Source: Planctomycetota bacterium (GTDB lineage Bacteria; Planctomycetota; Phycisphaerae; Phycisphaerales; SM1A02). Taken from it: DNA of 64,000 bases. Below the pieces are notes generated by a model. That model was not told the DNA's origin, made no database searches, and saw only the letters and a list, made by a program, of their open reading frames with translations. This document shows, in pieces, positions 1-64,000 of this stretch (position 1 is its first letter; the number at the start of each line of letters is the position of its first letter). The DNA lies in NCBI GenBank assembly GCA_014381555.1, contig JACNLO010000052.1:1-64000 (forward strand), in the 5' to 3' direction. Made by a program: the position numbers and the translations under genes.

Positions 1-56
1 TTTTGGGAAACCGCTGAGCCAATAAAACCTGCTGAGCCTGTTACTAGTATTTTCAT
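1..56 (-). CDS. NAD-dependent sugar epimerase/dehydratase, N-terminal fragment (cut by window edge)
   Basis: The first 18 codons of a minus-strand gene are visible and read MKILVTGSAGFIGSAVSQ. The GxxGxxG pattern (TGSAGFIG) is the Rossmann dinucleotide-binding motif found at the extreme N-terminus of extended short-chain dehydrogenases such as UDP-glucose or UDP-glucuronate 4-epimerases and dTDP-glucose dehydratases. Its ATG overlaps the TGA stop of the O-antigen ligase (ATGA), so the two are translationally coupled. The context suggests a nucleotide-sugar step in surface polysaccharide synthesis. The substrate cannot be told from this fragment. Confidence 0.75.
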   Translation of the reverse strand, partial: MKILVTGSAGFIGSAVSQ

Positions 57-1411
57 TGTGACTTCTCTTGTACCCTGGTTTTATTAAAATACATAACGAA
101 TGTGCATAATAGTATCAGCATTGCAAGCGGGCGACCACTTGATTGGCTGTTTTCGAAGAAAGTAACGGTTGCCCAAAAAAGGGTCAACGCCAAACAAATA
201 TGGTAAATCGTGCCACCATAATTCCCCACTATCTGTTTTGACTTTAGTGCCAATGAACAAAATATTAACAAAAAAAGTAGTAGCCCAACAACACCCTCTT
301 CGTAAAGGATTTGAATGTATGAGTTATGTATATGCTCGGTTGTTTTCTTGAATTTCGGCGCATCTTCTGAAAAATCGATAGACGCAACGCTGCCCAACCC
401 GTGCCCAAAAACTCCGTGTGCTACTGCTGGTTCATCAAACGACTGACTAAGGGTTTTGGACAACCAATGAAGCCGCATAATCGTTGAGTTGTTTGATTGG
501 ATGTTTCCGTTGTAATACTCTTGCACTCCCTGAATGGCACGCTCAACTTTCAAGGTAACCATGTCACGTGCTGCAAACCATGTAGACGTTGTTACAACGA
601 GAACAACAACTACTGCTAAAAACATTTGTTTGATAGTTATTTTTTTTTGAATGATGGCATAAATACCAAACAGAGAAACTGATAATACATAACCTACTGT
701 GACGGCCAAACTGGCGGTTACAAACATTCCAGATGTGGCCAAGGCGAAAAAGAATATTGCTTTTATTCTGTGTTTTTTGCCGTTGAAAATTATTCCCAGC
801 CAAGATAGAGAAGCAAACCCCATAAACATCGCCAACTTACCAGAATGTTTCTCAAAACCCCTAAAATAACGAATGTCCAAACTTGAGAGCCAGTTTTCAA
901 TACCAAATATTGTGGCTATTAGTTCACTAAGTTGCAATATGTTTTGGAGCAAAACTCCAGCCAAAAATGCTACTAATAAATAATTCCAGTGTCTCATAAC
1001 AGGCCAAAGCACTACAGGCAACAACACCATCCTCAATGCTTTTGCGTGATCTAATCCAACCAACTTATCTGATGACCATAAGATTGTGACAACCGACCAC
1101 CCTGCCCAAGCAATTAAAAACATGAAGATTTTGGAGTTTAGGGCTGGTGTAATAGTGCGCCAGGTTGATGGCAGCCTTAGAACAGCATAGCCAATTAAGA
1201 TTGCACTCGCTACTGCTGATGGGACTGTGTCTATAGGCAAACAAAACATAAAAATGCATGCAAATATTGTGTGAATTTTGTCGCCAACGGGATCGCGTTT
1301 GTAGCCATACGCAAGAAGTTCCTGAACACGGTCATTTTCTTGTTCATCACCAACTTTCGGCGGTGGCCAGCATTTTGGTTTTGGAATGTCTACAAATAAA
1401 CCCACTAACAC
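53..1411 (-). CDS. O-antigen ligase / Wzy-like polysaccharide membrane protein
   Basis: A 452-residue polytopic inner-membrane protein with about ten hydrophobic segments. A large periplasmic loop near residues 330-375 is followed by the HIHNSYIQILYEEGVVGLLL stretch, the hallmark of the Wzy/WaaL O-antigen ligase (RfaL, PF04932) family. Members transfer undecaprenyl-linked glycans to lipid A core or polymerise repeat units. The start is a GTG; a GAGG lies 7 nt upstream, and no ATG occurs until about residue 55. The gene is coupled by ATGA to the epimerase fragment, marking the edge of a polysaccharide operon. Ligase and polymerase roles cannot be separated from sequence alone. Confidence 0.8.
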   Translation of the reverse strand: MLVGLFVDIPKPKCWPPPKVGDEQENDRVQELLAYGYKRDPVGDKIHTIFACIFMFCLPIDTVPSAVASAILIGYAVLRLPSTWRTITPALNSKIFMFLIAWAGWSVVTILWSSDKLVGLDHAKALRMVLLPVVLWPVMRHWNYLLVAFLAGVLLQNILQLSELIATIFGIENWLSSLDIRYFRGFEKHSGKLAMFMGFASLSWLGIIFNGKKHRIKAIFFFALATSGMFVTASLAVTVGYVLSVSLFGIYAIIQKKITIKQMFLAVVVVLVVTTSTWFAARDMVTLKVERAIQGVQEYYNGNIQSNNSTIMRLHWLSKTLSQSFDEPAVAHGVFGHGLGSVASIDFSEDAPKFKKTTEHIHNSYIQILYEEGVVGLLLFLLIFCSLALKSKQIVGNYGGTIYHICLALTLFWATVTFFENSQSSGRPLAMLILLCTFVMYFNKTRVQEKSQ

Positions 1412-1504
1412 AATTATACCTCACCATGCTTATATACATCGCCACGCTTAATAACCCCCACCTTTTTTTCTCGTAGCTGGAGCAAGCCGACGCTGATGAT
1501 ACGC

Positions 1505-1556
1505 GTGGCAACGGGGTGCAATAACTTCATGTGGCAACGGGGTGCAATAACTTCAT
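1505..1556. repeat. 26-bp perfect tandem repeat, two copies
   Basis: A 26-bp unit starting GTGGCAACGGGG and ending AACTTCAT occurs twice without spacer (1505-1530 and 1531-1556). It lies in the 282-bp intergenic region between the divergent O-antigen ligase and the lipoprotein gene at 1694. A GACGCTGATG word flanks the repeat on both sides (near 1490 and 1588), so a larger decayed repeat may be present. I see no convincing coding sequence or terminator in 1412-1693. Confidence 0.85.
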
Positions 1557-1693
1557 TAAGTCTTAATTCTCATGTGGGATCAAAACGACGCTGATGCCTC
1601 CTAATGGTCTTCTGTGGACACATTGATTATCCTTTTCTAAAAGAAACTAAGATTAGCTTTGGGTTTCTTGCCAGTTTGAGGTACCCTGTTGGA

Positions 1694-3433
1694 ATGAAAA
1701 TCTTACTTATTTCTTGTTTCGCCATTATTTGTGGCTGTCATACATCGAAAACAATTCAACAAGCAGGTCCCACTGGTCCTAGACCAAACGCTAAAACATG
1801 GGTTACCCCAAAAAATATCCCGACAATAAATCTCTCGAAAGATAATGTCCCCGACTTTTGGACCTCAACCCCAACTATTATTGACACAAATTCGTTTGCC
1901 GACAAACATCAACTTAAAGGTCCAGTTGCTGGTCCACACACTCGACCAGCAACATTCTTGCCAACACACAAAAAACCTCACTTTGAGGAAAACGGTCCAC
2001 CAAATGCGCTGCACGCTGGTATCGGTAACTCTCCAACTATTGTGCATGACGATGGTGGATTTAACGCAATTGCTCAAACCCCATGGTCACCGCCTGACCC
2101 AAGTTTAGCTGTTGGACCTAACCATGTAGTTGTGACAGTTAATATGGCAATCGCTTTTTATGACAAGGATGGCAACGAAGAGTTTTCTTCTTACCTTGAC
2201 AGCACTGGATCGCCCGGCTTCTTTGAAGACATTGGTTGTGGGGATTTTACGTTCGACCCAAAATGTTTTTACGACCCACACGCTGAGCGGTTCGTTGTGC
2301 TTGCTTTGGAACAATATGGAACTAGTGAATCCTGGATTACCATGGCGGTAAGTGATGACAGTGACCCAAACGGTATTTGGTATAAGTATCGAACTTGGTC
2401 GGTTATCGCTGATGGAAGTAACAATTACTGGGTGGATTATCCGGGCTTTGGATTCGATGATGGATATTACTATGTCACAGGTAATTTATTTGAACTAACA
2501 AATTGGGGTTGGGGCGGGGTTTTATATCGCGTCTTTGATAAAACACCAATGCTTGTGGGAGACCCTGTTGTTATCGCTGATGTACGTAAGGCGGGGCACG
2601 CAGGCATGCAGGGAGCACAACATTACGGTGACGCCCCATCTGCTTTTTTTGTCGGACGAAGAAATAGTACCGAATTACGTCTCGCACACATCAACGATCC
2701 ATCCAATCCTTCGGTTGTTAGTGAGTTTGTAGCTGTGCCATACCATAGTACTCCGGTTGGCGGTGTTACAAACCCGGGTGGTACGATTAGCGCACTTGAC
2801 GGTCGAATCATGAATGCACATTATCGCGATGGAAGTTTGTGGACTGCGCATGGAATTGATGGTAATGGCGTTGATGCTGTTGGACGTTGGTACGAAATAG
2901 ATTTAGCAAACTGGCCAACCACTTCTCCATCCCTAGTGCAAAGCGGTGATTCTTCTGTACCTGGAATGTCTAGTTTCTTCCCTGCAATTGCACAAAATAA
3001 ACGCGGCGAAGTGGTGATGGTTGTTGCAACAGCTAACAGTTCAACTAACCCAACGCTCCAAATCGTTGGAAGAAAACAGGGAGACGATTTGGGTTTAATG
3101 GGTTTTCCAACCCAGGTCGCTACGGGTCAGTCTGGGGCTGATGGTCGCTGGGGTGATTACTTTGATATGACTGTGGATCCCAACAACGATGTTGTGTTTT
3201 GGTATGTCGGTGAAATACAAAACAACTCTGGTTGGCAAACCTATGTAGGAAGCGCAACCATTACATGTGTTGAAGACTTGGACGCAAATGGTGTTGTAGA
3301 TGTGACAGATTTACTCTCGCTCGTAGCTGAGTGGGGAACAAACAGTGTTGGTGCAGAAATAGCTGCACCATACGATGTCATCGATGTTTCTGACATTCTC
3401 GCGGTGGTCGCAACACTTGGATATTGTCCATAA
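1694..3433 (+). CDS. Secreted lipoprotein with C-terminal dockerin-like domain, function unknown
   Basis: Starting at ATG 1694 gives 579 residues with a signal peptide ending in ICGCHTS, a plausible lipobox. An upstream in-frame start would put 30 non-signal residues before it. The body (about residues 110-500) is rich in Trp, Gly and Asp and has segments such as DPSLAVGPNHVV, resembling secreted beta-rich repeat proteins. The last 55 residues hold two helix-loop units (DANGVVDVTDLLSLVAEWG and DVIDVSDILAVV) of dockerin type. In Phycisphaerae such tails are common on exported proteins. No catalytic motif was recognised. Function unknown. Confidence 0.75.
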   Translation: MKILLISCFAIICGCHTSKTIQQAGPTGPRPNAKTWVTPKNIPTINLSKDNVPDFWTSTPTIIDTNSFADKHQLKGPVAGPHTRPATFLPTHKKPHFEENGPPNALHAGIGNSPTIVHDDGGFNAIAQTPWSPPDPSLAVGPNHVVVTVNMAIAFYDKDGNEEFSSYLDSTGSPGFFEDIGCGDFTFDPKCFYDPHAERFVVLALEQYGTSESWITMAVSDDSDPNGIWYKYRTWSVIADGSNNYWVDYPGFGFDDGYYYVTGNLFELTNWGWGGVLYRVFDKTPMLVGDPVVIADVRKAGHAGMQGAQHYGDAPSAFFVGRRNSTELRLAHINDPSNPSVVSEFVAVPYHSTPVGGVTNPGGTISALDGRIMNAHYRDGSLWTAHGIDGNGVDAVGRWYEIDLANWPTTSPSLVQSGDSSVPGMSSFFPAIAQNKRGEVVMVVATANSSTNPTLQIVGRKQGDDLGLMGFPTQVATGQSGADGRWGDYFDMTVDPNNDVVFWYVGEIQNNSGWQTYVGSATITCVEDLDANGVVDVTDLLSLVAEWGTNSVGAEIAAPYDVIDVSDILAVVATLGYCP

Positions 3434-3549
3434 CTACCGATAAACCACTCTGTGAATATGTAGAGAAAACCCACAGTACACACACACAAAGAGCCGATTA
3501 ACTCGCTGAGAATGCGTTTTTTTCGTGAATTTTGATTGTGAGGACAGTT

Positions 3550-4320
3550 ATGTTGAAGTTTTTAATTGCAAGCGTAGGTTTTGGCTTGGTATCTGGGTTT
3601 GCCTTTGCGGAACCTATTGATTTTATTCAGGCAACCACCCTGTCCTGGACAAGTGATGGTCCAACAACCCGTAACGCTCCTGTTGCACAAAATGCAACAC
3701 CAGATACCGGCACCGCCACTGACACTAGCGCTACCGCGCCTGTTGTCGGAGAAGACCGAATCACGCTTGGTGATTCTGGTGACAACAGTTGGTACATCAT
3801 GCCAAATGCTGGGCTAAACCTTCTTGGTGACTTCAATGATAATAATCTTGAAATAACCTATGACACCGGATACACCGTTGGCTTATCAATCGGAAAAGAA
3901 ATCAACCCGGGTTTTCGAATGCAGCTTGATATTGCACACATGAAAAACGATCTTGATTCTATTTTTATTACTCTTGCAGGTGGCGTAAGTGTTGATACTG
4001 ATGGAGCCGAAATCACACAAACCTCTTTTGTGTTAAATGCTATTTGGGAACCACGTAGTCACGACCGACTCTTCCCACATTTTGGTCTTGGTGTGGGCGC
4101 TATCAAGGGAGATTATTCGGTTGCGCAACTTCCAATTGGTTTTTCGGACTTACTTGATATTAGTTGGGCGTTTGCGTTGCAAGTAAAAGCTGGTTTCACT
4201 TTTGAAATATCACACTCAAGCGAATTAACTGTTGGGTATCAGTTCCTTCACGCACACTATGATTCTGATTTAGATCTCAATAACAATCTTGTAACTCTTG
4301 GTATGGAATTTCGGTTTTAA
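3550..4320 (+). CDS. Outer-membrane beta-barrel protein (OmpW/OprF-like fold), paralogue 1
   Basis: The chosen ATG follows AGGA at 6-7 nt; a TTG six codons upstream is an alternative. The 256-residue product has a signal peptide (MLKFLIASVGFG...AFA), a low-complexity Thr/Ala/Pro linker at about residues 25-65, then alternating strands from about residue 80. The C-terminus is LVTLGMEFRF, with a terminal aromatic residue as in Bam-assembled barrels. It is clearly paralogous to the next gene: both contain GWY/SWYxxPxxGxNL, VGxSIGxEIxPxF, LGVGxGxxxGxY and SxGYQFxxAxY elements. Role unknown; perhaps a small structural or porin-like barrel. Confidence 0.75.
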   Translation: MLKFLIASVGFGLVSGFAFAEPIDFIQATTLSWTSDGPTTRNAPVAQNATPDTGTATDTSATAPVVGEDRITLGDSGDNSWYIMPNAGLNLLGDFNDNNLEITYDTGYTVGLSIGKEINPGFRMQLDIAHMKNDLDSIFITLAGGVSVDTDGAEITQTSFVLNAIWEPRSHDRLFPHFGLGVGAIKGDYSVAQLPIGFSDLLDISWAFALQVKAGFTFEISHSSELTVGYQFLHAHYDSDLDLNNNLVTLGMEFRF

Positions 4321-4335
4321 GTTTTAGGAATGATT

Positions 4336-4977
4336 ATGAAAACTATTATTGCTTTTTGTGTTGGTGTTTTCGCCCTTTCTAGTTTTTCGTTCGCTGATGA
4401 AACTTCGGGTGAGTATGACACGTCACTGTTGTTTAATACCCAAGATCAAATTCCGGTAGATGGTGGAAGTGGCGGTTGGTATTTCACTCCACACTTCGGC
4501 TATAACCTTATTTCAAATACTGCCACCGAGGGATTTAATATTAAATTTGACGATGGAATTTCTTTTGGTGTTGGGTTTGGTGTTGAAATTAAACCAGATA
4601 TTGCCTTCGAGATTGATCTCGCGTACATCCGAAACGATGTCGACACCATTACAGATGGTAGCGGAGTTGGCTCTGAACCAGATATTGAATACACGCAAAT
4701 TCCTTTGATGTTTAACTTAATATGGTCGCCTTCTCATCAACCAGATGTTAAACCTTTTTTGGGTGTTGGTATCGGGGTTACTCGGGGTGAATATGAATCA
4801 AACGCGTTCATAAGTAGCGACGCACGTTGGGCCTTCGCTGGACAAATCCGAGCTGGGGTTAAGATTGATTTGTCTACTACAAGTAGTTTCTCGATCGGAT
4901 ATCAGTTCATGCTTGCGCAGTACAGCGACAATATTGATAACCACACCGTTGGAATTGGCTTGCAATTTAGTTTCTGA
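4336..4977 (+). CDS. Outer-membrane beta-barrel protein, paralogue 2
   Basis: 213 residues from ATG 4336, which has AGGA at 6 nt; an ATG two codons upstream is too close to that ribosome site. A signal peptide (MKTIIAFCVG...SFA) is followed by a barrel domain and a terminal VGIGLQFSF. It begins 15 nt after the preceding paralogue and lacks that protein's Thr/Ala linker, so the pair looks like a tandem duplication in one operon. A short GC stem (AACCCG/CGGGTT, 4987-5004) follows the stop but has only a weak T-run. Function unknown. Confidence 0.75.
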   Translation: MKTIIAFCVGVFALSSFSFADETSGEYDTSLLFNTQDQIPVDGGSGGWYFTPHFGYNLISNTATEGFNIKFDDGISFGVGFGVEIKPDIAFEIDLAYIRNDVDTITDGSGVGSEPDIEYTQIPLMFNLIWSPSHQPDVKPFLGVGIGVTRGEYESNAFISSDARWAFAGQIRAGVKIDLSTTSSFSIGYQFMLAQYSDNIDNHTVGIGLQFSF

Positions 4978-5092
4978 CAAAATCCAACCCGTGTTTTCGG
5001 GTTTCTGGGACTGAATAACAGATTCATCACCAGACTGATTGGCATCGCTCCGTTTCGAGGGTAGTATGCGCGTAACGTAGGAGTGCAGACGC

Positions 5093-5311
5093 ATGGATAG
5101 GCGAAAGCAGTGGATGGCATTTCGAGGAAGGTTGTTCATTATTGTTGGTGTGACATCGCTTTTGATTGCAATGTTTTTGCCAAACAGGGTTCCAGATCCA
5201 CTTTTGCCACTTATTGTTGTTTTTGGTGTGGGTTTTGTTTCTTTGGCTATTCCATGGCGAATATGGCGAAAACTACCTTCGTTGTTTCACCGAGATGATA
5301 TGTGGCAGTAA
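5093..5311 (+). CDS. Small two-helix membrane protein, unknown function
   Basis: 72 residues with a basic N-terminus (MDRRKQW), two hydrophobic helices (about 14-30 and 36-55) separated by NRVPDPLLP, and a basic C-terminal end. An AGGAG lies 9 nt before the ATG, which supports real translation. Its TAA abuts the stop of the convergent AsmA-like gene with no spacer (TAATTA). No family recognised. Confidence 0.55.
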   Translation: MDRRKQWMAFRGRLFIIVGVTSLLIAMFLPNRVPDPLLPLIVVFGVGFVSLAIPWRIWRKLPSLFHRDDMWQ

Positions 5312-6136
5312 TTATTTCTCTTTCTTATCGCCACCTAGAAGATCTCCGATGCCACCAAGAATACCGTCGACTGCTTTGCCCGCAGTGTCAGTTACGCCCT
5401 GAATTGCATTACCAATCCCAAGTTGTTTAAAGACGGGCAATTCGTTTATCAATCCGGTCACCTGTGAGAATGCAATTTTTGAAAAACCTTGAACTGGATT
5501 TTCTGCAATGTGCTTCATTATGGCCTGAGTTACCGCGGTTGTTATGGCTTCGGTCACAATTTCAGCATCACCATCTGTGCCAACGTCGTTAATCACTATT
5601 TCTTTAATGTGCGCAGTAACGTCGCCTGAATCTAAAACAGTAAACTTCCCGTTAGCTATAACTGTAATGTCACGAATTGTGAAGGTTTTAATGTTAAACG
5701 GTGGCTCTGGGTGTGACCCTTGTGGGGATTCGTCTTCAGAAATAGTGTTAACAAGTGTTTCTATGTTGGATTTTCCAGAGTCTTGCTGCAAATGAAGTAC
5801 GACCCCCTCAACCAGTACGGTTGGAATTATTACTTCCTTGTCGAAAAGTTGAAGGATGCTGAACTCTACTTCTGCATTGTCAACACTCAGAATGTTGGGT
5901 GTTTTGTCCGAGTTGAATGGTTCTGGATTTGCGATAGTTAAACCCTTGAGTCCAGAGTTTTTTCCAAAAAACCCAACATGAACATTGTTCATTCGGACAG
6001 ATACCCCGAGTCCCTCTGAACCCTTGGATTGAATAACTGATTGAGCAACCCCGTCTAGTACAAAGATGCCAACTATTGACAAAACGATGCACACAATAAT
6101 CGTAATTAATACGCCGTTAATGATTTTCTTTTTCAT
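5312..6136 (-). CDS. AsmA-like membrane-anchored periplasmic protein
   Basis: 274 residues with one N-terminal transmembrane helix (about 7-28), then a segment typical of the AsmA/DUF748 type: conserved GLTIANPEPF around residues 65-75, VDNAEVEFSILQLF, and VLVEGVVLHLQQDSGKSNIE. The C-terminal part is rich in Gly and Ala and ends in a lysine tail. AsmA-like proteins of diderm bacteria are bridge-like or lipid-handling proteins at the envelope; this is a short member. The gene is isolated: convergent with the small membrane protein and 78 nt downstream of the ArsR gene. Specific function unknown. Confidence 0.65.
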   Translation of the reverse strand: MKKKIINGVLITIIVCIVLSIVGIFVLDGVAQSVIQSKGSEGLGVSVRMNNVHVGFFGKNSGLKGLTIANPEPFNSDKTPNILSVDNAEVEFSILQLFDKEVIIPTVLVEGVVLHLQQDSGKSNIETLVNTISEDESPQGSHPEPPFNIKTFTIRDITVIANGKFTVLDSGDVTAHIKEIVINDVGTDGDAEIVTEAITTAVTQAIMKHIAENPVQGFSKIAFSQVTGLINELPVFKQLGIGNAIQGVTDTAGKAVDGILGGIGDLLGGDKKEK

Positions 6137-6214
6137 TTGCGTATGGTAAACGTATCTCCGTATTGCGTCATCAGTTGCGAATATGTGGAATTCGAATAAC
6201 TGAAATTCGGACGT

Positions 6215-6520
6215 TTACTCGCCGAAGCGGGTTTCGATACATTTCATAATGGAACCCAAGCCTTCTTCAGCAATTTCATAATAAATCATTCGACCGTTTC
6301 GTTTTCCAACAAGAAGCCCGCGGTCACGCATCTTTCCGAGATGCTCCGATGCTGATGATGGTGGAATTGCACAGGCCTCTGCAAGTTCGCCAACGGTGTA
6401 ACTTCCGCCAAGTAGCATCTGAATCATACGAAGTCTGTGCGGATGGGCGACCGTACGTAAACATCCCGCCGCATGTCCAAGCGCCTCCATTCCAAGCAGG
6501 CTTGTCTTTGTTTGTGTCAT
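6215..6520 (-). CDS. ArsR-family winged-helix transcriptional regulator
   Basis: 101 residues forming an ArsR/SmtB helix-turn-helix: AHPHRLRMIQMLL, then YTVGELAEACAIPPSSASEHL (recognition helix) and a beta-wing (GLLVGKRNGRMIYYEI). The classical ELCVCDL metal-binding motif on helix 3 is absent; the aligned stretch is YTVGELAEAC with one Cys. The signal is therefore probably not arsenite in the usual way. No efflux gene is adjacent; the AsmA-like gene 78 nt downstream is the only candidate co-transcribed gene. Confidence 0.85.
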   Translation of the reverse strand: MTQTKTSLLGMEALGHAAGCLRTVAHPHRLRMIQMLLGGSYTVGELAEACAIPPSSASEHLGKMRDRGLLVGKRNGRMIYYEIAEEGLGSIMKCIETRFGE

Positions 6521-6581
6521 ATATCTATTGTATCGACACCTCTCGACATGTCAAACATGAGGTGGTAATTGGGGGGTAATT

Positions 6582-6692
6582 GGGGGACAGTCCCCAGGGG
6601 ACTGTCCCCCAGCAAAACACTGAATTTGATACAGAAACACACGTTCTTTACCTGATATTTGGGGACAGTCCCCTGGGGACTGTCCCCAAATA
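6582..6692. repeat. Paired 29/37-nt palindromes, REPIN-like element
   Basis: Two near-identical palindromes face each other across 45 nt. The first (6582-6610) and second (6656-6692) both consist of GGGGACAGTCCCC, one centre base (A or T) and GGGGACTGTCCCC. Each half is itself palindromic, so each copy can form one long or two short hairpins. Paired REP-type palindromes are the structure of REPINs mobilised by RAYT (Y1) transposases in other bacteria. No such transposase is in this window. The element lies between the start of the ArsR gene and tRNA-Leu. Confidence 0.7.
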
Positions 6693-6768
6693 GTGAAACT
6701 CCCCGTTCCGTTTGACGACTGGGATTTTTAAATAAACTATCCCGCGGATTGTTTTTTTTTTGAGTAAA

Positions 6769-6854
6769 TGGGCTTGGAGGGACTCGAACCCTCATGAGGT
6801 ATTATCCTCGGGGGATTTTAAGTCCCCTGCGTCTGCCAATTCCGCCACAAGCCC
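6769..6854 (-). tRNA. tRNA-Leu (UAA anticodon)
   Basis: An 86-nt cloverleaf on the minus strand: acceptor GGGCTTG/CAAGCCC with discriminator A, anticodon stem GGGGA/TCCCC enclosing loop CTTAAAA (anticodon TAA), a class II long variable arm (GAGG-ATAATA-CCTC) and T-loop TTCGAGT. CCA is not encoded. No strong terminator is seen on its 3' side. Confidence 0.95.
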
Positions 6855-6885
6855 AGACGTGAGCCACGTAGTTTACATGAAACGC

Positions 6886-7173
6886 TTAGTGCCCACCACA
6901 CCCACATCCCCCGACTCCCCCGCCTCCACCACCACCACAACATCCACCACCCGGATTGCCGCCTGAACCACCCCGTGGTTCGCCTCCCCCTTTTGGAATC
7001 AGAGATGATATTGCTGAAAGTTGGCGGATAACTGGTGAGCCCTTTGGAGTCTCCCCAACTTCTAATTCCGCCAGCTTGCAAACCTCGCCCCACGTTTCAA
7101 GTTCGCTGCTCATAGAGTGGATAACTTCGACGGTCTTTCCGTTCGCTTCACAATAGTATTCATAAGTAGGCAT
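6886..7173 (-). CDS. FmdB-type zinc-ribbon-like protein with Gly/Cys-rich tail
   Basis: Begins MPTYEYYCEANG, matching the FmdB regulatory protein family start (MPTYEYxCxxCG), so the second ATG (7173) was chosen over one two codons upstream. The expected second Cys of the first knuckle is Asn here, so a normal four-Cys ribbon cannot form at that position; other Cys are at about residue 31 and in the tail. The last 35 residues are almost only Gly, with five Cys (CC, CGC) and a final His, suggesting metal binding or a flexible tail. FmdB proteins are small and poorly understood. It stands alone between tRNA-Leu and pit. Confidence 0.7.
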   Translation of the reverse strand: MPTYEYYCEANGKTVEVIHSMSSELETWGEVCKLAELEVGETPKGSPVIRQLSAISSLIPKGGGEPRGGSGGNPGGGCCGGGGGGGVGGCGCGGH

Positions 7174-7261
7174 GGACATATTCTACTGCCAGTTCCAGCG
7201 GAAAACACACTTTCACGAGGGATTTCGACATTACTGTCACTAGAAATTAGTGAAATTGTTT

Positions 7262-8683
7262 TTAGAAGAAGAAGTCGAGAGTTTTGTAGAAAATTATTGC
7301 AAGGATTCCACCGGCGGGAATCGTGATAACCCAACTGATTGCGATATCACGAACGGTAGACATGTTTATAGCGCCAATACCACGAGCCAAGCCAACGCCA
7401 AGTACGGCGCCGACCAATGTATGTGTCGTTGAAATCGGAAGTGCTAATTTTGACGCAATAACGATTGTCGTCGCAGCACCAAACTCTGCACAAAAACCAC
7501 GGGAAGGTGTAAGTTCAGTAATTTTCTTGCCAACCGTTTCCATTACTCGCCATCCGTACGTTGCAAGACCAATCACAATTCCCACACCGCCAAGAGCTAG
7601 TGCCCACATTGGAACAACTGAAGTCGCGGCAACAGCGCCCTCTCGAATGGTTTGCACCGCAGCAGAAAGAGGACCAATTGCATTCGCCACATCGTTTGCT
7701 CCATGGGCAAACGCAACAAAACACGCGGTTAAGATTTGTAAAAAGATAAAGATTCGTTCTACTTGACGAAACTCAGTATTTGCCGAACCAAGATTCGCTC
7801 GTTTGGAAGAAGTGTCGGTTAACGCACGCGTTTCTTTCATCACAGCATCAATCGAACCCTGTTCGTCTGGATCTGCTGCCTGCCTTGCTCTTGCCAAATG
7901 TTTTAATGCTCGCTCCATTGCTCGCACTGTGTAGAGTTCTCTAGCTTGCCGCTGCTCTTCGAGAGAGTCGTCTGTCTTGTATCGTTTCAATAAAAAGACA
8001 GAAATGAAAGCGCCCGCTAAACCAACAATACTCGCAACGCCAAGAGCTGATGGAAGCGAAAGGTCAAGGTGTAGATGTTTTAACCCCTTAAATACCATCA
8101 CTAATGTCATGATGCCAAGAACAATAAAGACCATGTACGGCGTAAACTTACGCACCGCCCTTACGGGATCTGCCCTGTAAAACACTCGGTGTAAAACAAT
8201 TTGGAAAATAATGAAGCTTATTGTGCCGCTCATCAGTGGAGACACCACCCAACTTGCGGCGATTTTCCCAACCCCGGCCCACTCAACTGCGGACAGTCCG
8301 CCATACACAACACCAAAACCAACAATTGCACCAACTATTGAATGTGTTGTTGAAACAGGCCAACCAAAGTAAGAAGCAAACTGTAGCCAAAAACCTGCGG
8401 CTAACAAAGCGGACAACATGCCAAGCACAAAGGCTTGTGGGTCCCCCGCAAACAAGACGGGGTCAACAATTCCTTTTCTCACAGTATCAGAAACATGTGA
8501 ACCAACAAAAAACGCTCCGGCAAACTCTAGAATTGCTGCGAGAATAACAGCGCGTTTAAACGTAAGTGCTCCAGAACCAACGCTTGTTCCCATTGCGTTT
8601 GCAACATCGTTTGCTCCAATGTTCCACGCCATGTAAAAGCCAAACAAGATTGCTAAAATAATTAGTGCTGTTGTGTATTCCAT
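7262..8683 (-). CDS. pit: PiT-family low-affinity inorganic phosphate transporter
   Basis: 473 residues with about ten membrane helices. It has the two inverted signature repeats of PiT/PHO4 transporters, NIGANDVANAMGTSVGSGAL near residue 22 and HGANDVANAIGPLSAAV near residue 330, separated by a charged cytoplasmic loop (about 235-310). PiT carriers move metal-phosphate with protons or Na+. It is the last gene of the phosphate operon, 15 nt after the DUF47 gene, which in many bacteria is its partner. Placement under the same Pho box as pstSCAB is notable, because pit is constitutive in the classical Escherichia coli model. Confidence 0.93.
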   Translation of the reverse strand: MEYTTALIILAILFGFYMAWNIGANDVANAMGTSVGSGALTFKRAVILAAILEFAGAFFVGSHVSDTVRKGIVDPVLFAGDPQAFVLGMLSALLAAGFWLQFASYFGWPVSTTHSIVGAIVGFGVVYGGLSAVEWAGVGKIAASWVVSPLMSGTISFIIFQIVLHRVFYRADPVRAVRKFTPYMVFIVLGIMTLVMVFKGLKHLHLDLSLPSALGVASIVGLAGAFISVFLLKRYKTDDSLEEQRQARELYTVRAMERALKHLARARQAADPDEQGSIDAVMKETRALTDTSSKRANLGSANTEFRQVERIFIFLQILTACFVAFAHGANDVANAIGPLSAAVQTIREGAVAATSVVPMWALALGGVGIVIGLATYGWRVMETVGKKITELTPSRGFCAEFGAATTIVIASKLALPISTTHTLVGAVLGVGLARGIGAINMSTVRDIAISWVITIPAGGILAIIFYKTLDFFF

Positions 8684-8698
8684 CGATTCTTGGTTCTC

Positions 8699-9379
8699 TT
8701 ATTTCAGCGTCAACAACATCCGAATACGATTTGCTAGTTTTTCTGAATAATTGCTAATTCCGGCTATCTCGTGTAATAATCGTTGCCACACGAAGAAATC
8801 TCCAACAGTTAACTCGTCCTCGTGATCAAGAACATTCTTCATGAGCTTGCGTTGCATGATGTCGCACTCGTGTTCAGCGATTGCAACGCCTTCAATCATG
8901 TCGTTTACTCTGTTTGCTTCAGCGCCACCAAAACCGGATTCGATTAACGAGTCGAGCTCCCTCATAACTTCTTTAAGTTTATGGAATGCTTTTAAATTTC
9001 CATCAATATAATTTTTAAGTGGTTCAGATAATGTTTCCAACACCTTTACTGGTCGGATACTCATAAGAACGGCAATATCTTCGCCCTTGTCAGCTATTGA
9101 ATCCTGCAAACTTAAAATTTCTAAAAGTTGCCCTCGGTCGATTGCCATAAACAGCCCACGGGGTAGGTTGTTACGAATGTCGTTCTTAACTAGGTCGGCT
9201 TTGTGTTCAAGTTTTGAAATCGCACGAGCTTTTTTACTAATGTTTGATGTGTCACCACCGAGAATATCTTCAAGTAATGTTATAGCGGCCTCAACACAAT
9301 CGGATATTTTGTCTAAATGAAGTTGAAGCGGAACAAAGGGTGAGCGGCCAAACAATCTAGCCATTGCGTTTACGGGCAT
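8699..9379 (-). CDS. DUF47 / PhoU-like Pit accessory protein
   Basis: 226 residues, mostly helical, of the TIGR00153/DUF47 (PhoU_div) family: a helical bundle with acidic metal-binding helices such as LEHKADLVKNDIRNNLPRG and EHECDIMQRKLMKNVLDHED. ATG 9379 has GGAG about 6 nt upstream. DUF47 proteins are usually encoded next to pit and are thought to modulate it as PhoU does Pst. Here the operon carries both a true phoU and this second PhoU-fold protein, so each transporter has its own regulator nearby. Confidence 0.88.
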   Translation of the reverse strand: MPVNAMARLFGRSPFVPLQLHLDKISDCVEAAITLLEDILGGDTSNISKKARAISKLEHKADLVKNDIRNNLPRGLFMAIDRGQLLEILSLQDSIADKGEDIAVLMSIRPVKVLETLSEPLKNYIDGNLKAFHKLKEVMRELDSLIESGFGGAEANRVNDMIEGVAIAEHECDIMQRKLMKNVLDHEDELTVGDFFVWQRLLHEIAGISNYSEKLANRIRMLLTLK

Positions 9380-9425
9380 GGGTTATCTCCAATAATGCCA
9401 CGCACTATACCCGCCATTGTGTAGT

Positions 9426-11189
9426 TTATGGCTTTGCTGGAATCTGTATTTCGAAGGTGGAGCCGACCCCAACTTCGCTCTGAACCGTGACCTTACCTCC
9501 ATGGCTCTTGGCAACATGTTTAACAATTGCAAGACCCAGACCTGTTCCACCAGTTCCCCTACTTCGACCCTTGTCCACCCTGAAAAACCGCTCGAATATT
9601 CGGTCTTGAAGATCTTTTGGGATACCAATTCCATAATCAACAACAGATACAGAAATAGCACCCTCTCTTCGACTGCCCCTCAGTTCCACTGTGCCACCAT
9701 CTGGGCCATATCGAATAGCGTTTTGTACAAGATTCTCGACCGCTTGTTCAAGAAGTTGTGGTGAAGCATGAATGGTTAACTCGTCTTCACATTCAATTGA
9801 AATGGTTCCATTCACTTTCTCCAACTCCCTTTCGCAAGTTGATGCCACTCTCTCAAGTAGTTCTTTAACTACTACAGATTCTGTTACCGTTTGTAATTCT
9901 TCTTCGAGTCGAGCAAGTGATAACAGGTCCTCGATAATCGTCTCTAGTCGCGTGGTGTTTCTTAACACAATTGCAAGTGACTCTTTTGTAGTCGCTTCAC
10001 AATCAATCGTGTCAATAAGGGTTTCTACATATCCCCTTATTGCAGTAATTGGGGTTCGGAGTTCATGCGAAACATTGGCGGAAAAGTCGCTGCGAATACC
10101 TTCAAGTCGTTTCAGGGTTGTTACATCGTCGAGTAGTACAAGATAACCAACCAAGTCGTCTTGGTTGTCTCCAAGTGGTTGCACACTTGCAATTACCTCC
10201 CTGCTACTTCCGTCTGGGTTAAAAATAACTAATTCAAATCTTCTTGTAGCGTCACCAAGAGAGACACTCTCAATATATCCAGAAAGGTCAACATCACGAA
10301 TAAACTCCTCTAGTGCCCTCCCGCGCGGGTCAACAGATTTGGGAACGGTTAATATTTTTGTTGTGGCCTTGTTAAATGAAAGGATGTTTTTGTTGGAATC
10401 AAGTGCGATAACTCCAGTTGGCATCGACCCGAGAATTGAATCCTGTTCTTTTTTGCTGTTTTCTGCATTGTCAACCAGTGTTCCAAGGCGTGTGCCCATG
10501 GTGTTCAAGCTCTGGGCGAGTTGCTGAAATTCGTTTGTGCTCTGGGTTTCGATTCGGTGTTCTAAATCACCACTGGCAAAACGTTCTGCTCCAGAAACAA
10601 GAGTGTTAATGTTACTTGTGACAATTCGTGAAATTACTAGGGTAGTTCCAATAGTAATTAGAAGCAAAAGCGAACCAACAATTATGACTAATTCTATTGT
10701 TTTTGTAATTTCTTCTTGGACGCGCGAAGTGTCCATCGATGTTCGAATGAACCCAATGTTAGGAAGATGCTTTGCAAAATACATCATCTCCACACCTAAG
10801 GTACGGCTTCTGTGAGTTGCCCAGCCTTGGTCACCGTCCCTAAGAGCTAGTTGTACCTCTTCTCGTTGAAGATGGTTTTCCATTTCTGATGGAACACCCA
10901 TGCTGTCGGCAACAACCACTCCACCTTTGTCTATAACGGTAACTCTAAAATAATCCGAACCACCAAACTGTTTCTTAATAATTTCATCAACCTGTTTAGT
11001 TACTCCATATTCTTCTATATCAGCAAGAACAATTGGAACGAGTTTGGAAAGTGTGTCTATTGTTTGATTTTGGTGCATCGTCTCTATGCGACCAATAAAA
11101 AATACGCCAACAATAAAAACGGTGATTGTTTGTGCGACAATCAAAGAAAGAGATAGTTGCCACAAAAATGTGCGGGGAATTACTCGCAT
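9426..11189 (-). CDS. phoR: Phosphate-sensing histidine kinase PhoR
   Basis: 587 residues: membrane helix (about 10-32), a periplasmic domain of about 130 residues, a second helix (about 165-188), HAMP (to about 240), a PAS domain (about 250-350), HisKA with phospho-His in SHELRTPITAIRGY, and HATPase with N-box ENLVQNAIRYG, DYGIGIP and GTGGTGLGLAI. The long periplasmic domain makes it more like Bacillus PhoR (PhoP partner) than the short E. coli form. It overlaps phoB by 10 nt and lies downstream of pstSCAB-phoU, so its role as the phosphate-starvation kinase is well supported by context. Confidence 0.92.
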   Translation of the reverse strand: MRVIPRTFLWQLSLSLIVAQTITVFIVGVFFIGRIETMHQNQTIDTLSKLVPIVLADIEEYGVTKQVDEIIKKQFGGSDYFRVTVIDKGGVVVADSMGVPSEMENHLQREEVQLALRDGDQGWATHRSRTLGVEMMYFAKHLPNIGFIRTSMDTSRVQEEITKTIELVIIVGSLLLLITIGTTLVISRIVTSNINTLVSGAERFASGDLEHRIETQSTNEFQQLAQSLNTMGTRLGTLVDNAENSKKEQDSILGSMPTGVIALDSNKNILSFNKATTKILTVPKSVDPRGRALEEFIRDVDLSGYIESVSLGDATRRFELVIFNPDGSSREVIASVQPLGDNQDDLVGYLVLLDDVTTLKRLEGIRSDFSANVSHELRTPITAIRGYVETLIDTIDCEATTKESLAIVLRNTTRLETIIEDLLSLARLEEELQTVTESVVVKELLERVASTCERELEKVNGTISIECEDELTIHASPQLLEQAVENLVQNAIRYGPDGGTVELRGSRREGAISVSVVDYGIGIPKDLQDRIFERFFRVDKGRSRGTGGTGLGLAIVKHVAKSHGGKVTVQSEVGVGSTFEIQIPAKP

Positions 11190-11884
11190 TGATTATCTGC
11201 CTCGTTTAAGCGATACCCAACACCGCGCACTGTTTCAACCACCGACGCGAGTGTTCCAAGTTTTTTTCTAAGCGACGTAACGTGCACGTCAATTGTTCGG
11301 CTTGGAAAACCAGATGATTCCCCGTGAGTTGATTGGGCAATCTGTTCCCGTGTCCTAACAAAGCCGGGACGACGTGCCAAATAGTACAAAATCCCATATT
11401 CTGTTGTTGTCAAATGTGTAACACTTCCATCACACACAACCTTGTGCTTGTCGTTGTCAATTACTAAATCACCGCCAAAGAGTGAAATTATATTGTTTGT
11501 GCTTTTGGATTCTTGTCTGCGAAGTACTGCGCGTACTCGGGCAAGCAAAACTTTTGGACTAAATGGTTTTGTGACATAATCGGTTGCTCCAAGTTCAAGC
11601 CCCGAAACAATATCTGACTCATCTCCAAGGGCTGAAACAACAATGATTGGAATATCACTTGTATCACTTTGTGCTTTTAGTTTTTTACAAATGTCCAAAC
11701 CAGACATATCTGGCAACATAAGATCTAGCAAAATAAGGACTGGTTTTGTTTTTTTAATTGACAAGAATGCCGACTTGCCATCACCTGCAATTTCTGCATC
11801 AAAGTTTGCGCGCTGAAGATTCGTTTTCTGTAACGCCGCGATTTCTGGCTCGTCTTCAATGATTAGTATTTGTTTGCTTGCCAT
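11180..11884 (-). CDS. phoB: Phosphate regulon response regulator PhoB
   Basis: 234 residues: receiver domain with acidic pocket E10-D11, phospho-acceptor D54 (LLDLMLPDM), switch residue S84 in place of Thr and K106 (VTKPF), then an OmpR/PhoB winged helix with the recognition segment TIDVHVTSLRKKLG and wing VRGVGYRL. It is expected to bind the four-unit Pho box upstream of this operon (17532-17571), giving autoregulation. The gene lies 8 nt after phoU. Confidence 0.93.
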   Translation of the reverse strand: MASKQILIIEDEPEIAALQKTNLQRANFDAEIAGDGKSAFLSIKKTKPVLILLDLMLPDMSGLDICKKLKAQSDTSDIPIIVVSALGDESDIVSGLELGATDYVTKPFSPKVLLARVRAVLRRQESKSTNNIISLFGGDLVIDNDKHKVVCDGSVTHLTTTEYGILYYLARRPGFVRTREQIAQSTHGESSGFPSRTIDVHVTSLRKKLGTLASVVETVRGVGYRLNEADNQCE

Positions 11885-11892
11885 TTGTTTGA

Positions 11893-12537
11893 TTAAGAGT
11901 GTCGAGTGTTTTCGCCCTCAACGGCGAATATAACATCTTCTGCAATATTTGTTGCCATATCTGCAATTCGTTCTATTTTTGATGCAATTGTTATCAAACT
12001 GATTGACGTTGCTGTTAACTTTGCTGCGTTTTGCTGTGCCCAAAAAAGTACTTTTCGGCGCAAATCGTCCACTTCATCGTCTGCCTCTCTAACCTTCCTT
12101 GCAAGAATGGTGTCGTCATGGGCGAGTGATTCTATTGCATTGTGAATCATCTTAATGGTTGCTTTCATCATTTCTGGAACCGATTCTGGCACAGTGAACG
12201 ACTCTTGAGCTTTTGTTATTTTTGAGCCACGTTTTGCTATACCTACAGCCAAATCCGCAATTCGTTCAAGACTTGTATTTATACGCATAACCGAAATAAC
12301 AAAACGCAAATCAGAAGCAACTGGATGATCAAGTGCAAGTATTTCAAGGCACTCTGCTTCAATATCGAGTTCCATGTCGTTAATTTGTTCTTCATCAACC
12401 CGAACTTCTTTGCCAATAGTTCGGTCCTGCTCAACTATCGACTGGAATGCTCTTGTGATCTGTTGCTCAACCCGACCGCCCATTAGTAAAATGCTTTTTC
12501 TTAATCCGTTAATGTCTTTTGTGGTTTTTTGTTGCAT
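11893..12537 (-). CDS. phoU: PhoU, negative regulator of Pst/PhoR signalling
   Basis: 214 residues with two three-helix PhoU repeats; metal-binding acidic motifs appear as ELDIEAECLEILALDHPVA and EVDDLRRKVL. PhoU links the Pst transporter to the PhoR kinase and prevents kinase activation when phosphate is plentiful. It sits 3 nt after pstB, the usual position. Confidence 0.92.
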   Translation of the reverse strand: MQQKTTKDINGLRKSILLMGGRVEQQITRAFQSIVEQDRTIGKEVRVDEEQINDMELDIEAECLEILALDHPVASDLRFVISVMRINTSLERIADLAVGIAKRGSKITKAQESFTVPESVPEMMKATIKMIHNAIESLAHDDTILARKVREADDEVDDLRRKVLFWAQQNAAKLTATSISLITIASKIERIADMATNIAEDVIFAVEGENTRHS

Positions 12538-12540
12538 TGT

Positions 12541-13311
12541 TTATCCAAACCGACCACTGATGTAGTCCTCTGTTTTCTTTTCTTTTGGGTTAGTAAATAT
12601 TGTTTTTGTGTCGTTGGTTTCGATAACTTCACCATCACAGAAAAATGCTGTCTGTGAAGATACCCTTGACGCTTGTTGCATATTGTGTGTCACAATCACG
12701 ATGGTGTATTCTTTTTGGAGCCGCAAAATCAATTCTTCAATTTTAGCCGTTGCCCCTGGGTCAAGTGCTGAAGCGGGTTCGTCCATAAGCAAAACCTCTG
12801 GTTCAACTGCAAGTGCGCGTGCTATACAAAGTCGTTGTTGCTGACCGCCCGAGAGGCCCATTGCTGACTTTTTTAGGCGGTCTTTTACTTCGTCCCAAAG
12901 TGCGGCGTGCCTCAAACTGTTTTCAACAATTTCATCAAGTTCGGGTTTTGGGATTTTGTAATGTAGTTTTGGACCAAACGCCACATTGTCATAAATGGAT
13001 TTGGGAAAAGGATTTGGTTTTTGAAAAACCATTCCAACTCTTCTTCGAAGGTCAACAACATCAATTTGTTTTTGTAGAACGTTTTCACCATCTAGTTCAA
13101 GGTGTCCATCAGCTCTTGCTCCATCAACCATGTCGTTCATCCTATTTACCCAACGCAAAAAGGTTGACTTTCCACAACCAGACGGACCAATGAGTGCTGT
13201 AACACTATTTCTCGGTACTTCAAGATGAATATCAAGAAGTGCTTGGAATTCACCATACCAAGCACAAAAATCTCGAACGCTTAAAACTGATTCTTGTTTC
13301 ACTGTACTCAA
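12541..13311 (-). CDS. pstB: Phosphate ABC transporter ATP-binding protein PstB
   Basis: 256 residues with Walker [10 protein letters not shown] (42-50), Q-loop in [17 protein letters not shown], signature LSGGQQQRL, Walker [14 protein letters not shown] and the H-loop in [11 protein letters not shown]. The VFQKPNPFP segment is diagnostic of PstB. Its ATG overlaps the pstA stop by 4 nt. It powers PstCA-mediated uptake. Confidence 0.95.
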
Positions 13312-14243
13312 TTCCTTTGGTATCTATATCTGATAAACGCAGCCACTCCGTTAAAGGCAAGCAAGACAGCAAGCAACACAATAATTGCAGATGCTGCAAC
13401 GGCATGAAATTCTTCTTGGGGGCGACCAGCCCAGTTATAAATTTGTAGTGGCATCGCCGTAAAATCATCAAAGACGTTTGCAGGAACAAAACGGATAAAC
13501 AAAAAACCGCCGATGACAAGAATTGGCGCCGCTTCACCAATTGCTCTACTTGTTGATAAAATTGCGCCGGTTAATATTCCTGGCGCAGACCTTGGTAACA
13601 CAACTTTGCGAACGGTCTCCCACCTAGTTGCCCCCATTGCCAACGATGCCTCCCGAAGAGAACTAGGAACTGCACGAACTGCCTCTCTGGTGCTGACTAT
13701 GACAATCGGCAAAACAACTAACGCAAGCGTTAAACCGCCGACCAAAACGCTGCTCCCAAATGGCAAACGGAAGTACCAGAAAGAAATTGGATCTCCAATT
13801 TCTACAAGTGGATTATTCATGGTTCCAAAAAGCCCAAGCATTCTTGCAAAAACTGTCAAACCAATAATTCCATAAACAATAGATGGAACGCCCGCTAAGT
13901 TTGCTATGTTCAACTCCAAGAATCGAGTTATTCGATTGTTTGGTGCAAACTCTTCCAAATAGACCGCTGTTGCTACGCCAACAGGAAGGGATGTAATTAC
14001 ACATATAGAACAAAGCCAAACCGTTCCCCAAAGAGCGGCTTTGATTCCAGCTTTTTCTGGATGTCTTGATGCGTAACTTGAAATCAAATCCCAATCAAGG
14101 TGTGCAAAGCCCTGGTTTGCAATCGTTATAAGAAGAACCGCCAGTGCCGTAACCGAAAGCGTTGTTACTATTACACAGAACAAAACAAACAATTTGTTTT
14201 TTAACTGTTTTGTTCCATGGCTTTTAGCAATTCGTGATTTCAT
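13308..14243 (-). CDS. pstA: Phosphate ABC transporter permease PstA
   Basis: 311 residues, six membrane helices, with the EAA-type coupling loop [20 protein letters not shown] and the PstA-typical [13 protein letters not shown]- and C-termini are basic and cytoplasmic. It forms the channel with PstC. Four-nucleotide overlaps with pstC and pstB indicate translational coupling. Confidence 0.95.
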
Positions 14244-15148
14244 GTGTAGACCTCTTTGTATCTACGAGAAACAGTGTGACCAATCCAAGTTAACAGAAGT
14301 GTCATTACGAACAGTGTTGCGGCTACTGCATAACTTGATCTATATTCAACCCCAATTGCATCAGTATCTCCCAAGAATATTTGAACCATGTAGGCGGTCA
14401 TCGTCTGGACTTGATTTCCTGGGTTTAGCGTAAGTTGAGCGAGGTTTCCTGCTGCTAGTGCAACAATCATTGTTTCTCCAACAGCACGAGAAATGGAAAG
14501 AAGGCAAGACGAAACCACTCCTGAAAGTGCTGCAGGAAACACAACTTTCACAGAAGTGTCTAATTTTGTTCCTCCAAGAGCAAAGGAACCTTCGCGAAGC
14601 GAATCCGGAACACTCTGTATTGCGTCTTCTGACATAGATGTGACGATTGGAATGCACATAATGCCAACCGCAATGCCTGCACTAAGGGCGTTGTAGACAT
14701 CAACCCCAGAAAAAATGGTTTGGATTGCAGGGGTGATAACTGTCAGCGCAAAAAATCCGTAAACAACAGTGGGAACACCTGCAAGAATTTCAAGAATTGG
14801 TTTTAGGAAATTGCGAATCGGAGATGGCGCATATTCTGCTAAAAAAATTGCAGTTACAACACCACACGGAATTGCAAGAAGTGCTGCTACTGCTGTAACA
14901 AGCATCGTTCCACAAATTAGAGGCCAAATGCCAAAGTGTTTCTCGTTTCCAAGCAGTGGAGACCACTTTGTTCCAAACAAAAACTCTGAGACGCTAACTT
15001 CTGGTAGTGAAAAAAAACGCCACGCCTCAGTGCCAAGCACAAACACGATTGCAATTGTTGTAATAACTGAAATCGTGGTCGCGCTAGCAAGAGAAATTCG
15101 GGCAAGCCGATCTTTTGCTCTCTTGATGGATGGTGTTTTTTTTCTCAC
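14240..15148 (-). CDS. pstC: Phosphate ABC transporter permease PstC
   Basis: 302 residues with six helices, the PstC segment SEFLFGTKWSPLL in the first periplasmic loop, AGVPTVVYGFFAL, and coupling loop EGSFALGGTKLDTSVKVVFP. It overlaps pstS and pstA by 4 nt on either side. Confidence 0.95.
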   Translation of the reverse strand: MRKKTPSIKRAKDRLARISLASATTISVITTIAIVFVLGTEAWRFFSLPEVSVSEFLFGTKWSPLLGNEKHFGIWPLICGTMLVTAVAALLAIPCGVVTAIFLAEYAPSPIRNFLKPILEILAGVPTVVYGFFALTVITPAIQTIFSGVDVYNALSAGIAVGIMCIPIVTSMSEDAIQSVPDSLREGSFALGGTKLDTSVKVVFPAALSGVVSSCLLSISRAVGETMIVALAAGNLAQLTLNPGNQVQTMTAYMVQIFLGDTDAIGVEYRSSYAVAATLFVMTLLLTWIGHTVSRRYKEVYT

Positions 15149-16125
15149 TCGTAAACAGATTCAAGTGCTCCGTGCACCTTTTCTCCTTTGTCATCAATAA
15201 ACTGTGTTCCAGTTTTACGAGAAGCAATGTTTTTCTTTACTCTGTCATACAACTCTTGGGGTAATCGAACATATCCGACTTCTTCAGCCATATCGCCCGC
15301 GTTTTCTATGTAATAGTCAACAAATACCTTTACCGCCGGTTTGTCTAACGCGGTTTTCTTTACGTAAATAAAGAGCGGGCGACTGAATGGTGCATATTCG
15401 CCGCTTTCAATTGTTTTTTTGTTTGGTATCACATTTGTTTTGCCGTTGTTTATGGCGACTGCTTTCAACTTATCTTTGTTCTCAAAATAATATGCACACC
15501 CAAAAAATCCGATTCCTCCCTTGTCGCCAGAAACGCCGCGAACAAGAACATTGTCGTCCTCGGATACCGACATATCGCTTCGAATGGAACCCTTCTTGCC
15601 CGCAACTACTTCTTTGAAATAATCAAAAGTACCTGAGTCCGTCCCAGGTGAATACATTTTAATTGGAATGGTTGGCCAAGATGAGTCCAAATCATTCCAT
15701 GTTTTTATTGTTGATCCATCAAGGTATATTTTCTTGAGTTGGTCAACTGTAAGTGTGTCGCACCAGTCGTTGTTTTTGTTAATAACGATTGTTAAACCGT
15801 CGTAGGCAACTGGTACTTCGATAAACTCCAGACCCAACTCATCACAAAGTTTTTGCTCTTTTGCTTTGATTGGTCTAGAGGCGTCTGAAATATCTGTCTC
15901 GCCCGCTGAAAATCGTTTGAAGCCACCGCCGGTTCCAGAGATACCCACTGTTACTCGAACGCGAGGGGCTTCCTCTGCAAATTCTTCGGCGATGGCTTCG
16001 GTGATTGGATAGACGGTGGAGGAACCGTCTATTTTTACCGTACCTGTTAGGCGGCTGTTGTCATCGGCTGATGCAACAACTGCTAATGATGCGGTGAGAA
16101 GAGTTGTTAATAGTATTTTTATCAT
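15145..16125 (-). CDS. pstS: Periplasmic phosphate-binding protein PstS
   Basis: 326 residues with a signal peptide ([20 protein letters not shown]) and no lipobox, so it is probably a free periplasmic protein. Phosphate-binding loops are visible: [39 protein letters not shown] and [13 protein letters not shown]. An AAGGA lies about 9 nt before the ATG. It delivers phosphate to PstCA and is the first pst gene after the porin. Confidence 0.95.
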
Positions 16126-16151
16126 GATTATTAATCCTTTATTTCTGTTTG

Positions 16152-17477
16152 TCAGAAGAGTAGTTGCAGTTGGGTTCTAATCAACATTTGGCCATCTTCG
16201 CCAGTGTTATCAGCACGCCAACCGTTTCCAGACGAAACCCAATAAGCAGAAGAGATACCTGAACCACCGCCCTCGGAGAGTGTTTTTCCTGCCCACCCAA
16301 TATCGGTAGTCCATTTAACATTGTTGCTTCCAGAAACAGGCCAGTAGTTGAAACCCACACGAAACACATCTACATCCATGTTCTCTCCGTTTACTTCGCC
16401 CTCTAAATATTGGGCAAAAACTTCGGTGTTATCGTTGATGAGGAACCCGCCTTGAATAAGCCAACCAGACGAATCTTGTTCTGTTGCACCATCTTTTGCT
16501 GTTGTATCTACGATATACGCAAACACGTTCCATCCATCGCCTCTCCACGTTGCATCAACCGTCCACCCGCTATTTTTTTTGCCAGCAGCATTTCCATATT
16601 CAAATGCCGTGTCATCTGTATCGTAGTTTTCATATGAAACGCCAAGGAGAAGGCCCCTCTTCGCTCCAGCTTTTGATGTGAGGTAATCAAAATCTTTCAT
16701 GCTCGCTTCGCCGAACCGAAGTTCACCGCGAAGAACCCATGCATTTGTTGTTGCACCTAGTGCTGCTGTGTTAGACCTATGTGGGCCGTCTGTATATTGT
16801 GCCAACAGTTTAATGTCATCGTTTTTCCAGCCGAATTCGATGCCTTGTGACCAACCATATGTAAACGCGTTGTTAATCATTGATCGTTCAACCGTTAATT
16901 GTTTGCTTGACGAAACTATGTTTTCACGAAGAAAGTTTTGTTTAAATTGGCCAAACTTAAACCAACTTCCATCATCAAATTTCTTTTGAATATATGCGTC
17001 TTCGGTGTTTGAACCTCCACCACGACCCCAAGTTGTAGTAATTTTGTATTGCCAAGATGGGTCAAAAACGTGTCCTGAAAATTTAAGTTTGGTGCGCCTT
17101 TGTTCAAAGCCATGTTGTGAAGTTTGTTCACCTGCATCGTTGTAAAGCCAACGAGTTTGAAGTTGTCCGTTAATTTTTAATTTCCAGTTGCCATCCGCTG
17201 ATGTTAAAAATGCGCCTTTGTCGTACCCCGCCAATGCGCCATCGCCCAACAGACTTGAGCGGGTGTCAGCATCTGCAAGAACATCGTGAACAAGCGATCG
17301 AACTTCGTCTGCTCGTTGGTTGTTGAGCCAAGCATCATAGTTGGTGTTTTTTAGTTCAGCGACTTCGTTTCGAAGTTCTTGAACAAGGTTTGTTAGCGTT
17401 TCGATTTTGCTATCTTGCTTGCTGTCTTGAGTGCCAGTCACGGCAACCAGTGTTAACAGGGTTGTTGATACGAACAT
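16152..17477 (-). CDS. Phosphate-selective porin (OprO/OprP family)
   Basis: 441 residues: signal peptide, a short coiled coil (about residues 22-45, IETLTNLVQELRNEVAELKN), then an OprO/P-type barrel that begins WKLKINGQLQTRWLYNDA and ends LIRTQLQLLF with terminal Phe. Typical elements are RRTKLKFSGHVFDPSWQYKI and FKFGQFKQNFLRE. The N-terminal coiled coil plus barrel is common in planctomycete porins. It is the first gene of the phosphate operon, 55 nt downstream of the Pho box, and supplies phosphate across the outer membrane to PstS. Confidence 0.88.
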   Translation of the reverse strand: MFVSTTLLTLVAVTGTQDSKQDSKIETLTNLVQELRNEVAELKNTNYDAWLNNQRADEVRSLVHDVLADADTRSSLLGDGALAGYDKGAFLTSADGNWKLKINGQLQTRWLYNDAGEQTSQHGFEQRRTKLKFSGHVFDPSWQYKITTTWGRGGGSNTEDAYIQKKFDDGSWFKFGQFKQNFLRENIVSSSKQLTVERSMINNAFTYGWSQGIEFGWKNDDIKLLAQYTDGPHRSNTAALGATTNAWVLRGELRFGEASMKDFDYLTSKAGAKRGLLLGVSYENYDTDDTAFEYGNAAGKKNSGWTVDATWRGDGWNVFAYIVDTTAKDGATEQDSSGWLIQGGFLINDNTEVFAQYLEGEVNGENMDVDVFRVGFNYWPVSGSNNVKWTTDIGWAGKTLSEGGGSGISSAYWVSSGNGWRADNTGEDGQMLIRTQLQLLF

Positions 17478-17515
17478 GTGTACTTCTCCTTTAAGTTAAG
17501 TATTGTTGTTAGTGA

Positions 17516-17571
17516 ATAATAAAAACCAAGTGTTAAGATTTTATTAAGAAGGTGTTGAAAGTTGGTTAAAT
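17516..17571 (-). promoter_or_regulatory. Phosphate-operon promoter with four 11-bp-spaced Pho-box units
   Basis: Read on the minus strand, four 7-mers start exactly 11 bp apart: ATTTAAC, TTTCAAC, TCTTAAT and TCTTAAC (plus-strand starts 17565, 17554, 17543, 17532). The 7-bp unit with 4-bp spacer is the PhoB/PhoP direct-repeat geometry. The last unit is followed by exactly 10 nt and then TATTAT (17516-17521), which fits a -10 element in the arrangement of PhoB-activated promoters, where the Pho box replaces the -35. AAAGGAG lies before the porin ATG. Confidence 0.85.
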
Positions 17572-17679
17572 AACACGTATTGTTTTGGGGTCAGGCCATG
17601 GCTCAGGGCCAAGTTGGCTCTGGGGCGGAATGTGGTCTGTTGCCATACAGCCAAATGCCAAGTATCCTGTCCATTCTAC

Positions 17680-17753
17680 GGCCGAGTACCCAAGTGGACT
17701 AAGGGAGCGGATTGCAAATCCGCGATTCGTGGGTTCGAATCCCACCTCGGCCT
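17680..17753 (+). tRNA. tRNA-Cys (GCA anticodon)
   Basis: A 74-nt cloverleaf: acceptor GGCCGAG/CTCGGCC with discriminator T (the Cys identity base), anticodon stem GCGGA/TCCGC enclosing TTGCAAA (anticodon GCA), T-arm GTGGG-TTCGAAT-CCCAC. CCA is not encoded. It is followed directly by a long palindrome. Confidence 0.95.
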
Positions 17754-17790
17754 TGTAAAAAACCTGCAGCATGCTGCAGGTTTTTTACAA
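17753..17790 (+). terminator. Perfect 38-nt palindrome after tRNA-Cys, intrinsic terminator
   Basis: A perfect inverted repeat of 19 + 19 nt with an A6 tract, CCTGCAGC core and T6 tract. In RNA it forms a GC hairpin followed by U6, and it works in both directions by symmetry. It begins at the tRNA discriminator base. The convergent minus-strand lipoprotein gene ends about 200 nt further on. Confidence 0.85.
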
Positions 17791-17869
17791 GACCAAAAGC
17801 AACGCGAAGCGCCCGTTCCCACGCCAGATATCTTGGGGTTTGTGGTGGGGTTCGGTGGTTCATGGGATC

Positions 17870-17958
17870 GGGAGTCCGGGGGTTCGAGTGTCGCAGATGG
17901 CAGAGCCATCTGCGGCAATGAATCCCACCTCTTGGATTCCACCTAGTGGAGTTTTTAA
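17870..17958. other. tRNA T-arm-like remnant interrupted by a perfect hairpin
   Basis: GGGTTCGA (from 17879) and GAATCCCACCTC (from 17920) match the two halves of the T-arm of tRNA-Cys 150 bp upstream, but are separated by about 33 nt that hold a perfect hairpin (17892-17914, CGCAGATGGC-AGA-GCCATCTGCG). A small CCAC-CTA-GTGG stem followed by T5 comes next (17940-17956). The whole intergenic span 17791-17997 otherwise shows no credible coding sequence. It looks like tRNA debris that received a hairpin, or a degenerate duplicate. Confidence 0.55.
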
Positions 17959-17997
17959 ACAATGTGTTATTACACGACTGGTTGAAGCCAGAAAGTA

Positions 17998-18879
17998 TTA
18001 CTCTGAGGTGACTCTGGTCGGGAGTGGAGATTTGGAGAGCGTGGAGCCAGTAATATTTTCGTACTCCGCTGGTTCAGAAAGTAGCCACCCTGTATTGCCA
18101 CCAAAGAATCTTTGCTCCACACGTAAACGAAGCGGTCGTCCCAAATCGTCATCAACCGATGTAAATTGACCGCTCGTTCGGTCCATTACTCCAACATAAT
18201 AAATACCACCATCATCAAGAGAGTCGCTTCCAGATAGTTTGACATCCCTGCTTCCGTGTGTATATGAGGTGATAGTTACAACCCCTGGAATTGATCCACT
18301 TAGGGTTGAAAGACGAACAACCGCTTCATCAATCACGTCTCGAGATGCCTCTCCAAGTGGTGTTGACCAAAACAAATATGAACCGAACTTAAGTGTTCCA
18401 TATTGATCTGTTTCCTCATCACCAACAGAAATGGTTGCTACAACCTGATCAGAAAAAACGACTCGGCCAGTTTGTATGTTTTTTGCCGATACATCAAGTG
18501 CAACAATCGCATCGTTAGCTTTTGAAAACCAGTGAAGGCGGCGAACACTTTCTGGAGCTTCGCTCGTATGTAAAAAATCTGTCAACTCGGTTTCAATGGA
18601 AAAAGAAACTGGTGCCTTTTGCGCCGTGTGATAATCTCCAGCAACTTCGAACTTCCCTGTTTTTAGTATCGCCCTCGTAAACGCTTTTTGCATTTCTGGA
18701 GCCACACCATCCCATTTTGATTCAATTGCTGAGCCAGCTACAAAGGGCTCGATATAGACAACTGGTTTCTTTGAAGATTCCGCGGCTGCTAGACCACTTC
18801 CAGGAGCATCGTTATATGACCAAGGGTTTGAGACACACCCAACTAGGGGGAGCAGGAGTATTAGGACAACAATTCGCAT
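17998..18879 (-). CDS. Predicted lipoprotein, unknown function
   Basis: The start at 18879 gives MRIVVLILLLPLVGCVSN, a clean lipoprotein signal (LVGC), 293 residues; a longer reading would prepend 68 unrelated residues over the divergent gene. The body has KPVVYIEPFVAG and VAPEMQKAFTRAILKTGKFEVAGD, reminiscent of CsgG- or LpoB-like outer-membrane lipoproteins that start with a DNA-binding-like alpha/beta fold, but the match is not firm. A region near residue 165-180 (VFSDQVVATISVGDEE) could fit the same fold. It is divergent from the secreted-protein gene at 18939 with 59 bp between. Confidence 0.6.
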   Translation of the reverse strand: MRIVVLILLLPLVGCVSNPWSYNDAPGSGLAAAESSKKPVVYIEPFVAGSAIESKWDGVAPEMQKAFTRAILKTGKFEVAGDYHTAQKAPVSFSIETELTDFLHTSEAPESVRRLHWFSKANDAIVALDVSAKNIQTGRVVFSDQVVATISVGDEETDQYGTLKFGSYLFWSTPLGEASRDVIDEAVVRLSTLSGSIPGVVTITSYTHGSRDVKLSGSDSLDDGGIYYVGVMDRTSGQFTSVDDDLGRPLRLRVEQRFFGGNTGWLLSEPAEYENITGSTLSKSPLPTRVTSE

Positions 18880-18938
18880 ACAACCATATCGCCTTATAAC
18901 CAATAAATCGTGCAAAAATGGGGTACTATGGTATCTAC

Positions 18939-19730
18939 ATGAAAACGATATTGCTATTTTTGCTTGTTTTGCCCATGGTTCACATGCAACAAGCGCCAAA
19001 AACATGGGTTCCACTTTTGCGAGAAGGAACAAAGGTTGTTGATGGAGTGGGGGTGCTTTCTCGCGAAAGCGACAACCACCCAATAGTTGTTGAACTGCCT
19101 AGGGGTGATGGTAAAACCATCGACACGTTTATTGTTTTGCCAAACCAGCGTCTTGCTGAAATGGAATCGTCAACCAAAGAGTTTCCAGAACGATCGTTCC
19201 GATTTTCTGGTGATATATATGCATACGGCGCCCAAAACTATCTCCTAATCCGAGAAGTTGTTTCTGTTGGTGAACACACCGAACGAAACCACCCCACCAT
19301 TGTTCCCAAAAAACCAAACGAAGAGAGTGTTGAACAAGAAGATTTTGAAGACTCCATTGCAGACATTGTGGGCGAACTAGAAGATGCAACTGGCTCACTT
19401 GTTCGCTCGATTAGAAACGCTTCAACCCACCCGATTTCAAAAGAGGTTACCAAAGAGGGTTTACGGATTTCATCAAGAAGGTGTCACCTTGTTCGAAACA
19501 AACACGGTGCGTGGGTTGCGGTTTTTGTTAGTGATGCAACAGGATTAAGTGATCCGCCCTGCACCGTTTTACCGGGTTCTAGTTTCACGTCACTTACTCG
19601 TTGGGCAAAAACTCAAGAACCATCAACCCCCGTGCTCCTCTCGGGCGAGGTGTTAAATTACCATGGGCATGGATTTTTGCTTGTAAGTTCTTGGCGTCCG
19701 GTGCACAACTCAGATCATCTTGATAATTAG
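18939..19730 (+). CDS. Secreted protein of unknown function
   Basis: 263 residues from ATG 18939 (MKTILLFLLVLPMVHMQQA signal peptide); the earlier in-frame start adds seven residues. Two similar halves are visible: WVPLLREGTKVVDGVGVLSR...FIVLPNQRLAEME...FRFSGDIYAYGAQNYLLIREV and LRISSRRCHLVRNKHGAWVAVFVSD...CTVLPGSSFTSLTRW...LLSGEVLNYHGHGFLLVSSW. This is an internal duplication of a beta-rich OB-like module. The last 4 nt overlap the convergent cyclophilin gene. No family name recognised. Confidence 0.6.
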   Translation: MKTILLFLLVLPMVHMQQAPKTWVPLLREGTKVVDGVGVLSRESDNHPIVVELPRGDGKTIDTFIVLPNQRLAEMESSTKEFPERSFRFSGDIYAYGAQNYLLIREVVSVGEHTERNHPTIVPKKPNEESVEQEDFEDSIADIVGELEDATGSLVRSIRNASTHPISKEVTKEGLRISSRRCHLVRNKHGAWVAVFVSDATGLSDPPCTVLPGSSFTSLTRWAKTQEPSTPVLLSGEVLNYHGHGFLLVSSWRPVHNSDHLDN

Positions 19731-20671
19731 CTTTTGGGTTCAGCGGATACAAGTGTAACCCGTTTGATTTGTGGTGGATTAACTGGTTTTCCAGATGCTG
19801 GGTTTGATAAGGGCGTTGCGGCTATCTTTCGAATCACATCCTCTCCTTCGATTGTTTCCCCAAAAGAACAATACTGACCATCAAGTCGGGCGGTGCCTTC
19901 TCGTGAAAGACACAAGAAAAATTGAGAGCCAGCTGAGTCTGGGTCGCTTGCTCTTGCCATAGAAATAACGCCAAAATCGTGCTGAAGCGTGCTTTCTTCG
20001 ATTGGAAGCCAAAAGCCAGGTCCACCCGAACCGGTGCCGGTCGGATCGCCACCCTGAATTACAAACGGGTGCCCTTTACTTGTCATAGGAACAATTCGAT
20101 GAAACGAGGTGTTTTGATAAAAACCGCCCAATGCGAGTTCTCGAAAATTCCAAACAGTATTTGGGGCGACATCAGGTCTTAATGATATGCGGATGTCCCC
20201 ATCGCTTGTCTCAATGATTGCATCTTGATCAAGATAGACGCGCCATCCACTTACGAACGGTATGTCCACACCGTCTTCTTCTGCCTCATCTTCCCAGCCA
20301 ATAATTTTGCTATATTTTGTTTCACCATCTGGGCGCAATGCCTCTTCAACGACTGGTACTTTTCTTGAAGTCATTGGTTGTACAACGAGTGGTGAATACA
20401 CCGCTTCACCATGAACAAAAAGTTGAACCCACACCGCCTGTTTTTGATTCTTTATTTCTGGAATTCTACTTGTTAAATCGTGTATTCCACTAGTTACAGT
20501 TGCAGATAGTGCAAGTTGGTTGTTCTTGTAATCAAACAATACAAGACGTGCTTTGTCTACGTCTTCTTCCAAATTAATATCCACCACGATACCGTTGTCC
20601 AGACCGTTGTATGTATGAAGCGGAGTAATTGGGTGAGTCATTACAATTGTTGTAAGAATTTGCGCAAGCAT
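19727..20671 (-). CDS. Cyclophilin-type peptidyl-prolyl isomerase with N-terminal extension
   Basis: 314 residues from ATG 20671, 10 nt after gatB (an earlier start would overlap gatB by 29 nt). Residues 1-140 begin with a hydrophobic segment (MLAQILTTIVMTHPITPL) and form an unrecognised beta-rich domain. From about 150 a cyclophilin domain follows, with SFHRIV, QGGDPTGTGSGG, GSQFFLCL and FGETIEGEDVIRKI. The catalytic Arg (FHR) and the GDPTGTG loop are present. It probably acts on periplasmic proteins, if the N-terminal segment is a signal (inference). Confidence 0.85.
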   Translation of the reverse strand: MLAQILTTIVMTHPITPLHTYNGLDNGIVVDINLEEDVDKARLVLFDYKNNQLALSATVTSGIHDLTSRIPEIKNQKQAVWVQLFVHGEAVYSPLVVQPMTSRKVPVVEEALRPDGETKYSKIIGWEDEAEEDGVDIPFVSGWRVYLDQDAIIETSDGDIRISLRPDVAPNTVWNFRELALGGFYQNTSFHRIVPMTSKGHPFVIQGGDPTGTGSGGPGFWLPIEESTLQHDFGVISMARASDPDSAGSQFFLCLSREGTARLDGQYCSFGETIEGEDVIRKIAATPLSNPASGKPVNPPQIKRVTLVSAEPKS

Positions 20672-20681
20672 ACTAGTTGTT

Positions 20682-22178
20682 TTACACTCCTTGACGTAAT
20701 GTAGACACAAGTTTTGTTCGCACGGCAGACGCGTCAGCGGATCCCCCAGAACGTTTCATCACTTCGCCAACAAGTCGTCCAACCGCTGCTTCTTTTCCTC
20801 CTCGGACATCATCCGCCGCCTGTGGCTGCGCTTCTATTGCCTCTTGAACCCATTTATCCAAAGCGTTTTCGTCAGTGACTTGCAACAACCCCTCTGACTC
20901 CGCCACTGCCTCAGCTGTTTGTTGTGAATCGCACAATAATTCAAAAAGTGTATTTGCTGCTGATGAGCCAATGCTTTTTGAAGATCGCAAAGCAATAATT
21001 CCGCTTAGTTGTTCTGGTGTAATACCCAACTGGTCAACTTGGCAACCGCGTTCGTTTGAAAGTTTTGCTCCAGCATTTAACAACCATTTCGCACTTTCGA
21101 TACCGTTTCCAGACTCTGTGGCACAGTGTTCAAAAAAGAAGCAGAGAGAGGGGTCGGCTGTAATTGCCGCAGTATCTTTTTCTGACATGTTAAATTGTTT
21201 TTTGTACCTTGCCCTGCGAGATGCTGGAAGTTCTGGAATAGTAGAGTTAACCTCGTCGATCCATTGTTGGGAAATTGTTAGTGGGACAAGGTCTGGGTCA
21301 GGAAAAAACCGGTAATCATGAGCATCCTCTTTTTCTCGTTGAAGTAACGTAATAAGTTTTTGATCATCCCACCCACGCGTACTTTTTGCGCCTGGTCCCA
21401 TTTCTTTTCCGTCTTTTTTCCACGCTTCAACCTGCCGAACCGATTCGTGTTCGATTGCAGCGTGCAAAGCTTTAAACGAGTTTAGGTTTTTTACTTCAAC
21501 TATTGGAGTTGGGTGTTCTTTGCCGTCGCTTGTTGTAATGATGATATTTATATTTGGTTCAAACCGCATGTGCCCACGCTGCATAACTCCCTCTGTTACG
21601 CCCAAGAATCGACAAATGTCACGAACCTCTTTTCCATAAGCAACCGCTTCGTCTGCACTACACATGTCTGGTTCTGAAACGATTTCTAACAGAGGTGTTC
21701 CGGAACGGTTCAAATCTACAAGGGAACCGTCATAGTGAGAACCTCCTGGTAACTCGTGGACAAGTTTTCCCGTGTCTTCTTCTAGGTGTGCACGAGTAAT
21801 TCGGACTGGTTTTTTGATTCCGTTAACTTCAATCTCTATCGCGCCTTCAATACACAGCGGCTTGTCGAATTGACTAATTTGATACCCTTTTGGGAGGTCT
21901 GGGTAGTAATAATTTTTCCTGTCCCACTTAGTAAAGTTCGAGATAGTACAGTTCATCGCCAAGCCAACTCGCATCGACATTGCGACCGCGCGTTTATTCA
22001 GTACAGGCAGTGATCCTGGCAGAGCCATAACCAAGGGGTCGACAAGGGTGTTCGGTTTTGCGTCATACCTTGACGGCTGGACACCGTTTGGTGCCGAGGT
22101 GAACATTTTACTGTCGGTTGCTAGCTCAACGTGAATTTCCATCCCCACCAATACTTTTGTTTCTGTTATTTCAGTCAC
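20682..22178 (-). CDS. gatB: Aspartyl/glutamyl-tRNA(Asn/Gln) amidotransferase subunit B
   Basis: 498 residues with GatB hallmarks: GMEIHVELATDSKMF, YYPDLPKGYQISQFD, the Asp/Glu-rich HLEEDTGKLVHE, LVDLNRSGTPLLEIVSEPD and GVMQRGHMRFEPN. The C-terminal YqeY-like tail domain (about 350-498) is present. GatCAB converts Glu-tRNA(Gln) or Asp-tRNA(Asn) to the amidated forms. gatA and gatC are not in the window. The start overlaps the pyrE stop by 4 nt. Confidence 0.95.
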   Translation of the reverse strand: MTEITETKVLVGMEIHVELATDSKMFTSAPNGVQPSRYDAKPNTLVDPLVMALPGSLPVLNKRAVAMSMRVGLAMNCTISNFTKWDRKNYYYPDLPKGYQISQFDKPLCIEGAIEIEVNGIKKPVRITRAHLEEDTGKLVHELPGGSHYDGSLVDLNRSGTPLLEIVSEPDMCSADEAVAYGKEVRDICRFLGVTEGVMQRGHMRFEPNINIIITTSDGKEHPTPIVEVKNLNSFKALHAAIEHESVRQVEAWKKDGKEMGPGAKSTRGWDDQKLITLLQREKEDAHDYRFFPDPDLVPLTISQQWIDEVNSTIPELPASRRARYKKQFNMSEKDTAAITADPSLCFFFEHCATESGNGIESAKWLLNAGAKLSNERGCQVDQLGITPEQLSGIIALRSSKSIGSSAANTLFELLCDSQQTAEAVAESEGLLQVTDENALDKWVQEAIEAQPQAADDVRGGKEAAVGRLVGEVMKRSGGSADASAVRTKLVSTLRQGV

Positions 22179-22708
22179 ACGATTGTCTCTTCAATTCCAA
22201 GGTCTTTTGTTGTAAAAAGTGATTCAAAAACAAATCCCGATGCTTCAATGTTTTCTTTTGCGCCCTCTCCGCGATCAATCACGGCAATAATCGCCATTAT
22301 GGTTGCACCCAATTCTTGAATTGATTCTGCGGCCTCAAGGACCTGCCCACCTGTTGTTGCTACATCTTCAACTATTACAACTTGGTCTGTCGATTTTAAT
22401 TTTCCCTCTAGTTGTTTCGATGTGCCATATTCTTTTTTCTGGTTACGAATAAAAACGCACGGTAATCCACTCGCCATTGACGCTGTTGTTACCAGTGGTA
22501 TTCCACCAAGTTCGGCTCCAGCAAGTAATGTTGTTCCACTTGGAATTTTTTCTGCAAACAATGTACCAAGCGCGGATAAAATGTCTGGTTGTGTTGTAAA
22601 TAAATACTTGTCGATATACCACGTGCTTGTTCGACCACTGCGAAGAGTAAACTCTCCGTGCAAAATTGCGGTTTCTCCAATTCGTTTTGCCAATGATTCT
22701 CTGTTCAT
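22175..22708 (-). CDS. pyrE: Orotate phosphoribosyltransferase
   Basis: 177 residues from ATG 22708 (MNRESLAKRIGETAILHGEF); an upstream start adds 19 non-homologous residues. The PRPP-binding motif VVIVEDVATTGGQVLEA and the flexible-loop part NQKKEYGTSKQLEG (catalytic Lys) are present, as is GELTLRSG-like GEFTLRSGRTSTWYID. It catalyses orotate + PRPP to OMP in pyrimidine synthesis. Coupled by ATGA to gatB. Confidence 0.93.
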   Translation of the reverse strand: MNRESLAKRIGETAILHGEFTLRSGRTSTWYIDKYLFTTQPDILSALGTLFAEKIPSGTTLLAGAELGGIPLVTTASMASGLPCVFIRNQKKEYGTSKQLEGKLKSTDQVVIVEDVATTGGQVLEAAESIQELGATIMAIIAVIDRGEGAKENIEASGFVFESLFTTKDLGIEETIV

Positions 22709-22754
22709 GTGATTATGGTACCGCTTCTGTTTGTATTGGGCGATGTGGGGTTTC

Positions 22755-25268
22755 CTATCTTGCACCCATAAGTGCTTCCGTGCGTTTGTTCACAGTTTTT
22801 TGTGCTTGTGCATACACCCAAGTAGCGACGGTATACACACTGTTGTTTTCTGATTGTAACGCTGCCAATAGCCTTGGGTCGTCAAGAGCTTCGTCTGGAA
22901 TGATTGATGATGTGAATCGAATAAGACTCGCGAGTTGGGTGCGTGGGTTATCTGGTTCTTTTAACATTCCGAACACTGCCTCAATAGTTGGGTCAAACGA
23001 CATTGTTGTCAACACCCAAGATTGCGATGTTGAGTCGAGTTTTGGAAAGCCTGAAAGAATTGTTGTGATTGCTTCGTCTTGAAGTGGGTGTCGCTCGCCG
23101 TTTTCAAGAGGTAACACTTCTTCTCCAGGTGGTGGTGTGATAAGTGGTTCGTCGACGGTTATCGCAACACTGTCTCCAACAACCCATGTCAAAAGAACAA
23201 AAGAAATAAGTTTGTTGACATCGGTAACATCTTTTGCCTCCTCAACAGCTTTTTTTAACCAGGTGTCACTTAACCGAACCCCATCAACTCGTAAGGTTTC
23301 GGAAACGTTTTTATCGCCGAGTTGACCGGCCTCATAAACCAGAATCTTGTTGCCTTCTCTTGTAAGCGCTTCCCTAGCCATAAAATTTACCACCCCTGTT
23401 ACTGAAACCGCCGCTCCGTGAAGGGGGTGGTTGTTCAACAAACCACCCACCCAATAGTTCCTTAAATTAACCCGCACGGTCATTGTGCCTCTTGGTTTAA
23501 TTGAAAACCCACGCTCTATTGAAACAACCATCGGAAGCGCTGGTTGTGTTGGAATTCCCGGCACATCTATGTTTGATTCAAGCAATATTAGTGGTTGAAT
23601 GGGACCGTTGTTTGAAATAGTTAGTGGGATTGTTGTGTTGTTTGTAATTTGAACAAGAATAGAAATGGGTTGATATGGTGCGTACACACTTAATTCGGGT
23701 GTAACTCGAATTCTTACTGGTGGTCTTGGGTCATTTCGAATTGACTGAAGGGTTTGTAAAACACCTTGCATGAGTTCTTGTAACTGTTCTACTTCTGGGC
23801 GAATGTTAAATTTTGCCCCAACAATTTCCTGAAGTTTGTTTCTTGCCCACACTCCAAGCAGTGTTCCTCCGTTGTTTTTTGCAACTGAAAGGAGTTGCAG
23901 TGCAGCATCTCGCTTGTTTCCTTCATCAAGATGTATCAGGGCAATCCCTATTGTTGCTGCTGGATCGTTTTTGAGTGGTGACAGTTTTAACTTAGCTGTT
24001 TCAATGTCTCCTTTTCGAAGTGCAACCCACCCATCAAGACGTTGTTTTTCGTTTGGGTTGATAGTAGCTCCCTCTTCAACCTGCTCAAGGATCGTTATTG
24101 CAGCATCAACATCCTCTCCTAGCCATAACAAAATCCACGCCGCTTGAATATACAGTTCAATTGTGGCTCTCAACCCCTCGCTACCTTGGTTTGTATACAT
24201 TTTAGAAAGAGAAAGCAGTGAATTAACCGCTGCGCCAAGAGCACGTTCAGCTTGAAGTTTATCTTCCTGGTCGGCATATATAGCAGCAGCAACCACGGCT
24301 AGTTTTGGCGATAACGGGGCATGAATTCTGGCAAGTTCAAGTGGGTTTATTCTGGGTTGTTGAGCCTGTGTTTGATTTTGAAACGCTTTATCAATTACAT
24401 TTTGTCTGTTCAGCAATGTTTTTGTCGCAGATTCATGGTCTCCTGATGCCCATTGGCTCAACACAATATCTGCTAACAGGCTGGAGTTAATTGCTTTTTG
24501 GCTCAAGGTGGTATCACCCAAAATATCTTCATAAAGTTCTTTTGCGTCTTGATAGTCTCCAAAAGACATTAAAAACTCGGCAAATGTCACTTGTATAGTC
24601 ACGTCGCGAATGTTGGAAAGAAGCGAAGAAGCCAGTAACTCGGCTCGCCGATAGACGTCTGCAGTCTCATCTCCAAAAAAACCAGTTGCTAAATTAATGG
24701 CATCAGGATATGCGGGGTCAAGCGCTACTGCCTCTGCAAGCCATCTGGCAAACTGGTTTATGTCGCCAACTTGCCGTTGCAGGTGAGCGGCATCAAGTGC
24801 CAACCTTGCAGCAACTCCTGAATCGAGTTTATTACGTCGATTATCCGCAAGTAATTGCTCGTAAATGGACATGCGCTGGTCGACTGTTTGAGCTGCTGAA
24901 ATCACGTCACGCAATCGAGCGAGTTGGATTGTTGGTTGGGTTGGAACAACTCGCAACAGGTTTTCGATGGCGTGGACCAACACCGAGGGCTTGTCCGCCA
25001 TTTGGGCGACTTCGTGTAACACTCGCCAGGCAGATTGGTCGTTTGGCGAGAGCAGGGTTGCTTCGGTAGCAAGAATCAAAGCTGTATTAATTGAATTAGT
25101 TGTTAGGGGCTTTGAGGTGGTTGCCATGCGAGCAACCCTAGTGAACTCTACTGCGAGCATTGACGAGGGTGTTTGGCTTTTGGAATCGGTAACTACTGTT
25201 TGTGGTGTGGCTATTGAACCGAAACCTAATAGTGTGGCAAAAAATGTTATAAAGATGTTATTTGGCAT
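22755..25268 (-). CDS. Large secreted TPR-repeat protein, unknown function
   Basis: 837 residues from ATG 25268, with a signal peptide (MPNNIFITFFATLLGFGSIA). About residues 40-480 are helical repeats of TPR character (for example DPAYPDAINLATGFFGDETADVYRRAELL and QDAKELYEDILGD). Residues about 520-680 form a beta domain with an Ig-like look (VRIRVTPELSVYAPYQPISILVQITN), followed by a short helical C-terminus. It precedes pyrE by 46 nt. Function unknown; likely a periplasmic scaffold. Confidence 0.65.
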   Translation of the reverse strand: MPNNIFITFFATLLGFGSIATPQTVVTDSKSQTPSSMLAVEFTRVARMATTSKPLTTNSINTALILATEATLLSPNDQSAWRVLHEVAQMADKPSVLVHAIENLLRVVPTQPTIQLARLRDVISAAQTVDQRMSIYEQLLADNRRNKLDSGVAARLALDAAHLQRQVGDINQFARWLAEAVALDPAYPDAINLATGFFGDETADVYRRAELLASSLLSNIRDVTIQVTFAEFLMSFGDYQDAKELYEDILGDTTLSQKAINSSLLADIVLSQWASGDHESATKTLLNRQNVIDKAFQNQTQAQQPRINPLELARIHAPLSPKLAVVAAAIYADQEDKLQAERALGAAVNSLLSLSKMYTNQGSEGLRATIELYIQAAWILLWLGEDVDAAITILEQVEEGATINPNEKQRLDGWVALRKGDIETAKLKLSPLKNDPAATIGIALIHLDEGNKRDAALQLLSVAKNNGGTLLGVWARNKLQEIVGAKFNIRPEVEQLQELMQGVLQTLQSIRNDPRPPVRIRVTPELSVYAPYQPISILVQITNNTTIPLTISNNGPIQPLILLESNIDVPGIPTQPALPMVVSIERGFSIKPRGTMTVRVNLRNYWVGGLLNNHPLHGAAVSVTGVVNFMAREALTREGNKILVYEAGQLGDKNVSETLRVDGVRLSDTWLKKAVEEAKDVTDVNKLISFVLLTWVVGDSVAITVDEPLITPPPGEEVLPLENGERHPLQDEAITTILSGFPKLDSTSQSWVLTTMSFDPTIEAVFGMLKEPDNPRTQLASLIRFTSSIIPDEALDDPRLLAALQSENNSVYTVATWVYAQAQKTVNKRTEALMGAR

Positions 25269-25413
25269 GATTGGCAAGGTGTTCTTTAGGGGCACTGTAG
25301 CAGGGTTTTAGGTTCTTTTAGAAGTTGTTGTTCAGTAGTCTGCCAATTGTGTGTTGACACCCTTGCATAAGGTTGGTAATTTTGTCAGACTATACATTCT
25401 ACGAGGTTTTTTT

Positions 25414-26445
25414 ATGCTCAACACACGATTTTTCTTACTAACTCTCACTATCGCTCTAGCTCTTAGCAGTAGCGGATTTGCTCAAATACGAAGCATTTCT
25501 AAAATTGTGGACAAAAACAAAATCGATGCCAGTGGCGAGAAAAAAATTTGCGATTATGCCCTGGGATGGTCTGAAAAGTTGTTAACTGTTGATAGCAAAA
25601 ATTTAAAGGAAGCAAATACAAAACTTGCTAGCCCGTTTCGTCCAAGTGTTCGAATCTCTTCGGTTGGTCGCTCTTTGTATGGGAAATATTTAAAACAGGG
25701 CCTCAAGCCGCTATTAGAAAAAAGCAACACTAATGAAATGGCTGCTGTCAACGCACTTCAAATACTTTCGTTGCTTGGAACTGAGGGTGGGTGCCAAATC
25801 TTACTAAACCACGCTGACACGGCTACCGAAAACCGACCGGCGCTTCGCCTTTGGGCATCGGTTGGGCTTGGCACATCTTTTTTAACTGGCGAGTTACCAA
25901 TTGATAAAGTTGATAGGTATGCGAAACTTGTTTCAAGCTTCACCAAGAAGGAACCCGAATGGTTTGTCTTGACGAGACAGTTTGATTCTTTGGCGTCAAT
26001 GCAATCAATACCGCGTCTAGACAGAAGCAAAAGAAAGAAAGTTGAAAAACTCTCGTTTGAAGCGCAAACAAAAGCGCTTGTAGACTTGTTGAACTCTATA
26101 GACAGCACAGGCGACATTGACAGCCGCGTACAAGCGCTGCCTTTTATATTGCCCTCTCTTATGTTGCAGCTTATTGAGCCAAGTGTTGATAACAACACAA
26201 AATCAGATATGCTTGATACTATTCGAGAACCTCTAACACGGTTTATTACTTCTGCAGTGTCTCTAAATTTTGTAGAAAATGACGAAGCGATGTTTGTTGC
26301 ATATGGAAACGCTGTGCAATCTGCTAGCGCGTTAATTTCAAAAGACACAGAATCTCGCGAAAACGTTGACCTTCTTGAGCTTTGGAATAATAAACAGGGT
26401 TCAAAAATTCTTGAGGTGGTTGAGACTTGGAAAAAAAGTAAGTAA
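25414..26445 (+). CDS. Secreted helical protein, unknown function
   Basis: 343 residues from ATG 25414, with GAGG 9 nt upstream and a signal peptide (MLNTRFFLLTLTIALALSSSGFA). The remainder is helical and Lys/Ser-rich; segments such as MAAVNALQILSLLGTEGGCQILLNHAD suggest HEAT-like packing. It ends 6 nt before the substrate-binding protein gene, so the two form one operon. No family recognised. Confidence 0.6.
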   Translation: MLNTRFFLLTLTIALALSSSGFAQIRSISKIVDKNKIDASGEKKICDYALGWSEKLLTVDSKNLKEANTKLASPFRPSVRISSVGRSLYGKYLKQGLKPLLEKSNTNEMAAVNALQILSLLGTEGGCQILLNHADTATENRPALRLWASVGLGTSFLTGELPIDKVDRYAKLVSSFTKKEPEWFVLTRQFDSLASMQSIPRLDRSKRKKVEKLSFEAQTKALVDLLNSIDSTGDIDSRVQALPFILPSLMLQLIEPSVDNNTKSDMLDTIREPLTRFITSAVSLNFVENDEAMFVAYGNAVQSASALISKDTESRENVDLLELWNNKQGSKILEVVETWKKSK

Positions 26446-26451
26446 GTTGTA

Positions 26452-28275
26452 ATGTTAAGACTATTTGCACCTGTTGCTATATTGGTTGCAATTATATTCT
26501 TTGTTTTCGGTTTTAACAAAAACCAACCACGGGCAGATTTTGTGTTCGTAAACCGGGGTGATGTTTTTACGCTTGATCCCCAGCGAATGAGTTGGTTGAC
26601 CGATATGCAAGCTGCTTATTGTTTGTTTGAGGGTGTGGTACGGTGGAACACGGTTGATTTTTCAATTGAACCAGCTGCCGCAGAATCTTTTGAGGTTTCT
26701 GATGATGGGCTTGTGTATAAGTTTCACCTTAATAAAGATGCAAGGTGGAGTAACGGGGCGTGGGTCACGGCATATGATTTTCGATATTCATGGATGCGAC
26801 TTCTTACTCCAGACACATCCTCTGATTACTCCAGTTTCTTTTTTGTTATTAAGGGTGCTCGAGATTTTTGGGATTGGAGAACGAAACAATTGTTAGATAA
26901 ACAGGTTGTTTCAGTTGAAGAAATAGAGCAAGCGTTTGGGGAGATGGTTGAAGTTAATATTATTGATGAACACACGTTCACGGTCGAACTTGAGCACCCT
27001 GTTCCTTATTTTTTGGATCAACTTGCACTCGCGGTGTGTAGCCCCGTCTACAAACCGGCGGTTGAGGGCTGGGTTGCTGGTGGAGAACAACACAATCTTG
27101 CTTTGACTCAGGGGTGGCACACCGTGGACCCTCCACCTATGTCTTCAAGAAGGTGGGTAAGTATTGACAGCGAGAGCGGAAGGATTTTGCAACAGTATTT
27201 TTGGGCACGTCCTGGATCACTCGTCTGTAATGGTCCATTTATGCTTGATCTTTGGAGATATAAGCGTGACATGAGGTTTGTGCGGAATCCTTATTTTCAC
27301 TCACCAGAACTTACAGCGCTTGATTCTATCCACGCAATTACAATCGCTGATCCAAACACCGCGGTCCTTACATTTGAAAGTGGAGAGTTAGACTGGCTCA
27401 GCAGTGTTAATGTTGATTACCAGCCAGACATATTGAAGCAAAAAGAGAATGGTGAGCGCACAAATATTCACGCATTCCCGACATTTGGTACGGATTTTTT
27501 CTCTTTTAATTGCAGACCAAAGCTGAATAATGGTGACAAAAACCCGTTCAATAGTTCTTCTGTTAGAAGAGCTTTTGTGTATGCCACAAACAGGGAATCT
27601 ATTGTTGAGTTTGCTACGCGGTTACATGAACCGGTTGTAACAAGCATCGTTCCACCAAACTCAATAGTTGGGTACGGTGGTGTACAGGGGTTGGGGTTTG
27701 ACTTAACAATGGCAAAGAAGGAGTTGGCATCTGCTGGTTGGGAAGATCGTGACGGTGATGGAATGGTGGAGGATGTACGCGGCAACCCGTTTCCTACAAT
27801 CGATTTGTTGTACACCACAAACACTCCGAGATATAAATGGATTTCACTTGAACTTCGAGATCAGTGGAAAAAACATCTGGGTGTGTCTGTTGAATTGCGT
27901 GGAACAGACAACAAGTTTTTTAGTGCTGATTTACATTCTGGGAATTTTATGGTTGCCCGAGGACGATGGTATGGGGATTATGGAGATCCAACAACCTTTC
28001 TTGATGTTTTCAAAACCGAAAACGGAAACAATGATCGTGGTTATTCAAACCCAGAGATTGATGCGGCTTTAGTCTTGGCGGCTAATGAGTCCAATCAAAA
28101 GAAACGACTTGCCATGCTGCGTGATATTGAAGAAAGATTGTTTACAGAAGAAGTTCCAATGCTTGTGGTTTGCCAGTTGTTACAACTTTATATGTACGAC
28201 CCTAAAAAAGTACATGGACTTACTTCGCACCCTAGACTTGTGCAACATTTGTGGCGTGTTACTGTTACGGATTAA
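26452..28275 (+). CDS. Peptide/nickel-type ABC transporter substrate-binding protein (SBP family 5)
   Basis: 607 residues with an N-terminal hydrophobic helix (LFAPVAILVAIIFFVFGF) that has no lipobox and may remain as an anchor. The SBP_bac_5 signature is clear: FVFVNRGDVFTLDPQRM, YKFHLNKDARWSNGAWVTAYDFRYSWMRLL, FMLDLWRYKRDMRFVRNPYF and VRRAFVYATNRESIVE. The DGDGMVEDVRGNPFPTIDLLY stretch is typical of OppA/DppA-type proteins. A single DppB-type permease lies convergently downstream; no second permease or ATPase is in the window. Confidence 0.88.
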   Translation: MLRLFAPVAILVAIIFFVFGFNKNQPRADFVFVNRGDVFTLDPQRMSWLTDMQAAYCLFEGVVRWNTVDFSIEPAAAESFEVSDDGLVYKFHLNKDARWSNGAWVTAYDFRYSWMRLLTPDTSSDYSSFFFVIKGARDFWDWRTKQLLDKQVVSVEEIEQAFGEMVEVNIIDEHTFTVELEHPVPYFLDQLALAVCSPVYKPAVEGWVAGGEQHNLALTQGWHTVDPPPMSSRRWVSIDSESGRILQQYFWARPGSLVCNGPFMLDLWRYKRDMRFVRNPYFHSPELTALDSIHAITIADPNTAVLTFESGELDWLSSVNVDYQPDILKQKENGERTNIHAFPTFGTDFFSFNCRPKLNNGDKNPFNSSSVRRAFVYATNRESIVEFATRLHEPVVTSIVPPNSIVGYGGVQGLGFDLTMAKKELASAGWEDRDGDGMVEDVRGNPFPTIDLLYTTNTPRYKWISLELRDQWKKHLGVSVELRGTDNKFFSADLHSGNFMVARGRWYGDYGDPTTFLDVFKTENGNNDRGYSNPEIDAALVLAANESNQKKRLAMLRDIEERLFTEEVPMLVVCQLLQLYMYDPKKVHGLTSHPRLVQHLWRVTVTD

Positions 28276-28305
28276 TCGTTTTGTTTTTTCTGGTTGGAAC
28301 AATCG

Positions 28306-29268
28306 TTATGTTGGTCTTGGGTCAAAAAAACGATACAAAACATCAACAAATAGGTTGAAAAGGACAAGTATGGTTGAGTACACCAACACTATGCCCATTA
28401 ATACCGTGATGTCCTTTCCCAAAACAGCGTCTACAAAATGAGTACCAATGCCTGGAATTGCAAACACTTTTTCAACAACAAATGATCCTGTCATTGCCGC
28501 CGCTGTTGCGGGCCCAAGATAACTTAAGACGGGTAAAAAAGCATTTTTTAGTGCGTGCTTAAATACAACCACCCGCTCTGGTAATCCTTTTGCCCTTGCT
28601 GTTCGTATATGGTCACTTCTCAACTGTGTAATCATTCCCGCGCGAGTCAGTTGTGCCACATACGCAGCGAAGGGTAAGCTTAATGCTACTGATGGTAATA
28701 CGAGGTGTCGCCAAGTTCCCCAGCCGCTTATGGGAAACCACTGTAACCAAACCGCAAACACAACCAATAAAACTACTCCAATAACAAACGAGGGAACACT
28801 AATTCCAACAACCGCTATACCAAGAGAAAATACGTCAACCAAACTGCCTGGTCGAACGGCACTACAAACGCCTGCTGTTAATCCAATACACAGCGCAAGC
28901 AAAATTGCGCACGCCCCAATTGTCATTGATACAGGAAGTTGTGAGATTAAAATGTCATTTACTGTCCAGTTTTCGTGACGTAAACTTGGACCAAGGTTGA
29001 AAACCGGTCCATTCCTGTTTCCAAACACCCACGATAATCCAGAAGCTTTCCACAAATAGTCTGTGTAAAACGCAACAGGATTATTAATGTTGTATTGTGC
29101 TTCCATTGCTTCTACGATTTCTTGTGGTGGTCGCCTGCCCTCTTTTTCAAGCGGATTTCCTGGTATTTGCCACGCAAGTAAAAATGTAATCGTATACACG
29201 GCAAACAAAATGAATGGAAGTTGAGCCAGCCGCCATGCAACCATTTTTGTGGTGCTAGCTTGCTTCAT
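28306..29268 (-). CDS. DppB/OppB-type ABC transporter permease
   Basis: 320 residues with six helices, the N-terminal LAWQIPGNPLEKEGRRPPQE typical of OppB/DppB, and the coupling loop DHIRTARAKGLPERVVVFKHALKNA. C-terminal VEKVFAIPGIGTHFVDAVLGKD is also characteristic. Its ATG directly abuts the enolase stop (TAA then ATG, no spacer), so it is co-transcribed with eno. The partner permease (DppC-like) and ATPases must be elsewhere. Confidence 0.9.
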   Translation of the reverse strand: MKQASTTKMVAWRLAQLPFILFAVYTITFLLAWQIPGNPLEKEGRRPPQEIVEAMEAQYNINNPVAFYTDYLWKASGLSWVFGNRNGPVFNLGPSLRHENWTVNDILISQLPVSMTIGACAILLALCIGLTAGVCSAVRPGSLVDVFSLGIAVVGISVPSFVIGVVLLVVFAVWLQWFPISGWGTWRHLVLPSVALSLPFAAYVAQLTRAGMITQLRSDHIRTARAKGLPERVVVFKHALKNAFLPVLSYLGPATAAAMTGSFVVEKVFAIPGIGTHFVDAVLGKDITVLMGIVLVYSTILVLFNLFVDVLYRFFDPRPT

Positions 29269-30573
<1,305 letters not shown>

Positions 30574-30580
30574 TCATACT

Positions 30581-31054
30581 ATGTCTATGGTTGAAAGTGA
30601 TAACAATCGAAGCGAGACGTTTCTAAAGGGTTTTAGGGGTCCATGCCCAGTATGTGGCTACCATCTGAATGAACCAACAAATTCTCGTTGTCCTGAATGT
30701 GGGTCACGGCTAAGGGTTCAGCTTGTTGCCCCTTTTCATTTTTACCCCTGGCACGCATTGTTGATGGGAATTGTGGTTTCGTTTGGTGTGTGTTTTGATC
30801 GTCTCTTGTTAATTATCCATGGATATGTGTGGAGCAACGGCCAAAACCCACCGTGGGGGTTTTTGGGGATTTCCACATTGTTAATCCTTGTGTTGTGTGT
30901 CGCAGGATTTTTTGTGTGGAGATATAAAACGCGACTAGAAAGAATGTCAAAACCAAAAAGTTATGTGTGGTATACCTTTTCCTTCTTAACCCCAATCATT
31001 ACCGCAGTGGTTCAATATTATTTAATCATGATGTTGGTTCGGGGTGGGCTATAA
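30581..31054 (+). CDS. Membrane protein with CxxC zinc ribbon
   Basis: 157 residues from ATG 30581 (GGAA 8 nt upstream). An N-terminal zinc ribbon CPVCGYHLNEPTNSRCPECG (about residues 23-42) is followed by three or four hydrophobic helices. This architecture is frequent in Planctomycetota and is usually annotated as a hypothetical protein. The last 29 nt overlap the convergent dehydrogenase gene. Confidence 0.7.
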   Translation: MSMVESDNNRSETFLKGFRGPCPVCGYHLNEPTNSRCPECGSRLRVQLVAPFHFYPWHALLMGIVVSFGVCFDRLLLIIHGYVWSNGQNPPWGFLGISTLLILVLCVAGFFVWRYKTRLERMSKPKSYVWYTFSFLTPIITAVVQYYLIMMLVRGGL

Positions 31055-31976
31055 ACCTTGGGGTTTCACCGCGTATTACCGCGTCAACATCCTTTACAAC
31101 CCAGCCCATATTAGTTGTTGCTGTTTTGGTTTTGCAAGCAATGTGTGGAAACAGGGTTGCGTTTTGCATGTGAAGTAGTGGGTACTCTGAGGTAATTGGT
31201 TCTGGGTCGTGCACATCTAAGACCGCGTGTGCTTTTTGGTTGTGGTGCAAAAAGTTTGTAAGGGCATATGCGTCCACAACCACTCCTCTTGAAGAATTAA
31301 TGAACAACACTTCTGGTTTCATTTCAACAAACATCCTATCGTCACACAGGTGTTTATTGTCGCCTCGACCGTCAACATGAACGGAGACTATGTCGCTTTC
31401 TTCTAGGAGTTGATTCTGGTTTACTTGCCTACAACCGTGCGTCTCTAAGATTTGCTGCAAATCTGTAAAAACCACACTAAACCCCATGTTTTTTGCCATT
31501 CTTCCAAGACGGCTTCCTATTCGACCAAACCCGATTATTCCAAGTGTTAACTCAGAAAACTCTTTTTGTGTCATAGAAGAATCACGAAGTGTGTTCCACT
31601 CCTGTTGTTTTAGGTCGGTGTGTACTTGTTGAAGATTCCGAAGGTGCGAGAGCATGGTAGTAACCACAAACTCAACCACTGATTCACTGTTGGCTTCAGG
31701 GGTGTGAACCACAGTGATGTTTTTGTCTCTGCAAGCTTTCAAATCAACATTGTCAACACCTGTTCCAGCTCGACCAACCACTTTGAGTGAGGTAGCAGCT
31801 TTTATCATTTGTTGGTCGACTGTTGTGTATGTTCGTATCACTAGCCCAAGAGCATCGGGCAAAAGTTCTTTAAATCTAATAGAACCGGCTGGGCAAATAT
31901 GTAAGTCGTACCGGCTTGATAGCCAGTCGCTACATTCTTGGGGAAGGTTTTCCGTTTGAATAACAATCGGTTGCAT
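31026..31976 (-). CDS. D-isomer-specific 2-hydroxyacid dehydrogenase (SerA-like)
   Basis: 316 residues: catalytic domain with VVGRAGTGVDNVDLKACRDK, Rossmann motif IIGFGRIGSRLGRMA, and the Arg/Glu/His active-site trio in INSSRGVVVDAYAL, AVLDVHDPEPI and LFPHIACKT. It has no ACT or other regulatory C-terminal domain, so it is a short form. 3-phosphoglycerate dehydrogenase is the most likely activity, but glyoxylate or hydroxypyruvate reductase is possible. Confidence 0.85.
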   Translation of the reverse strand: MQPIVIQTENLPQECSDWLSSRYDLHICPAGSIRFKELLPDALGLVIRTYTTVDQQMIKAATSLKVVGRAGTGVDNVDLKACRDKNITVVHTPEANSESVVEFVVTTMLSHLRNLQQVHTDLKQQEWNTLRDSSMTQKEFSELTLGIIGFGRIGSRLGRMAKNMGFSVVFTDLQQILETHGCRQVNQNQLLEESDIVSVHVDGRGDNKHLCDDRMFVEMKPEVLFINSSRGVVVDAYALTNFLHHNQKAHAVLDVHDPEPITSEYPLLHMQNATLFPHIACKTKTATTNMGWVVKDVDAVIRGETPRFIAHPEPTS

Positions 31977-32022
31977 AAACGTATGGTAACCGTAGAGCTG
32001 TCATTAAATAACAAAAATTAGT

Positions 32023-32889
32023 TTAGTTGTTCTTGCCATACTCATATACGCCCTGACCAGACTTGTCGCCAAGGTGCCCAGCCTCGACAAGTTCAACAAG
32101 TTTTTTGTTGGGGAGGTATTTTGGGTTTTCTTCTAAGCCGTCATACATCACCATCATGATGTCGCGACAAACATCTAGTCCAATGTAGTCGGCCAATCGC
32201 AGTGGACCCATTGGGAACGCACACCCGAGTTTCATAATTGAATCAATTGCCTCCGGATCCGCTACTCCGTCTGTCCACGCATGGAATGCTTCGTTAATCA
32301 TTGGCATAAGAACGCGGTTTGAAACAAAGCCTGCTGAGTCGTTTGCGGGAACTGGAATTTTTCCCATTTGTTCCGACAGTGCGATGGTTGCGTTGGTTGT
32401 TTCTTCGCTAGTTTCCTTGCCTTTAATAATCTCAACAAGTTTCATAACTGGAACAGGGTTGAAAAAATGCATACCAATCACCCTGTTTGCCGCTTCTGGG
32501 ATTGCGGAAGACAAATCTGTAATAGAAATTGATGATGTGTTTGTCGCAAGAACAACATGCTCGGCAAATGTCTCGAACATATGTTTAAATATTGTCTTTT
32601 TAACATCTATGTTCTCGGTTGCCGCCTCTACAGCCCAACAAGCATCTGATGCTTCATCCAGCGAGTTTACATATGAGAGGATTGCTAACGATGCATCCGC
32701 TTCCTCTTGTGTCATTCGTTCTTTAGACACAGCGCGGGCAACTTGTTTTTTGTGATACTCTTTTGCCCTACTAAGTTGTTCTTCACTAATATCGACAACA
32801 ACAGCTTCTATTCCATTTGTTGCTGCAGTGAGCGCGATGCCACTACCCATTGTTCCGCCGCCAATTACCGCTATCTTTTTTACAGACAT
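32023..32889 (-). CDS. hbd: 3-hydroxyacyl-CoA (3-hydroxybutyryl-CoA) dehydrogenase
   Basis: 288 residues, the short monofunctional form: Rossmann motif VIGGGTMGSGIALTAATNG, NTSSISITDLSS, active-site His in GMHFFNPVPVMKLVEII, and GFVSNRVLMPMINEAF. It oxidises 3-hydroxyacyl-CoA with NAD+. It follows the citrate-synthase-like gene after one nucleotide, suggesting joint function in acyl-CoA or propionyl-CoA metabolism. Confidence 0.92.
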   Translation of the reverse strand: MSVKKIAVIGGGTMGSGIALTAATNGIEAVVVDISEEQLSRAKEYHKKQVARAVSKERMTQEEADASLAILSYVNSLDEASDACWAVEAATENIDVKKTIFKHMFETFAEHVVLATNTSSISITDLSSAIPEAANRVIGMHFFNPVPVMKLVEIIKGKETSEETTNATIALSEQMGKIPVPANDSAGFVSNRVLMPMINEAFHAWTDGVADPEAIDSIMKLGCAFPMGPLRLADYIGLDVCRDIMMVMYDGLEENPKYLPNKKLVELVEAGHLGDKSGQGVYEYGKNN

Positions 32890-32890
32890 T

Positions 32891-34048
32891 TTAATCGTTC
32901 CAGTTTCTTAGTTCTTCACCTGCATAATGTGCTAGTGGTCGAATAATTCTGTTGTTTTGGTGTTGCTCCATAATATGAGCACACCACCCAGTAATACGTG
33001 CTGCAACAAAAATTGGCGTGTATTGTGGGACTGGGATGCCCATTGCAAAATATGTCATGCCACAAGGGAAATCTACATTTGGGTGAATATTTTTGTCGCG
33101 GAGCATTATTGCTTGAACCTCATCACCGAGGTCAAACCATTTTATTGCCTCTGGGTGTGCTTCGTTTGCATATTTCAGTCCCCAGCTGCGAAGAATGCCG
33201 GCACGATGGTCTCCGTTTTTATAAACACGGTGACCAAAGCCCATGAGTTTCTTTTTGGTTTCAAAGGCGTTTTGCATAAACTCCTCTGCGGTTGAGCCGG
33301 ACTCTACAGCGGTCATTATTTCTTGTAACATTTCCATTGCCGCTTCATTTGCGCCACCGTGAAGGTTACCTTTCAATGCACCAATTCCTCCACAAACACA
33401 AGAATGTAAATCACTGTTTGTTGAGGCGATTACTCGGCTTGTAAAGGTTGATGCGTTAAAGTCGTGTTCTGCATAAAGCACGAGCGAAACATCCATAACC
33501 TTGGCTTCGGATTCGTGTGGCACTTCTCCACTCATGCACCAAAGGAGGTTTGCAGCGTGATCAAGGTTTGGATCGGGGTCAACGGGTGTTTTTCCGTCAA
33601 GTGCCATTTGGTGTACACCGATACACGTGGGAATTTTTGCAAGAAGTTGCATTGATTTTTTTAGGTCTGCATCTGCATTGTTATCTTCGCAAACAGGACA
33701 AAGGTGTGAAAGAAGTGAAACTGCCGTCCTAAGAACACCCATTGGATGTGTTTGGGGGGAGTTGTTTGCTATTTGAATAATCACATCCTTAACACTATCT
33801 GGAATCGCTCGCATAGAAACCAACTCTGATTTAAACGAAGATAGTTCTTCTGGCGCTGGTTTGTGTCCAATCAAAAGAAGGTGTGCAACCTCTTCAAATG
33901 TTGCGTGTTCAGCAAGATCAGCAATTTCATAACCCCGATACATAAGTTGTGACTGGTTCACAGCACAGACTGATGTTTCACCTATAACCTGACCCGCTAA
34001 TCCCCTGTTATCTGTTTGTTTTTTTGTTTTTTCTTCTGTTTGCGCCAT
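32891..34048 (-). CDS. Citrate synthase / 2-methylcitrate synthase
   Basis: 385 residues of the short citrate-synthase family. Catalytic residues are visible: His in GNLHGGANEAAME, His in MGFGHRVYKNGDHRAG and Asp in HPNVDFPCGMTYFAMGIP. The N-terminal GLAGQVIGETSVCAVN...LMYRGYEIADLAEH resembles MmgD/PrpC and CitZ-type enzymes. Proximity to a methylisocitrate lyase-like gene favours a methylcitrate role, but it may equally be the housekeeping citrate synthase. Confidence 0.88.
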   Translation of the reverse strand: MAQTEEKTKKQTDNRGLAGQVIGETSVCAVNQSQLMYRGYEIADLAEHATFEEVAHLLLIGHKPAPEELSSFKSELVSMRAIPDSVKDVIIQIANNSPQTHPMGVLRTAVSLLSHLCPVCEDNNADADLKKSMQLLAKIPTCIGVHQMALDGKTPVDPDPNLDHAANLLWCMSGEVPHESEAKVMDVSLVLYAEHDFNASTFTSRVIASTNSDLHSCVCGGIGALKGNLHGGANEAAMEMLQEIMTAVESGSTAEEFMQNAFETKKKLMGFGHRVYKNGDHRAGILRSWGLKYANEAHPEAIKWFDLGDEVQAIMLRDKNIHPNVDFPCGMTYFAMGIPVPQYTPIFVAARITGWCAHIMEQHQNNRIIRPLAHYAGEELRNWND

Positions 34049-34143
34049 GATTTCTTTCCGTGATTACATTGTACAAGTTGACATTTGTTGAACCCCCCAT
34101 TCTATCAGAATCTGCGTCTTCTGATTATTCACATCTTTTCTGT

Positions 34144-35001
34144 TTATTTACTGTTAAACGACCACGCTTCGCCTGGAACATAACCAAGCAAATCGTAAAG
34201 TTCTTGCCGTGTTTGCATCTGGTTTTCAAAACCCTCTGCTGAACCATCACTTTGGAGTTGATTGAGGCACCTGGTAATCGCGCCCATTGCAACTCGCTGG
34301 AAGGTCACCGGATAAATTACTATGTTGTATCCAATATCGCCAAACTGTTCTGCTGTGAGATGTGGTGTTTTTCCAAACTCAGTCATGTTTGCGAGCAATA
34401 ACCCTGGGCACTCTTTTGCAAATTGTTCGAATTCTTTTTGGTTTCGTAACCCCTCTGGAAAAATCATGTCTGCTCCAACCTCACGATAAGCAAGTCCACG
34501 ATCGATTGCAGCACCAATTCCATCAACACAACGGGCATCTGTTCTAGCAATAAGAATAAAGTTGGGATTTAATTTGTTATCTGAGGCTGCTTTTATTTTT
34601 TGACACATCTCGGATTTTGAAACAACGGATTTTCCATCTAGGTGACCACACCGTTTTGGAAACTCTTGGTCTTCTATGTGCATTGCAGCAGCACCGTTTC
34701 GCTCATATTCAACAATTGTTCTGGCAACCGACTCTATTTCACCATACCCAGTATCGGCATCAACTACTACTGGTAGATTGCTTGCATCTGAAACCTCGTG
34801 AATAGTGCGGCACATTTCGGTCAGCGAAATGAGTCCGACGTCAGGATAACCGGAGGCGTTCGCAGTTGCTCCGCCGCTGATATAACACGATGAAAATCCA
34901 GCCCGAGCAATCGCAGAACCAACCAAACCGTTCCAGGCACCAGGACACATAACCACACCCTGACTCATTGCTTCGCGAAGAATGGCTGATTTTTTATTCA
35001 T
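34144..35001 (-). CDS. prpB: Methylisocitrate lyase / isocitrate lyase-PEP mutase superfamily protein
   Basis: 285 residues, ICL/PEPM fold: SGGATANASGYPDVGLISL, metal-binding VVDADTGYGE, HIEDQEFPKRCGHLDGK (the KRCGH catalytic loop) and LIARTDARCVDGI. The KRCGH version is usual for methylisocitrate lyase and related lyases. It would split 2-methylisocitrate into succinate and pyruvate. No prpD-like dehydratase is nearby. Eight nucleotides overlap the TauE gene upstream. Confidence 0.8.
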   Translation of the reverse strand: MNKKSAILREAMSQGVVMCPGAWNGLVGSAIARAGFSSCYISGGATANASGYPDVGLISLTEMCRTIHEVSDASNLPVVVDADTGYGEIESVARTIVEYERNGAAAMHIEDQEFPKRCGHLDGKSVVSKSEMCQKIKAASDNKLNPNFILIARTDARCVDGIGAAIDRGLAYREVGADMIFPEGLRNQKEFEQFAKECPGLLLANMTEFGKTPHLTAEQFGDIGYNIVIYPVTFQRVAMGAITRCLNQLQSDGSAEGFENQMQTRQELYDLLGYVPGEAWSFNSK

Positions 35002-35794
35002 GTGTAGATTTTATCTCATTGAGGGATTGTTGGGTTTGTGAACTATTCATCGTTAAAAACATTTTCGTTGCTGCAATCAACAAAACAATGCCAAGTAGGG
35101 TTCGAAGACCTTGGTGGCCGAGTTTTTTGCTTCCAAACGAAGCTCCGACAAATCCACCAGCAACCACAGATAATGCAAGAGGTGCTACAAACAAACTATC
35201 TACCGGTAATCCACCATGTTCAACCGCTATACCGCCTAAACCAGAAACTGAGTTAACCAGTATAAATGGTGCGCTGATTGCGGCAGTCTCTTTGGGAGTT
35301 GTCCAACCAATTAAAAGTAACAGCGGGCTTAAAAATATCCCGCCACCTACGCCAATTATTCCACTAAAGAATCCAATAAGCAGCCCTGCCACCAAAACAA
35401 TAATGAGTATTGGTTTTTTTGTTTGTTCAAAACCTTTAATTGGAACAAACAGCCGTATTGCTGCATACAACAATACAACCCCTACTATTGGTTTATAAAC
35501 TTGGTTTGGTATTTCAATGTAACCACCAACAAACGCGGCGGGAATGCTAGCGCAGACAAGAGGAATAAACAGGTTTTTACGAAACGTTCCTGTTGCACCA
35601 AACTTCCAGGTTGCAATGGATGAAACAACTATGTTCAACAATAGCGCCGTTGGGCGCATTTGCTCGGGAGCAATGGCTGCAATTGCAAGAATCGCCAAGT
35701 ATCCCGACCCTCCACCGTGCCCTACTGTTGAGTAGAGTGTTGCCATAAAAAACACGGCTATCGCTATCAACAAGATTGTTTGAAAATCCATCAA
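34994..35794 (-). CDS. TauE/SafE-family sulfite/organic anion exporter
   Basis: 266 residues with about eight helices in two repeats: STVGHGGGSGYLAILAI and SGIIGVGGGIFLSPLLLLIG, each with the Gly-rich segment typical of TauE/SafE (PF01925). Substrates in this family include sulfite, sulfoacetate and other small organic anions; none can be assigned here. The stop overlaps the start of the lyase gene by 8 nt. Confidence 0.88.
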   Translation of the reverse strand: MMDFQTILLIAIAVFFMATLYSTVGHGGGSGYLAILAIAAIAPEQMRPTALLLNIVVSSIATWKFGATGTFRKNLFIPLVCASIPAAFVGGYIEIPNQVYKPIVGVVLLYAAIRLFVPIKGFEQTKKPILIIVLVAGLLIGFFSGIIGVGGGIFLSPLLLLIGWTTPKETAAISAPFILVNSVSGLGGIAVEHGGLPVDSLFVAPLALSVVAGGFVGASFGSKKLGHQGLRTLLGIVLLIAATKMFLTMNSSQTQQSLNEIKSTHE

Positions 35795-35800
35795 CCCATT

Positions 35801-37519
35801 TTACGGGAGCGCAACTGCACCATGTTGATTAACAAAATAAATCAAAGGTTTTGTTTCTTCACCTTCTTGGATAAGAAGTATGCCAGAAATGTTTTCGTTA
35901 TCAAGCTTGTTTTGTTGAATTGGTGTCACCGACGGGTCTGATGGTAGCCATGTACGAACACGCGCTTCTTTTTCTGGATCAACAGCCAACTCCCAACCAG
36001 AAACACCTAGTTCGGCTATTTTGTTTGATGCCATTTTTCTTAACGTGGTGTTGTGTGATGTAGAAAGTTCGTTTACAACTAATATCATTCCAGAAGGAGT
36101 TTGTATTTCCACCACGCTTGGGATTGTTTCGATATCTGGGTTGTTATTGTTAACTAACATTGCTGCTCCAACCGCCACTGATACTAACAAGGCAACGAGC
36201 CCAAATGGTTTTGTTCTGTATTTTTGTGGTTTAAATGGTCCGCCACCAGTTGATGGGGTTGTTCGTGCTGGCAGTTTCCGATGATATTCTATTGGGGCGT
36301 TGCCTCCCAAAGACGGAAGGTCTGCGGGCCGAACACTATAAACGTTTTTAGCATCAAGAATCTTCTCTACATCTTTTAACATCTCGTCAATAGACGTGTA
36401 TCGCTTGTCGTAATCTGCCATTGCTCGACGCACAACCCATCGAATGCTTTCGGGGCACTCCTTGCTAAAGTCGCTAAGTCCGCCATGCGCGGGGAATGTG
36501 TTTTCAAGCATAAAATACAAAACCGCTCCAGCACCAAACACGTCAAATTTTGATCCGTCTACCTGGTGCACCTTAACTCCGCGCATTGCTTGTCTAACAA
36601 GTTCTGGATCTCGAAAATATTCCGTACCATGTGTGGTAAGTGTCATTGCTGAGGTAAGTGGTGTTACCAACCCCAAATCAACAAGGTGTGCACAACCATC
36701 GTGAATGATTATGTTGTCTGGTTTTACGTCTTTGTGCCAAAGACCAGCGTTGTGATATTCTTGTAGTGTTTGAAGGAGTGTGTGTTGGTACAACAATATT
36801 GTTTGAAGTTGAGATTCGGATAATTTTGCAGATTTTCCGTGGAGTTTATTTGTCACAACCCCAAGGTGGTCACCTGAGTGGTACGGCATCGCATACCAAA
36901 ACCGTTCGTTGTCCAAGTGGTGCTCTAGTACGAGTCCGAGCTTCTTGGCAGATTCCATTGCGCGAGATTCTCTGACTATTTGTGGGAGTTGAGAACCTGT
37001 TGAAACATCAAAGTTTTTTATTACAACAGTCACCGGGTGTTTTGTTGATTTTGCAACATAGAGTTTGGCGCCACTTCCACCGGTTGGGAGTGTTCCGACA
37101 ATTGAATATCCGCTAAACATGTTTGGTGGTGAACTTGTTGGTTTTATTTTGAATTCTTGCACAAACGCTGGTGTTGAGGTTTTAATTCCTATTACACCAA
37201 GTGGGTTATCTATAAACACGGCAACAATTCTGCTGTACGCTTCGGCAAACCGCAGCTTTGCGGATTTCATTTCTGTGTGAACCAGGTCCCATCGCGCAAG
37301 TACCACACACAAGGTTGCTCGGAGCAACTTAATTATTCCAACAAACAATGCAATTGGTATCAAAACAAGATCGCGAAGTTCTTGAAAAACAAACCGAACC
37401 AATCGCCCAAAAAACAAAAAAACATGGCCAATAACTGGAATCACAACGTAAACAGCTAACAGTATTGCTCCAACAAGGGCAACCACTGTTCCAAAACATG
37501 TGAAGAGGGTGGACCACAT
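35801..37519 (-). CDS. Membrane-bound Ser/Thr protein kinase (Hanks type)
   Basis: 572 residues. The N-terminus (about 1-75) is hydrophobic with two or three helices; the kinase domain runs about 136-410; another membrane helix sits at about 455-475 before a C-terminal extracytoplasmic tail. Kinase landmarks: Gly-rich GTLPTGGSGAKLYV, Lys in VVIKNF (168), Glu in RESRAMES (184), catalytic loop HKDVKPDN (D264) in place of HRDLKPEN, and DLG (281-283) in place of DFG. It is probably active, though the Gly-loop is unusual. It overlaps the sigma gene by 1 nt (TAATG). Confidence 0.88.
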   Translation of the reverse strand: MWSTLFTCFGTVVALVGAILLAVYVVIPVIGHVFLFFGRLVRFVFQELRDLVLIPIALFVGIIKLLRATLCVVLARWDLVHTEMKSAKLRFAEAYSRIVAVFIDNPLGVIGIKTSTPAFVQEFKIKPTSSPPNMFSGYSIVGTLPTGGSGAKLYVAKSTKHPVTVVIKNFDVSTGSQLPQIVRESRAMESAKKLGLVLEHHLDNERFWYAMPYHSGDHLGVVTNKLHGKSAKLSESQLQTILLYQHTLLQTLQEYHNAGLWHKDVKPDNIIIHDGCAHLVDLGLVTPLTSAMTLTTHGTEYFRDPELVRQAMRGVKVHQVDGSKFDVFGAGAVLYFMLENTFPAHGGLSDFSKECPESIRWVVRRAMADYDKRYTSIDEMLKDVEKILDAKNVYSVRPADLPSLGGNAPIEYHRKLPARTTPSTGGGPFKPQKYRTKPFGLVALLVSVAVGAAMLVNNNNPDIETIPSVVEIQTPSGMILVVNELSTSHNTTLRKMASNKIAELGVSGWELAVDPEKEARVRTWLPSDPSVTPIQQNKLDNENISGILLIQEGEETKPLIYFVNQHGAVALP

Positions 37520-38250
37520 TACAACAATCTTCCGCTTTCTTGTTCAAGAAACAGTTGGTGCGAGTGGTACAACTCACTAACAGCAGTGTCGAAATCTAGG
37601 TCGTTTCCACCTATTCCACCCGAAGATATTTCACCTTCTTCTTCTGGGGTAAAACTGTATTGCATGACGACTTTCATGATGTTTTGTCTTAAACACTCTC
37701 TTGTTTTTGATACATGTCTACTCACTGTTGGTTCACTTATTCCTAACTGTGCCGAAATTTCCTTTCCAACTTTATTGTCTAGCACCCGCATGCGCCAGAC
37801 CTGGAAATGAAGAAAATCGACTTCCGATTCAGTTCTTCGGATTGCGGCGCAAATTTTTGCACCAAACATTCGTTGTTCAAATATTTCATCAACCTGTAGC
37901 ACAGCGCTTTTTGAATCAATGCGTTCATCTAGAGAAAGAGGTTTTACCCCACTACCACGTTTTTTAGCGTTTCTTCGGTCAATTTCATCACCAAGAATAT
38001 GTTTTGCGATTGTGAGAATCCATGTACTAAACCGAGCCCCACGATTTGGGTCGTAACGATCTATACATTTTGAAAGTTCGGCTAGTGTTTCTTGGGTTAG
38101 GTCTTGTACGGTTTCAAAACCTACTCGACCACGACCCCATTTTTGAAGTTGAAAGCGAATGGCTGGTCCAAAGTCTTGCCACAACTCAAACCAAGCTGCT
38201 TCGTCGCCTTCACGAAGACGGTGCACAAACGATGTTGTGAGGGCGTTCAT
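37519..38250 (-). CDS. ECF-type RNA polymerase sigma factor linked to Ser/Thr kinase
   Basis: 243 residues from ATG 38250, which has AAGGAG at about 8 nt; a GTG two codons upstream is the alternative. Region 2 is visible in VQDLTQETLAELSKC...ARFSTWILTIAKH (residues 45-90) and region 4 in VGKEISAQLGISEPTVSRHV (HTH, about 160-185). A C-terminal tail of about 50 residues (SSGGIGGNDLDFDTAVSELY) is not part of the sigma domains and may be an interaction or phosphorylation segment. Kinase-linked ECF factors are a known planctomycete class. Confidence 0.88.
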   Translation of the reverse strand: MNALTTSFVHRLREGDEAAWFELWQDFGPAIRFQLQKWGRGRVGFETVQDLTQETLAELSKCIDRYDPNRGARFSTWILTIAKHILGDEIDRRNAKKRGSGVKPLSLDERIDSKSAVLQVDEIFEQRMFGAKICAAIRRTESEVDFLHFQVWRMRVLDNKVGKEISAQLGISEPTVSRHVSKTRECLRQNIMKVVMQYSFTPEEEGEISSGGIGGNDLDFDTAVSELYHSHQLFLEQESGRLL

Positions 38251-38391
38251 TGGCACATCTCCTTATTGGGAAAAGTCATTTGTAGATTTTACCCGCTTCG
38301 CGGTGTGTTCCTGAAATATATTTAAGTAGTTCCCCAAGAACCAAGAGCAACAGAGTGTTTCTGTGCAAAAGCATAATAAAAGGAGGTTGCC

Positions 38392-39294
38392 ATGGGCGCC
38401 ACATCACGATTTATTGTTCGTTGGGGAATTATTGGGGGACTTGTAATTGGGGGTATCACTATTTTGGTTGGACCACAGCGAGTCATGGCTTGTATTGATC
38501 AACTTCGCCAAGAAGCAAATACTGTTGTTGAGGGTTTGGTTGATGATCCTGTTGCTCTTCGAAGACAGCTTGATGATCTTGCAAAACAATATCCATCACG
38601 AATTGCTGACATACGCGGAGAAATTGCGCGACTTGAACAACAGTTGGAACAATTTAAGCGAGATGAAAACATCGCTATTCGGGTTGTTGAACTCACAACC
38701 ACAGATTTAGATGTTTTGCGAACACTTGTTGAAGACGCCGAAGCTGTTTCATCTTCAAATGGCACGCCGTCGATTAGGTTTGAGGGTATTCGGTATGACC
38801 TTGAATCTGCATACACTGAGGGAAGAAGAATACGATCTGTTCGTGCAAATTATGAGGATCGTCTAGCTTCCGATCGTCGACAAATGGAGCTGCTTCACGA
38901 ACAACATGACCGTCTTATGGATGTGCTTGAGAATATTGAACATGAGCATGAAACGTATAGGGCTCAGCTTTGGCAATTGGATCGAGAAATTGATGCGATC
39001 GAACGAAACGATCACATCATTGCAATGGTAGAACAACAACAAGAAACACTTTCTGGTTTTGACCGTCTTGGTACTGCTGGAAACCTTGACCAGGTTCGTT
39101 CACGACTTGCTGAAATACGGGCTGTACAAGAAGGCACTATTTTGGCTCTAACTGATACTGGTGCTGTGTCTGATTATGAGACTCGTGCAAGGTTTGATAC
39201 TTCGGACCAGTTGTTTGAAAGTCCATTTGTTCAAACGGTGGAGAATGGTGTGGATGAGATAGATGGACCCTACGCACTTCTTAATTCAGATTAA
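38392..39294 (+). CDS. Membrane-anchored coiled-coil protein, unknown function
   Basis: 300 residues; strong ribosome site (AAAGGAGG, about 6 nt before ATG). One N-terminal helix (about 10-30) anchors long heptad-rich stretches (about 45-100 and 130-215, such as EIARLEQQLEQFKRDE and LEHEHETYRAQLWQLDREIDAI broken by short loops). No known domain. It is divergent from the sigma factor and followed by a strong terminator, so it is transcribed alone, which fits a separately regulated envelope or structural protein. Confidence 0.7.
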   Translation: MGATSRFIVRWGIIGGLVIGGITILVGPQRVMACIDQLRQEANTVVEGLVDDPVALRRQLDDLAKQYPSRIADIRGEIARLEQQLEQFKRDENIAIRVVELTTTDLDVLRTLVEDAEAVSSSNGTPSIRFEGIRYDLESAYTEGRRIRSVRANYEDRLASDRRQMELLHEQHDRLMDVLENIEHEHETYRAQLWQLDREIDAIERNDHIIAMVEQQQETLSGFDRLGTAGNLDQVRSRLAEIRAVQEGTILALTDTGAVSDYETRARFDTSDQLFESPFVQTVENGVDEIDGPYALLNSD

Positions 39295-39334
39295 AACATA
39301 GATACCCTTGCGTGTTGCAAGGCGTTTAGCACTG

Positions 39335-39366
39335 GCGGTGACTTCATGATGAAGTCGCCGCTTTTT
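39335..39366 (+). terminator. Intrinsic terminator after the coiled-coil gene
   Basis: A 12-bp stem (GCGGTGACTTCA/TGAAGTCGCCGC, one G-U pair) with loop TGA, followed by T5. It lies 41 nt after the coiled-coil gene stop and just before the convergent SpoIID gene end. Confidence 0.85.
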
Positions 39367-39382
39367 CTGGCTAAGAGCCAAC

Positions 39383-40567
39383 TTATCCCTGGGCCAGAAT
39401 GGTGGCTTTTGGGTAATACCAAGAGAGTATGTCCTCCCAAGTTTCACCTCGCCCAGCAAGCTCTTGGGCACCATATTGGCACAACCCAACACCGTGCCCA
39501 ATTCCAAAACCTGTTATAGATAGATTCGAGCCGTTTTTCTCACCATTAAGAAACGATGACCACACCCGATCCTTTGTTTTTGGCAATGATGGAATTGTGG
39601 CGTTCGCTGCTCGAACAAAATCTCGGGCGCGAACCTCGTGAGTTTCACTTCTTCGACCGTGAATAACCAGTTGGGTCGGGCGACCATGTTGATTCGTTTC
39701 AACTGACTCTATTGAACGAATCGTTCGGATGTCAGCAAACTTTGGAATATTCATTGGTTTTGCGCATGCGTTTAATCTTTTTCTCAAAAGCCTTGCCGAA
39801 CGATTTGCTTTCCATTTATGAATATCCAACGATGTGCACAGATCCTCGCCAGGGTGTCCCTGGAGTGGTGGAATTTTGTGTTGTTCCGCCAAACTTATCG
39901 CGTCAGTCGCATTCGCAGCAAGACCACCACAACACGAACTGTAGTAAGCGGGGATTATATTGTTGTTGTAAAGAAGCACAACGCCTTTGGTTTCTTCTAC
40001 GGCGCGGTGCGCAACCTCAAGCGCAACTTCCCCTAAAAACATTTGTGATGATGGGCCATCCGTTAGGTCATAGTGTGATTTTCCTTGACGATCAAGGTGG
40101 CTGCTAGTTGCATAGCTTCTCGCTGCGACTGCTTGAGCCGAAAACGTTTCAGGATGCCAGTGAGCGAATAATTCTCCGGCAATAACACCGGGCAAATATT
40201 TTTCGATTGGAATATGTGCAACAACATCAAAAGTGTCATCCATGTTTTCTTTTGGGTGTAACACGATTGTTCCTGATATTGTTTTGGTTTTCTCTGCAAT
40301 TGTGATTTTTGTTTTGGGTTTTAATTCAATTGTTTTGGGTGTATTTCCAACAGATGTGTGTGTGAATATGTTGTCACCAATAGTCACCGCTTGTGCGTTT
40401 TTTCCGATTCTGACACGAATGTGTGTTGGTTCTGTAAAAATTCGAGTCTTTGGACGCTCTATTTCTTCACTACGACAGGAAACCAGACCCCCAGCAACAA
40501 ACAGTCCAGATGCGACAATAAATTCTCGCCTGCTACATGGATAGTGTTCGATTATTTTTTTGTACAT
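39383..40567 (-). CDS. SpoIID/LytB-domain lipoprotein exported by Tat
   Basis: 394 residues. The N-terminus CSRREFIVASGLFVAGGLVSC holds a twin-arginine motif (SRREF) plus a lipobox with C31, indicating Tat export of a lipoprotein. The SpoIID domain (about 130-390) includes IPIEKYLPGVIAGELFAHW, EAFSAQAVAARSYA-like ETFSAQAVAARSYA, YYSSCCGGLAA and GFGIGHGVGLCQYGA. SpoIID domains of the lytic transglycosylase type cleave denuded peptidoglycan glycan strands; catalytic Glu is in GELFAH. Divergent from lemA. Confidence 0.85.
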   Translation of the reverse strand: MYKKIIEHYPCSRREFIVASGLFVAGGLVSCRSEEIERPKTRIFTEPTHIRVRIGKNAQAVTIGDNIFTHTSVGNTPKTIELKPKTKITIAEKTKTISGTIVLHPKENMDDTFDVVAHIPIEKYLPGVIAGELFAHWHPETFSAQAVAARSYATSSHLDRQGKSHYDLTDGPSSQMFLGEVALEVAHRAVEETKGVVLLYNNNIIPAYYSSCCGGLAANATDAISLAEQHKIPPLQGHPGEDLCTSLDIHKWKANRSARLLRKRLNACAKPMNIPKFADIRTIRSIESVETNQHGRPTQLVIHGRRSETHEVRARDFVRAANATIPSLPKTKDRVWSSFLNGEKNGSNLSITGFGIGHGVGLCQYGAQELAGRGETWEDILSWYYPKATILAQG

Positions 40568-40615
40568 AAGTTCTTATAGTGTATCGATGGTACATTGCCT
40601 AAAAGGAGTTTCTTT

Positions 40616-41230
40616 ATGAAATACACAATGCTATCTTTTGTAGGAACTACGATTGTTGTTCTCGTTGGGTTTGTGCTTGTTGTTGCCATTTTTGTGATTG
40701 GCATTTTTAACGGCCTTGTTGGGCTAAGAAACAGGGTTAAGAATGCTTATGCCCAAATTGATGTGCAATTAAAGCGCCGCTATGACCTGATTCCGAACCT
40801 TGTTGAAACAGCAAAGGGGTACATGAAACACGAAAGCGAAACGCTAGAAGCTGTAATTAACGCAAGAAATCAAGCAGTTTCTGCGGCATCTGCGGCCTCA
40901 AAAAATCCAACTTCAGCTGGTGCCATAAGTGATATCGCCGGAGCAGATGGCGCACTCACAGGAGCTTTAGGAAAACTTATGGTCGTTATGGAGGCGTATC
41001 CAGATCTTAAAGCAAACGAAAACATGATGCAGGTGCAAGAAGAATTAACAAGCACAGAAAACAAGGTTGCGTTTTCCAGGCAAGCGTATAACGATGTTGT
41101 TATGAATTACAACAATAAACGTGAAATGTTCCCATCGAACATTGTTGCGGGTTTGTTTGGTTTCAAATTTGCTCAAAGCTGGGAACTCGACGATGAGGTT
41201 GCCCGTGATGCGCCTAAAGTTAATTTTTAA
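40616..41230 (+). CDS. lemA: LemA family protein
   Basis: 204 residues from ATG 40616 with AAAGGAG at about 7 nt; an upstream start adds seven residues that overlap the ribosome site. One membrane helix (about 8-30) is followed by the LemA signature NRVKNAYAQIDVQLKRRYDL and LVETAKGYMKHE, and the C-terminal MFPSNIVAGLFGF. Often paired with HtpX-type proteases, as here (21 nt gap). Its function is not firmly known; envelope stress or protease support is likely. Confidence 0.92.
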   Translation: MKYTMLSFVGTTIVVLVGFVLVVAIFVIGIFNGLVGLRNRVKNAYAQIDVQLKRRYDLIPNLVETAKGYMKHESETLEAVINARNQAVSAASAASKNPTSAGAISDIAGADGALTGALGKLMVVMEAYPDLKANENMMQVQEELTSTENKVAFSRQAYNDVVMNYNNKREMFPSNIVAGLFGFKFAQSWELDDEVARDAPKVNF

Positions 41231-41251
41231 CATTTTTGTTTTGTTCGCTCA

Positions 41252-43126
41252 ATGAACTTTTATGAACACCAAGATCGTGCACATCGAAGAACAAAAATTA
41301 TTGTGTTTTTGTTCATACTTGCTGTTCTTTGCATCATTGCACTAATAGGTATTCCTGTGGGAATTGCAACCCAGTGGAGCCCTGGGGCCGTTGGGGCGTC
41401 TGCTATTTTTTGTTTACTTGTTGTTGGAATTGCCACTCTTGTGAAACTTTCTCAACTTCGTGGTGGTGGAGAATCTGTTGCAGAGATGCTTGGGGGAACT
41501 GCATTACACCGAGATGGGTTAAGCAGAGCAGAACGTAAAGTACAAAACATTGTTGAAGAAATGGCAATTGCAAGTGGAATGCCTGTTCCTTCTGTATATA
41601 TAATTGAGGATGATGAAATAAACGCTTTTGCTGCTGGTTGGACAGCTGATGATGCGGTTGTTGGAGTTACCCGTGGTTGCATTGAAAAACTAAATCGAGA
41701 TGAACTTCAGGGTGTTATTGCACACGAGTTTAGCCATATCTCACATGGAGACATGCGAATAAACATACGGCTAATTGGTGTTGTTTTTGGAATTATGGCT
41801 TTGGGGATAACTGGATGGGTGCTTGTGCGATATGTTGGACCAGCAGTTCTTCGAAGTTCTTCAAGATCTAGATCTAAAGATGGCGCAGGTGGTGCTGGGG
41901 TTGGGCTTGCCATTATTGTTTTTGGTTTGTTTTTAGCGTTGTGTGGTGCGATTGGAACGTTTTTTGGCCGGCTTATCCAGGCGGCTGTTTCTAGGCAGCG
42001 AGAGTTTTTGGCGGATGCTTCTGCGGTCCAATACACCAGAAACCCTGGTGGAATTGGCGGGGCTCTTAGAAAAATCGGTGGAATGAAGCAACTTAAGAAC
42101 ATTTCGTCTGAGGTCGGTCAATGTAACCACATGTTTTTTTCACAAGCCATGAACGCTATGTTTGCTAGCCACCCACCAATAACCGAGCGAATTGCTCGTG
42201 TTGAGGGTGTTGATGTATCGTCTCTCGGAGAACAACCATGTGTGTCGAGTTCCTCAACGCAAACCTCTGTGGCTTCGGGGGTTTCTGGGGCTTCTGGGGT
42301 TTCGGGGGTTTCGGGGGTTTCGCATTTTTCTTCGTCGTCTGTTCGTGAATCCGTTCGGAACTCGTCTGGTGTTGATGATGTTTGTTTACTTAAAGCAAAA
42401 TTTTCTTTAGAGTCTATCGACCCCGTCATCAAAAAATCTTTGTCGAGCGGGTGGAGTGCCAGACTGGTGATGTTTGCTCTTGTTGCCAACGACAACAAAG
42501 AGTCCCAACAGATGGTTGCCAAAATTCTTTCGGTTGCTGAATTGGCTGAATACCGAAAATTTAGCTCGCTTGTGCTTACGGCTGACGCTACTTCACGCTT
42601 ACCAATGATTGATTTTGCTGCACCAGCACTTAGGACGCTTAGCCCAGAACAAATTAAAACTTTTAATAAAAATATTGTTTCAGTTGTAAATTGCGATGGG
42701 GTTGTTGACCGTTTTGAATGGGTGTTGGTTTCTGTACTTCAAAAACACATGTCTGATATGTTTGGTGGCCGAAAAATTACACTTAGCAAAAAACCATTGT
42801 CTTCTTATTCAACATCAGTTTCAATTATTCTTGGAACATTAGCCTATTGTGGATCCACAAATCAAAGAGAAGCCACTTTTGCTTTTCAGTCTGGAGCCAA
42901 TTCTGTTGATATGAACATTCAAATACCAGATGTGCTCGATTGCACAATGGGTTCTGTTAACGGAGCGCTGAAAGAACTGCGTTTACTGCGTTTTTCAGAT
43001 AAAGAATTGCTTATCGAAGCATGTGGAAACTGTGTGACTCATGATGACAAAGTAACCGTTGTGGAAGCGGAAACTTTGCGTGCTATTGGGGATGTGCTCG
43101 ATTGCCCAATCCCTATATATACATAA
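41252..43126 (+). CDS. M48-family (HtpX-like) membrane zinc metalloprotease with repeat linker
   Basis: 624 residues: two N-terminal helices (about 15-65), zinc site HEFSH (158-162) in VIAHEFSHISHGD, two further helices (about 175-195 and 215-240), and the third-ligand Glu in REFLADASAVQ. After about residue 330 a low-complexity linker repeats SGV/SGA six times (42270-42322 in DNA), then a 240-residue C-terminal domain of unknown type, with TerB-like look (VVNCDGVVDRFEWVLVSVLQK). Such extended forms exist next to lemA in other genomes. Probably degrades damaged membrane proteins. Confidence 0.88.
   Translation: MNFYEHQDRAHRRTKIIVFLFILAVLCIIALIGIPVGIATQWSPGAVGASAIFCLLVVGIATLVKLSQLRGGGESVAEMLGGTALHRDGLSRAERKVQNIVEEMAIASGMPVPSVYIIEDDEINAFAAGWTADDAVVGVTRGCIEKLNRDELQGVIAHEFSHISHGDMRINIRLIGVVFGIMALGITGWVLVRYVGPAVLRSSSRSRSKDGAGGAGVGLAIIVFGLFLALCGAIGTFFGRLIQAAVSRQREFLADASAVQYTRNPGGIGGALRKIGGMKQLKNISSEVGQCNHMFFSQAMNAMFASHPPITERIARVEGVDVSSLGEQPCVSSSSTQTSVASGVSGASGVSGVSGVSHFSSSSVRESVRNSSGVDDVCLLKAKFSLESIDPVIKKSLSSGWSARLVMFALVANDNKESQQMVAKILSVAELAEYRKFSSLVLTADATSRLPMIDFAAPALRTLSPEQIKTFNKNIVSVVNCDGVVDRFEWVLVSVLQKHMSDMFGGRKITLSKKPLSSYSTSVSIILGTLAYCGSTNQREATFAFQSGANSVDMNIQIPDVLDCTMGSVNGALKELRLLRFSDKELLIEACGNCVTHDDKVTVVEAETLRAIGDVLDCPIPIYT
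42270..42322 (+). repeat. Short in-frame repeat coding for Ser-Gly-Val/Ala units
   Basis: Units of the form TCG/TCT-GGG-GTT/GCT repeat about six times in frame inside the M48 protease gene, giving SGVSGASGVSGVSGVS. Near-identical units make this prone to length change by slippage without frameshift. Confidence 0.8.
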
Positions 43127-43130
43127 AAAA

Positions 43131-43152
43131 AACCGGCGGTCGCCGGCTTTTT
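43131..43152. terminator. Bidirectional intrinsic terminator between the M48 protease and TPR-alphaCTD genes
   Basis: A6-A8 tract, CCGGCG-GT-CGCCGG stem and T5 tract directly after the protease stop; symmetric, so it can serve both convergent genes. Confidence 0.85.
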
Positions 43153-43174
43153 GTGTTGGTTCTTTGTTGGTGTG

Positions 43175-44098
43175 TTAGTCGATGTTTCGAAGCTCTAAAC
43201 CATGTTTTTTTAGTTTTGCACTAATTTCAACAAGGCTTGTGTTACCAAAGTTTTTGATGCCCATAAGTTCTGCTTCGGTTCTAATTGCTAGTTCACCAAG
43301 TGATTGAATGTTCAATGCTTGTAGTGCTTTTCTAGCACGAACCGTTAGATTGAGAGCTGAAACTGGTTGTTTGAGGATTTGTTCGGGTGCGTGGTTTAGT
43401 AATTCATCGTATCTATCTTGGTGAACCCTGCTAATGTGTCCGCTTTCGGCACCTTGACCCAATCGAAGATTGCGTGCAGTCAACATGTGTTTGATTTCTA
43501 CTAAGGAAGTCTCTCCAAAATTTTTGTAACTCAATAACTCATTTTCAGAAACCTTTAGTAAATCGCCAAGTGTTCGAATCTCCATCTTCTTCAAACAGTT
43601 GCGTGCTCGCACAGAAAGTTCAAAGTCTGTAACTGGCGTATTCATCATAGCGGCGTTTTTGGCTGCATCTCGTGCAATTTCTTCGTCGTAATACATGTCG
43701 GTAGAGGATTGGACATCAACGATATATAGCTTTGCTCTCTTGTGATTTGGTTCGGTGTCTAAAATTTGTCGCAAACATTTTTCTGCTGCGTTTAGGTTTC
43801 CCCTATCTTCGTAAATTACAGACAGGTTTAATAGTGAACTTATGTGTGGTCGTTCTGCCGATGTCAGTTCTTCATATAAACTGATTGCCTCAGATTCTTC
43901 GCCAACTAGGTCGAGCAAATAAGCGAGTTTGAATTTGTGTTCTGGGTTGGTTCCGTGTGCAACCGCTTGCCGAAGTTCTTCGATGGCACCTATACGGAAT
44001 CCGTTTTTTTCGTGCTCGATAGCTGCCTCATAGTGATTATCTGCTTGGGCTGGGTTGCCGCTACCTATAACTGTTTCTAGTCCGTTTTGTTGGTTCAC
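43175..44098 (-). CDS. TPR protein with two RNA polymerase alpha C-terminal domains
   Basis: 307 residues: TPR-like helices at about 20-130, then two copies of the RpoA C-terminal domain at about 152-212 and 245-307. The first copy keeps Arg164, Asn167 and Cys168 (aligned to E. coli R265, N268, C269) in LSVRARNCLK; the second keeps Arg254 but has Lys and Ala at the next two positions. Both end NFGxTSLVEI, with Thr where E. coli has K298. In RpoA this domain binds UP-element DNA and activators, so this may be a free DNA-binding regulator. The alpha N-terminal domains are absent. Confidence 0.85.
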   Translation of the reverse strand: MNQQNGLETVIGSGNPAQADNHYEAAIEHEKNGFRIGAIEELRQAVAHGTNPEHKFKLAYLLDLVGEESEAISLYEELTSAERPHISSLLNLSVIYEDRGNLNAAEKCLRQILDTEPNHKRAKLYIVDVQSSTDMYYDEEIARDAAKNAAMMNTPVTDFELSVRARNCLKKMEIRTLGDLLKVSENELLSYKNFGETSLVEIKHMLTARNLRLGQGAESGHISRVHQDRYDELLNHAPEQILKQPVSALNLTVRARKALQALNIQSLGELAIRTEAELMGIKNFGNTSLVEISAKLKKHGLELRNID

Positions 44099-44171
44099 TT
44101 TTGCATCTCCGTCTCTTTGTAAAAATACGTGACCTTAAATTGTACTAAACCCTGGCACATAATGCAAAAGC

Positions 44172-45734
44172 TTACTCGTCTATGGCTGGTGGATCGACAA
44201 AATCGGCTATCGCAGCATCTGCCTCTGGTGATGGAGGGCCAATTGTAAGCGGAGCAGCCCTTGCGGCCTCCACGCCCTCGTCCCCTTCAAGAAGTTTTAT
44301 GCTTCGCCACCCACCACGCTCAAAGCGAATTGTCATCGTTATCCCAATAAGAATTACGTATGTTGCAGCTGCAATCCAAGGCCCAATTGATCCAGCTTGT
44401 GGAAAATACGTTACCGCAACCCATCCACCTCCAACGATAAATACCCAACTATACACGGCAGTAACCACTCCTGGCCAAACCGTGTCCCCAGCCCCCCGAA
44501 GGGCACCTGTATACACAATACCAAGTGCGTCTACTGTTTGAAAAATGGCAACCATGATTAACATGTTTGCGCCAGTGCTAATTATTTCTTGCAGTTCTTG
44601 GTCTGTATAGCTAGAGTCGTTAACAAACCACTCCATGAGTTCGTGCCTAAACACAACAAAAATTATTGCGCAAAGAGTCATATACACAAGAGCTATGCCG
44701 ACACCAACGCGTGCTCTGGAAACAGCAATGTCTGGTTTTTTTGCCCCAATGTATTTTCCAACAACCGAGTTTATCGCAACATTAATTCCTACCGCTGGCA
44801 TAAAGCTTAGGTGTAAATATCCCAGCGCAATGTATCCAGCAGCCATTGCATTTGTTCCATATTTTCCTACAAACACAGTCATAAACAGTGCCCAACAAAC
44901 AATTTCGTTTCCCCACTGAATGGCTCCTGGCCAACCAATTTTAAAAATCGCCCGCATTGTTTTTAGGCATGGCTTCCACGGAGCGCGTGTTGAATATTTG
45001 TTATTGAATGTTGGACCAAGAAAAATTATGAGTGGAATAATCATCTCCATAAACATTCCTATCACGGTTGCGATTGCCGCTCCTTGCAACCCAAGTGCTT
45101 TTGTTCCAGGAATACCAGGAACAAGTCCAGAAATCCCATCTTCTCCAAAAATTAGAATGTAATTTGCTATTACGTTTACAACGTTTGCGATAATTGTAGA
45201 GACGGTTATTATTTTTGGCATATGCATGCCAAAAAAGTATTGAGAGAATCCCCTACCAATCAACAAGAATAAACTGCCGACAAGAGTATAGGTTGCGTAC
45301 TGCGTTTCTAAAACTACAAGTTTCACTTCCTCTTGTGACGAGTGAATGTAGTTAAAAATATATGGAACAACAAATATAAATGGGAAAATGATGAGAAGCC
45401 AAGAAATTGCAGCCATCCAACCCGCAGCCCATGGATATTTTGGGCCGTTTTTAGGAGTACCAGCCCCAAGGTGTTGGCTTACATATGTATTTACTACTGT
45501 AACTACACCCATAACAGTTGCGATAATTGCAAACGCCCATGTGCCGGCATTTCCTTGTGCGGCAATTTCTGTTGGCCCAACTTGGCTTAACATTAACTTG
45601 TCAACAAATTGCATCACCGTGAAACTTGTCATTGTGATGATTGTTGGCCACGCCAACGACCACACCTCTCTAACGGCAAGTCGCAGATCTGAAAGGTTTA
45701 GTTTTTTGTTTTCTGGCTGAGCGTCCTCAACCAT
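44172..45734 (-). CDS. MATE-family multidrug/cation efflux transporter
   Basis: 520 residues with twelve predicted helices in two halves: WPTIITMTSFTVMQFVDKLM and GNAGTWAFAIIATVMGVVTVVNTYVSQHLGAG mark the N-terminal half (broken here by its loops), and WGNEIVCWALFMTVFVGKYG begins the second. Family members exchange Na+ or H+ for cationic drugs or metabolites. The C-terminal tail is Ala/Asp-rich and polar. Its start overlaps the thioredoxin-like gene stop by 8 nt. Confidence 0.92.
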   Translation of the reverse strand: MVEDAQPENKKLNLSDLRLAVREVWSLAWPTIITMTSFTVMQFVDKLMLSQVGPTEIAAQGNAGTWAFAIIATVMGVVTVVNTYVSQHLGAGTPKNGPKYPWAAGWMAAISWLLIIFPFIFVVPYIFNYIHSSQEEVKLVVLETQYATYTLVGSLFLLIGRGFSQYFFGMHMPKIITVSTIIANVVNVIANYILIFGEDGISGLVPGIPGTKALGLQGAAIATVIGMFMEMIIPLIIFLGPTFNNKYSTRAPWKPCLKTMRAIFKIGWPGAIQWGNEIVCWALFMTVFVGKYGTNAMAAGYIALGYLHLSFMPAVGINVAINSVVGKYIGAKKPDIAVSRARVGVGIALVYMTLCAIIFVVFRHELMEWFVNDSSYTDQELQEIISTGANMLIMVAIFQTVDALGIVYTGALRGAGDTVWPGVVTAVYSWVFIVGGGWVAVTYFPQAGSIGPWIAAATYVILIGITMTIRFERGGWRSIKLLEGDEGVEAARAAPLTIGPPSPEADAAIADFVDPPAIDE

Positions 45735-46848
45735 GGTCGGCTTTTACATCCCATCGGCCACGCTTGGGTGCCTGGCTTCCTCCGCCACCATCAGCATCAA
45801 TAACCTGTTGAATCAATTCTTCTGTAAGCCGACTTGGGTGCCCCTGCCAGCGCACAACATCATCGCTACTAATAATCATTGCAAGTGGAATCCCTTTGCA
45901 CGAAACAGCGTTTTGCATTCTTTTATTTGGGTCCACGGCGACCCCATATTTCATTTTTGTTTTTCGTGTAAAACTTTTCACTTTAGATGCTGTTTCTCCA
46001 GACACTCCAACAATGGCGATATTGTCACCAAAGTGTTCTTTTAACTCGTTCATGTGTGGTATTGAGCGAACGCATGGTGGGCACCATGTTGCCCAAAACT
46101 CGACTATTCTAGTTTTTCCGCTCACATCAACTTCTCCAGAAATCCACTCATCAACCTCAAATTTTGGTGCTTTTTTCCCTTGTTGATTCTTCGCTGATCC
46201 AAATTTTTCGCTATATGCTGGGTACGAAGCCGCTGTCTCTGATTCTTTCGCCGTTTCTGGCTGTTCAAATGTTTTTGTTTTCTTTCTTGGATTAAATGGT
46301 TTGTCGAGCAACAAATCTACGGTTTTTGCTAACCACTTGTTTTGTATACCAACGTGGCGAACTGCTCCGTTTCGGTCAATGATAAAGTTTGTTGGTGTTT
46401 TATAAAAACCGAGTTGGTTGCATGTTTCTCCGGTTGGGTCAACAATTGTGTTAAATGTAAGTTCTTTCTTTTTAATATAACTTTCTGCAGACTTGTTCCC
46501 ATCTGGTGTGTGTATGGTTAACAACACCACATCTTCTGGGTTGCTGGTTTTTTCTAGTAAATTACTGATTATAGATGCTGTTCGTCTACCCTTTGATTTT
46601 GCATTTGTCCAAGACTGAACAACGACAACTTTGCCAAGATGATCTTCCCAGTTGGATGATTCTGCACCGTCTGGAAGTATCCAATATGCGCTTTCAGCAA
46701 TTGGTGGAGGTGCAAAAGAAACCATTGCTTCGATTGATTGACGGTCCTGTTTGTCAAGATCGCCGTCCATCCAGTTGTTTGATACTGTTGTTTCTTGTGC
46801 TGTAATTCCAGCGACACAACTCACGAACAGTGTTGTGATAGTTAACAT
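45727..46848 (-). CDS. TlpA/ResA-like thioredoxin protein with a degenerate N-terminal redoxin domain
   Basis: 373 residues: signal peptide (MLTITTLFVSCVAGITA), an N-terminal AhpC/redoxin-like domain (about 55-190) whose active-site position reads SWTNAKSKGRR, with no Cys pair, then a linker and a second domain (about 225-350) with intact WATWCPPCV. GISGETASKVKSF-like GVSGETASKVKSFT and GIPLAMII fit TlpA. The second domain is a periplasmic dithiol oxidoreductase; the first probably binds a partner only. Coupled to the MATE gene. Confidence 0.83.
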   Translation of the reverse strand: MLTITTLFVSCVAGITAQETTVSNNWMDGDLDKQDRQSIEAMVSFAPPPIAESAYWILPDGAESSNWEDHLGKVVVVQSWTNAKSKGRRTASIISNLLEKTSNPEDVVLLTIHTPDGNKSAESYIKKKELTFNTIVDPTGETCNQLGFYKTPTNFIIDRNGAVRHVGIQNKWLAKTVDLLLDKPFNPRKKTKTFEQPETAKESETAASYPAYSEKFGSAKNQQGKKAPKFEVDEWISGEVDVSGKTRIVEFWATWCPPCVRSIPHMNELKEHFGDNIAIVGVSGETASKVKSFTRKTKMKYGVAVDPNKRMQNAVSCKGIPLAMIISSDDVVRWQGHPSRLTEELIQQVIDADGGGGSQAPKRGRWDVKADHG

Positions 46849-46879
46849 GTCACACCTCCTATGTTTTGTTGGTTATATG

Positions 46880-49078
46880 CTACCAGTTTCCAATAACTTG
46901 GAGAAGGTCGGAAACATTGATGCTTCCGTCTGGAACTGTATCTGCGCCACAAATGCCTTCACAGAAACCCCAGTTTGAGATGATGTTTAACAAGTCTGAC
47001 ACATCTACAACACCATCACAATTAACGTCGCCTTGGATTGCAGTGTTTGATAGTGCAAGAAGTTGTACATCATCAATGTTCCATCCAGAATATCGCCACG
47101 CTGAGTCTGTTGTTCCCATTGTCCAGCGTATTTCAACCGTGTTAGCGGTGCCAATAGTTTGAGAAAGGTCATAAGAAACAGAAACCCACTGAGAATCTTC
47201 TATAACAGATGTGTTTGTCCACAATGTTGACCAAGCACCACCATCGCCGCGTACAGATATTGAGGCGTGGTCATACGATGGTTGTTCAACATTTAAATAT
47301 CTATCAAATTGAAGTTGTATGTTTTGTTGGTTTGAAACATTAATGGTTGGGGTTACTAAGTGTTTTTCTGCAAGGTTGTTTTCGTAATCACCTTGAAGGT
47401 TGTACCCAAAAACATATTGGCCAGTTGCACCAGTTGTTGGATCGGGATTTCCATATTGACCGCCACCACCAGTTGGTGTTCCCCATGACCAAAGACCTGA
47501 TGTTTGCCAGTTAGGATTGGTGTCCATATTCCAGTTTTGAATTTCTGTAGCCACGCCTACTTGCAGAACTTCTTCTCCAAGCGGATACCTGTGAGTTTCT
47601 CCGTCTGTGGATTCAATACTAATCCAATACTCGCTGTTAACACCACAGGTCGATATTGGTATCTGAGCTGTATATTGTGTTCCTGAATCGTGCTGAATTG
47701 ACCGAGTAGCAAAAGGTCCATTGCTTCCATAACGAACATGGAGTGTTGCGGTATTTTCGAGCAACACTTCTTCAAAAACTGGTTCTATATTAATTGGAAG
47801 CGTTTGCATTTCACCCGCTAGTCCAAACCCAGGAACACCGTTTGGAAACGAAAACGAAACTGAATTTTGAATAAACCGAAGCATTGCCATTGCTCCGGCT
47901 AGATTTTCTTCGCATGTTGGCAAGATTTCGTTTGGTGGAAGGTCGAATCCCGGCGAGCCAGTAGGTCTCAGTTCAATTGTATAGGAGAGGGCACCGCGGT
48001 CTGTTACCCAGTCAGGAAATACTCCGTCCGCCAAATACAATAAGTCGCCACCTGTTCCAGCAGCATACGTTTCACCATGAACACTTAATATTGCATCGCT
48101 TATGTCGTTTGACAGTGCTTTTACTATATCTACTCGTGGTGGCGTGTTGTTGCTACTTGCCCACGGCTCAAGAACCAGTTGTGAATAACTATGAAAATCA
48201 ATATGTGCCACTAGGTTTGGAAGGGATACAACCAAGTCCCTCATTGCTTGCGCCTCTGGTTCGGAAAACGCGCTTGGTCCGACATACACATCACTACACG
48301 TGTTTGTACTTGTGCTGTCGCCACCATTCCAAGCAAAACCCCAGTTTCGGTTTAAATCTACACCCTCGCACGATCCAGAGTTGTTCCTCCTGTTTTTTCT
48401 CCAAAAGCGATCGCCATTTGGAGCGTATGTAAACTCGTATCCATCTGGATTCACGATTGGAACAATTATTATTTCTGTGGTTTCAAGAATTGTTGTTATT
48501 TCAGAATCAACGTTCCAACCTTCAACCAGCGCATCAATAATATACATTGGAACCATGACTGCAACCCACTCTCGGGCGTGTTGGCATCCGTTCCATAGCA
48601 CTTGCTTTCTTCCAACAGAATCTCCTGGCGCAGTAATTCGTATCCCATTTATGTTTCTCCCCTCATGTGTTACTCCGACCGTAAAGACTGATGCTATGTT
48701 TGGGTACGCTTGTTCAACTTGGTTGAGCCGAGTGTTAACTTCGTTCCAGGTTTTAAAATCGCTATACCAACCACCAAGCCCGCGCATTCTAGCTTCTTCG
48801 CGAGATTGTTCATATTTTAAAATATATGAATCGATGTTGGTTTCTAACACCTCAAAATCTATCTTCATTTTTTCTGCAAATTCAATATGAGAATCATCGA
48901 ACAACATGGGCGTCGAGCCTTTGTGGTCAAAGCAGTCCAAAGACCGAGCCCCCAATTCGCGAAGCGTGTTAAGTTGTTTTTGATTTTCGATATGAGCACG
49001 GACTATAGAGGTTCCCTCATATTGACCGGCTGAAAGAATGGCGCCTATTGTTATGGTGATTGTAGAAAACAGCATCAT
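46880..49078 (-). CDS. Secreted M14 zinc carboxypeptidase with dockerin-like tail
   Basis: 732 residues: signal peptide, propeptide (to about 110), M14 catalytic domain (about 115-420) with zinc ligands His and Glu in NGCQHAREW, third His in HIDFHSYSQ and catalytic Glu in YTIELRPTG. A beta domain follows (about 520-670, WNMDTNPNWQTSGLWSWG, MAM/jelly-roll-like), then a dockerin-like end with two units (DVNCDGVVDVSDLLNIISNW and DGSINVSDLLQVI). It resembles carboxypeptidase T. It digests peptides outside the cell. It ends 31 nt upstream of the TlpA gene. Confidence 0.88.
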   Translation of the reverse strand: MMLFSTITITIGAILSAGQYEGTSIVRAHIENQKQLNTLRELGARSLDCFDHKGSTPMLFDDSHIEFAEKMKIDFEVLETNIDSYILKYEQSREEARMRGLGGWYSDFKTWNEVNTRLNQVEQAYPNIASVFTVGVTHEGRNINGIRITAPGDSVGRKQVLWNGCQHAREWVAVMVPMYIIDALVEGWNVDSEITTILETTEIIIVPIVNPDGYEFTYAPNGDRFWRKNRRNNSGSCEGVDLNRNWGFAWNGGDSTSTNTCSDVYVGPSAFSEPEAQAMRDLVVSLPNLVAHIDFHSYSQLVLEPWASSNNTPPRVDIVKALSNDISDAILSVHGETYAAGTGGDLLYLADGVFPDWVTDRGALSYTIELRPTGSPGFDLPPNEILPTCEENLAGAMAMLRFIQNSVSFSFPNGVPGFGLAGEMQTLPINIEPVFEEVLLENTATLHVRYGSNGPFATRSIQHDSGTQYTAQIPISTCGVNSEYWISIESTDGETHRYPLGEEVLQVGVATEIQNWNMDTNPNWQTSGLWSWGTPTGGGGQYGNPDPTTGATGQYVFGYNLQGDYENNLAEKHLVTPTINVSNQQNIQLQFDRYLNVEQPSYDHASISVRGDGGAWSTLWTNTSVIEDSQWVSVSYDLSQTIGTANTVEIRWTMGTTDSAWRYSGWNIDDVQLLALSNTAIQGDVNCDGVVDVSDLLNIISNWGFCEGICGADTVPDGSINVSDLLQVIGNW

Positions 49079-49174
49079 GGTGACCTCTATTATGAGACAT
49101 TTGCATTAAAAAGCGAGTGTTTTTTATATGTTTTCGTGATTGACAAGGTTTGGTTGCAATGGGATGCTGTTGAA

Positions 49175-50137
49175 ATGAAAATAACTTTAGGATTTATCGT
49201 TTTCTTTCTTTTTTCAGCTGGGTGCACTTCTGCTCCGCTTGGACCCACACACGTCTCTGATGTTGGCATTTTGGTTAGGGAAGACGTTACCATAATCAGG
49301 CCTGTGTCTGCAAAGCGTGTCGATTGGTCAGAACTCTTATCTAAAATCCACGGTGCGGATGTTATTTTGCTTGGAGAGCAACATGACCACGCGGTAGGAC
49401 ATGCTGTACAACTTGCCGTTGTTGAGGATGTGATGGACACATATCCAAACAGTGTTCTTGCGCTTGAAATGTTAGAGCGTGACGAACAAAATCTTATCGA
49501 TGACTATATGGAAGATTTTATTGACGATGAGGATTTTGAAAAATTAACCAACTCTAAAAACTGGGGGGCGAGTGGTGGGTGGGTCGCGTGGTACCAACCG
49601 ATTGTTGATGCTGTAAAAAGTCGTGGTGGAGGTGTGGTTGGTGCAAACGCACCGCGTCGTTATGTTCGGATTGCAAGAATTGATGGGTATGAAAAAATTG
49701 ATGAATTAACTGGAGCTAGGCGTGGTTACATTGATTACCCAGAAGAACTTTCTGGTGGTAGGTATCGTCAACGATTTTGGGAACTTGGGGAGAAGATGCA
49801 TGACGATGAAGATTCTGATGAAGATTCACCCGAGATTGATGTGAGTGTAATCGACCCAGATGATCCAATGTTGCCTGTTTTTCGGAGCCAACAAGCGTGG
49901 GATGCGACTATGGCTCAATCGGTTGTTAATGCACATCCCGGTGGTGATAGAAAGGTGATTCTTCTGGTTGGGCAATTTCACGTTGAATATGACGGTGGCA
50001 TTGTTCAAGAATTACGCAACAGAATGCCAGAAGCAAAAATTCTTGTGGTTTCAATTCAAAGGGAAATCCCTGAAGAAGATTGGGGAGGAACCCCACCTAT
50101 CGCAGATTTTATGATTGTTGAAAAAGATAGTAATTAG
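49175..50137 (+). CDS. ChaN-family lipoprotein
   Basis: 320 residues from ATG 49175, giving a lipoprotein signal (FFLFSAGCTSA); the earlier start adds 13 residues and spoils it. ChaN landmarks: DVILLGEQHDHAVGHAVQL, ALEMLERDEQ, VGANAPRRYVRIA and LLVGQFHVEYDGG. ChaN-type proteins bind haem in other bacteria. An acidic insertion (about 210-230) is present. The stop overlaps the convergent Sua5 gene by 4 nt. Confidence 0.85.
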   Translation: MKITLGFIVFFLFSAGCTSAPLGPTHVSDVGILVREDVTIIRPVSAKRVDWSELLSKIHGADVILLGEQHDHAVGHAVQLAVVEDVMDTYPNSVLALEMLERDEQNLIDDYMEDFIDDEDFEKLTNSKNWGASGGWVAWYQPIVDAVKSRGGGVVGANAPRRYVRIARIDGYEKIDELTGARRGYIDYPEELSGGRYRQRFWELGEKMHDDEDSDEDSPEIDVSVIDPDDPMLPVFRSQQAWDATMAQSVVNAHPGGDRKVILLVGQFHVEYDGGIVQELRNRMPEAKILVVSIQREIPEEDWGGTPPIADFMIVEKDSN

Positions 50138-51078
50138 GATCCGGCAGCACATCGCGATAACCTGTCTTGAATAGCGAGCCAGCTTGGTGTTGGTGGTGGT
50201 TTTTCAATAAAAATAACAGATGCTCCGATGTCGTCTAGTTCTCTTAATGCACCATACATTTTTGCGCCATATTCTTTTGGTGATGTTGGCATTTGAATAT
50301 TCTTTTTGGACTTTATGGGGATACCAAACAACACTATTGTTGCACATGTGTTGTCTTGTGTTTTTATTATTTCATTAGTGGACACAAGTCGTGTTGGTGT
50401 GTTTGGAGCATAGTGTTGGAGTGATGTTCCGGGAGAATCTGTTTGCGATGTTTGTCTTTGGTTGGATATTATCCCAATTACACTCTCAATTTCATCACGA
50501 GTGATGGTTCCAGGGCGAAGTATCTCGGTGGCACCCACAAGCGATAAAACTGTTGATTCAATTCCATCTTCACATGGTCCACCGTCAAGAGTGTTGACAC
50601 AAAAACCAAACGCGTCTTCAACGTGCTGCGCTGTTGTTGGAGAAATGTAACCAGAAACATTTGCTGATGGTGCCGAAACGGGGTGCCCAAATTGTTTTAA
50701 GAGTTTTTGAGCAACGATGTGTTTTGGGCACCGAATTGCAATTGTTTCTCTTCCTCCACAAGCTGATTTAGGAACACTCTTTTTTTTAGGAAGAACTATT
50801 GTGAGTGGTCCGGGCCAAAATTCTCTTGCTAGAGACTCACACCTGTCATCCCAATCATCAGTAAGTTCATTTACAAAAGACACATTTTGTATATGCGCAA
50901 TCATTGGGTTGTTGATTGGTCGACCCTTTGTCTTGTAAACAAGGTCTATTGCATTGGTGTTAAATGTATCGCAACCTAATCCATATACGGTCTCGGTTGG
51001 AAACGCCACAATTCCTCCGTTTTGTAGGGTTTTTACTGCAGAATCAATCGCCTCGTCGGTTGGTGCTTCTATGGTCAT
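50134..51078 (-). CDS. tsaC: L-threonylcarbamoyladenylate synthase (Sua5/TsaC)
   Basis: 314 residues: the YrdC/Sua5 domain (1-210) with GGIVAFPTETVYGLGCDTFN, KGRPINNPMIAHI, and SAPSANVSG, then a Sua5-specific C-terminal domain linked by SPGTSLQHYAP. It makes threonylcarbamoyl-AMP from Thr, bicarbonate and ATP for tRNA t6A37. The length places it with the long Sua5 type rather than the short TsaC. It overlaps the TolC-like gene by 4 nt. Confidence 0.93.
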   Translation of the reverse strand: MTIEAPTDEAIDSAVKTLQNGGIVAFPTETVYGLGCDTFNTNAIDLVYKTKGRPINNPMIAHIQNVSFVNELTDDWDDRCESLAREFWPGPLTIVLPKKKSVPKSACGGRETIAIRCPKHIVAQKLLKQFGHPVSAPSANVSGYISPTTAQHVEDAFGFCVNTLDGGPCEDGIESTVLSLVGATEILRPGTITRDEIESVIGIISNQRQTSQTDSPGTSLQHYAPNTPTRLVSTNEIIKTQDNTCATIVLFGIPIKSKKNIQMPTSPKEYGAKMYGALRELDDIGASVIFIEKPPPTPSWLAIQDRLSRCAAGS

Positions 51079-52814
51079 TCTATGTCCACTTGGTGCATTT
51101 CGAGTGTAGTCCCCATGGCCAAGTATAGTTGTGATATTGATTTGTTGTAATTAATAATTGAAGCAAACTCTGCAATTCTTGCTGTCGCCAATACCGACTG
51201 TGTTTGTAATTTTAAATTCAAAAATGTTGGACTTAGCCCAGCCATAGTTTCTTCTTCTACGTTTAGTGCCCGAAGGTTTTCGGCTTGAGCAATCCGAAAC
51301 GCCTTGTTTGCTCTGATAAGTTCTGCGTTTGTCACAATGTCTCGAAGAGCGGTTTTAACTTCGATTGTTGCTTGTTGAATTGCTTGTTTATATGTTGCAA
51401 CAGCGCTCATTTTTTGAAGACGTGACGACGTGTAGTTTGCTTCTGCGGCTCTGTTTCCAAGTGGTATTTGAAATGATAAACCGGCAAGATAGTTTACATA
51501 GTCTGCATTAAAAACTTCAGTGTATCCATCACCAGCGGTATCACCAAGGCCATAAAAGGACATTTGTGCCTGCATGTCAAGTTGCGGCAGTCTTGCGTTA
51601 TCAGCCACCTGAACGTTTATGTCTTCGGCTTGAATTGCCAGGGTTAGTTTGTGAAGGTCTGGCCTGTTTTCTAAAGACGTCATAATTGCTTGTCTAAGTG
51701 ATATAGAGATTTTAGTTGCTTCAATAGCGCCAACTGGCTGGATAACCTCTTCAGTTTGAAGCGAGAACTCGTCTGTATTTATTAATTTTTTTATTGCGTC
51801 AGATGCCTTTTGAACCAACGATTGTTGTTTAATCACATCTGCTTTTCTTTGTTGAACAGTAGCAACCGCTTGTGCATAATCTGCCTCGCCGGCGTCATAA
51901 GTTCTGCGAATATCGAGTATTTTTACCACCTTTTCGCCCTGGTCAAGAAGCCATGTTTTAACCTGCAGTGTCTTCCACTGTAGGGCTAGGTTTAAGTACT
52001 CTTGTTCTGTTGTTGTTACAACTGTGTTCAGTGTGTTTCGCAAATCTTCTTTAGATTGCCCATGAACTATTTCTGCAATATGAACTTGTGCCCTTGTAAC
52101 GGTTTCCCCAAAGTTTCGAAGAAGTGGTTGAGTAAGGTCTATTGTTCCAATCGACTGCCACGCGGGATCTGGTGTGACCGATGTTCCTGTTGTTGAGTTG
52201 TTTGTTTTTGTGATGTTTGTAGAGAGCGTAATAGACCCTCCGCCATAAAGTTGTCTTACTAATGACAAGTTTCCATCAAAGGTGTCTGAAGATGATTCAG
52301 CAGAGTTTACCGGCGTGCCACCAACAACAACTTGTTGTTGTGGTTTGTTTGAGTGCTGTGAGGTTGCTCCTGCTCCAAAAAGAAAGTCGAACGCCGCTTC
52401 TTGGGTTTTTGTTGATTGTTCTTTTATTGTTGGTTGTATCGAGGCGATTTGTATATCAAGGTTGTTTTCAATTGCAAACAAAATCGCTTCGTCCAGATAC
52501 ATCGAAACTGTTGTTGGTTTGTTGTAGTAAAGGTTGACGCCAAGGTTTGACTCCCAGTCGTCTTCGAGGTTTGCTGGTGATAGTTCTAATATTTCTTCCA
52601 ACCTGCTAGCTAGTGATTCCTCTACTTCTGTTGGTCCTTTGTGTGGCAGTTCTATAAGGATATCGGGGTCAATTATCCCATTTATATCTTCCACTATTAC
52701 AGGTTTTTCGGTATGTGGGTCGATGGTTGTTTTGTTACTTTTCAGTGGAGAAGAGCATCCATGAGACAGTGTGATGGTAATCAAGGCGATAATTTGGGGG
52801 GTTTTTTGATACAT
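51075..52814 (-). CDS. TolC-family outer-membrane efflux protein
   Basis: 579 residues: signal region with TLSHGCSS (possible lipobox), a polar segment, then two TolC/OEP repeats, each with long helices and beta segments (ATSQHSNKPQQQVVVGG...; LSLVRQLYGGGSITLSTN; NARLPQLDMQAQMSFYGLG; FQIPLGNRAAEANYTSSRL). It forms an outer-membrane channel and periplasmic tunnel. No membrane-fusion protein or inner pump is adjacent in this window, other than the MATE gene 6 kb away. Confidence 0.88.
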   Translation of the reverse strand: MYQKTPQIIALITITLSHGCSSPLKSNKTTIDPHTEKPVIVEDINGIIDPDILIELPHKGPTEVEESLASRLEEILELSPANLEDDWESNLGVNLYYNKPTTVSMYLDEAILFAIENNLDIQIASIQPTIKEQSTKTQEAAFDFLFGAGATSQHSNKPQQQVVVGGTPVNSAESSSDTFDGNLSLVRQLYGGGSITLSTNITKTNNSTTGTSVTPDPAWQSIGTIDLTQPLLRNFGETVTRAQVHIAEIVHGQSKEDLRNTLNTVVTTTEQEYLNLALQWKTLQVKTWLLDQGEKVVKILDIRRTYDAGEADYAQAVATVQQRKADVIKQQSLVQKASDAIKKLINTDEFSLQTEEVIQPVGAIEATKISISLRQAIMTSLENRPDLHKLTLAIQAEDINVQVADNARLPQLDMQAQMSFYGLGDTAGDGYTEVFNADYVNYLAGLSFQIPLGNRAAEANYTSSRLQKMSAVATYKQAIQQATIEVKTALRDIVTNAELIRANKAFRIAQAENLRALNVEEETMAGLSPTFLNLKLQTQSVLATARIAEFASIINYNKSISQLYLAMGTTLEMHQVDIE

Positions 52815-52918
52815 GTATTGAGAATATCGTTATCTAAGAGGTTGCTAGAACTGGCGAAGATGGATACCCTCACCATTATTACGTGTCCTGCAAAACAAGG
52901 AAGTCGAGGAGGCCAATA

Positions 52919-54145
52919 ATGCCAACAAAACAATATAAAAAACAATCATTTTTAATGGTGCTTCTAGTACCAACAACCATTGCACTTGCGCAATCAAATG
53001 ATGGGAGTTTGGGTGATTCTCCGTGGATTGGGGTAGTGACTGCTGAAACCGCTGATATTCGCTGTGGTTCGAACGAAAGTTACTATGCGATTGCTACCGC
53101 GAAAAAAGGTGATCTTGTTCGTGTTCACGGTAAGCGGCAAGACTGGTTAAAAGTAGATACCTCTGGAAGTGTTTTTGAAGACACCGTTGGATATATAAAA
53201 TATCCTGCGGTTGAAACCGACGTTTTTGAGGTGACTGGTGAAAGTGGGTGTGTAAGTGGTGATTTGGATGTTCTTGCAAAAAACACCGAGTCTGTAGATT
53301 TGTACCGATCATGGCGTCCAATACTTCAATTACAAAGCGGGGATCAGGTTCAGGTTGTTGAATCAACAACGACTAGCCCTGGAACGTTGCACCGTGATGC
53401 GTATGTTGTTCATACGATTAAATTACCAACAAACGCAATTGGGTGGGTTGACTCTTCAACTATTGAGCGAGCAACCCCAGAACTAATTTCTATGTTAAGT
53501 GATGGTGCTGGTTTTGAAATTATTCCAACAGAATCTGTTTCTCTTGAAACTGCCGAAACTGTTGTTGTTGAAACAAAACCTGTTCGACTTGAACCGTTGA
53601 CGCTTGTTGGATTAGAGGAGGCGTGGAAAAAAATTACCGCTGAACCTGCGATGGGTGCCGAGGTGGAACCACTAAGAGTTATGTACTTAGAATTGCTTTC
53701 TGAGAATAGTGGCGACCTGGTTATTGAGCAAATTGCTGGTGGTCGAATAAAACAACTTGGTGTGTGGAGTGGTTTACAAAAGCAACGGGAAAAGATTGAG
53801 TCACTCAGGCTCAATCTGGCGGAAAAATCTGGAGATGTAACCGATTACCAGTCTGTTGTGTCTTTGTATGGTGACTATGTTTTGGTTGGACGATTATCTA
53901 TGTCTAACACTTTTAATGGTCAACTTCGCCCTTTTATGTACCGAATTCAGGATGTAGATTCTGGACGAACTTTGGGTTATTTGCCTGTAAACAAGGATTG
54001 GGATCTCACAGGACTTGTTGGTGAAACAATTGGGCTTGTTGGCAACGATAGCTGGAACGCTAACTGGCGTGTTCGTGTTGTTGATGCCAAGAGGTTTGAT
54101 ATTTTGTCACCCACTACCGCTACCGTTACTCCTGATATACAATAG
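52919..54145 (+). CDS. Secreted SH3-domain protein, unknown function
   Basis: 408 residues from ATG 52919, which has GAGGAGG 7 nt upstream. Signal peptide (KQSFLMVLLVPTTIALAQ), then a bacterial SH3 domain (about 30-85, VVTAETADIRCGSNESYYAI and GDLVRVHGKRQDWLKV) with the RCGxxxxYYAIATAKKGD pattern. The C-terminal part (about 250-405) is unassigned. Bacterial SH3 modules often bind cell wall. It is followed by the tRNA-Ala gene. Confidence 0.75.
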   Translation: MPTKQYKKQSFLMVLLVPTTIALAQSNDGSLGDSPWIGVVTAETADIRCGSNESYYAIATAKKGDLVRVHGKRQDWLKVDTSGSVFEDTVGYIKYPAVETDVFEVTGESGCVSGDLDVLAKNTESVDLYRSWRPILQLQSGDQVQVVESTTTSPGTLHRDAYVVHTIKLPTNAIGWVDSSTIERATPELISMLSDGAGFEIIPTESVSLETAETVVVETKPVRLEPLTLVGLEEAWKKITAEPAMGAEVEPLRVMYLELLSENSGDLVIEQIAGGRIKQLGVWSGLQKQREKIESLRLNLAEKSGDVTDYQSVVSLYGDYVLVGRLSMSNTFNGQLRPFMYRIQDVDSGRTLGYLPVNKDWDLTGLVGETIGLVGNDSWNANWRVRVVDAKRFDILSPTTATVTPDIQ

Positions 54146-54242
54146 TACGCTTTCCAACCGAGATGATCACTATCAGACTCCCAATCGATCATCTAGGGTG
54201 GAGCCCACTTCCCTCACCCTGTTTTAGGAACGAGGGTTCTTT

Positions 54243-54315
54243 GGGGCATTAGCTCAATTGGGAGAGCGCTGCCTTTGCAAGGCAGAGGTTATCGGTTCGA
54301 GCCCGATATGCTCCA
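54243..54315 (+). tRNA. tRNA-Ala (UGC anticodon)
   Basis: A 73-nt cloverleaf: acceptor GGGGCAT/ATGCTCC with the G3-U70 wobble that marks tRNA-Ala and discriminator A; anticodon stem CTGCC/GGCAG around TTTGCAA (anticodon TGC); T-arm with TTCGAGC. CCA is not encoded. Confidence 0.96.
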
Positions 54316-54350
54316 TTAAAAAACCACAAACACTGTTTGTGGTTTTTTAA
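54316..54350 (+). terminator. Terminator after tRNA-Ala
   Basis: A perfect 16-bp inverted repeat (TTAAAAAACCACAAAC and its complement) with loop ACT; in RNA a GC-containing stem followed by U6. It starts one base after the tRNA discriminator, the same layout as at tRNA-Cys. Confidence 0.85.
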
Positions 54351-54368
54351 TTGCAACACCATTGATAC

Positions 54369-55148
54369 TCAACTCGGGCGATAGACGTCGTACCGAATCG
54401 TTTTACCCTCATGTACTGCTACTGGATTATTTTTTATATGTTGCGAGTGTGTTGGTCGTTTAATCACAATTCTTTGGGTTGCTGTTTGAAGAGCAGCTTC
54501 AAACATTAGCGTGGTTTCTTTTGGGTTTTCGTGACCAACTATTGATTGGAGGGCCTGAATGTGCCCGGGTGGCAACGCGCTCTTTTTCTTTTTTGGAGGA
54601 AACATTGGGTCTATATATATAACTTCGGGGTTTTCTATTTTAGAAAAATGATTAATCGAGTTTGATTCAACAAACTGTAACCTCCCACCAATTGCCTCAT
54701 CGAGTTCCGTGTTTAGCTGGGCTCGATACAGCCCGTCTCTTAACAATACTGAAATAATTGGAGACTGCTCGATTGCTATTACGTTGTACCCCATGAGTGT
54801 CAACAACATTGCGTCTTTTCCAAAACCAGCTGTTGCATCAATTACTGTTGTATAGTCGCCTATGGCTTTGGGAAGTTGTTGTTTTTTTGAAAGATTCCCA
54901 GCTCCAATTCGCCTGTCAATTGTAGAAAAATCTACCAGAATGCCTTTTTTGTGAATGTGGCTTGATAGTCGAAGCTCGACCCCCTTTGCCCCAAAATAAA
55001 CCGTATATTTTGATTTTGTTTTATCTCTGCCGAGTTGTTCAATCAGGTGTGCAGATTCTTTAACAAGACGATCATCCTGAGTATCAACAACCACCTCAAC
55101 ACCTTCTGGGTGCTGTACACTGCCTTGTCTAGTTTTTGAGAAAGACAT
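54369..55148 (-). CDS. rsmJ: 16S rRNA m2G methyltransferase RsmJ
   Basis: From ATG 55148 the product is 259 residues, close to the family length of about 250; longer readings run into the divergent M16 gene. RsmJ (DUF548) motifs are clear: VDFSTIDRRIGAGN, SAM-binding VIDATAGFGKDAMLLTLMG, AIEQSPIISVLLRDGL, the catalytic YIDPMFPPKKKKSALPPG and TQRIVIKRP. RsmJ makes m2G1516 in E. coli 16S rRNA. No Shine-Dalgarno sequence is seen before this start, so the start is uncertain. Confidence 0.88.
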   Translation of the reverse strand: MSFSKTRQGSVQHPEGVEVVVDTQDDRLVKESAHLIEQLGRDKTKSKYTVYFGAKGVELRLSSHIHKKGILVDFSTIDRRIGAGNLSKKQQLPKAIGDYTTVIDATAGFGKDAMLLTLMGYNVIAIEQSPIISVLLRDGLYRAQLNTELDEAIGGRLQFVESNSINHFSKIENPEVIYIDPMFPPKKKKSALPPGHIQALQSIVGHENPKETTLMFEAALQTATQRIVIKRPTHSQHIKNNPVAVHEGKTIRYDVYRPS

Positions 55149-55240
55149 ATTTTGATTTATTTTACAGTTGAATTCAACACCGTAATTGTCCAACCAAGAC
55201 AGTTTTCTAAGCAGCCACATGTATTCATTAGGAGTTTTAC

Positions 55241-57268
55241 ATGATGAATCGTCTACTTCTTTTATTCCTTCCTTGTTTTGCGGTATGTTCATTGGCTCAT
55301 AGCCAGGTTCAACCAGAGGTATTTGTTTTGGATAATGGGATGAAGTTTATTCTTCTACCTCGCTCAGAAGAACCAAACAACATCGCTGCTGGATGGGTTG
55401 CGAAAGTTGGGTCTGTAAATGAGCGACCAGGAATTACTGGGTTGAGTCACTTTTTTGAACACCTTATGTTTAAGGGGACAAAAACCATAGGTACAAGAAA
55501 TAGTATTAAGGACGCTTCCTACACAAATAAAGAGCGGGATTTGCGAAACGCTATGCTTGATATTATTTGGACGGAACAATATGACCGATTTAAACAGGGT
55601 GAGATTGATGATCCTTGGGACGCATCTTACGACACCGAAGAGTTGTCAATACTCAGAGAATCCCTGCGAAACACAATGGATGAACACCGAAGCGTAATCA
55701 TTAAGGATGAGATATCTTCTATATATCAGAGTGAAGGCGCTGTCGGGTTGAACGCTTTTACTAGCGAGGATGTTACTTTTTACATAAACCAACTCCCGGC
55801 AAACAAACTTGAACTTTGGTGTTGGGTTGAATCTGATCGGCTTGCAAACAGTGTGTTTAGGGAGTTCTTTTCGGAACGAGATGTCGTTCATGAAGAACGT
55901 AGATTGAGAACAGAATCTTCGCCAACTGGAGAGTTTCAGGAACAATTTAACTCTATGTTTTGGCAGGCGTCACCATACTCGTGGCCTGTTATTGGGTGGC
56001 CAAGTGATTTAAACAGTTACACTCTAGAAGAGGCGAAACGATATTTTGATATTTACTATCAACCAAGCAACCTTGTTGGTGTTCTTGTTGGGGATTTTGA
56101 TGTCAAAACAGCCACCACAATGATTAAAAAATATTTTGGTCAACTTCGCGCAGGGTCTTCCCCGCCACCACCGGTACCCACCATTGAACCATCTCAAAAA
56201 GCTTCTCAGCGCATGGTGGCAGAGGTTGACGCCCAGTCACAAATTGAAATTAGATATCACGCTGTTCCGTTTAGCCACGCCGATTCATATGCTCTTGATA
56301 TTTTGTCTGCGGTATTAAATGGAAAAACTGGGCGGCTGTACAAATCTATGGTTGAGGGTGAAGAAATAGCAACCAGCGCATCGTTTTCTCTTGATGCTAA
56401 AAAATATGCTGGTTTTCTCTCTTTTTCTGGGACAGTAAAGGGTGGTGCAAGACCAGAGAACATTGAAGAGTCTTGGTATGAACAGGTGTCCATCTTACAA
56501 AACGAGCCTATCTCTGAAAAAGAGTTAGAGAAGGTCAAAAACAATGTAATAGCTGATCAGTACAGGCAACTACAAAGTAACTTTTACTTGATGATTCAGT
56601 TGGGATATTTTGAGGCGCTAGGTGGTTGGGAGTACATCAATGACTCTGGTAATAAACTTCTTGAAGTAACGCCGGACGATTTAGTGCGAGTTGCAAACAA
56701 GTATTTGACAACAAATAATAGTTCTGTGGTCATCTACAATCGATTGCATGGTGGCGAACCTGTTGATGAGGAGTTAATGGCGTTTGGACCACAAGAACAG
56801 GCAATGATTAGGGCAGCAATGCTTGATTTTGAGACTATGTCTGCAGAAGATTTGTTGGACGCCAGTCAGCAAATGAGGTCGCAAATAACACAAATTCCTT
56901 CAGAAATGCTACCTGTGTTCGAGTACATTCTGAAAAAGCTTGAAGAACGGTGTAATGAATTTGTTGGCGAAGCACCAGCTGATGTGGTTGATGAAGAAAG
57001 TGTTGAAGATGTGGTTGAAGAAAATAAAACTCCTGAAGTTGTACCAGTTGTTGAACTGGTTCAGCCGGGAATAATTCAACTTGATCCGCAGCAGATGGCA
57101 CAAGCAACGGAGTTTTTAGAGAATCTCTATGGTAAGCCTCTTGGAGACCTTGTTCAAATCCATGCAGCGCTACAGGGTGCTATGACCGCTGTGCCTGATG
57201 ATGAGCGTGTCATTCTTGAGTATATCATTCAAAAACTCTTGGTCTACATTGCAGAACTAGAAAAATAA
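55241..57268 (+). CDS. M16-family zinc peptidase (active subunit)
   Basis: 675 residues, AGGAG 6 nt before ATG. Signal peptide (MMNRLLLLFLPCFAVCSLAHS), then an M16 catalytic domain with inverted zinc motif HFFEH (70-74) and downstream Glu in KDEISSIYQSE. A 60-residue insertion lies between the motif and that Glu. The second M16 domain covers about 225-430, and a C-terminal acidic stretch (about 595-625, VVDEESVEDVVEENK) precedes a helical end. It is likely the catalytic half of a two-subunit periplasmic peptidase with the next gene (28 nt gap). Confidence 0.9.
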   Translation: MMNRLLLLFLPCFAVCSLAHSQVQPEVFVLDNGMKFILLPRSEEPNNIAAGWVAKVGSVNERPGITGLSHFFEHLMFKGTKTIGTRNSIKDASYTNKERDLRNAMLDIIWTEQYDRFKQGEIDDPWDASYDTEELSILRESLRNTMDEHRSVIIKDEISSIYQSEGAVGLNAFTSEDVTFYINQLPANKLELWCWVESDRLANSVFREFFSERDVVHEERRLRTESSPTGEFQEQFNSMFWQASPYSWPVIGWPSDLNSYTLEEAKRYFDIYYQPSNLVGVLVGDFDVKTATTMIKKYFGQLRAGSSPPPPVPTIEPSQKASQRMVAEVDAQSQIEIRYHAVPFSHADSYALDILSAVLNGKTGRLYKSMVEGEEIATSASFSLDAKKYAGFLSFSGTVKGGARPENIEESWYEQVSILQNEPISEKELEKVKNNVIADQYRQLQSNFYLMIQLGYFEALGGWEYINDSGNKLLEVTPDDLVRVANKYLTTNNSSVVIYNRLHGGEPVDEELMAFGPQEQAMIRAAMLDFETMSAEDLLDASQQMRSQITQIPSEMLPVFEYILKKLEERCNEFVGEAPADVVDEESVEDVVEENKTPEVVPVVELVQPGIIQLDPQQMAQATEFLENLYGKPLGDLVQIHAALQGAMTAVPDDERVILEYIIQKLLVYIAELEK

Positions 57269-57296
57269 AAACCAACTTTATACAACGAGATTTTAT

Positions 57297-58853
57297 ATGT
57301 TAATAACAAATTTTTTATTGTTACAAAAACCCACGACCTTAAGACACAAAACAATATGTGTGGTGGCACTTTCTTTGTTTTGTTTTATGATTGTTGGTTG
57401 TGGAGACCTTGGAGAAAAAAGCGAAAAAAGTAATCCTGTTGGTCCAGGCCATCCTAAAGATATTGTGTACCCTGAGTTTGTTTTTGATGTTCCTGACGCG
57501 GAATCTTTTATGGAAACTTTGGACAATGGCGTTCGTCTCTTTGTGGTTGAAGACAGAGAGTTGCCACTTGTTCAGGTCACAGCAACTTTTAGGGGCGGGA
57601 AATATCTAGACCCAGACAATCAGGTTGGTTTAACAAACATTATGGCTACTTTGATTCGTGATGGTGGAACATCAACAATGACTGCGGAGAAACTTGATGA
57701 AACACTCGCGTTTCTTGCTGCTAATGTTGATGTTCGTGGTGGCAGGGCAACTATTACGGCGAATCTTGATTGTTTGGAATCAAATTTTAAAGAAAGTTTT
57801 GAGTTGTTCTTTGACATGTTGCAACACCCAGCTTTTCAAGAGTCTAGGGTTCGGGTCGAGAAAGACAGCGCTATCGAGGGAATGAAGCAGCGAAACGATT
57901 ATCCGTCTAGAATCTTAAAAAGGGAATTCTCATCAAAAATGTTTGGTGATTCTTATTTAGGGAAACAACCTGTGGCAGACGCTGTTTCTTCTATCAATAA
58001 AAACTCTTTGCTAAAGCAATTTGATAAAATTATTGCTCCTGCAAATCTGGTTTTATCTGTTAGTGGTGATTTTGACAGAAACCAAATGGTTCAGTTTATG
58101 AACGAAACGATTGGTAGGTGGGGTGGAGAATCTGATATACCTAATCCTCCAAACATTACACATAATTTTGAGCCTGGAATTTATTTTGTAGACAAAGATG
58201 TTCCTCAGGGTGGAGTTAGGGTTGGCATTCGCTCTGTTCAGCAAGGCGATCCTGATGTGGAGCCGCTCTCTGTTATGAACTATATCCTTGGTGGCGGTGG
58301 TTTTAGTAGCAGAATTACCCAAAGTATTCGTAGCAATGAGGGTTTGGCTTATGGTGCTGGATCTGGTTTTTCTGCAAGCCCGTGGGGCGATGGTGTTTGG
58401 GTTGCTAGTTTTGAGTCTAAAAGTTCTACTGTTGCGCTTGCAACAAGGTTGTTGTTCGATGAAATTGAGCGGATAAAAACCGAACTGGTAACCGATGAGG
58501 AGCTCGAGCTTGCTAAAAAGTCCCTAATTGAACAGCTCCCGAGCATTTTTCAATCAAAAGCTGGAACACTTGGTGTCTTTGTTCAAGACACGCTCACTAA
58601 CAGGGATCCTAACTATTGGGAAACTTATCGAGACAAAATAAAATCTGTAACAGCCGAGGATGTTATGCGGGTTGCCAACAGGATTTTGCTGCCAAGGAAA
58701 ATGGTGGTGGTAATTGTTGGTGATTGGGACACCATAGTTGGTGGTGATGCTGGTGGAAGGGCGTCCATGCAGGATATTTCATCTGTTGTTGGTGGAGAAA
58801 TTGTCGAACTTCCGATGCGTAATCCGCTTACTTTAGAGGTTCAAAACAAATAA
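57297..58853 (+). CDS. M16-family peptidase homologue lacking the zinc motif, lipoprotein
   Basis: 518 residues. A signal sequence ends in MIVGCGDLG, a plausible lipobox. The M16 fold is recognised from LDNGVRLFVVEDRELPLVQV and the second domain (QGGVRVGIRSV, LGGGGFSSRITQSIRSNEGLAYG), but HxxEH is replaced by the GLTNIMATLIRDGG segment. In two-gene M16 systems the partner is often inactive but needed for substrate binding. It is co-transcribed with the active gene. Confidence 0.88.
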   Translation: MLITNFLLLQKPTTLRHKTICVVALSLFCFMIVGCGDLGEKSEKSNPVGPGHPKDIVYPEFVFDVPDAESFMETLDNGVRLFVVEDRELPLVQVTATFRGGKYLDPDNQVGLTNIMATLIRDGGTSTMTAEKLDETLAFLAANVDVRGGRATITANLDCLESNFKESFELFFDMLQHPAFQESRVRVEKDSAIEGMKQRNDYPSRILKREFSSKMFGDSYLGKQPVADAVSSINKNSLLKQFDKIIAPANLVLSVSGDFDRNQMVQFMNETIGRWGGESDIPNPPNITHNFEPGIYFVDKDVPQGGVRVGIRSVQQGDPDVEPLSVMNYILGGGGFSSRITQSIRSNEGLAYGAGSGFSASPWGDGVWVASFESKSSTVALATRLLFDEIERIKTELVTDEELELAKKSLIEQLPSIFQSKAGTLGVFVQDTLTNRDPNYWETYRDKIKSVTAEDVMRVANRILLPRKMVVVIVGDWDTIVGGDAGGRASMQDISSVVGGEIVELPMRNPLTLEVQNK

Positions 58854-58864
58854 CCTTTTTAACG

Positions 58865-58901
58865 GTTGGTAGTGATACATAAACGCATATTGTCTACCAA
58901 C
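58865..58901. other. 8-bp inverted repeat in the gap before the methyltransferase gene
   Basis: GTTGGTAG and CTACCAAC separated by 21 nt, between the M16 homologue stop and the methyltransferase start. No T-run follows, so it is not a standard terminator; an operator or mRNA hairpin is possible. Confidence 0.35.
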
Positions 58902-58962
58902 ATAAATAACATTGGTGTAGCATGTTTGGATACAATTCACACCTTTGGAACCAAATAATACA

Positions 58963-59778
58963 ATGGCAAGACCAGTAAAACCAGGTTGGATAACCGCAAA
59001 GACTGCGGACACTAATGATCTTTATGAAAGATCTGTTCAATGCCCAGAATCTGAGGTAGATTTGATTATTCAGGCGTGGGATGAGATTCGTGGCAGAGAG
59101 CCAGTAACTTTGCGAGAAGATTTTTGTGGAACTTCAGCCGTTGCTAGAGAGTGGGTACAACGAAATGATTTTTGCACCGTTGTTGGTGTTGATTTAAACT
59201 CAGATGTTTTAGCATGGGCGAGCAACCGAATTGAAAAAGACCTAACACAACAACAGCGGTCGCGTATTCAATTAATAGAACACGACGTTATGACTATTCA
59301 GTCTGGTTCTGTTGATTGTGTTTTGGCTATGAACTTTAGTTATTATGGTTTTAAGAAGCGTGAAACACTAAAACAATATTTTACTTCGGTTTATAACAGT
59401 CTGGTTGATGATGGCCTGTTTTTACTAGATGCGTATGGAGGAAGCGATTCTTTTTTAGAGATGGACGAAGAGCGAGACCTTGATGGGTTTACATATGTCT
59501 GGGATCAACATTGCGTCAATCCCATAACTGGAGATATTGTTAATTACATACATTTTGAGTTTCCTGACGGATCAAAAATTAAGCGCGCTTTTACTTATGA
59601 GTGGCGGTTTTGGACGCTTCCAGAGATTAGAGATGTTTTGTTAGAATCTGGTTTTTCTAGTGTTAATGTGTATTGGGAGGGTACTGATGAAGATGGTGAG
59701 GGTGATGGTGTTTGGTCAATCGATACTCGGGGTGAGGCTTGCGCTGGTTGGGTTGCGTATATCGCTGCGGTAAAATGA
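58963..59778 (+). CDS. Class I SAM-dependent methyltransferase
   Basis: 271 residues from ATG 58963; a TTG six codons upstream is the alternative. SAM-binding elements are LREDFCGTSAVAREW (motif I variant with FCGT) and VVGVDLNSDVLAWASNRI (acidic end of strand 2), followed by VDCVLAMNFSYYGFKKRE and a beta-rich C-terminal half with WEGTDEDGEGDGVW. Related proteins are annotated only as methyltransferases. The stop overlaps the start of the polyprenyl synthase gene (ATGA), so a role in prenylquinone synthesis is possible but unproven. Confidence 0.8.
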   Translation: MARPVKPGWITAKTADTNDLYERSVQCPESEVDLIIQAWDEIRGREPVTLREDFCGTSAVAREWVQRNDFCTVVGVDLNSDVLAWASNRIEKDLTQQQRSRIQLIEHDVMTIQSGSVDCVLAMNFSYYGFKKRETLKQYFTSVYNSLVDDGLFLLDAYGGSDSFLEMDEERDLDGFTYVWDQHCVNPITGDIVNYIHFEFPDGSKIKRAFTYEWRFWTLPEIRDVLLESGFSSVNVYWEGTDEDGEGDGVWSIDTRGEACAGWVAYIAAVK

Positions 59779-60752
59779 AAACGCTTATTGATATGACATC
59801 GCGCGTTGGCAGTTGGTTGTCAAAAGAGTTGGACGAAGTATCCATCGTGATGTCTGAACACTTAAAAAATAAACACAGCGCTGTAAATGATGTTTGTGAT
59901 GAGTTGGCCGCTTATAAAGGGAAAATGTTGAGGCCTTCGCTTTTGTTGTTGACATGGAAAACTGTTTCAAAAGAACAGATTGTTCCAAAGTGTGTTCACG
60001 TTGCCGCTGCTGTTGTGGAGTTAATTCACCTAGCAACCCTAGTGCACGACGATGTTTTAGATGAAGCAGACCTTAGGCGAGGAGAAAAAACAATTAATAG
60101 TCTTCGAGGAAACGAAGCTGCCGTCATGATTGGTGATTATTTGCTTTCTAGTGCTTTTCATCTTTGTTCTACTATTGAGAACCCAAGGCTAAATCTTTTG
60201 TTGGGAGAGGTAACCAACACCATTTGTGCGGGCGAGGTTGTTCAATTGTTCCACAGAAACAATGTGGATCTTGATATAGATTTGTATTATCAGATTATTC
60301 ACGATAAAACAGCTTCGCTAATTGCTGCTTCTTGCGAAATGGGTGCGATATTGGGTGGTGCTACTGATGGCGAAGTACTGGTTTTAAAGAAGTTTGGAAT
60401 GTCTGTTGGAACAGCGTTCCAGATTAAAGACGACTTGCTTGACCTTCTCGGTGAACAAAAAAGTATTGGTAAGCCAGCCGGCAGAGACCTTGAAAAAGGG
60501 AAACTTACTTTGCCAATTATTTCGTTTCTTTCAGAAAACCCGGGGCTAAAGCCAGTTGTCCAAAAAGTCATTATAAATAATGACCGAGAAGAGCTACATA
60601 GAATGCTTGACTCAACAGATTCTATTGCAAGCGCGTTTGGTGTTGTTAACACGCTTGTTGAATCTGGAACTACTCCTGTTCGAAAACTGTTTAACAACGA
60701 TGCTTCTGTTCAAATTTGTGCGCTAGCAGAACAACTAAAACACACTATTTAG
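59775..60752 (+). CDS. Polyprenyl diphosphate synthase (long-chain trans type)
   Basis: 325 residues from ATG 59775, coupled to the methyltransferase. Prenyltransferase motifs: GKMLRPSLLLL, first aspartate-rich region LVHDDVLDEADLRRG, and second FQIKDDLLDLLG. The first region is DDxxD with the two-residue spacing of IspB/HepT-type enzymes. It probably makes the prenyl chain of menaquinone or ubiquinone. Chain length cannot be told reliably. Confidence 0.9.
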   Translation: MKTLIDMTSRVGSWLSKELDEVSIVMSEHLKNKHSAVNDVCDELAAYKGKMLRPSLLLLTWKTVSKEQIVPKCVHVAAAVVELIHLATLVHDDVLDEADLRRGEKTINSLRGNEAAVMIGDYLLSSAFHLCSTIENPRLNLLLGEVTNTICAGEVVQLFHRNNVDLDIDLYYQIIHDKTASLIAASCEMGAILGGATDGEVLVLKKFGMSVGTAFQIKDDLLDLLGEQKSIGKPAGRDLEKGKLTLPIISFLSENPGLKPVVQKVIINNDREELHRMLDSTDSIASAFGVVNTLVESGTTPVRKLFNNDASVQICALAEQLKHTI

Positions 60753-60795
60753 GTGGAGTGTTCTGAATTTTTGGTATCATTAAGCACGATACAGT

Positions 60796-60831
60796 GACGA
60801 ACGTGTTGTTCGTCGAAAACAACTGTTTTTT
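60796..60831 (+). terminator. Stem-loop and T-run between the polyprenyl synthase gene and the tRNA-Glu-like element
   Basis: GACGAAC-GTGTT-GTTCGTC (60796-60814) is followed after 11 nt by T7 (60826-60832 region). The gap between stem and T-run is longer than ideal; a weaker AAACA/TGTTT stem sits directly at the T-run. It probably ends the upstream operon, with moderate support. Confidence 0.5.
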
Positions 60832-60832
60832 T

Positions 60833-60902
60833 GTCCCGTTCGTCTAGTGGTCTAGGACGCCAGATTCTTCTGGTTACAGGGGTTCGAATCCTCTATGGGA
60901 TG
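60833..60902 (+). pseudogene. tRNA-Glu-like sequence with shortened anticodon loop
   Basis: The acceptor (GTCCCGT/ATGGGAT, two G-U pairs), D-arm GTCTAGTGGTCTAGGAC and T-arm AGGGG-TTCGAAT-CCTCT are those of tRNA-Glu, discriminator G. The anticodon arm is only 14 nt, CCAGATTCTTCTGG, instead of 17, so a five-bp stem leaves a four-base loop (TTCT) with no room for a normal seven-base loop. All other parts have normal length, giving 70 nt rather than 73. This is either a degenerate tRNA-Glu, a tRNA-like leader for the downstream RNase Z-family gene, or a sequence error. Confidence 0.7.
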
Positions 60903-60911
60903 TTCTTTTTT

Positions 60912-60938
60912 TGTGTTTGTTTGAAACAGACACATTTT
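60912..60938 (+). promoter_or_regulatory. Hairpin with T4 between the tRNA-like element and the RNase Z ribosome site
   Basis: TGTGTTTGT and ACAGACACA pair (nine bp, one G-U) around TTGAA, followed by TTTT and then GGAG for the downstream ATG (60950). It is a weak intrinsic terminator or attenuator sitting directly before the ribosome site, so some transcripts could stop here and others read into the gene. Confidence 0.5.
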
Positions 60939-60949
60939 GGAGTTTTATT

Positions 60950-61870
60950 ATGTTGCCACGAAGACCCCCGCGATCAGGACAGGTTGGGTTTTTATATCTT
61001 CCACCCTACAGGGTTCAGGGCATAAGCATTGCTGGCGAACAAACAGCTGTTCATATTCCTGAACTAGATGTGGCTTTTGATGTTGGGCTTTGTCCAAGGC
61101 CGGTTTTGTCTGCCCCGTTCATCGCCCTTACACATGGACACATGGATCATGTTGCGGGGTTACCGTACTACTTTAGTCAAAGAATGTTTCAAAAAATGGG
61201 TGTTGGAACCTGTGTTTGCCATAGCGAAATTGCTGGTGCTGTGCAATCAATGATGGCTGGGTGGGTTGATCTGGAACAACAATTCACTCCGCACAACATT
61301 GTTTCGCTAGACCCCGATGGCGAGATCACCATTAAACCAAACATTGTTTTAAAGGGAATAGAGGCAAGCCACACGGTACCTGCTCTTTCTTATGTTGTGA
61401 TGGAACACAGGAAAAAGTTACTTGAAAAATATAATGGTCTTCCACAAGAAGAGTTAAGAAGCCTAAAGATTGGTGGGACAGAAATTACTCACACTTTAAA
61501 AATTCCACTTGTTGCGTGCACAGGTGACACCGAAATGGGCAACCACTTGTTTCGTCCAGAGTTTACAAACGCTCCAATCGTTATAACTGAGTGTACTTTT
61601 TTTGAGTCTGAACATAAAACCAGAGCCACCGTAGGGAAACATTTACATATTGATAATATTGCAGATTTGTTGCAGGTGTGGAAGGCGGAGCACGTTGTAA
61701 TCACTCACACAAGTCGCAGAACGGGTCTTGATATTATTAAGAGGGCTATTGAAGAACGAATTGGTTGTGATGACTCACACCGAATACACTTGCTAATGGA
61801 CCACCACGCAAACAGAATGCGTTATGAAAAACAACAGGAAGAAGCGGGAGATTTTGCGGAAAATGGTTGA
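60950..61870 (+). CDS. Metallo-beta-lactamase-fold hydrolase of the ribonuclease Z family
   Basis: 306 residues from ATG 60950, with GGAG 7 nt upstream; an earlier in-frame start (60911) would lie in the hairpin. Zinc-site motif THGHMDHVAG, then HTVPALSYVV, GDTEMG (bridging Asp) and THTSRR (final His) are in the order of RNase Z/ElaC enzymes. These cut tRNA precursors 3' of the discriminator base where CCA is not encoded, as for all tRNAs seen here. The typical exosite arm is not clearly recognisable, so another MBL activity cannot be excluded. A tRNA-like element precedes it by 47 nt. Confidence 0.78.
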   Translation: MLPRRPPRSGQVGFLYLPPYRVQGISIAGEQTAVHIPELDVAFDVGLCPRPVLSAPFIALTHGHMDHVAGLPYYFSQRMFQKMGVGTCVCHSEIAGAVQSMMAGWVDLEQQFTPHNIVSLDPDGEITIKPNIVLKGIEASHTVPALSYVVMEHRKKLLEKYNGLPQEELRSLKIGGTEITHTLKIPLVACTGDTEMGNHLFRPEFTNAPIVITECTFFESEHKTRATVGKHLHIDNIADLLQVWKAEHVVITHTSRRTGLDIIKRAIEERIGCDDSHRIHLLMDHHANRMRYEKQQEEAGDFAENG

Positions 61871-62007
61871 CGGACAGGGAAATAAAGCGTAGATTTAGCG
61901 TTCCAATATATTGCATGGATGCTACACGCCTTTTTTGGGATGGATGAGAAACCTGATTTTGTGGTTGACTCGTCGTTGGGCCTATTAGTTACGTGGTAAA
62001 AAAATAT

Positions 62008-63414
62008 ATGAGTAAAGATCAAATAGACAGACAGCAATTAAAGGTTGACCTTTTGGGTCGGCTTCATCTTGACCACGCGACAATGTGTAGAAGGTGGTTT
62101 GATGACATTGTTGTGCTTGGTATTGTTGGTGGAACGTTGTTAATTCAAATTCAAGAACCAGTTCAATTAAAATATTTGCAGCGCTGTTGCACCCAACAGT
62201 TTGCCGAAGCCGCACAATCAATTACTGGGCATCTTCTTGGGGTGCGCTTTGTTGGCGAAGAGGGAATAACACCAAGCACGGGGAACGTGGCTGGTTCGGG
62301 AAGATTCGGAAAATCTGGTGTTGTTTCGGGCGACAACCCAAGGGGCACTTCGGTACTTTCTTCTTTTGATATTGAAGAAGATTTGCTAATTAGCCCCGAC
62401 TACAATTTTGAAAATTTTGTTGTTGGTCCCGGAAACAGGCTAGCGCATGCTGCTGCTACTGCTGTCTCTACTAAGCCGGGACAAGCATACAACCCCCTGT
62501 TTATTCATGGTGGGGTTGGGTTGGGCAAAACACACCTTCTACAATCCATTTGTCAAACGGCTATTAGAAAACATGCGTCGATGAGAATTTATTATGTTTC
62601 ATGTAATGGTTTTATGACGCAGTTTCTTGAGGGAGTTCAAGAGGGGAAAATGTCCTCGTTTAGAAACAAGTTTCGGGCGTTTGACATGCTTGTTATTGAT
62701 GATATTCACGATCTTTCGAAACGAGACCAAACACAAGAAGAATTTTTCCACACTTTTAATACCTTGTTTCAATCTGGAAAACAACTGGTGTTAAGCTCTG
62801 ATGCTCCGCCAAGTGAAATCCCATATCTAGAAGAGCGTTTAATAAGCAGGTTTAGTTGTGGTCTTGTTGCGAGCATTGATCCGCCTGGTTTTGAAACGCG
62901 GGTAGCAATAATTAAAAAGAAGGCAGTAATGAGAAACATCGATATTCCAGACGATGTTACAACCTATGTTGCTTCACACTTGGATTCCAATATTCGGTTG
63001 CTTGAGGGAGCCATTACAACCCTACAAAGCGTAGCCATGTTAGATGGTGAGGATATTTCTCTAGAACTTGCCAAGCGAACAATTGGAAATGAAAACAAAT
63101 CAGATGTGCCAACGAACATTTCCATTCAAAACATCCTTGACTCAGTTACTGTTTTTTATAACATCAAGCTCTCTGACCTTCTTTCTAAACGCAGACACAA
63201 ATCTATAACTGTTCCGAGGCAGGTTGGAATGTGGTTGTCACGAAAACATACTCGATTTAGTCTAGAAGAAATTGGAGGATATTTTGGTGGGCGAGATCAC
63301 ACAACCGTGATGCATGCAATAAAAACCATTAACAAAAAAATTGAAGATGACGAAATTTTCCAAAGAGAAATAAGCCTCTTGGGGGAACAATTATCGGACA
63401 AGCTTGGTGTCTAG
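62008..63414 (+). CDS. dnaA: Chromosomal replication initiator DnaA
   Basis: 468 residues from ATG 62008 (a GTG five codons upstream is possible). Domain I (about 1-80) and a linker precede the AAA+ domain with Walker A in HGGVGLGKTHLL, Walker B in MLVIDDIHDL, sensor 1 in VLSSDAPP and the Arg finger in LISRFSCGL. Domain IV ends in the DnaA signature GGRDHTTVMHAIKTI. It binds DnaA boxes and opens the origin. dnaN does not follow; instead an intergenic region with DnaA boxes and convergent trpD come next. Confidence 0.96.
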   Translation: MSKDQIDRQQLKVDLLGRLHLDHATMCRRWFDDIVVLGIVGGTLLIQIQEPVQLKYLQRCCTQQFAEAAQSITGHLLGVRFVGEEGITPSTGNVAGSGRFGKSGVVSGDNPRGTSVLSSFDIEEDLLISPDYNFENFVVGPGNRLAHAAATAVSTKPGQAYNPLFIHGGVGLGKTHLLQSICQTAIRKHASMRIYYVSCNGFMTQFLEGVQEGKMSSFRNKFRAFDMLVIDDIHDLSKRDQTQEEFFHTFNTLFQSGKQLVLSSDAPPSEIPYLEERLISRFSCGLVASIDPPGFETRVAIIKKKAVMRNIDIPDDVTTYVASHLDSNIRLLEGAITTLQSVAMLDGEDISLELAKRTIGNENKSDVPTNISIQNILDSVTVFYNIKLSDLLSKRRHKSITVPRQVGMWLSRKHTRFSLEEIGGYFGGRDHTTVMHAIKTINKKIEDDEIFQREISLLGEQLSDKLGV

Positions 63415-63428
63415 GATACGAGTTTTGT

Positions 63429-63624
63429 TGTGGATAAGTCGTGGATTATGTGACACTAGACTCTAATATCCAAACAAGAAAATCCATTTAAACAGGGCGA
63501 GTTAACATATGCGCAGTTGCTACGCAAACTTCGCACAGGCGAACTGACAGGTTATAACGGCCGCGGGGGCACTATAACCCGCCTTGTTTTATGGACTTAT
63601 GACTTTTTTGTGTTTTTATACACA
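63429..63624. other. Putative DnaA-box region (possible origin or dnaA-linked control region)
   Basis: A perfect DnaA box on the minus strand (TTATCCACA, 63429-63437), an imperfect one 11 bp on (63440-63448, TAATCCACG), and a box matching TTWTNCACA on the plus strand (TTATACACA, 63616-63624). They lie in the 255-bp dnaA-trpD intergenic region, which is partly AT-rich. Few boxes are present, so this may be an origin fragment or a titration/control site rather than oriC. Confidence 0.5.
63487..63594. other. Structured GC-rich element between DnaA boxes
   Basis: The ends pair imperfectly over about 15 nt: a 5' arm with AAACAGGGCGAGTTA and a 3' arm with TATAACCCGCCTTGTTT. Inside are a TTCGC-ACAG-GCGAA hairpin and a TGCG/CGCA stem. 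An alternative GGTTATA/TATAACC hairpin uses part of the 3' arm, so two exclusive folds are possible. The GC-rich centre (GGCCGCGGGGGC) contrasts with the flanks. It could be an RNA gene, a mobile hairpin or an origin structure. Confidence 0.45.
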
Positions 63625-63669
63625 ACTGAACAGACACTATTACTACGAAGACGAGTATTTAATCTATAT

Positions 63670-64000
63670 CTATGTTTCCTTGGTGTCTGTGGATGAAATG
63701 TGGGTATTGCTCACTTCAACCCAGTTCTGAAGAGTATTTCTTGCGGCACCAGAATCTATGGCTTCAGACGCCATTTTAACGCCCTCCTTTAATGTATTAG
63801 CGTGTCCTGCGAGCATAAGAGCCACAGAAGTATTTAATACTGTCATGTCTCTGGGAGCCCCAGTACTCCCCTCTACAAGACTATCTCGAATGAAGTTAGT
63901 GGCATCGGAAAGCGAGTCTGCTGTTACGTCTTTGATGTCCCAACGGCTAAGACCAACATCTTCGGGCCTGATGAGCTCCTCTACAAGAGAACCATCTCGA
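63670..64000 (-). CDS. trpD: Anthranilate phosphoribosyltransferase, C-terminal part (cut by window edge)
   Basis: The visible minus-strand reading frame runs in from the right edge and ends at TAG 63672-63670. The translation includes RPEDVGLSRW, NTSVALMLAGHANTLKEGV and SEAIDSGAARNTL, which match the C-terminal region of TrpD, the enzyme joining anthranilate to PRPP in tryptophan synthesis. About 109 codons are present; the catalytic N-terminal part is outside the window. Convergent with dnaA. Confidence 0.9.
   Translation of the reverse strand, partial: RDGSLVEELIRPEDVGLSRWDIKDVTADSLSDATNFIRDSLVEGSTGAPRDMTVLNTSVALMLAGHANTLKEGVKMASEAIDSGAARNTLQNWVEVSNTHISSTDTKET

What the first reader, a model, noticed from the sequence alone, without database searches (positions are those of the whole stretch)
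60833..60949. tRNA-Glu-like element with a 3-nt-short anticodon loop in front of an RNase Z-family gene
Seen: acceptor, D-arm, variable region and T-arm of tRNA-Glu are intact and of normal length, but the anticodon arm is 14 nt (CCAGATTCTTCTGG), so no seven-base loop can form. Its 3' end is 47 nt before an RNase Z-family gene, and a hairpin with T4 sits just before that gene's ribosome site. Known: RNase Z recognises the acceptor/T-arm half and cuts after the discriminator, which is exactly the part kept here. Inference: the element may be a tRNA mimic through which RNase Z cuts its own leader and controls its expression. The simpler alternative is a decayed tRNA-Glu gene.
Basis: partly seen in the sequence, partly recalled or inferred. 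Interest (0 to 1): 0.7.

Follow-up and report, generated by a model that had tools for sequence, protein, structure and literature searches.

The report
tRNA mimic leading RNase Z mRNA
In a genus of marine Phycisphaerales bacteria, the gene for the enzyme that trims tRNA 3' ends (RNase Z) is always preceded by a fake tRNA that keeps only the parts the enzyme grips, which suggests that the enzyme cuts its own messenger RNA to control how much of itself is made.

Summary
Window 60833-60902 is a tRNA-Glu-like cloverleaf whose anticodon arm is 14 nt, 47 nt before the only RNase Z gene of the genome. It is not a decaying pseudogene. All 12 genomes of the genus that hold the locus carry one such element at the same place. 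The acceptor stem, T-arm and D/T-loop elbow are kept, with compensatory changes, while synonymous sites and the upstream flank are near saturation. The anticodon arm has been rebuilt as an arbitrary hairpin (8-35 nt); none of the 12 has a usable 7-nt loop. An intact tRNA-Glu(UUC) lies elsewhere in the genome. In sister genera an intact tRNA-Glu(CUC) stands just upstream of RNase Z on the opposite strand, the likely source. No tRNA gene recovered from the genome encodes CCA, so RNase Z is needed. Most likely the element is a substrate mimic: RNase Z binds, and probably cuts, its own leader after the discriminator as feedback. Recognition and cleavage are inferred, not shown, and the sign of the regulation is open. 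A second, order-wide leader element, an SD-pairing hairpin, was found next to it. No published RNase Z leader of this kind was found.

The parts
60775..60780 (+). -10-like box TATCAT of the presumed rnz promoter
   Evidence: A TATNAT box, mostly TTTGGTATNAT, ends 46-52 nt before the element in 9 genomes; TANNNT ends 9 nt before it in G011, G005 and G002, where the transcript would start at the element. No -35 match found; promoter not proven.
60833..60902 (+). tRNA-like element (mimic derived from tRNA-Glu), 70 nt
   Evidence: present once per genome, before rnz, in 12 of 12 genus members with the locus
60833..60839 (+). acceptor stem, 5' strand (GTCCCGT)
   Evidence: Pairs with 60895-60901; compensatory C-G to U-A changes at two pairs and G-C to A-U at the end pair across the genus
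60842..60858 (+). D-arm; loop GG present in all 12 genomes
   Evidence: Sequences
60860..60873 (+). degenerate anticodon arm (CCAGATTCTTCTGG), 4-nt loop, no usable anticodon
   Evidence: Length 8 to about 35 nt across the genus, always a hairpin, never 5 bp + 7 nt
60878..60894 (+). T-arm (AGGGG TTCGAAT CCTCT)
   Evidence: 98% of cells paired; T-loop TTCRANT in all 12
60895..60901 (+). acceptor stem, 3' strand (ATGGGAT)
60902..60902 (+). discriminator; predicted RNase Z cut between 60902 and 60903, followed by UU as in all 12 genomes
   Evidence: cut site inferred from known RNase Z specificity (PMC7479834)
60912..60934 (+). hairpin next to the ribosome-binding site
   Evidence: Folds; order-wide homologue with strong covariation in other genera and in G002, G005, G011, diverged in the window genome
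60939..60942 (+). Shine-Dalgarno sequence GGAG
60950..61870 (+). RNase Z gene (306 aa), the only RNase Z candidate in the genome
   Evidence: RNase ZS1 7xgt_A E 2e-38; TIGR02651 partial match 56.5 bits; other metallo-beta-lactamase-fold genes are PhnP-, GloB- and ComEC-like or unnamed

Best explanation
The 5' leader of the rnz mRNA carries a tRNA mimic. A tRNA-Glu gene (most likely the CUC species, which sits beside rnz in sister genera) was captured between the rnz promoter and the gene in the ancestor of this genus, and it lost its anticodon function. Selection now keeps only the acceptor/T-arm helix and the D-loop/T-loop elbow. In the transcript the element folds like a pre-tRNA whose 3' trailer is the rnz ribosome-binding region. 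RNase P, or in one clade the transcription start itself, gives the mature 5' end. RNase Z binds the element and cuts after the discriminator, separating the leader from the coding part, which then begins with a 5'-phosphate about 37-47 nt before the AUG. When free RNase Z is plentiful the mRNA is cut and decays faster; when pre-tRNA substrate is plentiful the enzyme is titrated and the mRNA stays whole. Shown: the element, its conservation, the loss of the anticodon arm, its position, the single RNase Z candidate and the absence of encoded CCA in the tRNA genes recovered. Inferred: that the element is transcribed with rnz, binding, cleavage, feedback, and its sign.
For: 12 of 12 genus members with the locus have it, one per genome, directly before rnz; the only member without it, G006, lacks the gene and its neighbouring dnaA in the assembly. 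Acceptor/T pairs are 92% kept, with 5 pairs changed on both sides, against at most 61% kept in slid controls. Acceptor+T core identity is 0.72, while four-fold sites are 0.38 (chance 0.27) and the upstream 60 nt are 0.53 (shuffled 0.51). The D-loop GG, T-loop TTCRANT, and UU after the discriminator are in all 12. The anticodon arm varies freely. [quoted passage not shown] its flexible arm recognises the tRNA elbow (PMC4810234). The tRNA genes recovered have no encoded CCA, so RNase Z is needed, and no second RNase Z was found. In G011, G005 and G002 the -10-like box ends 9 nt before the element, so the transcript would begin with it.
Against: No transcript or cleavage data. The end pairs of the acceptor stem are imperfect in some members (1-72 unpaired in 3 of 12, 2-71 in 2 of 12, 7-66 in 3 of 12). 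Unconstrained folding of the full leader plus 40 coding nt prefers a long-range alternative over the cloverleaf in 6 of 7 members tested (by 3.5-14 kcal/mol; equal in G011), although that model ignores tRNA tertiary contacts and folding during transcription. Predicted SD accessibility hardly changes on cutting, so the effect on expression would have to come from mRNA stability or binding. The element was found only in this genus.
Confidence: 0.62

Rival explanations
1. Punctuation: the element is an RNase P/RNase Z processing site that separates a pps-rnz read-through transcript into two mRNAs, as tRNAs do in mitochondria. It does not sense RNase Z level.
For: pps lies directly upstream on the same strand in all 12 genomes; acceptor and T-arm are what both enzymes need.
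Against: A -10-like box lies between pps and the element, and in one clade it ends 9 nt before the element, so rnz seems to have its own promoter. Genera g16 and g49 (L083, L095) have the pps-rnz order without the element. The element sits before the RNase Z gene and nowhere else in the genome.
Confidence: 0.13
2. Binding without cutting: RNase Z (or another elbow-binding protein) sits on the mimic and blocks ribosome loading or recruits decay, as ThrRS does on the thrS operator.
For: Imperfect acceptor ends in several members; elbow features in all 12; the SD lies only 26-37 nt after the element.
Against: The 3' strand, discriminator and UU trailer that matter for cutting are also kept.
Confidence: 0.12
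3. The excised tRNA-like RNA acts in trans as a stable small RNA, for example as a decoy for tRNA enzymes. Its place before rnz reflects where the tRNA gene happened to lie.
For: It would be released as a tRNA-sized RNA; sister genera have a tRNA-Glu(CTC) at this place.
Against: The third arm has no conserved sequence or length; the link to rnz is kept in 12 of 12 genomes, and the orientation is that of the gene, not of the sister tRNA.
Confidence: 0.08
4. Decayed tRNA-Glu pseudogene or assembly error, without function.
For: It is clearly derived from tRNA-Glu (80-90% identical to tRNA-Glu(CTC) of relatives); the anticodon is lost.
Against: Present in 12 separately assembled genomes; the core is conserved where synonymous sites and the upstream flank are not; compensatory changes.
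Confidence: 0.03

Closest known systems
RNase III (rnc) autoregulation by cleavage of a stem-loop in its own mRNA, E. coli
   Same: A ribonuclease mRNA carries a substrate of its own enzyme and is cut by it as feedback (PMC4419217)
   Different: Here the substrate is a tRNA mimic for RNase Z, not a double-stranded stem; cleavage is not yet shown
thrS operator of E. coli (tRNA mimicry by an mRNA leader, bound by threonyl-tRNA synthetase)
   Same: An enzyme's mRNA leader imitates the tRNA that the enzyme acts on, for feedback (from own knowledge of the literature)
   Different: thrS imitates the anticodon arm recognised by ThrRS; here the acceptor/T/elbow half is kept and the anticodon arm discarded
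tRNA-like processing signals (MALAT1 mascRNA, organellar t-elements)
   Same: tRNA-like structures inside longer transcripts that are cut by RNase P/RNase Z (own knowledge)
   Different: Eukaryotic or organellar; not known to sit in the leader of the RNase Z gene itself
tRNA-Glu(CUC) gene of sister genera
   Same: Homologous sequence, in the same neighbourhood upstream of rnz
   Different: An intact tRNA there, on the opposite strand to rnz; here same strand, no anticodon

Membership tests
functional tRNA gene (tRNA-Glu) | 5-bp anticodon stem with 7-nt loop and a Glu anticodon | tested here: not met
   Arm of 14 nt in the window; 0 of 12 genus members have such an arm
functional tRNA gene (tRNA-Glu) | Acceptor, D and T arms with elbow | tested here: met
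   Rfam tRNA 45.7 bits, full length; pair counts
tRNA pseudogene (neutral) | Substitutions at the neutral rate, no compensatory changes | tested here: not met
RNase Z (the downstream protein) | HxHxDH motif and further metal ligands, similarity to solved RNase Z over nearly the full length | tested here: met
   E 2e-38 to RNase ZS1 (7xgt) over residues 14-280, HGHMDH and the later H/D/H aligned; also aligned to T. maritima tRNase Z. Below the curated NCBIfam RNase Z cut-offs
RNase Z (the downstream protein) | tRNA 3' endonuclease activity | not testable with these tools
   Inferred: only candidate in a genome whose recovered tRNA genes lack CCA
RNase Z substrate | Acceptor stem stacked on T-arm, unpaired discriminator, no C directly after it | tested here: met
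   UU follows the discriminator in 12 of 12; pairing 92%
autoregulatory ribonuclease leader | The enzyme cuts or binds its own leader and this alters expression | not testable with these tools
   Needs RNA-seq and an enzyme assay
autoregulatory ribonuclease leader | Conserved cis element tied to the gene of the enzyme | tested here: met
   One element per genome, always before rnz

The most novel reading that the evidence does not exclude
A bacterial RNase Z regulates its own synthesis by cleaving a tRNA mimic in its mRNA leader that was made from a captured tRNA-Glu(CUC) gene: a sensor of tRNA-processing capacity. In the clade where the transcript appears to begin with the mimic, no RNase P step would be needed.
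Probability: 0.6. Interest if true: 0.82.

Novelty: new variant of a known kind. Interest (0 to 1): 0.72.

Why it matters
How cells match tRNA 3'-processing capacity to pre-tRNA supply is not known for RNase Z; the literature searched held no RNase Z autoregulation. It also shows how a tRNA gene can be turned into a cis-regulatory element of a neighbouring gene.

Tried and rejected
Assembly error or pseudogene: rejected by 12 separate genomes. Ordinary tRNA-Glu at this place in close relatives: none in the genus; in other genera it is intact but on the opposite strand. Elements in the gene's orientation in other genera: none in the 17 other-genus loci or the 19 loci, and none at E <= 1e-9 adjacent to rnz in 151 family genomes. 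A search of the class gave tRNA-sized hits outside the genus; the three checked by ARAGORN were tRNA-Glu(CTC). Intrinsic terminator made of the element and the following T run: the T run is not conserved. Switching of SD accessibility by cleavage: plain folding predicts little change (the acceptor figures there reflect the long-range alternative fold examined). A second RNase Z in the genome: other metallo-beta-lactamase-fold hits are PhnP-, GloB- and ComEC-like or unnamed. Literature searches on RNase Z autoregulation or tRNA-like leaders found no precedent; subscription journals are largely missing from that library.

Full report
Observation. ARAGORN marks 60832-60903 as a tRNA without a readable anticodon, and the Rfam tRNA model covers 60833-60902 end to end with 45.7 bits. 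Acceptor, D and T arms are of normal length; the anticodon arm CCAGATTCTTCTGG is 14 nt. The next gene starts at 60950, 47 nt after the discriminator, and a hairpin (60912-60934), TTTT and GGAG precede it.

The gene. The protein (306 aa) matches RNase ZS1 (7xgt) at E 2e-38 over residues 14-280 and T. maritima tRNase Z more weakly, with the HxHxDH motif and the later metal ligands aligned. It falls below the curated NCBIfam RNase Z cut-offs, so it is a divergent, ZS1-like RNase Z. The other metallo-beta-lactamase-fold hits of the genome are PhnP-, GloB- and ComEC-like, or have no named family. None of the tRNA genes recovered from this genome encodes CCA, so a 3' endonuclease of this kind is needed.

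Relatives. The genome belongs to a genus of Phycisphaerales MAGs (record titles, isolates SI047, SI073, NIOZ-UU88, bin132o). In every genus member that holds the rnz locus (12 of 13) a tRNA-like element precedes the gene at 37-47 nt. The thirteenth, G006, lacks both rnz and the neighbouring dnaA in its assembly. A covariance model (R1) built from these 12 finds the element once per genome; the next best hit in nearly all is at about 48 bits, which in G000 is tRNA-Glu(TTC).

What is kept and what is not. Acceptor and T stems keep 92% of their pairs, five pairs show changes on both sides, and partners slid by 1-3 columns fall to 37-61%. Examples are GTCCCGT/ATGGGAT, GTTCTGT/GTAGAGC and GTTCCGT/TCGGAAC. 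The D-loop GG and T-loop TTCRANT (the elbow) and UU after the discriminator are in all 12. The third arm ranges from CCTTTTGG (8 nt) to a 12-bp hairpin of about 35 nt; no member has a 5-bp stem with a 7-nt loop. Acceptor+T core identity averages 0.72, while four-fold degenerate sites of rnz are at 0.38 (chance 0.27) and the 60 nt upstream are at 0.53, no better than shuffled sequence at 0.51. Neutral decay cannot explain this. The variants follow clades of the rnz tree (G011/G005/G002, G009/G001 and G007/G010).

Origin. In 15 family genomes of other genera an R1 hit lies 144-320 bp upstream of rnz on the opposite strand. ARAGORN reads an intact tRNA-Glu(CTC) there in 12 of the 19 loci inspected. 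These score 50-67 bits with R1, against about 48 for the TTC gene of this genome. A CTC gene was not found in the window genome, and no second hit above about 49 bits was seen in the genus. The simplest history is capture of this tRNA gene in the orientation of rnz, with loss of its decoding role. The inversion is inferred; two genera with the pps-rnz order of this genus have no tRNA there (L083, L095).

Transcript. pps, element, rnz and dnaA follow each other on one strand in the genus (dnaA lies beyond the contig held in G003). A -10-like box lies 46-52 nt before the element in nine genomes and 9 nt before it in G011, G005 and G002, where the RNA would begin with the mimic. The promoter scan found no classical -35, so this is suggestive only.

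Mechanism. RNase Z cuts directly after the discriminator, needs the acceptor stem, contacts the T-arm, and can do without D-arm and anticodon arm; the archaeal enzymes tested also need a mature 5' end (PMC7479834). Its flexible arm binds the elbow (PMC4810234). These are the parts preserved here. I therefore take the element for a substrate mimic in the enzyme's own leader. Cleavage would leave an mRNA with a 5'-phosphate 37-47 nt before the start codon. Negative feedback through decay is the most likely outcome, by analogy with RNase III, which cuts its own mRNA (PMC4419217). Activation by processing is not excluded, because the hairpin at the new 5' end could protect the mRNA. Predicted SD accessibility does not change much on cutting. 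As a caveat, unconstrained folding of the leader with 40 coding nt prefers a long-range alternative over the cloverleaf in 6 of 7 members tested.

A second element. In 24 rnz leaders from other genera, and in G011, G005 and G002, a GNRA-type hairpin sits against the SD, and CC before it pairs with GG of GGAG. On 26 sequences 94% of cells pair, with 38 both-sided changes (no shuffle of 500 reaches this; slid versions at most 12). Its model (R2) has the rnz leader as best hit in 11 of 31 genomes, including G022 and G005, which were not in the alignment. It predates the mimic and is diverged in the window genome. rnz thus seems to be controlled at its leader in much of the order.

Verdict. A conserved tRNA mimic in the RNase Z leader is established by comparison (about 0.95). 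Recognition by RNase Z is likely (0.75), cleavage somewhat less so (0.65), negative feedback about even (0.5). No precedent was found in the papers searched.

Noticed in passing
60903-60949 and rnz leaders of other genera (L043-L050, L078-L095): A hairpin with a GNRA loop abuts the rnz ribosome site across the order, and its outer CC pairs with the GG of the SD; very strong covariation, seemingly specific to rnz. A separate candidate cis-regulatory RNA.
   Followed up: partly
60950-63414: rnz is followed by dnaA on the same strand in the genus and in nearly all other family loci inspected, so leader control of rnz might reach the replication initiator if they are co-transcribed.
   Followed up: no
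L078-L082, L085-L088, L091, L092, L094: Intact tRNA-Glu(CTC) genes stand head-to-head with rnz in sister genera.
   Followed up: yes
G010 (L042), rnz N-terminus: The predicted protein starts MLPRRGGGGGGG, unlike the relatives; possibly an assembly problem.
   Followed up: no
60781-60832: A hairpin GACGAAC/GTTCGTC and a T7 run lie between the -10-like box and the element in the window genome; the region is not conserved in relatives.
   Followed up: no
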